Source of the DNA: a virus | Length of the DNA stretch: 32,589 bases | Direction: 5' to 3' (one strand) | Virus record (IMG/VR): IMGVR_UViG_3300027969_003242 | Span: 1 to 32,589 of that record | Shown: in pieces, positions 1-32,589 of the stretch | How positions within the stretch are numbered: position 1 is the stretch's first letter | Layout: each line of letters begins with the position of its first letter | Notes under the pieces: generated by a model | Seen by the model: the letters and a program-made list of their open reading frames with translations, nothing else | What the model was told of the DNA's origin: nothing | Database searches by the model: none | Position numbers and translations under genes: made by a program

Positions 1-261
1 CTTAGTGCCCGTATTAACGAACCCATAGAACTTTTCAGCCGCTTCCATGATCTTTTCCATTCCTGGAAACTCTGGCATTGCAACTGTGCTAACAACTTGA
101 CCTGTTTTCTCGTCCTTAGCAACTGACATTTCCCAGCCACGGAACTTCATATGGTATTCTTCCATAACAGCGTCTTTGGCCATGGCCAACACGTCTGAAC
201 GAATTTCGTAGCCGTTCTTGCTGAATTTGACTTCTGGTAGTTTTGGTGTAAAATCTGACAT
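1..261 (-). CDS. Conserved phage-type hypothetical protein (3' end cut by window)
   Basis: Reading from the ATG at 261 leftwards, 87 codons stay open to the window edge, so the C-terminus is missing. The protein starts MSDFTPKLPEVKF and contains a soluble helical stretch (EIRSDVLAMAKDAVMEEYHMKF) followed by acidic and small residues. I do not recognise a named domain; short proteins of this style occur in marine T4-like phages. It lies 4 bp after the stop of the phasin-like gene, so the two are probably co-transcribed from the minus-strand promoter near 531-559. The Shine-Dalgarno is weak (an AAAAGG run about 10 nt upstream), which fits translational coupling. Coding status is well supported by frame and spacing; the function is unknown. 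Confidence 0.75.
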   Translation of the reverse strand, partial: MSDFTPKLPEVKFSKNGYEIRSDVLAMAKDAVMEEYHMKFRGWEMSVAKDEKTGQVVSTVAMPEFPGMEKIMEAAEKFYGFVNTGTK

Positions 262-265
262 AGTA

Positions 266-475
266 TTAAGCCTTTTTGTAAACGAGTTCATTGAAATTCT
301 TAACTGCTGATTGAGCAAGTTCCAATGTGTTAGTATAAGTGGTTTTTGTGAAAGCGGCTTGTGCGTCAATTAGTTTAGTAACTTCAGCTTTTACTTTCTT
401 GTCTGTAACGTAAGTTTCTACAAACTTAGTTTGAGCACCTGTAACGGTGTCGATGATTGATTCAAATGTAAACAT
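266..475 (-). CDS. Small phasin-like protein
   Basis: A 69-residue, almost wholly helical protein rich in Ala, Thr and Lys. It begins MFTFESIIDTVTGAQTKF and ends in an amphipathic helix (LAQSAVKNFNELVYKK). The pattern resembles phasins, the helical coat proteins of polyhydroxyalkanoate granules, but it is only about half their usual length, so the match is by style rather than by a firm motif. A clear Shine-Dalgarno (AGGAG) precedes the ATG, and a sigma70 promoter lies about 55 bp upstream. The next upstream gene on the same strand is an alpha/beta hydrolase, which makes a lipid or storage-granule role conceivable. It could equally be a helical virion or DNA-associated protein. Confidence 0.65.
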   Translation of the reverse strand: MFTFESIIDTVTGAQTKFVETYVTDKKVKAEVTKLIDAQAAFTKTTYTNTLELAQSAVKNFNELVYKKA

Positions 476-506
476 ATAATTCTCCTGTGTGTTAATGTTT
501 GTGTGT

Positions 507-528
507 TACAACAACTTCTGCTGTTGTA
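507..528 (-). promoter_or_regulatory. 5'-leader hairpin of the phasin-like mRNA
   Basis: A perfect 7-bp inverted repeat (TACAACA / TGTTGTA) with an 8-nt loop. It lies within a few bases of the +1 predicted from the promoter at 531-559. It resembles the 5'-terminal hairpins of other leaders in this window. Confidence 0.5.
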
Positions 529-530
529 CT

Positions 531-559
531 ATTATATATGCCTTTCGTTAAAAAAGCAA
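531..559 (-). promoter_or_regulatory. Sigma70 promoter, minus strand
   Basis: On the minus strand, TTGCTT (554-559) and TATAAT (531-536) are separated by exactly 17 bp. Predicted +1 is about 524-527, upstream of the phasin-like gene. Confidence 0.7.
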
Positions 560-1135
560 CTAATTCTTGAACTTTTTTACTCGTTCCTTAATAATCTTTA
601 CTACCGGTTCTGCTAGTACAACTTCGTAGTGGTTGTAGTCTACTTCTACTAGTTCCATGTCCACATGATGCTTCTGGCTGGCAACAGTAACTACGCCATC
701 GTTATGTGCCAACATAAACGGGCTTTGTCCTTTGACTGTAACAATGTTAGTCCAAGGGTGCTGTATTTTAATCCTATCTGCTTGTTTCATGGCCCAACTA
801 TTAGGACCAATGTCACGCATCAGTCTGCTGAACGGCAAAAAGTATTGAGCATAATCTGCTACTTCGGCACCACCATATGGAGTACTCAATGTAACAGCAC
901 CTTTAATAGCGTCAGGCATACCATTGGCCAAATGTAAACTATAAATGCCACCTAGACTATGTGCAATGAACACTAAATCGGTATGCCCGTTTAGTGAAGA
1001 CTGCATGTCTTTTAGGTTATTTTCAAACCCATTACGACTGTCATAGTTAAGGTCTAAGCCTTCGCCTAGTTTACTCTTGATATAGTTAAAGCTCTCGCTG
1101 GTGGCATTGGCACCATGTATATACACTAACTTCAT
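560..1135 (-). CDS. Alpha/beta hydrolase (lipase/esterase-like)
   Basis: A 191-residue single-domain alpha/beta hydrolase. It starts MKLVYIHGANA, a beta strand followed by an HG oxyanion-hole motif. The nucleophile elbow is AHSLGG (Ser60). Asp146 in HNDGVV and His169 in YNHYEVV are well placed to complete the triad. Length and motifs fit compact esterases or PGAP1-like lipases. No signal peptide is seen, so it should act in the cytoplasm. The start is fixed by the IHG strand at the N-terminus. A T4-late-type box (TGTAAATA, 1140-1147) sits only 4 nt before the ATG, so a late transcript would be almost leaderless. The substrate is not visible; the phasin-like neighbour suggests lipids or polyester but does not prove it. 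Confidence 0.85.
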   Translation of the reverse strand: MKLVYIHGANATSESFNYIKSKLGEGLDLNYDSRNGFENNLKDMQSSLNGHTDLVFIAHSLGGIYSLHLANGMPDAIKGAVTLSTPYGGAEVADYAQYFLPFSRLMRDIGPNSWAMKQADRIKIQHPWTNIVTVKGQSPFMLAHNDGVVTVASQKHHVDMELVEVDYNHYEVVLAEPVVKIIKERVKKFKN

Positions 1136-1136
1136 G

Positions 1137-1148
1137 GTGTATTTACAC
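1137..1148 (-). promoter_or_regulatory. Late promoter box inside a palindrome, minus strand
   Basis: The minus-strand box TGTAAATA (1140-1147) lies inside the palindrome GTGTA-TT-TACAC. Predicted +1 falls on the hydrolase start codon. Confidence 0.5.
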
Positions 1149-1153
1149 TTGTG

Positions 1154-1252
1154 TTATTGTGCTATAACTAGATAAACTACTATGGCCACAATAGCCCATG
1201 CCGCACATTTCTCGCCATACTTGTCTTCAAATCGTGCAATAGCTTCTGCCAT
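1154..1252 (-). CDS. Small single-pass membrane protein
   Basis: A 32-residue ORF, MAEAIARFEDKYGEKC followed by a hydrophobic stretch (WAIVAIVVYLVIA). This gives a short soluble N-terminus and one membrane helix at about residues 18-31. Its ATG comes one base after the stop of the preceding small gene (TAATATG), so translation is probably coupled. The function is unknown. Tight packing in a three-gene run of small ORFs and a clear amphipathic-to-hydrophobic design favour a real gene over chance. Confidence 0.55.
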   Translation of the reverse strand: MAEAIARFEDKYGEKCAAWAIVAIVVYLVIAQ

Positions 1253-1253
1253 A

Positions 1254-1373
1254 TTATGCTCCGTATACCGCTTTGGCTTCAGCAATTCTGCCCTGACGAG
1301 CAAGACTTGCGGCCGCACGGGCTTGACCAAATGCTTCTAAAAATGACCAGATTGTGTTTAATACTGATTTCAT
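1254..1373 (-). CDS. Small helical protein with an ARQGR segment
   Basis: A 39-residue protein (MKSVLNTIWSFLEAFGQ, then ARAAASLARQGRIAEAKAVY). An amphipathic helix is followed by an Arg/Ala-rich helix. It resembles very small proteins of unknown function common in proteobacterial chromosomes, so it may come from a host. A Shine-Dalgarno-like AAGGA lies about 10 nt upstream. Its ATG overlaps the stop of the upstream small gene (ATGA), showing an operon with the genes on either side. Confidence 0.6.
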   Translation of the reverse strand: MKSVLNTIWSFLEAFGQARAAASLARQGRIAEAKAVYGA

Positions 1374-1546
1374 AAGTACTGTTCCTTTTTGTAGTTGAAC
1401 TGACGTATGTAATTTTCGAGTTGGGCGGCATCGGTAATGCCCTTGTCTGCTAGATATGCATCTAGACTGCCTTGATATGATGAACCTGGGAACATTTCTG
1501 CTAAACGTTCCAAGATAGACACCATCTTGTTTGATAAGTATTTCAT
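1370..1546 (-). CDS. Small DUF3563-like protein
   Basis: A 58-residue protein, first of three overlapping small minus-strand genes. The segment YQGSLDAYLADKGITDAAQL followed by ENYIRQF recalls DUF3563, a short family of betaproteobacteria with a 'YLA...DLE.R.R' core; this is a resemblance, not a verified hit. A good Shine-Dalgarno (AGGA) lies 7-8 nt before the ATG, and a sigma70 promoter (1601-1629) is upstream. The last codons overlap the next gene's start (ATGA). The family is uncharacterised, so no role can be given. Confidence 0.6.
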   Translation of the reverse strand: MKYLSNKMVSILERLAEMFPGSSYQGSLDAYLADKGITDAAQLENYIRQFNYKKEQYL

Positions 1547-1571
1547 TTTGCTTTCCTGTGTGTTGTGTAGC

Positions 1572-1593
1572 TACTCATGGTTTCTACTGAGTA
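1572..1593 (-). promoter_or_regulatory. 5'-terminal hairpin of the minus-strand small-gene mRNA
   Basis: A perfect 6-bp stem (TACTCA / TGAGTA) with a 10-nt loop. It starts one base after the +1 (1594) predicted from the promoter at 1601-1629. Confidence 0.5.
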
Positions 1594-1600
1594 TTTAGCA

Positions 1601-1629
1601 AGTATACGTGGCATTGCACAAATTATCAA
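1601..1629 (-). promoter_or_regulatory. Sigma70 promoter, minus strand
   Basis: On the minus strand, TTGATA (1624-1629) and TATACT (1601-1606) have a 17-bp spacer. Predicted +1 is about 1594. It drives the small-gene run 1546 to 1154. Confidence 0.7.
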
Positions 1630-1665
1630 CCCTCTTGATTTCCAATCGAACAAATGTTACAATCA

Positions 1666-1673
1666 AATAAATA
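1666..1673 (+). promoter_or_regulatory. T4-type late promoter box
   Basis: AATAAATA, predicted +1 near 1679, then a GAGAG Shine-Dalgarno and the ATG at 1694. Together with the minus-strand promoter at 1601-1629 it makes this a divergent intergenic region. Confidence 0.5.
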
Positions 1674-1693
1674 CAGTAAGAGAGATTAACCAT

Positions 1694-1945
1694 ATGCGTA
1701 AGAGCACCCGTAGTATATTACAAGAACTAAGCGATATAGGCATCAAACGTGATACAGATTTGATTATAGAAAGCCGCGGTTCAAACTTAATCGACAGTGC
1801 TGTTAACTTATTGAAGCTGATACGTGAAAACTATGATGTGGAAACAGCGGCTGAACTGGAGCGCAGATTCATCAACAGCATACGCAGTGCCGACAGCACC
1901 AAATTCAAACGTGGTATCAAAAAAATACAAGAGGGCAAACAATGA
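1694..1945 (+). CDS. Conserved phage hypothetical protein
   Basis: An 83-residue basic, helical protein (MRKSTRSILQELSDIGIKRD at the start, a Lys-rich end). The frame is open further upstream, but the ATG at 1694 is preferred because it has an AGAG-type Shine-Dalgarno and lies 20 bp after a late box. It overlaps the following gene by 4 nt (ATGA), so the two are translationally coupled. I recognise no domain. The charge and size would suit a nucleic-acid-binding or virion-internal protein, but this is only inference. Confidence 0.7.
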   Translation: MRKSTRSILQELSDIGIKRDTDLIIESRGSNLIDSAVNLLKLIRENYDVETAAELERRFINSIRSADSTKFKRGIKKIQEGKQ

Positions 1946-2868
1946 GCGGTTTTGCATTAGAGCCTGCTGGCCTGTATGGAATTGAAGAACTGAACAACAC
2001 ACGTTTGGGCGACACAGCCAAACCTAAGAAGAAGATCAATCCAGATGCTGTTAAAGGTATAATTGTACGTATTCCACGTAAAGCATACGATAGCATAGTT
2101 AAACAAGTACAGCCTGTATTAGATGAGTTAGGCACCAAAGGACATTGGACCAGCGGTTCAGCTGGTAGTTGGCATCCTAGTCATCCATACTATAAAATGG
2201 GTAGCGTTAAGGATACTGCTGGCGACATTGACATTCATATCAGTAGCAAAGAAATTGCTCCTAAATTAGGCCTAGATGCCACAGCAGATGACGGACAAGT
2301 ACGTGCGTCACTGGCACAATATCTTAAACAGAACTTTGATGCTGTAACACAAACAGGTGAGCAGGTACATTTGGGTATTGCAACAGGCGAGCAAGTAGAT
2401 GTGCCTGCACTGGGTACTAGTGTGCCATCTTACTATCAAGTGGACTTTCCAACCACAGAACACGCAAGCAGTACTGTCAAACATCACGAGCATGACTATG
2501 CCAAAGACTACAAATATGACGGACAGGATCAACAGTTTGCACTAGCCAGCTTGGCCAACAGCGTTCCTAATCACCTTGAAAAGACATTCTTATATTATGG
2601 CATGGGCGGATCGTTAAAGAATCGTGCTGACGGCGAAGTACTGGAACGTGACATACATAAAATAGCACAACGTTTGTTTAATGATCCCAATGCCAATCAA
2701 GACTGGCTGGCCACGGTGGATCGCATACTACAGCATATTCCACAAGGTATAGACAACCCACGCCTAGCACAGTTCAAGGGCGATATGCAGAAGAAATATC
2801 CAGATCGCTTCCTCAAAGAAGGATCAGCAGACTGGTTTCGAGTTATCTCTCAAAAAATAACCATATAA
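1942..2868 (+). CDS. Nucleotidyltransferase-fold protein (pol beta-like)
   Basis: A 308-residue protein. Residues 86-99 (MGSVKDTAGDIDIHI) carry the GS...DxD signature of the pol beta nucleotidyltransferase superfamily: Gly87-Ser88, Asp95 and Asp97. A third acidic position could be Asp153 or Asp169 (QVDVP, QVDFP). The C-terminal 120 residues are helical and end WFRVISQKITI. The family transfers nucleotides to proteins, RNA or small molecules; the substrate here is not visible. It overlaps the gene before it by 4 nt. A second protein with the same motif begins at 4516. Both sit among likely virion genes, so they may be packaged or act on the host. Confidence 0.7.
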   Translation: MSGFALEPAGLYGIEELNNTRLGDTAKPKKKINPDAVKGIIVRIPRKAYDSIVKQVQPVLDELGTKGHWTSGSAGSWHPSHPYYKMGSVKDTAGDIDIHISSKEIAPKLGLDATADDGQVRASLAQYLKQNFDAVTQTGEQVHLGIATGEQVDVPALGTSVPSYYQVDFPTTEHASSTVKHHEHDYAKDYKYDGQDQQFALASLANSVPNHLEKTFLYYGMGGSLKNRADGEVLERDIHKIAQRLFNDPNANQDWLATVDRILQHIPQGIDNPRLAQFKGDMQKKYPDRFLKEGSADWFRVISQKITI

Positions 2869-2888
2869 ACACCAATTTTTGCCAAAAG

Positions 2889-2896
2889 GCTAAATA
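2889..2896 (+). promoter_or_regulatory. T4-type late promoter box
   Basis: GCTAAATA, predicted +1 about 2902. A hairpin at 2907-2924 and a strong Shine-Dalgarno follow, upstream of the structural gene at 2955. Confidence 0.5.
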
Positions 2897-2906
2897 AAAT
2901 TACAAA

Positions 2907-2924
2907 GGCCACAGAGTAGTGGTC
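2907..2924 (+). promoter_or_regulatory. Leader hairpin
   Basis: GGCCAC / GTGGTC (6 bp with one G-U pair), 6-nt loop. It sits near the 5' end of the mRNA predicted from the late box at 2889-2896. Confidence 0.5.
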
Positions 2925-2954
2925 ATTGATAAGCATATTTCAGAGGAGATTATT

Positions 2955-3506
2955 ATGCCATCATTATTAAACACAGTAGTAACAGCAAACTATCAACGTA
3001 TGACTCCACAGGATACATACGGTACAGGTTCAGAATTTGGACAGTTCGGTACACGCCCAATGCGTCTATTGAAGATTGTTGGATCAAGCGGTGCTAACCG
3101 TTCATTGATTCTACAAGACGGCCAAACAGCAGACGGTTCATTAACAGCCGCTCAAGGTATGATTCCAGGTGTAGTAGGTTACAAGCAACCATACAGCTTG
3201 TTTAGTCGTTTGGTTCGTACACTACAAACATTCGGTGAAGTTTATGTAGTTGGTCAACCAGATGCTGACAGCTTTATGGCTATGGTTTCAGCTGACACAA
3301 TCAACGACGCTGATTCAAGCAACTCAAACACAGCAAGCACAACATACACATTGTTGGAAGCCGCATTGGCCGCTGAAGTTGCAAGAACTGTTAAGGCAAC
3401 TGACGGTACAGCAGGTGGTTGTTCAGCAACTATCACTGTTACTGCTTATGGTACAGCCGCTAACAAGAACTTCTTCGTTGGTGCCGCACTAGGTACATTC
3501 GCTTAA
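2955..3506 (+). CDS. Probable abundant virion protein
   Basis: A 183-residue protein rich in Ala, Thr, Ser and Gly, without charged clusters or membrane segments. It begins MPSLLNTVVTANYQRMTPQD and ends in a beta-rich tail (SATITVTAYGTAANKNFFVG). The frame extends upstream to a GTG at 2919, but the ATG at 2955 has a perfect Shine-Dalgarno (AGAGGAG, 6 nt away), so I use that. The gene is an isolated unit: late box, leader hairpin, strong ribosome site, then a textbook terminator at 3540. This is how highly expressed phage structural genes are laid out. I cannot name the protein (decoration, tube or other). Confidence 0.75.
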   Translation: MPSLLNTVVTANYQRMTPQDTYGTGSEFGQFGTRPMRLLKIVGSSGANRSLILQDGQTADGSLTAAQGMIPGVVGYKQPYSLFSRLVRTLQTFGEVYVVGQPDADSFMAMVSADTINDADSSNSNTASTTYTLLEAALAAEVARTVKATDGTAGGCSATITVTAYGTAANKNFFVGAALGTFA

Positions 3507-3539
3507 TAGTAAGTTTATTCTCAGGGATGGGAAGCAACT

Positions 3540-3561
3540 AAGGACCTTCGGGTCCTTTTTT
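3540..3561 (+). terminator. Rho-independent terminator
   Basis: A 7-bp stem AAGGACC / GGTCCTT closed by a TTCG tetraloop and running into six T residues. This is the clearest terminator in the window; it ends the unit of the gene at 2955. Confidence 0.9.
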
Positions 3562-3580
3562 GTTGGCTTGCATTAAGTAC

Positions 3581-3595
3581 ACAGTTAAATACTGT
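3581..3595 (+). promoter_or_regulatory. Late promoter box inside an inverted repeat
   Basis: GTTAAATA (3584-3591) lies within ACAGT-TAAAT-ACTGT. Predicted +1 is 3597, the A of the next gene's ATG. Confidence 0.55.
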
Positions 3596-3596
3596 C

Positions 3597-3998
3597 ATGG
3601 AATACAAGTTATACACTACCATCGATATAACACACACTGGACAGTTTAGAAATGAGCCAGGGCGAGAACTTGAGCGTTGGCAAGAACAAAACTTCAATAC
3701 CATACTGCAAACTATTGGTATACGTGCTAACATAACTTATAGGCACGGACCTGAAGTGTTTGATATGGGCGGCCAAGCATGTGGCTTTGATTTTGACCAT
3801 ATTGCCCGCATTTGGCGATTTGACTTTTATACTGAGCAGGACTTTATGTTTGAACTTGATGACGACCCAGTGGCTATCTTGAAAGAAATGTTTGCAGGAG
3901 TTCCATACATAGATAAGTTAACTGAACAGGTTGAACAGAACTACGCAGTGTTTGTCACAGAAGGTCCTAGCCGAAATATTGTTTTTCATCAAAAGTAA
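3597..3998 (+). CDS. Conserved phage hypothetical protein
   Basis: A 133-residue acidic protein starting MEYKLYTTIDITHTGQFRNE, with alternating beta strands and aromatic residues (RIWRFDFYTEQDFMFEL). I see no catalytic motif, signal peptide or membrane segment. The ATG coincides with the transcription start predicted from the late box, and there is no Shine-Dalgarno, so the mRNA is probably leaderless. It lies between a terminator and the next late promoter, i.e. it is a single-gene late unit. It may be a morphogenesis or baseplate-related factor, but nothing in the sequence proves this. Confidence 0.7.
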   Translation: MEYKLYTTIDITHTGQFRNEPGRELERWQEQNFNTILQTIGIRANITYRHGPEVFDMGGQACGFDFDHIARIWRFDFYTEQDFMFELDDDPVAILKEMFAGVPYIDKLTEQVEQNYAVFVTEGPSRNIVFHQK

Positions 3999-4026
3999 TA
4001 AATACTCATAGTAAAGTCATTTACTA
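3997..4026 (+). promoter_or_regulatory. Late promoter box followed by a 5'-terminal hairpin
   Basis: AATAAATA (3997-4004) predicts +1 at about 4010. A perfect 7-bp hairpin TAGTAAA-GTCA-TTTACTA spans 4009-4026, so the mRNA would start with it. The remaining 84-nt leader to 4110 has no further obvious structure. Confidence 0.5.
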
Positions 4027-4110
4027 CTAGGCTCACAATTAGGCAATTAATCATACACTGGGAACAAGCCCGGACACATTAATTTACATAACTAACGGAT
4101 GAGCGTATAA

Positions 4111-4509
4111 ATGGCAGTTAAAGAAACCACACGATCAGCACAAGCACAATTAGCTACTATGCCTGAGCGTGTAGCAGTAGTAGAAACTAAAGTAGATGCT
4201 ATGATTGTCTGTATTGACGAAATCAAAAGCAATGTCAAGGACATGCACGACTGTTTAGATAACACTCGCGATTTACTTGCAGGCAAGCTGGAAAAAATGC
4301 AAGATGAGTATCGTACTAACAGCACAAAGTTTTTTGAACATGCAGACAAGTTACATGCAGAAGATCAACTAGCACATGTAGCACTAGATAAGAAAGTCAA
4401 AGAGCTGGAGCAATTTAAAACCAAATGGGTTTATATGACAGCTGGCGCAATTGCCGCACTTGGATTTGTATCAGGTCATGCAACCACTTTACTTGCTTTG
4501 TTTAAATAA
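4111..4509 (+). CDS. Coiled-coil protein with C-terminal membrane helix (XhlA/holin-accessory-like)
   Basis: A 132-residue protein. Residues 18-105 are a long charged coiled coil with heptad spacing (ERVAVVETKVDAMIVCIDEI and onward), followed by KTKWVYMT and one membrane helix at about 110-127 (AGAIAALGFVSGHATTLLAL). This layout resembles XhlA-type phage proteins, which help holins at the inner membrane. The likeness is in architecture only; a virion spanin-like or tethering role is also possible. A weak Shine-Dalgarno (GGATGAG) lies upstream. The stop is 6 nt before the next start. Confidence 0.6.
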   Translation: MAVKETTRSAQAQLATMPERVAVVETKVDAMIVCIDEIKSNVKDMHDCLDNTRDLLAGKLEKMQDEYRTNSTKFFEHADKLHAEDQLAHVALDKKVKELEQFKTKWVYMTAGAIAALGFVSGHATTLLALFK

Positions 4510-4515
4510 TGCACA

Positions 4516-5217
4516 ATGCATATAAACGAATTTGTAAAAGCTGTTACCTATCACAGCACACTGAATCCTAAACTGTGGACAGGCACATTTCTTAAACAGG
4601 ATGTGCGTCACAAATTACTTGCAATAGCCAAAGACTTCGTCCGTTTTATTGGACTTCCCCAAATCAATTTAAAAGACATAACCATTAGCGGATCTAATGC
4701 TAGTTACGGTTATAGCGAATACAGCGATGTAGATCTACACTTGATAGTCACCATGCCAGATGATCCTGTTATACGTGAACTGTTTGATGCTAAGAAAAAC
4801 AACTACAATTTCAAACACAAGATACAGTTGCATGGCATTGACGTAGAAGTATATGTGCAGGATGCCAAACAAACACATCACTCAGCTGGCATATACAGTG
4901 TACTAAACAATCAATGGATTACTAAGCCTGAGCATAAGACTCCGGAAGTAACAGACAAAGAAGTACGTCAAAAAGCCCGCAGTTATGCTATTATGATTAA
5001 CAAAGCTCTCAAGTCAAATGACTTAAATACACTAGAGAGTGTTGCGGCAGATTTAAAGAGATTGCGTCAAGCTGGCCTAGCCCGAGGTGGCGAGTTTAGT
5101 GTAGAGAACCTAGCATTTAAGTTACTACGTAGTCGTGGCAAGATTGGCGCAATACACAACCGGATCACTAAATTAAAGGATTCCAAATTAAGTTTGGAGA
5201 ACACATATGAAAGTTAA
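4516..5217 (+). CDS. Nucleotidyltransferase-fold protein
   Basis: A 233-residue protein with the motif ISGSNASYGYSEYSDVDLHL: Gly59-Ser60, Asp71 and Asp73 match the GS...DxD signature of pol beta-like nucleotidyltransferases. Asp109/Glu111 (GIDVEVYV) are candidates for the third metal ligand, so the active site looks complete. The C-terminal 80 residues are helical and basic. The N-terminus MHINEFVKAV resembles the short leader shared by several proteins here, although no clear protease site follows. It overlaps the next gene by 11 nt. The substrate is unknown; adenylylation or uridylylation of a host protein or RNA is the family's usual chemistry. Confidence 0.75.
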   Translation: MHINEFVKAVTYHSTLNPKLWTGTFLKQDVRHKLLAIAKDFVRFIGLPQINLKDITISGSNASYGYSEYSDVDLHLIVTMPDDPVIRELFDAKKNNYNFKHKIQLHGIDVEVYVQDAKQTHHSAGIYSVLNNQWITKPEHKTPEVTDKEVRQKARSYAIMINKALKSNDLNTLESVAADLKRLRQAGLARGGEFSVENLAFKLLRSRGKIGAIHNRITKLKDSKLSLENTYES

Positions 5218-5809
5218 AGAAATTACACTAGCAGAAGATACGTACGAAGTAACTACTAAACCCTTACCTGGCGCAACATCTATTGAAGTAGGCGGACAAT
5301 CAGTTGGAACTGCTAAAGATCCACAGACTGCACAAACTGTTGCACAAGCGGCTAAAGATGGTAAATTATCTTTAACTCCTCCAGGCGGAAATAGCGGAGC
5401 CCAGGTACAAGAAGAACCTGTTCCAAGACAAATTCCTAAGGTCAGCATAGCAAACCCATTGCGTCCAATGGTAATGGATAATGGTAATATTAAAGGTACT
5501 CCTTTAGAAAAAGCCAGCGGTGACATCACTCCTGAATTGATTGCAAGATCAGCACCTGATTTTGAAGAACGATATATTGAAGCGAACGGCAAAAAATATC
5601 TTGCACTAGCTACAGGTACAGTTTTTAAAGTTAGTCCACGTGATTTCTCAGAGATTACTGGACTGTCTCATTTGCCCGGTAACACAAATCAAAAATATGC
5701 TCCAGCACAACACATGCCGTATAATACAAACAACCCAAGACCCAGTCAATTTCAAAAGTTAGAAGAATCGGCAGAAGTATCACGTATTAAGTTGTTATCA
5801 GGTCTATGA
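5207..5809 (+). CDS. Probable packaged virion protein with capsid-targeting-like N-terminus
   Basis: A 200-residue protein beginning MKVKEITLAEDTYEV. The L-A-E triplet at residues 8-10 fits the [LI]xE recognition rule of T4 gp21-type prohead proteases. The middle is a low-complexity Pro/Gly/Gln linker (residues 20-85). Residues 115-150 form a small folded region (RYIEANGKKYLALATGTVFK), and the end is polar. I recognise no enzyme domain. It overlaps both neighbours (11 nt before, 4 nt after), so the run 4516-6475 is one translationally coupled unit. A virion-internal role is inferred from the N-terminus alone. Confidence 0.65.
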   Translation: MKVKEITLAEDTYEVTTKPLPGATSIEVGGQSVGTAKDPQTAQTVAQAAKDGKLSLTPPGGNSGAQVQEEPVPRQIPKVSIANPLRPMVMDNGNIKGTPLEKASGDITPELIARSAPDFEERYIEANGKKYLALATGTVFKVSPRDFSEITGLSHLPGNTNQKYAPAQHMPYNTNNPRPSQFQKLEESAEVSRIKLLSGL

Positions 5810-6021
5810 GAATAAACGAACTTGTTGGCGAGTTTGGAATCTTCACAACCAATGAAGAAGCTGTAATTCTCAAAAAGCTAACAAAACCTGTTCCCTTATC
5901 TAGTTTAAGTGAGCAGGAGCAATTCAAGATCGAGGCCTTGATCCGTAAAAGTTTGGTAACTAAGATAGGGAGCACAAATCCTAAAGTAGTAGCTAATGAA
6001 CAAACAAAACACCAAACCTAA
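5806..6021 (+). CDS. Small conserved phage protein
   Basis: A 71-residue helical protein, MRINELVGEFGIF then NEEAVILKKLTKPVPLSSL. The ATG overlaps the previous stop (ATGA), and its end overlaps the next gene by 26 nt. The pattern of a hydrophobic N-terminal segment and a helix ending in EALIRKSLV could be a small winged-helix-like or adaptor fold, but I cannot assign it. The MRINEL start resembles the other short leaders in this cluster. Confidence 0.65.
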   Translation: MRINELVGEFGIFTTNEEAVILKKLTKPVPLSSLSEQEQFKIEALIRKSLVTKIGSTNPKVVANEQTKHQT

Positions 6022-6475
6022 AAACAAGCAAACAAACAAACCAAGACCAGATGTTAAAAAGCTGGCCGATGTACTTGATATTGAATTCAAAAAAATAGTA
6101 CCTTTGATACCCTTGCCTGATGGCAGTGTGGCTTATAAGGATTTTGTTGTTAAGAAAAACAAAGCCGGAGCTTGGTGTATCTATTCCAAGCACACTACCA
6201 ATTATTCGCATGGTGAATTTAACCTGCAAACCTGTGCGCTGGTAGCGGCCAAAGCATTGACACAGATGCAGTTACAACGCTACAATGAGATCAAGAGCCT
6301 AGATAACAAATACTGGAGCAATTTTTATAGAACCAGTGTTTACCAGCACAACATCAAACTTACGAAAGATTACGATAGGTACCTAATTCTGTTAAATAAG
6401 CTAGAAGACAGTACATGGAAGGCCAGTCATTACAAAGAGGAAATCTCCAAGTTATTTCGGTGGGCTTTTGTATAA
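5996..6475 (+). CDS. Conserved phage hypothetical protein
   Basis: A 159-residue basic protein. The first 20 residues are almost all Lys, Asn, Gln, Thr and Pro (MNKQNTKPKNKQTNKPRPD), a disordered nucleic-acid-binding type of tail. The body alternates beta strands (YKDFVVKKNKAGAWCIYS) and helices (CALVAAKALTQMQLQRYNEI). It starts inside the preceding gene (26-nt overlap) and ends just at a late promoter box. No named domain is visible. Confidence 0.65.
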   Translation: MNKQNTKPKNKQTNKPRPDVKKLADVLDIEFKKIVPLIPLPDGSVAYKDFVVKKNKAGAWCIYSKHTTNYSHGEFNLQTCALVAAKALTQMQLQRYNEIKSLDNKYWSNFYRTSVYQHNIKLTKDYDRYLILLNKLEDSTWKASHYKEEISKLFRWAFV

Positions 6476-6501
6476 ATATTAGATGATAGCTTAGGATACA
6501 A
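6468..6501 (+). promoter_or_regulatory. Late promoter with flanking inverted repeat
   Basis: A perfect TATAAATA (6471-6478), predicted +1 near 6484. TTGTAT (6468-6473) and ATACAA (6496-6501) can pair only in RNA that reads in from upstream. The second arm overlaps the AGGAT Shine-Dalgarno of the gene at 6504. Confidence 0.6.
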
Positions 6502-6503
6502 TC

Positions 6504-13960: not shown

Positions 13961-15057
13961 GTAAAGAACAATATAATTTAAAAACAAAAACAGACTATCT
14001 TAATCGTAAAATGTTTCTAGATCCAGCAGGCCCAGTTACCATACAACGCTTTGAAGAAGTTAAGTATAAAAAGATTGCAGACTTTGAAGCAACAGCACGT
14101 GGTTTCTTTTGGCAACCAGAAGAAATTAGCCTAACCAAAGATTCAAACGACTTTAAAGAAGCAAGTGATGCTATCAAACATATCTTCACAAGTAACTTGT
14201 TACGTCAAACAGCACTAGATAGTTTACAAGGTCGTGGACCAACACAGGTGTTTACGCCTGTGTGTAGTTTGCCCGAAGTGGAAGCACTGATGTACAATTG
14301 GGGATTCTTTGAAACTAACATTCACTCAAAGAGTTACAGTCATATCATTCGTAATATCTATAACGTACCAAAGGATGTGTTCAATTCCATCCATGATACT
14401 GAAGAAATCATTGGCATGGCCTCTAGTGTGGGAGAATATTACGATGCATTACATGTAATCAACTGTCGTAAAGAAACAGGCGAAAAGATTAATGATCGCA
14501 CACACATTAAGGCAATCTATATGGCATTACACGCTAGCTATGCACTAGAAGCGTTCCGCTTTATGGTTAGCTTTGCCACAAGCCTGGCTATGGTTGAGAA
14601 TAAGATCTTTATTGGCAATGGCAATATCATCAGTTTGATTTTACAAGACGAATTGTTACACAAAGGGTGGACTGCTTATTTGATTAATCAAGTGATCAAA
14701 GAAGATACAAGGTTTGCCGAAATCAAAGGCGAATGTGAACAAGAAGTGTATAATTTGTATATGGATGTTATACGCGAAGAAAAACAATGGGCAGACTATT
14801 TGTTTAAAATGGGTCCTGTAATTGGATTGAACGCTAACATTCTTAAAGACTTTGTAGACTATACAGCAGTGGGCGCACTTAAAGATATTGGTATCAAGTA
14901 CAACAGCCCTGCTCCTAAGAGTACACCTATTCCTTGGTTTAATAAACATGTTAACACAAGCAATAAACAAACAGCACTACAAGAAAGTGAAAGCACCAAT
15001 TATGTTATTGGTGTTATGAGTGATGCATTGGACTATGATGCATTGCCAGCATTATAA
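13957..15057 (+). CDS. nrdB: Ribonucleotide reductase class I beta subunit
   Basis: A 366-residue radical-generating subunit that partners NrdA. Visible features are the first-helix Asp (TALDSLQGRG), the Glu/His and tyrosine region FFETNIHSKSYSHI, the helix with GEYYDALH, the YALEAFRF helix Glu, and LQDELLHK with the last Glu and His ligands. The C-terminal tail (SDALDYDALPAL) is the acidic, aromatic-containing peptide that docks on NrdA. One point to check: Glu precedes His by four residues (ETNIH), while E. coli has three (ETIH), so the ligand geometry may differ or Glu may align differently. It overlaps the small ORF before it; glutaredoxin follows 9 nt later. Confidence 0.95.
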   Translation: MSKEQYNLKTKTDYLNRKMFLDPAGPVTIQRFEEVKYKKIADFEATARGFFWQPEEISLTKDSNDFKEASDAIKHIFTSNLLRQTALDSLQGRGPTQVFTPVCSLPEVEALMYNWGFFETNIHSKSYSHIIRNIYNVPKDVFNSIHDTEEIIGMASSVGEYYDALHVINCRKETGEKINDRTHIKAIYMALHASYALEAFRFMVSFATSLAMVENKIFIGNGNIISLILQDELLHKGWTAYLINQVIKEDTRFAEIKGECEQEVYNLYMDVIREEKQWADYLFKMGPVIGLNANILKDFVDYTAVGALKDIGIKYNSPAPKSTPIPWFNKHVNTSNKQTALQESESTNYVIGVMSDALDYDALPAL

Positions 15058-15066
15058 GAGAAAAGT

Positions 15067-15309
15067 ATGATTACCGTATACAGTAAAAATAACTGTCCAT
15101 TTTGTGACAGAGCAAAAGCATTATTAGAAAGTAAAGAAATTCCATTTCGAGTAGTCAAAATGGAAGATGATCCGGACGCTAGAGAATTCTTAATGGATCA
15201 AGGCTTGCGTTCAGTTCCACAAATTTTCAAGGATGGCATTCTCCTACCTGGAGGCTTTCAAGGCCTAGCTGGCAAAGACGAAGAATTTTTTAACACACTC
15301 AAAGGATAA
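15067..15309 (+). CDS. Glutaredoxin
   Basis: An 80-residue glutaredoxin: ITVYSKNNCPFCDRAKALLE has the CPFC active site (Cys10, Cys13). The cis-Pro motif SVPQIF and the GGFQGLAG glutathione-binding turn are both present. It is the likely reductant of the phage ribonucleotide reductase, as T4 NrdC is in T4. It sits directly after nrdB with an AGAG-type Shine-Dalgarno, and the next gene follows after 2 nt. Length and motifs are complete. Confidence 0.95.
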   Translation: MITVYSKNNCPFCDRAKALLESKEIPFRVVKMEDDPDAREFLMDQGLRSVPQIFKDGILLPGGFQGLAGKDEEFFNTLKG

Positions 15310-15311
15310 AC

Positions 15312-15602
15312 ATGATAATTAACAAAGGTATTGCAATAGGCGAAGTAGTAACAATTAAAACAACTGCGGGCGAAGAAATTGTCGCTAAACTAGTTGAAGA
15401 AAACCCAATGACTATTACAGTTAGTAAACCATTGGTACTGACCGCAAGTCAAAAAGGCATAGCTTTGGTTCCCTTTTTGTTTACTACAAGCCCAGATGCA
15501 AATATTACTATCAGCAGAGCTACAGTGATGGTACTGGCTCCAACAGATAAAGACGCATCGGATACGTATATTCAAAATACCACCGGAATTAAGCTGGTAT
15601 AA
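15312..15602 (+). CDS. Small beta-barrel (Sm-like?) conserved phage protein
   Basis: A 96-residue protein with alternating strands: IAIGEVVTIKTTAGEEIVAK, then MTITVSKPLVL, then a hydrophobic segment (GIALVPFLFTT) and a last strand (ATVMVLAP). The 'G..V.I.T..G....G/A.L......I.V..P' run resembles the Sm/LSm-like small barrel, but the family cannot be confirmed by eye. It follows grx by 2 nt and ends at a late promoter palindrome, so it closes the RNR operon. RNA binding or virion structure are both possible. Confidence 0.6.
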   Translation: MIINKGIAIGEVVTIKTTAGEEIVAKLVEENPMTITVSKPLVLTASQKGIALVPFLFTTSPDANITISRATVMVLAPTDKDASDTYIQNTTGIKLV

Positions 15603-15610
15603 ATACTAGC
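15593..15610 (+). promoter_or_regulatory. Late promoter inside a palindrome
   Basis: TATAAATA (15598-15605) is the centre of GCTGGTAT-AA-ATACTAGC (8-bp arms with one G-U). Predicted +1 is about 15611, followed by AGGAG and the ATG at 15628. Confidence 0.65.
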
Positions 15611-15627
15611 AATAGGAGAAAAGTTAA

Positions 15628-16386
15628 ATGACTACAACAACCGTAACTATGAGTACCGGCGGTACTACTGTTATTACTGAAAACGATGTTGCAATCGCAA
15701 TTGGTGCATTAACCACGGCTGTTGCGGCTCAGACTACATTTTTAGCAACCACATTTACTCCTGCACCAGACGGAGTCGCTCTTCCTGGTTCGATAGCACA
15801 GTCCTTGAATCTTAGTTATCAGACAATGGTCGATATATCTACTCACCTTGGTCAAATTAATGGTAATTTAGAAACAATTATAACAGCGACGAATAAAACA
15901 AATACTGAAATTGAAAAACTGACCAAGCACGCCGGGATCGCTAACAGTCATCGAAATAAAGCAAATGTTGTGGCTCAGTTGGCAGTAGTTGATCAACTGG
16001 ATAAAAATCAATTTGATAAAGCAGTAGTAACTGAAACACAGATCAAAGCTGGAGATACACCAACTGTAGTACCAAAGAAAGATTTTGCGACTAATATACA
16101 GGAAAAAGTTGCCAGTATTGTTGATATCAACAGTGCAACGGCCGCTACTGGTATAATTATTGAAACAGCAGTAACAGCTACAACCGAAGGATTTAAATTG
16201 GCAACAGAAATAGTCTTAGATACTGCCGTTGGTAAAAAATTAGTTGAATATTACTATGAAGCTGAAATAGCTGTGACAAGTGTGTTTAGCAAACAAAGAG
16301 CCGATCGACTTCTTAGAGAAAACAACAATCGTATCGATCTGGCTAAAACTGGTGCTGTTGCAACTCCGCCGGTAGTACCTGGTTAA
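15628..16386 (+). CDS. Probable virion/tail protein
   Basis: A 252-residue protein, Thr/Ala/Val-rich, with a repetitive N-terminus (MTTTTVTMSTGGTTVITEND). Helical segments follow (SYQTMVDISTHLGQINGNLE and TNTEIEKLTKHAG), and a Pro-rich end (GAVATPPVVPG). No enzyme motif or signal peptide is seen. It has its own perfect late promoter and AGGAG ribosome site and lies 2 nt before the PAAR-like gene, so a tail-tip or baseplate role alongside that protein is the simplest reading. No family is recognised. Confidence 0.65.
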   Translation: MTTTTVTMSTGGTTVITENDVAIAIGALTTAVAAQTTFLATTFTPAPDGVALPGSIAQSLNLSYQTMVDISTHLGQINGNLETIITATNKTNTEIEKLTKHAGIANSHRNKANVVAQLAVVDQLDKNQFDKAVVTETQIKAGDTPTVVPKKDFATNIQEKVASIVDINSATAATGIIIETAVTATTEGFKLATEIVLDTAVGKKLVEYYYEAEIAVTSVFSKQRADRLLRENNNRIDLAKTGAVATPPVVPG

Positions 16387-16388
16387 TT

Positions 16389-16652
16389 ATGAAAACTGCA
16401 AGAATTAATTCCGATGTAGACACAAAAGGCAATAGATTAGATTCCAATGGCAAAATTCCCTCAGTGTTTATTAACAATCAGCCCATAGCTTTACTCAATA
16501 GTTCAAATTCAAAAGGCTCAAAAATATTGTCTGGATCTCCTGATGTATATGCACAAAACGAAAAAGTTGCCAGAGTTAACGATGCCTTTGCTAGCGGTAC
16601 CAAAATCAATACCGGAAGTGATAACGTTCTTACTAACTTGCCAAATCCTTAA
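16389..16652 (+). CDS. PAAR-like spike-tip protein without His/Cys ligands
   Basis: An 87-residue protein. The core follows the PAAR pattern of short repeated strands: IPSVFINNQPIALLN, then ILSGSPDVYAQNEKVARVND, then KINTGSDNVLTNLPNP. The 'SGSP.V......VARV.D....G..I..GS..V' register is typical. PAAR proteins such as T4 gp5.4 cap the central spike and pierce the outer membrane. The usual metal site of three His and one Cys is absent: the protein contains no His or Cys at all. The cone must be held by packing alone, or it is a diverged relative. It is probably translated together with the gene 2 nt upstream. Confidence 0.75.
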   Translation: MKTARINSDVDTKGNRLDSNGKIPSVFINNQPIALLNSSNSKGSKILSGSPDVYAQNEKVARVNDAFASGTKINTGSDNVLTNLPNP

Positions 16653-16661
16653 TCAATAAGG

Positions 16662-16690
16662 TTGACCTTTATTTTTAACCCCTGTACACT
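16662..16690 (+). promoter_or_regulatory. Sigma70 promoter for the histone-like gene
   Basis: TTGACC (16662-16667), 17 bp, TACACT (16685-16690). Predicted +1 is 16697, the first base of a hairpin. Confidence 0.7.
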
Positions 16691-16696
16691 AGGTAT

Positions 16697-16723
16697 AAGT
16701 ACTTGGTACTTGCCTTAAAGGAG
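16697..16723 (+). promoter_or_regulatory. 5'-terminal hairpin plus CTTGC...AAAGGAG leader
   Basis: The stem AAGTAC-TTG-GTACTT (16697-16711) starts at the predicted +1. CTTGCCTTAAAGGAG follows and matches the leaders of dnaK and hsp20. Confidence 0.55.
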
Positions 16724-16729
16724 AAATAT

Positions 16730-16924
16730 ATGGCTACAAATAAATTCGCAGAATTCACTGCAATCATCGAAGCAATGGAAAATGATTTTGAGAAATTTTA
16801 CGACAAGGAAGTTGGCGCGGCCGGAACTCGTGTTCGTAAGCATTGCCAAGATTTGGCTAAATTATGCAAAGACACACGTAACGATGTTACCGCAGTTAAG
16901 AACGCCCGTAAAGAAGTAAAATAA
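16730..16924 (+). CDS. Histone H1-like (Hc1 family) protein
   Basis: A 64-residue basic helical protein. FAEFTAIIEAMENDFEKFYD followed by AAGTRVRKHCQDLAKLCKDT and a Lys/Arg-rich end (VKNARKEVK) matches the style of small bacterial Hc1-type histone H1-like proteins. Those carry an 'AAGTRVRK..QDLKKL' core and condense DNA. It could compact host or phage DNA, or be packaged with the genome. It has a sigma70 promoter, a 5' hairpin and a strong AAAGGAG site 6 nt before the ATG, so it should be expressed early and strongly. The identification is by sequence pattern; a different DNA- or RNA-binding role is possible. Confidence 0.75.
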   Translation: MATNKFAEFTAIIEAMENDFEKFYDKEVGAAGTRVRKHCQDLAKLCKDTRNDVTAVKNARKEVK

Positions 16925-16927
16925 TAC

Positions 16928-16935
16928 TATAAATA
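16928..16935 (+). promoter_or_regulatory. T4-type late promoter directly before iscU
   Basis: TATAAATA ends 4 nt before the iscU ATG (16940), so late RNA should begin at or next to the start codon. No Shine-Dalgarno is present. It lies in the direct repeat ATACTAT-AA-ATACTAT. Confidence 0.65.
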
Positions 16936-16939
16936 CTAT

Positions 16940-17320
16940 ATGGCATACAGCGATAAGGTCATTGACCATTATGAAAATCCCCGCAATGTAGGATCGTTTG
17001 CTAAAGATGATCCGACTATTGGAACGGGTATGGTCGGTGCCCCTGCCTGTGGCGATGTAATGAAGCTTCAAATTCGAGTAGAAGACGGAATCATTACAGA
17101 TGCAAAATTTAAGACATATGGTTGCGGTTCAGCGATTGCGAGTAGTTCGTTAGTTACTGAATGGGTTAAGGGTAAAACACTTGACGAAGCGCAACAGATT
17201 AAAAACTCAGAGATTGCAGAAGAACTCGCCCTGCCTCCTGTCAAGATTCATTGCTCTATCCTGGCAGAAGATGCAATCAAGGCGGCTGTAAATGATTACC
17301 GTAACCGAAACAGCCACTAA
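16940..17320 (+). CDS. iscU: Iron-sulfur cluster scaffold protein IscU
   Basis: A 126-residue IscU, the scaffold on which the cysteine desulfurase builds [2Fe-2S] clusters. MAYSDKVIDHYENPRNVGSF is nearly the canonical proteobacterial start. Cluster ligands Cys37, Cys62 and Cys105, Asp39 (ACGD) and His104 are all present. LPPVK (98-102) is the motif recognised by the Hsp70 HscA. Nothing is missing, so it should work with host IscS, HscA and HscB. Its start overlaps a late promoter exit site, giving a leaderless late mRNA. iscA overlaps its end by 29 nt. A complete scaffold gene is unusual for a phage and was probably acquired from a proteobacterial host. Confidence 0.95.
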   Translation: MAYSDKVIDHYENPRNVGSFAKDDPTIGTGMVGAPACGDVMKLQIRVEDGIITDAKFKTYGCGSAIASSSLVTEWVKGKTLDEAQQIKNSEIAEELALPPVKIHCSILAEDAIKAAVNDYRNRNSH

Positions 17321-17618
17321 AAAAATCAAACAGAATTTACAAAAGCGTGGCAAGGGCGTTGGCATACGTTTGGGTGTAAGGACTACCGGTTGTAGTGGAT
17401 TAGCATACACTATCGAATATGTAGATGAATATACAGCAGAAGTTGGCGTAACTAATTATGCCCAAAAAGATTTTGTTGTATTAGTAGATGCTAAAAGCCT
17501 GGCCTATCTGAATGGCATAACAATGGATTGGGTCCGCAATGGACTCAATGAAGGATTTGATTTCATCAATCCAAACGAACGTGATCGCTGTGGGTGTGGC
17601 GAATCATTTAGAGTTTAA
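17292..17618 (+). CDS. iscA: A-type iron-sulfur carrier IscA
   Basis: A 108-residue A-type carrier (IscA/ErpA/SufA family), which passes Fe-S clusters or iron to target enzymes. Conserved cysteines are Cys34 (TTGCSGLAY) and Cys100/Cys102 (RCGCGESF). The body matches the family: ITVTETATKKIKQNL at the start and FINPN before the last Cys pair. It starts inside iscU (29-nt overlap), so the pair is made together. IscS, HscA, HscB and ferredoxin are not in the window and would come from the host. IscA versus ErpA cannot be separated by eye. Confidence 0.93.
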   Translation: MITVTETATKKIKQNLQKRGKGVGIRLGVRTTGCSGLAYTIEYVDEYTAEVGVTNYAQKDFVVLVDAKSLAYLNGITMDWVRNGLNEGFDFINPNERDRCGCGESFRV

Positions 17619-17629
17619 ACCAAAAATAC

Positions 17630-17658
17630 TTGACTTTAAGTGCAGATAGCTGTATAAT
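17630..17658 (+). promoter_or_regulatory. Sigma70 promoter
   Basis: TTGACT (17630-17635), 17 bp, TATAAT (17653-17658). Predicted +1 is about 17665. The -10 lies within a dyad. Confidence 0.8.
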
Positions 17659-17674
17659 ACTAGCTAGTGTTATA
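17653..17674 (+). promoter_or_regulatory. Dyad symmetry over -10 and +1 (possible operator)
   Basis: A 22-nt dyad centred on ACTAGCTAGT with outer arms TATAA / TTATA and one T-G mismatch. It covers the -10 box and transcription start, as repressor sites do. It could also be partly chance in AT-rich DNA. Confidence 0.4.
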
Positions 17675-17690
17675 ACTTTTGGAGATTATT

Positions 17691-18083
17691 TTGAGTATGC
17701 ATTTAGAAGGTCCGTGGCTCAATACCACAGGCAAGAAAAAAGGTAAAAAGAAATTCGCTAGTGCAGAACATGCCAGAAAAGCACGTGAGCAGGAAGAAAG
17801 CTGGAAAGAACTGCAAAAGCGTTGGGGCATTGAAGCAGAAGAAAAAAAGCGCAATCGTGCCATGACTGCCGAAGTTTGGAAGCCGGATAGCAAGCCATAC
17901 AGTAGATACGGTACCGATGTCAAACATCCCAGCAGAGACACTGGCGGCGGCAATGCCACACTCAAGCCTCCAAAAGTTTACACAGGAACTATGGTAAAAG
18001 GCATTGCGACCATGCACAAAAGTAACGCTGTACCCGTCTTTAGCGACGAACAAGCAGTAGATATTAGTAAAATGCGCAGATAA
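17691..18083 (+). CDS. Basic conserved phage protein
   Basis: About 130 residues, very rich in Lys and Arg (TTGKKKGKKKFASAEHARKA), with a helical middle (EESWKELQKRWGIEAEEKKR) and a disordered end. The core begins MHLEGPWLNTTG. Two starts are possible: TTG at 17691, six nt after GGAG, or ATG at 17697, twelve nt after it. I use the TTG because of the spacing, but the ATG is nearly as likely. It has its own sigma70 promoter with a dyad, so it is probably early. The charge suggests nucleic-acid binding; the family is conserved in marine T4-like phages as far as I recall, without known function. Confidence 0.75.
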   Translation: MSMHLEGPWLNTTGKKKGKKKFASAEHARKAREQEESWKELQKRWGIEAEEKKRNRAMTAEVWKPDSKPYSRYGTDVKHPSRDTGGGNATLKPPKVYTGTMVKGIATMHKSNAVPVFSDEQAVDISKMRR

Positions 18084-18130
18084 CCATTAAACTTATGTTT
18101 TTATACCGGCTATCATGGCATAACTATATA

Positions 18131-18157
18131 TTGTACCTCAAAAGGTTTGGAGTACAA
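18131..18157 (+). promoter_or_regulatory. Hairpin upstream of the lysin gene
   Basis: TTGTAC (18131-18136) pairs with GTACAA (18152-18157) around a 15-nt loop. It lies in the 172-nt gap before the lysin gene. AT-rich TATATA precedes it, but no convincing -35 is visible. Confidence 0.4.
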
Positions 18158-18255
18158 ACAAGCAGTAGGCTTTTAACGCACAAGGAGATGTATCAGAGCC
18201 AATTAATAATGACGGGACTAGCGATTCCGTGATCCAGCGTAAAGGAGAAAATCAT

Positions 18256-18786
18256 ATGATACGCATTATCAAAACAGCAGTCTTTATATTAGCAATGGTG
18301 TTAGTAGGACTAGCAGGGGTTAAGGCAGTTAACTATAAACTGGACACCCTAAAAACAGCTCGCGAACAAGCGAGTCCAGTTACAGCAGAATTAAGACAGA
18401 AGCAACTAGACTGTCTAGCTCGTAACATATACCACGAAGCAGGCTACGAACCTTTTGAAGGCAAGGTCGCAGTTGCACAAGTTACAATCAACAGAGCAGA
18501 AAGCGGACAATTTCCCAGTGACATCTGCCAAGTTGTATATCAAAAGAATGTAGTATACGAAAAAGTACTTTGCCAGTTCAGCTGGTACTGTGCAGGCCCT
18601 AGTGCTAAAAAGCCTATGAATGGTCCGGTATATACAGAAAGTATGGAGGTAGCCAAAAAAGTGCTACTAGAAGGATTTAGATTGCCTTCAGTTAAAAATG
18701 CACTTTACTTCCATGGTGATTACATTAACCCCAAATGGGGCAAACAGCCCGTGGCCAAAATTGGTCGACACATTTTTTATAATTAG
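18256..18786 (+). CDS. SleB/CwlJ-type cell wall hydrolase (endolysin)
   Basis: A 176-residue lysin. Residues 4-28 form one N-terminal membrane or signal-anchor helix (TAVFILAMVLVGLAG), then a linker. From residue 58 comes the hydrolase_2 (SleB) domain: LARNIYHEAGYEPFEGKVAV with the catalytic Glu in YHEA, then AQVTINRAESGQFPSDICQV and LCQFSWYC. SleB enzymes cut the glycan backbone of peptidoglycan. The anchor suggests a SAR-type or exported endolysin acting in the periplasm. The frame opens at a GTG (18229), but the ATG at 18256 has AAAGGAG upstream. A three-helix membrane protein follows after 8 nt, making a probable lysis pair. Confidence 0.88.
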   Translation: MIRIIKTAVFILAMVLVGLAGVKAVNYKLDTLKTAREQASPVTAELRQKQLDCLARNIYHEAGYEPFEGKVAVAQVTINRAESGQFPSDICQVVYQKNVVYEKVLCQFSWYCAGPSAKKPMNGPVYTESMEVAKKVLLEGFRLPSVKNALYFHGDYINPKWGKQPVAKIGRHIFYN

Positions 18787-18794
18787 GAGATAAC

Positions 18795-19142
18795 ATGAAT
18801 TTGACTATTCTTACAGAACGTATTAAAACTAACATCAGCGATCTTTTTAATTTAGATTTGTGGGTAAAAGCAGTTAAAGAACACGCACCGCATGTGAGTG
18901 CGGAAACAATGGGCTGGATAGCAGTTATTCTAATGCACCTAGCCACAATTCCAACTATGATAGCAGTACTTACAGGGCTAACTGAAAAAATGCCTCCTGT
19001 AGATTTAGTGCTATTTGTTTGGGCGGGCCTGTTTTGCTTGTTTATTAAAGCAACTATCCAGAAGGATCTATTAAATATTGTTACAATAGGATTTGGGTTC
19101 TTTGTGCAGGCCGCTTTGTTAGCACTTATTGTGTTCAAATAA
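18795..19142 (+). CDS. Three-helix membrane protein, holin candidate
   Basis: A 115-residue protein with a soluble N-terminus (about 40 residues) and three membrane helices at roughly 42-62 (GWIAVILMHLATIPTMIAVL), 72-88 (LVLFVWAGLFCLFIKA) and 95-114 (IVTIGFGFFVQAALLALIVF). It follows the lysin by 8 nt with an AGGAG site. Size, topology and position fit a holin, but no family motif is visible, and marine T4-like phages carry other small membrane proteins of this type. Confidence 0.65.
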   Translation: MNLTILTERIKTNISDLFNLDLWVKAVKEHAPHVSAETMGWIAVILMHLATIPTMIAVLTGLTEKMPPVDLVLFVWAGLFCLFIKATIQKDLLNIVTIGFGFFVQAALLALIVFK

Positions 19143-19155
19143 CTTGCTTTTAGCA

Positions 19156-19187
19156 TAGCCCTAGTGTAGAATTACTCATTAGGGCTA
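19156..19187 (+). terminator. Possible terminator hairpin after the lysis genes
   Basis: Perfect 8-bp arms TAGCCCTA / TAGGGCTA with a 16-nt loop, 13 nt after the stop at 19142. There is no T run, so termination would be weak; it may instead stabilise the 3' end. Confidence 0.45.
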
Positions 19188-19193
19188 ATTGCT

Positions 19194-19201
19194 GATAAAT
19201 A
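19194..19201 (+). promoter_or_regulatory. T4-type late promoter box
   Basis: GATAAATA, predicted +1 near 19207, then AATAGGAG and the ATG at 19226. Confidence 0.6.
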
Positions 19202-19225
19202 TATGATATTAATAGGAGCATAATA

Positions 19226-19846
19226 ATGCCATCAGGATTTCAAAACGACACAAACCAGCTACAAGCTGAAATGTACAGAGTTACTATCACAATGAGTAAT
19301 ACCACATATTACCCAACAGCTGACTCTGCAGACAACGGTGGTGTGACACCAAACAGCTGGGATGCTTTTGCTAGCCCGCCTTCATCATTGGCCAAGGGGC
19401 AAGCCAGAGCCAGAGGCAATATGCGCTTCCGCAACATCGTGAACCGTTTGACAGGTTTGGGTGATTGTCAAATTCGTGATATCACAATGGACAGTGCGGC
19501 CAGTGGAAACACAGAAGCCACAGCAGATACACAATCAACTAGAATTGATTTCACAGTGGCATACGATCGTCCGGCAATGATAGCATTAACTGGTACACTA
19601 CAAGGTGCTACTGCATTGGGCAATGATGTCAACAGTGCCGCAATGGATACCACAGCCAAACGTATTGCCAACGAAATTGCATTAGGGATTCAAGCCACTA
19701 CAACAGCAAACATGCGTGTTTACAACACCAGCGTATCTGGCGGCCAACAATTACCAATCAGTGTTACTGCAACTGGTATGACTGCCATACAAACATTGAG
19801 TACGGTGGCAGTTACATTAATCGACGAGTCAACTTTATTCAATTAA
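19226..19846 (+). CDS. Probable virion structural protein
   Basis: A 206-residue Thr/Ala/Ser-rich protein (MPSGFQNDTNQLQAEMYRVT start) with a mixed beta and helical pattern and no charged clusters, signal peptide or membrane segment. The composition resembles the protein at 2955, and the gene is similarly equipped with a late box and a strong AGGAG site. Such genes usually encode abundant structural proteins. I cannot assign it to a specific part of the particle. The next gene begins 7 nt after its stop. Confidence 0.7.
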   Translation: MPSGFQNDTNQLQAEMYRVTITMSNTTYYPTADSADNGGVTPNSWDAFASPPSSLAKGQARARGNMRFRNIVNRLTGLGDCQIRDITMDSAASGNTEATADTQSTRIDFTVAYDRPAMIALTGTLQGATALGNDVNSAAMDTTAKRIANEIALGIQATTTANMRVYNTSVSGGQQLPISVTATGMTAIQTLSTVAVTLIDESTLFN

Positions 19847-19853
19847 GGATCGG

Positions 19854-21110
19854 ATGATTTTAGCGTACTTACTACTACTAACTGGCTTAACAATATCTGC
19901 GGTCGCAATCTACTATAGTGTAGTAGGTCTGACCGCAATATTTTCTGCCGCGGCGATCCCAATCATAATCATGGGATCGGCTCTAGAAGTAGGTAAACTT
20001 GTCTGCGCCTCTTGGCTCAAAGCCAACTGGACTCGTGCTCCTGCTTACATGAAGTACTATATGATTTCAGCAGTGGCCATTCTCATGCTGATCACCAGTA
20101 TGGGTATCTTTGGATTCCTTTCCAAAGCACACAACGATCAAAACTTAGTGTCAGGTGATGTTCAAAGCAAGATTGCCATTTACGACGAAAAGATCAAAAC
20201 AAGCAAAGACAATATAGATGCAAACCGTAAAGCTCTTAAACAGATGGATGAAGCTGTGGACCAAGTCATGGGCCGAAGCAGTGACGAAAAGGGTGCCGAG
20301 AAAGCAGTTCAAATTAGACGTAGTCAGCAGAAAGAACGTGCAAGGCTTCAGTCTGAGATCGCGTCCGAACAGAAAACTATTGCCGCAGTTAGCCAAGAGC
20401 GTGCTCCAATCGCGGCAGAAGTACGCAAGGTTGAGGCAGAAGTTGGCCCAATAAAATACATTGCCAAATTTATATACGGTGAACATGGCGCAGATGAGAA
20501 CATGTTGGAAAAAGCAGTAACATGGATTATTGTACTCATTGTAGTTGTGTTTGATCCCTTAGCAGTTATTATGTTACTGGCCGCACAAATGACATTTGGT
20601 TGGAAACGTGAAGACTCAGAACCTATTAAGGCTGTGAGTATTAATGACTTTGTGCCGCAACCTACAGAACACATTCCTAACGAAGAAATATCAGAACCTG
20701 AAATCAAGTATACTGTTTTGGACGACCATCACGAACCAGACTATCCGGAAGTCACATGGCCGTTTCCAACAACAGCAGATCAAACTACAAATATTAATCA
20801 AACTGAGGCACCAAGCGAAACGCCTGTTACAGCACTAGGAGGTGATATAACTGGACAGGAATCGTCAGATCAAGAAATTCCACAGCCAATAGAGCAATGG
20901 AACGCCATGATTGCAGAGGCAGAAGCAGAGGCAAATAAAGAGATAGTCGAGAAGGAAGCTCGTAAATATCAAATACTTCCTGAACTTGTTGAACATACCA
21001 ACGAGCGAAATAAGCCTGATCTTACAGAAGTTATTGAGTCCGACGAATCAAAAAAAAAGACTTACATGATGAAGGCACCAGACGGAACCGTCCAGATCAA
21101 AAACCGTTAA
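19854..21110 (+). CDS. Multi-pass membrane/coiled-coil protein with slippery site near its end
   Basis: A 418-residue protein in the zero frame. There are three N-terminal membrane helices (about 2-22, 25-47, 66-90), then a coiled coil about residues 100-205 (SKIAIYDEKIKTSKDNIDAN and onward), and a fourth helix near 222-248 (WIIVLIVVVFDPLAVIMLLA). A long acidic, disordered tail follows. I recall related membrane proteins in marine T4-like phages without known role. At 21048-21059 it reads TCA AAA AAA AAG, the same slippery run as at 7527; 16 codons later the zero frame stops. The -1 frame gives a longer, 508-residue form. It starts 7 nt after the preceding stop with AAGGA upstream. Confidence 0.75.
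   Translation: MILAYLLLLTGLTISAVAIYYSVVGLTAIFSAAAIPIIIMGSALEVGKLVCASWLKANWTRAPAYMKYYMISAVAILMLITSMGIFGFLSKAHNDQNLVSGDVQSKIAIYDEKIKTSKDNIDANRKALKQMDEAVDQVMGRSSDEKGAEKAVQIRRSQQKERARLQSEIASEQKTIAAVSQERAPIAAEVRKVEAEVGPIKYIAKFIYGEHGADENMLEKAVTWIIVLIVVVFDPLAVIMLLAAQMTFGWKREDSEPIKAVSINDFVPQPTEHIPNEEISEPEIKYTVLDDHHEPDYPEVTWPFPTTADQTTNINQTEAPSETPVTALGGDITGQESSDQEIPQPIEQWNAMIAEAEAEANKEIVEKEARKYQILPELVEHTNERNKPDLTEVIESDESKKKTYMMKAPDGTVQIKNR
21050..21059 (+). promoter_or_regulatory. Second slippery site (A9-G)
   Basis: Nine A then G, in the same codon phase as the run at 7529-7538. A small hairpin GACG-GAAC-CGTC lies at 21081-21092, about 21 nt downstream, which is farther than usual for a frameshift stimulator. 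Confidence 0.6.
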
Positions 21111-21379
21111 TAAGTAACGATTATGTACAGAACGCAGAACAAGGCACTGGTACATTATGGGCAAGGATTAATCAGGCAACTAATTTTAAACCACGCGATC
21201 AACTATACAGTGCATATGGTTCGGATCAATTTAGAACTTTAAATATAGACGAGGCTACAGACCCTGAACTTTATAAATTTGTTGAACATATAAAGAATGT
21301 TGGTCCAAAATTTTATGGATACCCCATAGAACAATTAGAATATTTTGCAAGAAGGATATATGAGCTTAGGAAAGATTAA
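21059..21379 (+). CDS. -1 frame extension of the gene at 19854
   Basis: From the slippery run the -1 frame is open for 106 codons to TAA at 21377-21379. The sequence looks like a folded protein: VQNAEQGTGTLWARINQATN, then YSAYGSDQFRTLNI, then [20 protein letters not shown]. There is no ATG, GTG or TTG in this frame, so normal independent initiation is excluded. Its end overlaps the next gene's start by 20 nt, the usual packing here. It also explains the otherwise empty 250-bp gap. It is reached by -1 frameshifting or transcript slippage, or one A is missing from the assembly. Confidence 0.68.
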   Translation, partial: DLHDEGTRRNRPDQKPLISNDYVQNAEQGTGTLWARINQATNFKPRDQLYSAYGSDQFRTLNIDEATDPELYKFVEHIKNVGPKFYGYPIEQLEYFARRIYELRKD

Positions 21380-21767
21380 TTTGATAACACCACCAGATAA
21401 GCTGTTCAATATGAACTTGGGTTATCTTTTGGTAAAACCAAGTGTGCATGTTAAACAACAATTTCAAACTATATTAAGTCACAATATAGAAGAAATTAAT
21501 GTATTCATCTATGATGAAAACGAGCACGATATTGATTGGTTGCTAAGTGTAGCCAACCAATGTGATGTTACTATAATAGATGTTGATAATTGTGATCCAA
21601 TTACTCAAAAGTTTATCACTTATTTGTTAGCCCAGCCAAATACACACTATATAACTAACGACGAGATTACTCCTTATGGTTTAATCAACAAAAACAGAAT
21701 TTACAATTTGGACTGGATTGTACAGCAAATGCACGACGACAACGAAGAGGATGAAACTGATGAGTAG
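21360..21767 (+). CDS. Conserved phage hypothetical protein
   Basis: A 135-residue acidic protein ([20 protein letters not shown]). The alternating hydrophobic pattern ([27 protein letters not shown]) suggests an alpha/beta Rossmann-like fold, but no nucleotide-binding motif is visible. The end is strongly acidic ([10 protein letters not shown]). The start is ATG 21360, preceded by AAGAAGGA; an upstream TTG is less likely. It overlaps the -1 extension before it by 20 nt and bS21 by 8 nt. Confidence 0.75.
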
Positions 21768-21996
21768 AGAAAAGCGGTATGATGGTAATCGTGTTACTGT
21801 CAAAGATAATGAAAACATAACACAAGCACTTCGCCGATTTAAACGTAAGATTGAAGACAGTGGTCTTTTGGATACACTCCGTAAAAAAGAGTTTTATGAA
21901 AAGCCAACTACTGAACGTAAACGTAAGAAATCGGCCGCGATAAATCGATATAAAAAGAAGCTGGAAAAAGAGCAATTACCTAAGAAAATGTATTGA
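21760..21996 (+). CDS. rpsU: Ribosomal protein bS21
   Basis: A 78-residue bS21 homologue. [20 protein letters not shown] followed by the hallmark [14 protein letters not shown] and a basic helical end ([18 protein letters not shown]) covers the whole family. bS21 sits near the anti-Shine-Dalgarno end of 16S rRNA on the small subunit and affects initiation. A phage copy could be exchanged into host ribosomes to favour phage mRNAs, including the leaderless and Shine-Dalgarno-poor ones seen here. It overlaps the gene before by 8 nt (ATGAGTAG). Phage-encoded bS21 is known from aquatic phages, including pelagiphages. Confidence 0.93.
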
Positions 21997-22021
21997 CGTA
22001 GACCATAGTATCTGTTATAAT
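21993..22021 (+). promoter_or_regulatory. Sigma70 promoter
   Basis: TTGACG (21993-21998), 17 bp, TATAAT (22016-22021). Predicted +1 is about 22028, upstream of the exonuclease gene. It begins inside the last bS21 codons. Confidence 0.8.
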
Positions 22022-22049
22022 TTAAGTTCACAATAAAGAAAGAATTTAA

Positions 22050-22634
22050 ATGGCCAATACGGATATTATGATTGACTTGGAAACGCTAGCAACTTCAACT
22101 GATGCTACAATTCTAACAATTGGTGCTGTAAAGTTTGACCCGTTTGGGAAAGACATCGAAGAACCCGCAATGGATTCTTTCTATGTTAGAGTAGATTTGG
22201 ATAGCTGTGACGAACTTGGACTTGCAGTGAACGATGATACTATAGCATGGTGGGCTAACCAAAGTCAAGAAGCACAAGATGAGGCCTTCAGTACTGAAGG
22301 CCGTATTCACATACGTGACGCAATGGAAAAACTTTATAAGTTTTGTTGGGGCGCAAAGCGTGTTTGGGCCAACGGTGCTTGCTTTGATATTCCAATTTGT
22401 GAAACAGCATATCGTAAACTCAACAAAGCAATTCCATGGAGTTTTTGGCAGATCCGCGATGTGCGTACTGCTTTTGACTTAGGCATTGATCCTAAGCGTC
22501 CCACAGTAACAGCACACCACGCATTACAAGATGCTTACAACCAAGCAGTTGGTATTCAAAATGTTTATACACTTTTGCGTAGCAGTACGACAAGAGAAGG
22601 TAACTACATTACACCTTTTAAAAATGAAAGATAA
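22050..22634 (+). CDS. DEDDh 3'-5' exonuclease (DexA-like)
   Basis: A 194-residue exonuclease with the DEDD residues in order: Asp9 and Glu11 (IMIDLETLAT), the Asp of NGACFDIPI, and His/Asp in VTAHHALQDAYNQA. The layout matches the T4 DexA / Rv2179c-like group, which degrades DNA or RNA 3' ends. It could help degrade host DNA or trim RNA. It has its own sigma70 promoter, so it is early. The leader is short and A-rich with only a weak AAAGAAAG site. Confidence 0.88.
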   Translation: MANTDIMIDLETLATSTDATILTIGAVKFDPFGKDIEEPAMDSFYVRVDLDSCDELGLAVNDDTIAWWANQSQEAQDEAFSTEGRIHIRDAMEKLYKFCWGAKRVWANGACFDIPICETAYRKLNKAIPWSFWQIRDVRTAFDLGIDPKRPTVTAHHALQDAYNQAVGIQNVYTLLRSSTTREGNYITPFKNER

Positions 22635-22635
22635 C

Positions 22636-22968
22636 ATGCATTATACAAATACAGACAATCCAATTGATTTTCCAAAAGATCCTATGAACGCACAAACTAA
22701 AGAAGTAATGGACATTCTCCAAGAAGAATGTGCAGAAGTTATTCAAGCGGTAAGTAAAATCAGCCGCTTTGGACTTGATAATCTTAAGCCAGGTAAACCC
22801 AAAACTAATAGAGAACATTTGGAAGAAGAGCTTGGTGATTTACAAGCAATGGTAGAAATCCTACAAGAGCTTGATATTGTAAGCTGGACTAATATTGAAC
22901 GTGCGGCTGAAGCCAAACGTGAAAAACTTAAAATCTGGTCCAATATCTTTAAAACAGAGAACGTCTGA
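22636..22968 (+). CDS. MazG-like nucleotide pyrophosphohydrolase
   Basis: About 110 residues: QEECAEVIQAVSKISRFGLD with the ExxE pair, then EHLEEELGDLQAMVEIL with the ExxD pair, the four metal-binding acids of MazG-type enzymes. These hydrolyse NTPs or dNTPs to monophosphates. Phage versions may tune nucleotide pools or alarmones. Two ATGs are possible, 22624 (overlapping the exonuclease) and 22636 (right after its stop). I prefer 22636 because a GAAAG lies upstream; the difference is four residues. Confidence 0.85.
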   Translation: MHYTNTDNPIDFPKDPMNAQTKEVMDILQEECAEVIQAVSKISRFGLDNLKPGKPKTNREHLEEELGDLQAMVEILQELDIVSWTNIERAAEAKREKLKIWSNIFKTENV

Positions 22969-22976
22969 GATAAATA
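22969..22976 (+). promoter_or_regulatory. T4-type late promoter box for dnaK
   Basis: GATAAATA, overlapping the previous gene's stop region. Predicted +1 about 22982, at the base of a hairpin. Confidence 0.5.
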
Positions 22977-22980
22977 AATT

Positions 22981-23026
22981 TGTAGAGCGCCGTAAGGGCC
23001 TACATATTCTTGCTTAATTAAAGGAG
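22981..23026 (+). promoter_or_regulatory. dnaK leader: hairpin plus CTTGC...AAAGGAG element
   Basis: TGTAG (22981-22985) pairs with CTACA (23000-23004) around an inner GCC/GGC stem. TTCTTGCTTAATTAAAGGAG (23007-23026) follows and is nearly identical to the hsp20 leader. Confidence 0.6.
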
Positions 23027-23032
23027 AACAAT

Positions 23033-24943
23033 ATGAGCAAAATCATCGGTATCGACTTAGGTACAACAAATAGCTGTGTAGCAATCCTAGAAAATGGAGT
23101 TGCCAAAGTAATTGAAAACAGCGAAGGTGCTAGAACAACACCATCAATCGTGGCTTACACCAAAGACGAGATTCTCGTTGGTGCAACAGCTAAACGACAA
23201 GCAGTAACAAACCCCAAAAATACAATCTATGCAAGCAAGCGTCTTATTGGACGTAAGTTTGAAGAAAAAGAAGTGCAGAAAGACATTGGCCTAATGCCTT
23301 ACGGTATTGTCAAAGCTGAAAACGGCGATGCATGGATTGAAGCAAATGGCGAGAAATTAGCGCCACAACAAGTGTCGGCTGAAGTACTTCGCAAAATGAA
23401 AAAGACCGCTGAAGACTATCTCGGTCACGAAGTAACACAAGCAGTTATTACAGTACCTGCATATTTTAATGATAGTCAACGCCAAGCAACCAAAGACGCC
23501 GGACGCATTGCAGGCCTAGAAGTTCTGCGCATTATCAACGAGCCAACAGCGGCCGCACTGGCATATGGTGTGGACAAACAAGACAAGAAGGATCGCAAGA
23601 TTGCGGTATACGACTTGGGTGGTGGTACATTTGATATTTCAATTATTGAAATTGCCAACATTGATGGCGACAAACAAATTGAAGTACTATCCACAAACGG
23701 CGACACATTCCTTGGCGGTGAAGACTTTGACCAAGCCATTATGGATCACTTGGTTGCTGTGTTCAAGAAAGAAAGCGGCATCGATCTTAAACAAGACATG
23801 TTGGCCCTACAGCGTTTGAAAGACTCAGCTGAAAAGGCCAAGATCGAATTGTCCAGCGCGGCCAGTACAGATGTCAACTTGCCATACATTACAGCAGATG
23901 CAAGTGGTCCTAAACACTTGAACGTTAAACTTACTCGTGCTAAGTTTGAACAAATGGTCGAAGACTTGATTACTCGTTCGATTGAGCCATGCAAGACAGC
24001 TATGGCAGATGCTAATGTAACAGCCGCAGACATTGACGAAGTTATCCTAGTGGGTGGACAAACACGTATGCCTAAAGTACAAGCCGCAGTTGAGAAACTG
24101 TTTGGCAAGGCTCCACGTAAAGACGTTAACCCGGACGAAGCAGTGGCCGCAGGTGCCGCAGTACAAGGTGCTGTACTAGCAGGCGATAAGACTGACGTGC
24201 TATTGCTAGACGTTACTCCATTGAGCTTAGGCATTGAAACAATGGGCGGAGTGTTCACCAAAGTTATTCAAAAGAACACAACTATTCCAACCAAAGCCAG
24301 CCAAACATTCAGCACTGCTGAAGACAATCAACCAGCTGTAACTATCAAAGTTGGACAAGGCGAACGTGAACTATTCAAGTTTAATAAGATTCTAGGCGAG
24401 TTTAATCTTGACGGCATTGCACCAGCACCACGCGGCATGCCACAAGTTGAAGTTACCTTTGACATTGATGCAAATGGTATCATGCATATCAGTGCTAAGG
24501 ACAAAGGCACTGGTAAGGAAAATAAGATTACTATTAAATCCGATAGCGGTTTAACAGAAGCTGAAATCCAACGCATGGTACAAGAAGCTGAACAAAATGC
24601 AGAGTCTGATAAGAAAGCCAAAGAGCTTATCGAAGCACGTAATCAAGCTGATGGTGCTACTCATAGCTTTAAGAAAGACTTTGAAGAAGTTAAAGAACAA
24701 TTGACCGAAGAAGAAAAGACTGCCGTCGAAACTGCACTTAAAGGTGTAGACGATGCAGTTGTTGGAGAAGATCCAGAAGCTATTCAAAAGTCAGTACAGA
24801 ATCTTTTTGAATCAGGCAAGCCTGTATTTGAAAAGAAACAGGCCGCAGAGGCCGCAAAGAATGCCGCACCAGCTGACCAACCTGCCGAAGGTCAAACAGT
24901 GGATGCGAGCTTCACAGAAGTTGACACACCCACACAGAAGTAA
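23033..24943 (+). CDS. dnaK: Full-length Hsp70 chaperone DnaK
   Basis: A 636-residue DnaK, as long as bacterial DnaK (638 in E. coli). The ATPase domain shows [34 protein letters not shown] and [13 protein letters not shown]. The interdomain linker is [16 protein letters not shown]. The beta-sandwich and helical lid are complete, ending in a disordered Ala/Pro tail. It folds client proteins with DnaJ and GrpE, neither of which is encoded here, so host partners are implied. Possible uses are folding virion proteins, host takeover, or IscU cluster transfer. It has a late-type box, a 5' hairpin and AAAGGAG, so high expression is expected. A complete Hsp70 is rare in phages; it probably came from a proteobacterium. 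Confidence 0.97.
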
Positions 24944-24949
24944 TATAAT
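24921..24949 (+). promoter_or_regulatory. Sigma70 promoter for hsp20
   Basis: TTGACA (24921-24926), 17 bp, TATAAT (24944-24949). It lies in the last dnaK codons and just after the stop. Predicted +1 is 24956. Confidence 0.85.
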
Positions 24950-24956
24950 ACAAACA

Positions 24957-25004
24957 TACAGGACGCCTAAATGGGTCCTGTAAAGTTCTTGCTTAATAAA
25001 GGAG
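24957..25004 (+). promoter_or_regulatory. hsp20 leader: 5'-terminal hairpin plus CTTGC...AAAGGAG element
   Basis: A perfect 8-bp stem TACAGGAC / GTCCTGTA (24957-24982) begins one base after the predicted +1. TTCTTGCTTAATAAAGGAG follows, as in the dnaK leader. Confidence 0.65.
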
Positions 25005-25010
25005 ACTAAC

Positions 25011-25427
25011 ATGCAACTAAGAACTATTGACACTGCCGCTTTGGCACAACTAAGTAAAGCACTAGTAGGATTTGATCGTTATTTTAACGTACCAAGTCAT
25101 GTAAACGGAAACTACCCTCCACATAACATTGTGAAGTATGATGATACACACTATGGAATTGAAGTGGCGGTTGCTGGTTTTAGCAAAGATGAAATTACTG
25201 TAGAAATTGATCAAGATCAATTGTTAATTACAGGTAAGAAATTTGCTAATACAGACACAGTGGAATACTTACATCGTGGCTTAGCCGCTCGTGACTTTGA
25301 ACAACAATTTACTCTAGCTGAGTATATGGAAGTTCGAGGTGCAGAAGTTAAGGACGGTATGCTTAAAATTGAAATCGAGCGTATTGTTCCTGAAGCTCTT
25401 AAACCACGTCAAATCACAATTAAATAA
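25011..25427 (+). CDS. hsp20: Small heat-shock protein (IbpA/Hsp20)
   Basis: A 138-residue alpha-crystallin-domain chaperone close in style to IbpA. The N-terminus ends YPPHNIVKYDDTHYGIEVAV, then AGFSKDEITVEIDQDQLLIT, the signature EYLHRGLAARDFEQQFTLAE, the strand GMLKIEIERIVPEALKPR and the tail QITIK. It holds unfolded proteins for DnaK to refold, so it pairs naturally with the dnaK gene just upstream. Hsp20 genes are known in T4-like cyanophages. It has a consensus sigma70 promoter (early) and a structured leader that could act as a stability or temperature element. Confidence 0.95.
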   Translation: MQLRTIDTAALAQLSKALVGFDRYFNVPSHVNGNYPPHNIVKYDDTHYGIEVAVAGFSKDEITVEIDQDQLLITGKKFANTDTVEYLHRGLAARDFEQQFTLAEYMEVRGAEVKDGMLKIEIERIVPEALKPRQITIK

Positions 25428-25437
25428 AGTAAATAAC

Positions 25438-25461
25438 AGTGGAAGAGGCAACTCTTCCACT
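25438..25461 (+). promoter_or_regulatory. clpS leader hairpin
   Basis: A perfect 10-bp stem AGTGGAAGAG / CTCTTCCACT with a GCAA (GNRA) tetraloop, 11 nt after the hsp20 stop and 16 nt before clpS. There is no T run, so it is not a normal terminator. TAAATA boxes at 25421-25435 could start RNA just before it. Confidence 0.6.
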
Positions 25462-25477
25462 AACCCGGAGAACTAAA

Positions 25478-25780
25478 ATGGCAGGCACTGATATCCAACT
25501 AGACGAAAAAATTAAGGTTACTGTACAAGAACCTAAACGTTGGAAAGTCATAGTACTTAATGACGACGCAACTCCTATGGATTTTGTAGTTGGCGTACTG
25601 GTAGAGATTTTCAAGCATACTGAAAATACTGCTAGAGATATAATGATCACTGTACACGAGCAAGGCGCTGGCATTGCAGGAGTATACAGTTTTGAAATTG
25701 CTGAAGCAAAGGCTGTTGAGTCAACTCAACTTGCTAGAACCAACGGGTTTCCATTACAAATTAAATTGGAAGAAGAATGA
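25478..25780 (+). CDS. clpS: ClpS, N-degron adaptor of ClpAP
   Basis: A 100-residue ClpS. After a 20-residue tail comes RWKVIVLNDDATPMDFVVGV, then MITVHEQGAGIAGVY and FPLQIKLEEE. The N-degron pocket residues Asn28, Asp29 and His60 are present. ClpS binds ClpA and delivers proteins with Leu, Phe, Tyr or Trp N-termini, and inhibits other substrates. A phage copy could redirect host proteolysis. The GTG at 25439 also opens the frame, but the ATG at 25478 follows CCGGAG. Its stop overlaps the heme oxygenase start (ATGA), so the two proteins are coupled. Confidence 0.93.
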   Translation: MAGTDIQLDEKIKVTVQEPKRWKVIVLNDDATPMDFVVGVLVEIFKHTENTARDIMITVHEQGAGIAGVYSFEIAEAKAVESTQLARTNGFPLQIKLEEE

Positions 25781-26322
25781 GCTTAAAAGACTTAACATGG
25801 GAACATCACAAATACGCTGAAACACGCCCGTTTGTTAAAGTATTATTTTCAGGTAAGATTACACCAGAAGCATACGCTACATACTTGTTTAATCAACATA
25901 GATGCTACGACTTGTTAGAAGCTATGGCAATGATGCATGGCTTGATGAATGACTATCCTGCTATTCGTAGAGCTCCTGCTATTCATGCAGACTTTTTAGA
26001 GCTATGGACAGATAAAGAAAAACTACCAAATCAAGTTCCAACAGTACAACGCTATCATGATCATTTAATGGCTATTAAAGATGATCCTAAAAAATTGCTG
26101 GCCCACCTGTATGTTAGACACTTTGGAGATCTATCCGGCGGGCAAATGATTGCCAAACGTGTTCCTGGCGCAGGCAAGTATTATCAGTTTGACGGAGATC
26201 CAGTTGAAATTAAAAACTTGCTTCGTGCTAAACTGGATGACAGTCTAGCAGAAGAAGCGGCTGTATGCTTTAAATTTGCGGCAGATATGTTTGACGACTT
26301 AGAAAAGGAAGTCAATGAGTAA
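25777..26322 (+). CDS. hemO: Heme oxygenase
   Basis: A 181-residue heme oxygenase, which opens heme to biliverdin, releasing CO and iron. The proximal His motif is HHKYAE (His11, as H-x-x-A-E in the family). The distal helix is YVRHFGDLSGGQMIAKRVPG, with the hallmark GDLSGG (117-122). Length and helical pattern are normal for bacterial HO. It is coupled at both ends: ATGA overlap with clpS, 8-nt overlap with the bilin reductase. This adjacency means the product is probably passed on to a bilin. It needs electrons from host ferredoxin or flavin. Cyanophages carry ho1, but nothing else here suggests a photosynthetic host. Confidence 0.93.
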   Translation: MSLKDLTWEHHKYAETRPFVKVLFSGKITPEAYATYLFNQHRCYDLLEAMAMMHGLMNDYPAIRRAPAIHADFLELWTDKEKLPNQVPTVQRYHDHLMAIKDDPKKLLAHLYVRHFGDLSGGQMIAKRVPGAGKYYQFDGDPVEIKNLLRAKLDDSLAEEAAVCFKFAADMFDDLEKEVNE

Positions 26323-26995
26323 AGTCTGGGATACACTAATAGGTATACAGCAGTTATTAGAAGAAAGTTTTGATGCCACTGGCACAGAAACATTCGAGCC
26401 CGGCATGGATCGATTCAATCAACCCGGTTGGGTTAACAGAGTTTGGACAAGTGAAGCATATCGCAGGGCACACGTTGATGTTGTGGATGCCCGTGAATCA
26501 AAAGGACTTTGGATGATGCACTGTTGCATTTTCCCACACACTCATAATCCTGCTCCAATATACGGCTTTGATGTTATTGCTGGTAAGAACAAAATTACCG
26601 GCTGTTTTCATGATTATTCAAAAGCGGGCGATGCTGATCACCCGATGATGTCTTGGTTTGCAGATGAAGTAGCCAAACTAGAATGGCGCAGAGAACGTGC
26701 CCTTCCTGAGTGGGCTACTAACATATTCAGCGGTAGTATGGTAGCCGCGGCCAATGTACAAGATGAAGCAGAACTGGAACAAATTACAAATCTAGCTAAA
26801 ACCACTGTAGCACACTATCTAAGCACAGTAGCTGAAACTAACAATACAGCAATAGATACTACACAAGCACAGAATTACTACGCACAAAATCAAAAGTGTA
26901 ACCCCCATACACCGCGTGTAATGGTCAGTTTAGGGCTTAGTGAGGAAGATGTCCAGCATTTCATACAAGAATGCCTGTTCCCTGAAATAGTATAA
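26315..26995 (+). CDS. pcyX: Ferredoxin-dependent bilin reductase (PcyX/PebS-like)
   Basis: A 226-residue FDBR that reduces biliverdin with ferredoxin electrons. Family motifs: RVWTSEAYRRAHVDVVDAR, then KGLWMMHCCIFPHTHNPAPI, then YGFDVIAGKNKITGCFHDYS and MMSWFADEV. His69 and Asp86 match the paired His/Asp of PcyA-type active sites. A short N-terminus and this length recall PcyX, described from oceanic phage metagenomes as making phycoerythrobilin and found beside hemO; I rely on memory for that. Exact product specificity cannot be read by eye. It overlaps hemO by 8 nt, so heme-to-bilin conversion is one coupled unit. Confidence 0.9.
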   Translation: MSKVWDTLIGIQQLLEESFDATGTETFEPGMDRFNQPGWVNRVWTSEAYRRAHVDVVDARESKGLWMMHCCIFPHTHNPAPIYGFDVIAGKNKITGCFHDYSKAGDADHPMMSWFADEVAKLEWRRERALPEWATNIFSGSMVAAANVQDEAELEQITNLAKTTVAHYLSTVAETNNTAIDTTQAQNYYAQNQKCNPHTPRVMVSLGLSEEDVQHFIQECLFPEIV

Positions 26996-27007
26996 ATATT
27001 ACACTAT
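26987..27007 (+). promoter_or_regulatory. Late promoter with inverted repeat reaching the start codon
   Basis: TATAAATA (26991-26998), predicted +1 near 27004. ATAGT (26987-26991) pairs with ACTAT (27003-27007), which covers the first bases of the ATG at 27006. Late RNA would have a leader of about 2 nt. Confidence 0.6.

Positions 27008-32589: not shown

Follow-up and report, generated by a model that had tools for sequence, protein, structure and literature searches.

The genes clpS, hemO and pcyX of this virus form the 3′ end of a block of five genes, dnaK-hsp20-clpS-hemO-pcyX, and this block is best read as an early stress operon of RaK2-like aquatic jumbo phages, in which the heme step would serve iron and redox balance; we give this reading a probability of about 0.55, and it overlaps with two others weighed below, one centered on the bilin product and the other on plain synteny. 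The window, that is, the whole stretch of DNA analyzed, is an IMG/VR virus record of 32,589 bases, probably a fragment, and the block comprises the following features:

23033 to 24943, plus strand: dnaK (636 aa), with which the block begins; NCBIfam DnaK equivalogs at 4.5e-294 and 5.5e-273, above cut-off
24921 to 24949, plus strand: sigma-70 type promoter, TTGACA-17-TATAAT, in the 3′ end of dnaK and reading into hsp20; 12/12 consensus bases
25011 to 25427, plus strand: hsp20, small heat-shock protein, 138 aa, adjoining clpS in relatives; Pfam HSP20 9.6e-18
25437 to 25462, plus strand: RNA hairpin with a GCAA loop, between hsp20 and clpS
25478 to 25780, plus strand: clpS, N-degron adaptor, 100 aa, with an ATG start behind GGAG; Pfam ClpS 2.3e-28
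25777 to 26322, plus strand: hemO, heme oxygenase, 181 aa; Pfam Heme_oxygenase 9.3e-19
26315 to 26995, plus strand: pcyX, ferredoxin-dependent bilin reductase (FDBR), 226 aa; Pfam Fe_bilin_red 1e-13

The ORFs for ClpS, the heme oxygenase and the FDBR are intact at 25478-26995, where the original prediction had placed them, and each Pfam match exceeds its cut-off; the description of the three genes as fully overlapping was overstated, the overlaps being only 4 nt between clpS and hemO (ATGA) and 8 nt between hemO and pcyX. Median dN/dS values of 0.16 for clpS, 0.13 for hemO and 0.09 for pcyX indicate purifying selection, and the mean identity among relatives is 0.82 for PcyX vs. 0.54 for HemO. 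Chance or broken ORFs are ruled out by the Pfam matches, the dN/dS values and the invariant residues. The gene identities, catalytic residues, order and overlaps, as well as the promoter, the hairpin and the ClpA, ClpP and AlaS of the relatives, are shown by the sequence itself.

When IMG/VR was scanned with the reductase as query, 381 relatives were returned, and the order dnaK-hsp20-clpS-hemO-pcyX is nearly universal in the best 79 of them. Among the fetched relatives, clpS lies directly upstream of hemO for 60 of the 62 distinct HemO proteins, which bears out a conserved clpS-hemO-pcyX order and excludes a single-genome oddity, and the exact ATGA overlap is present in 50/62. The scan with ClpS gave more than 500 matches, and in the best 80 of these hemO stands behind clpS except in four (L205, L206, L210, L243), where the sequence stops a few hundred bases past clpS. 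The three-gene order is kept at only about 50% PcyX identity in two contigs (L304, L305), and with one insertion in a third (L306), all three lying in bacterial assemblies and looking like misbinned phage; the linkage is old, since the order persists down to such identities. Trees built with FastTree from 170 distinct loci and rooted at the midpoint show two to three changes in the context of clpS, with the caveat that the contigs are only partly independent. Loci with apparently two pcyX or two dnaK genes are explained by frameshifts, gaps in the assembly or a small remnant. In four further contigs (L037, L044, L053, L080), a divergent HemO (GDLFGG or GDLNGG, 37–41% identity to window 25777-26322) occupies the slot between clpS and pcyX, the latter being 77–88% identical, so that the replacement in place hit hemO alone.

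Each half of the arrangement also occurs by itself. Isolate Callisto carries hsp20-clpS-sodB and dnaJ-clpA and no heme genes, and isolate Phosso carries hsp20-tk-clpS; one study (PMC6102473) reports ClpA, ClpS, ClpP and DnaJ for Atu_ph07 and conservation of ClpA among RaK2-like phages, and no ClpS-bearing jumbo phage isolate was found among the hemO matches. Conversely, hemO adjoins pcyX in 73 of 80 marine Mosig-type loci and clpS is present in none of the 80, 58 of which extend 500 bases or more upstream; the hemO of Mosig follows, with overlap, a 2OG-Fe(II) oxygenase gene. Two contigs of T4-like phages (L065:5619-7498 and L039:2-2215) hold a pcyX 84–86% identical to that of the window and a divergent hemO, upstream of which lies a 2OG-Fe(II) oxygenase gene or, in L039, a halogenase-like gene, both names being read from the sequence. 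On the trees, the T4-like phages cluster with the jumbo clade by their pcyX and not by their hemO; because these contigs combine a jumbo-clade-like pcyX with a different hemO, pcyX is able to move without hemO, and since hemO overlaps other genes in Mosig and L039, the overlap with the upstream gene is no specialty of clpS. Judged by these contexts, hemO-pcyX is a separate, mobile cassette, and an obligate mechanism joining ClpS to heme is unlikely because each half occurs and works without the other.

The same loci bear on the possibility that the arrangement is purely historical, hsp20-clpS and dnaJ-clpA being a proteostasis set and a mobile hemO-pcyX having docked once behind clpS, with no functional link. 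This is possible, though less likely than not: Callisto and Phosso keep their clpS loci free of hemO, hemO has docked with overlap behind the oxygenase gene of Mosig and the halogenase-like gene of L039, and the few context changes on the trees need no function by themselves. Nevertheless, the order and mostly the 4-nt overlap survive the fall of hemO to 32% identity, and divergent hemO versions replace hemO in place, both of which suggest selection for the arrangement. As a separate observation, in the isolate genome of Shewanella surugensis DSM 17177 (L307:5447-6222) a heme oxygenase gene overlaps a pcyX-like ORF that is truncated, with transposase-like genes nearby, possibly a bacterial remnant of a cassette regarded as phage-only.

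Putative expression signals lie on both sides of hsp20. Upstream of hsp20, 11 or 12 of the 12 promoter bases are found in 31 of 57 distinct relatives vs. 0.14% of shuffled sequences, and early transcription by the host RNA polymerase appears probable because a perfect sigma-70 promoter precedes hsp20; the T4-type late promoter TATAAATA was counted 4 times vs. 2.6 expected, which is not significant. The hairpin between hsp20 and clpS is found in all 58 distinct relatives, with loops mostly of the GNRA type, and covaries, with double changes at 10/10 pairs (score 0.272 vs. 0.144 shuffled, 0/500); its folding energy is −16.8 kcal/mol (z −2.9), and an Rfam search gave no match. It may act as a stabilizer, a processing site or a partial terminator, and it marks off clpS-hemO-pcyX as a single unit of overlapping genes. 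By eye, short hairpins are also seen before the ribosome-binding sites of hsp20 (24958-24981) and dnaK (22980-23005), and the source phage may make general use of intercistronic hairpins. Downstream of pcyX, at 28775-32264 of the window, lies a curli-type cluster, conserved behind pcyX in many relatives, with CsgF (4e-16), CsgG with an SH3-like tail (4e-53), a FecR-domain protein and a secreted protein with repeats that match the curlin repeat weakly, at 0.001, narrowly missing the cut-off. Curli clusters of pelagimyophages have been reported without CsgA/CsgB (PMC7029224); the window protein at 30551 could be a CsgA/CsgB-like subunit.

The residues predicted for the two heme enzymes are present. 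His11 and the GDLSGG motif of HemO are as claimed, and His11 and GD-x-x-GG are invariant in 62/62 distinct relatives; the AlphaFold model (pLDDT 93.8) matches HmuO and HO-1 with a TM of about 0.85, so that sequence and model assign HemO to the all-helical heme oxygenases of the HO-1/HmuO type. For a related phage enzyme, CB_2 vHemO, the conversion of heme into biliverdin IXα has been shown (PMC11480375). In the FDBR, His69 and Asp86 were confirmed and His53-x-Asp55 was found in addition, all four residues being conserved in 62/62 distinct relatives. The PcyX assignment holds: the reductase matches the solved PcyX_EBK42635 (PDB 5OWG) at 6.1e-69 and PcyA at 1.2e-13, and Asp55 is specific to PcyX (Wegner et al. 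2024, PMC11480375), the CB_2 phage FDBR, which lacks it, making phycocyanobilin (PCB; PMC11480375). Residues and similarity thus exclude a PcyA identity and place the enzyme with the PcyX type, a four-electron FDBR, whose predicted product is phycoerythrobilin (PEB) because Asp55, a PcyX residue, occurs in 62/62. The enzyme identities and catalytic residues support the proposed logic of heme opened by HemO and reduced by the FDBR, the two very probably turning heme into a pink bilin. Among 13 large contigs of relatives (155 to 400 kb), a plant-type ferredoxin was found in none and a bacterial 4Fe-4S ferredoxin in three (e.g., L266:8390-8713), the latter a candidate donor for PcyX and HemO; as the phage ferredoxins are only of the 4Fe-4S type and in 3/13 contigs, the electron donor probably comes from the host.

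ClpS, which aligns to solved ClpS structures, has the domain with the N-degron pocket (Asn-Asp, Met, His) and an N-terminal extension; Asn28, Asp29, Thr32, Val37 and His60 of the pocket are invariant in 62/62 and Met34 is present in 59/62, pointing to an adaptor predicted to dock on ClpA and to deliver N-degron substrates. ClpA is encoded by 11 of the 13 large contigs, with an invariant IGFG ClpP-binding loop and TIGR02639 as the nearest model (about 1e-265, below the curated equivalog cut-off), and a ClpP-family protein by 10, of which eight matches are strong (NF001368 9e-94, above cut-off), the others being possibly head proteases. With ClpA in 11/13 and a bona fide ClpP in at least 8/13, ClpS therefore has phage-encoded partners, which weakens the case for host ClpAP as its sole partner; the Aat transferase, which would complete an N-degron pathway, is absent from 13/13. 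The large relatives carry a dnaJ-(def)-clpA cluster, def being peptide deformylase, with the order dnaJ-deformylase-clpA conserved (L258-L268); the deformylase could influence which N-termini turn into N-degrons. ClpA with DnaJ and ClpS with Hsp20 occur in genomes over 200 kb, namely in relatives of 212–400 kb, the window itself being a fragment; the relatives are jumbo phages, and the exonuclease-like protein of the window is nearest to RaK2-like jumbo phages.

In the preferred reading, the host polymerase would transcribe the block early, as a stress and takeover operon. DnaK and Hsp20 would keep proteins soluble, and ClpS would pass N-degron and aggregated substrates to ClpAP, of which ClpA and usually ClpP are encoded elsewhere in the phage genomes of this lineage, ClpA adjoining dnaJ and often def. 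HemO would convert heme into biliverdin, iron and CO, and PcyX would turn biliverdin, with four electrons from ferredoxin, into PEB, draining it to a reduced, antioxidant bilin, while the iron from host heme would feed the phage NrdB ribonucleotide reductase and IscU/IscA. The link between ClpS and the heme enzymes would consist of shared expression and translational coupling, extending at most to a proteolysis of hemoproteins that releases heme, and not to HemA. We infer the reactions in the source phage, the bilin made, the iron or redox purpose, the early timing and any functional ClpS-heme link, and iron and redox housekeeping is the most likely benefit. Not far from the block, at 16940-17618 and 10898-15309, the window encodes IscU, IscA-type Fe-S genes, nrdA, an Fe/Mn superoxide dismutase, nrdB and glutaredoxin, and thus a class I ribonucleotide reductase (NrdA/NrdB); NrdAB and IscU/IscA are conserved in a distant relative of 400 kb (G006). 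In Callisto, the slot after clpS also holds a redox gene, since sodB follows hsp20-clpS there.

Iron salvage fits poorly where phages also make heme: AlaS, which bypasses HemA, is encoded by 6 of the 13 large contigs and was not seen in the 32.6-kb window, a fragment, and G006 (399,796-base contig; L260, L271, L281, L282, L308) holds AlaS, HemC, HemE and ferrochelatase together with HemO and PcyX within phage sequence, that is, much of heme synthesis plus its breakdown in one phage. As making heme to break it frees no net iron, the bilin is the likelier goal in such phages. The cassette could accordingly be part of a line for PEB, made up of AlaS, host enzymes, HemO and PcyX, with iron merely cycling and the bilin acting as an antioxidant, a light screen, a signal or a chromophore altering a bilin-binding protein of the host; this, too, is possible though less likely than not, and slightly less probable than plain synteny. 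Besides AlaS and the G006 enzymes, PcyX as the most constrained protein speaks for it, its higher conservation relative to HemO (0.82 vs. 0.54) indicating that the bilin matters as well as the iron, and so does the separate movement of pcyX, the T4-like phages sharing their pcyX with the jumbo clade and not their hemO. AlaS is, however, missing in 7/13 large contigs, which may be incomplete, no PHY domain occurs in any of the 13, which speaks against a phytochrome as bilin acceptor, and no bilin-binding partner was found.

The proposal that ClpS adjusts heme supply through HemA is unsupported, given the phage ClpA and ClpP, the halves found apart and AlaS in 6/13. According to this proposal, ClpS would steer ClpAP onto host HemA and so tune the heme available to HemO-PcyX; it draws, by analogy, on the reported turnover of bacterial GluTR (HemA) by Clp and Lon and the binding of plant GluTR1 to ClpS (PMC6597238), and phage AlaS could substitute for the destroyed HemA. 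Nevertheless, ClpS occurs where hemO is lacking and hemO where clpS is lacking, the pocket of ClpS is of the generic N-degron kind and less heme synthesis would starve HemO, making this the least probable of the readings considered. Hardly more probable is that phage ClpS-ClpA-ClpP, together with DnaK, DnaJ and Hsp20, would unfold and degrade hemoproteins of the host, or else HemA, whose place the feedback-free phage AlaS would take, the translationally coupled HemO-PcyX turning the released heme into iron and PEB; if true, a single operon would for the first time couple N-degron proteolysis with heme catabolism.

Singly, hemO-pcyX, valaS and the ClpS/ClpA of jumbo phages are already known. 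In a literature search covering mainly papers outside subscription, no phage paper was found to join clpS to hemO or pcyX, nor were the fixed five-gene operon, the ClpA/ClpP of its genomes, the covarying hairpin or PcyX at such scale. According to PMC11480375, the reason for which hemO-pcyX is retained by phages whose hosts lack phycobilisomes is still open. The data narrow the search for it to stress, iron and redox in the course of jumbo-phage infection, with hemO-pcyX stably kept by a large clade of jumbo phages, placed within a protein-quality-control operon, and with phages of this clade that supply ClpA, often ClpP and sometimes AlaS. To our knowledge, PcyX-type reductases have so far been reported from marine viruses only; they are extended here to many further contigs of a clade that we take to be of freshwater origin, judging from the literature and IMG sample numbers.

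Compared with known systems, the Bradyrhizobium ORS278 island hemO-pcyA-alaS-bphP likewise brings heme oxygenase, FDBR and AlaS together (PMC11480375), although it is bacterial, of the PcyA type and with a phytochrome, a protein not found in the 13 large contigs of the present clade. The Clp set of jumbo phages (the PA5oct group, e.g., Callisto; Atu_ph07; RaK2-like) resembles the present one in that ClpA adjoins dnaJ and ClpS lies next to or near hsp20, with ClpP in Atu_ph07, but no heme oxygenase or bilin reductase was found there and sodB or other genes follow clpS. The marine cassette (PcyX_EBK42635; pelagiphage Mosig EXVC030M) shares the overlap of hemO with pcyX, a reductase 50% identical with Asp55 and hosts without phycobilisomes; it differs by the lack of clpS, dnaK and hsp20, by 2OG-Fe(II) oxygenases and ferrochelatase upstream and by a T4-like genome of 141 kb. 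The valaS-hemO-pcyA/X loci of aquatic phages, including the freshwater phage CB_2 (Wegner et al. 2024, PMC11480375, whose main text does not mention Clp), combine AlaS, HemO and an FDBR, as do 6 of the 13 large relatives. In both, hemO and the FDBR stay together with alaS elsewhere, a "broken cassette"; whereas the CB_2 FDBR without Asp55 leads to PCB, Asp55 is invariant in the present clade and PEB is the predicted product.
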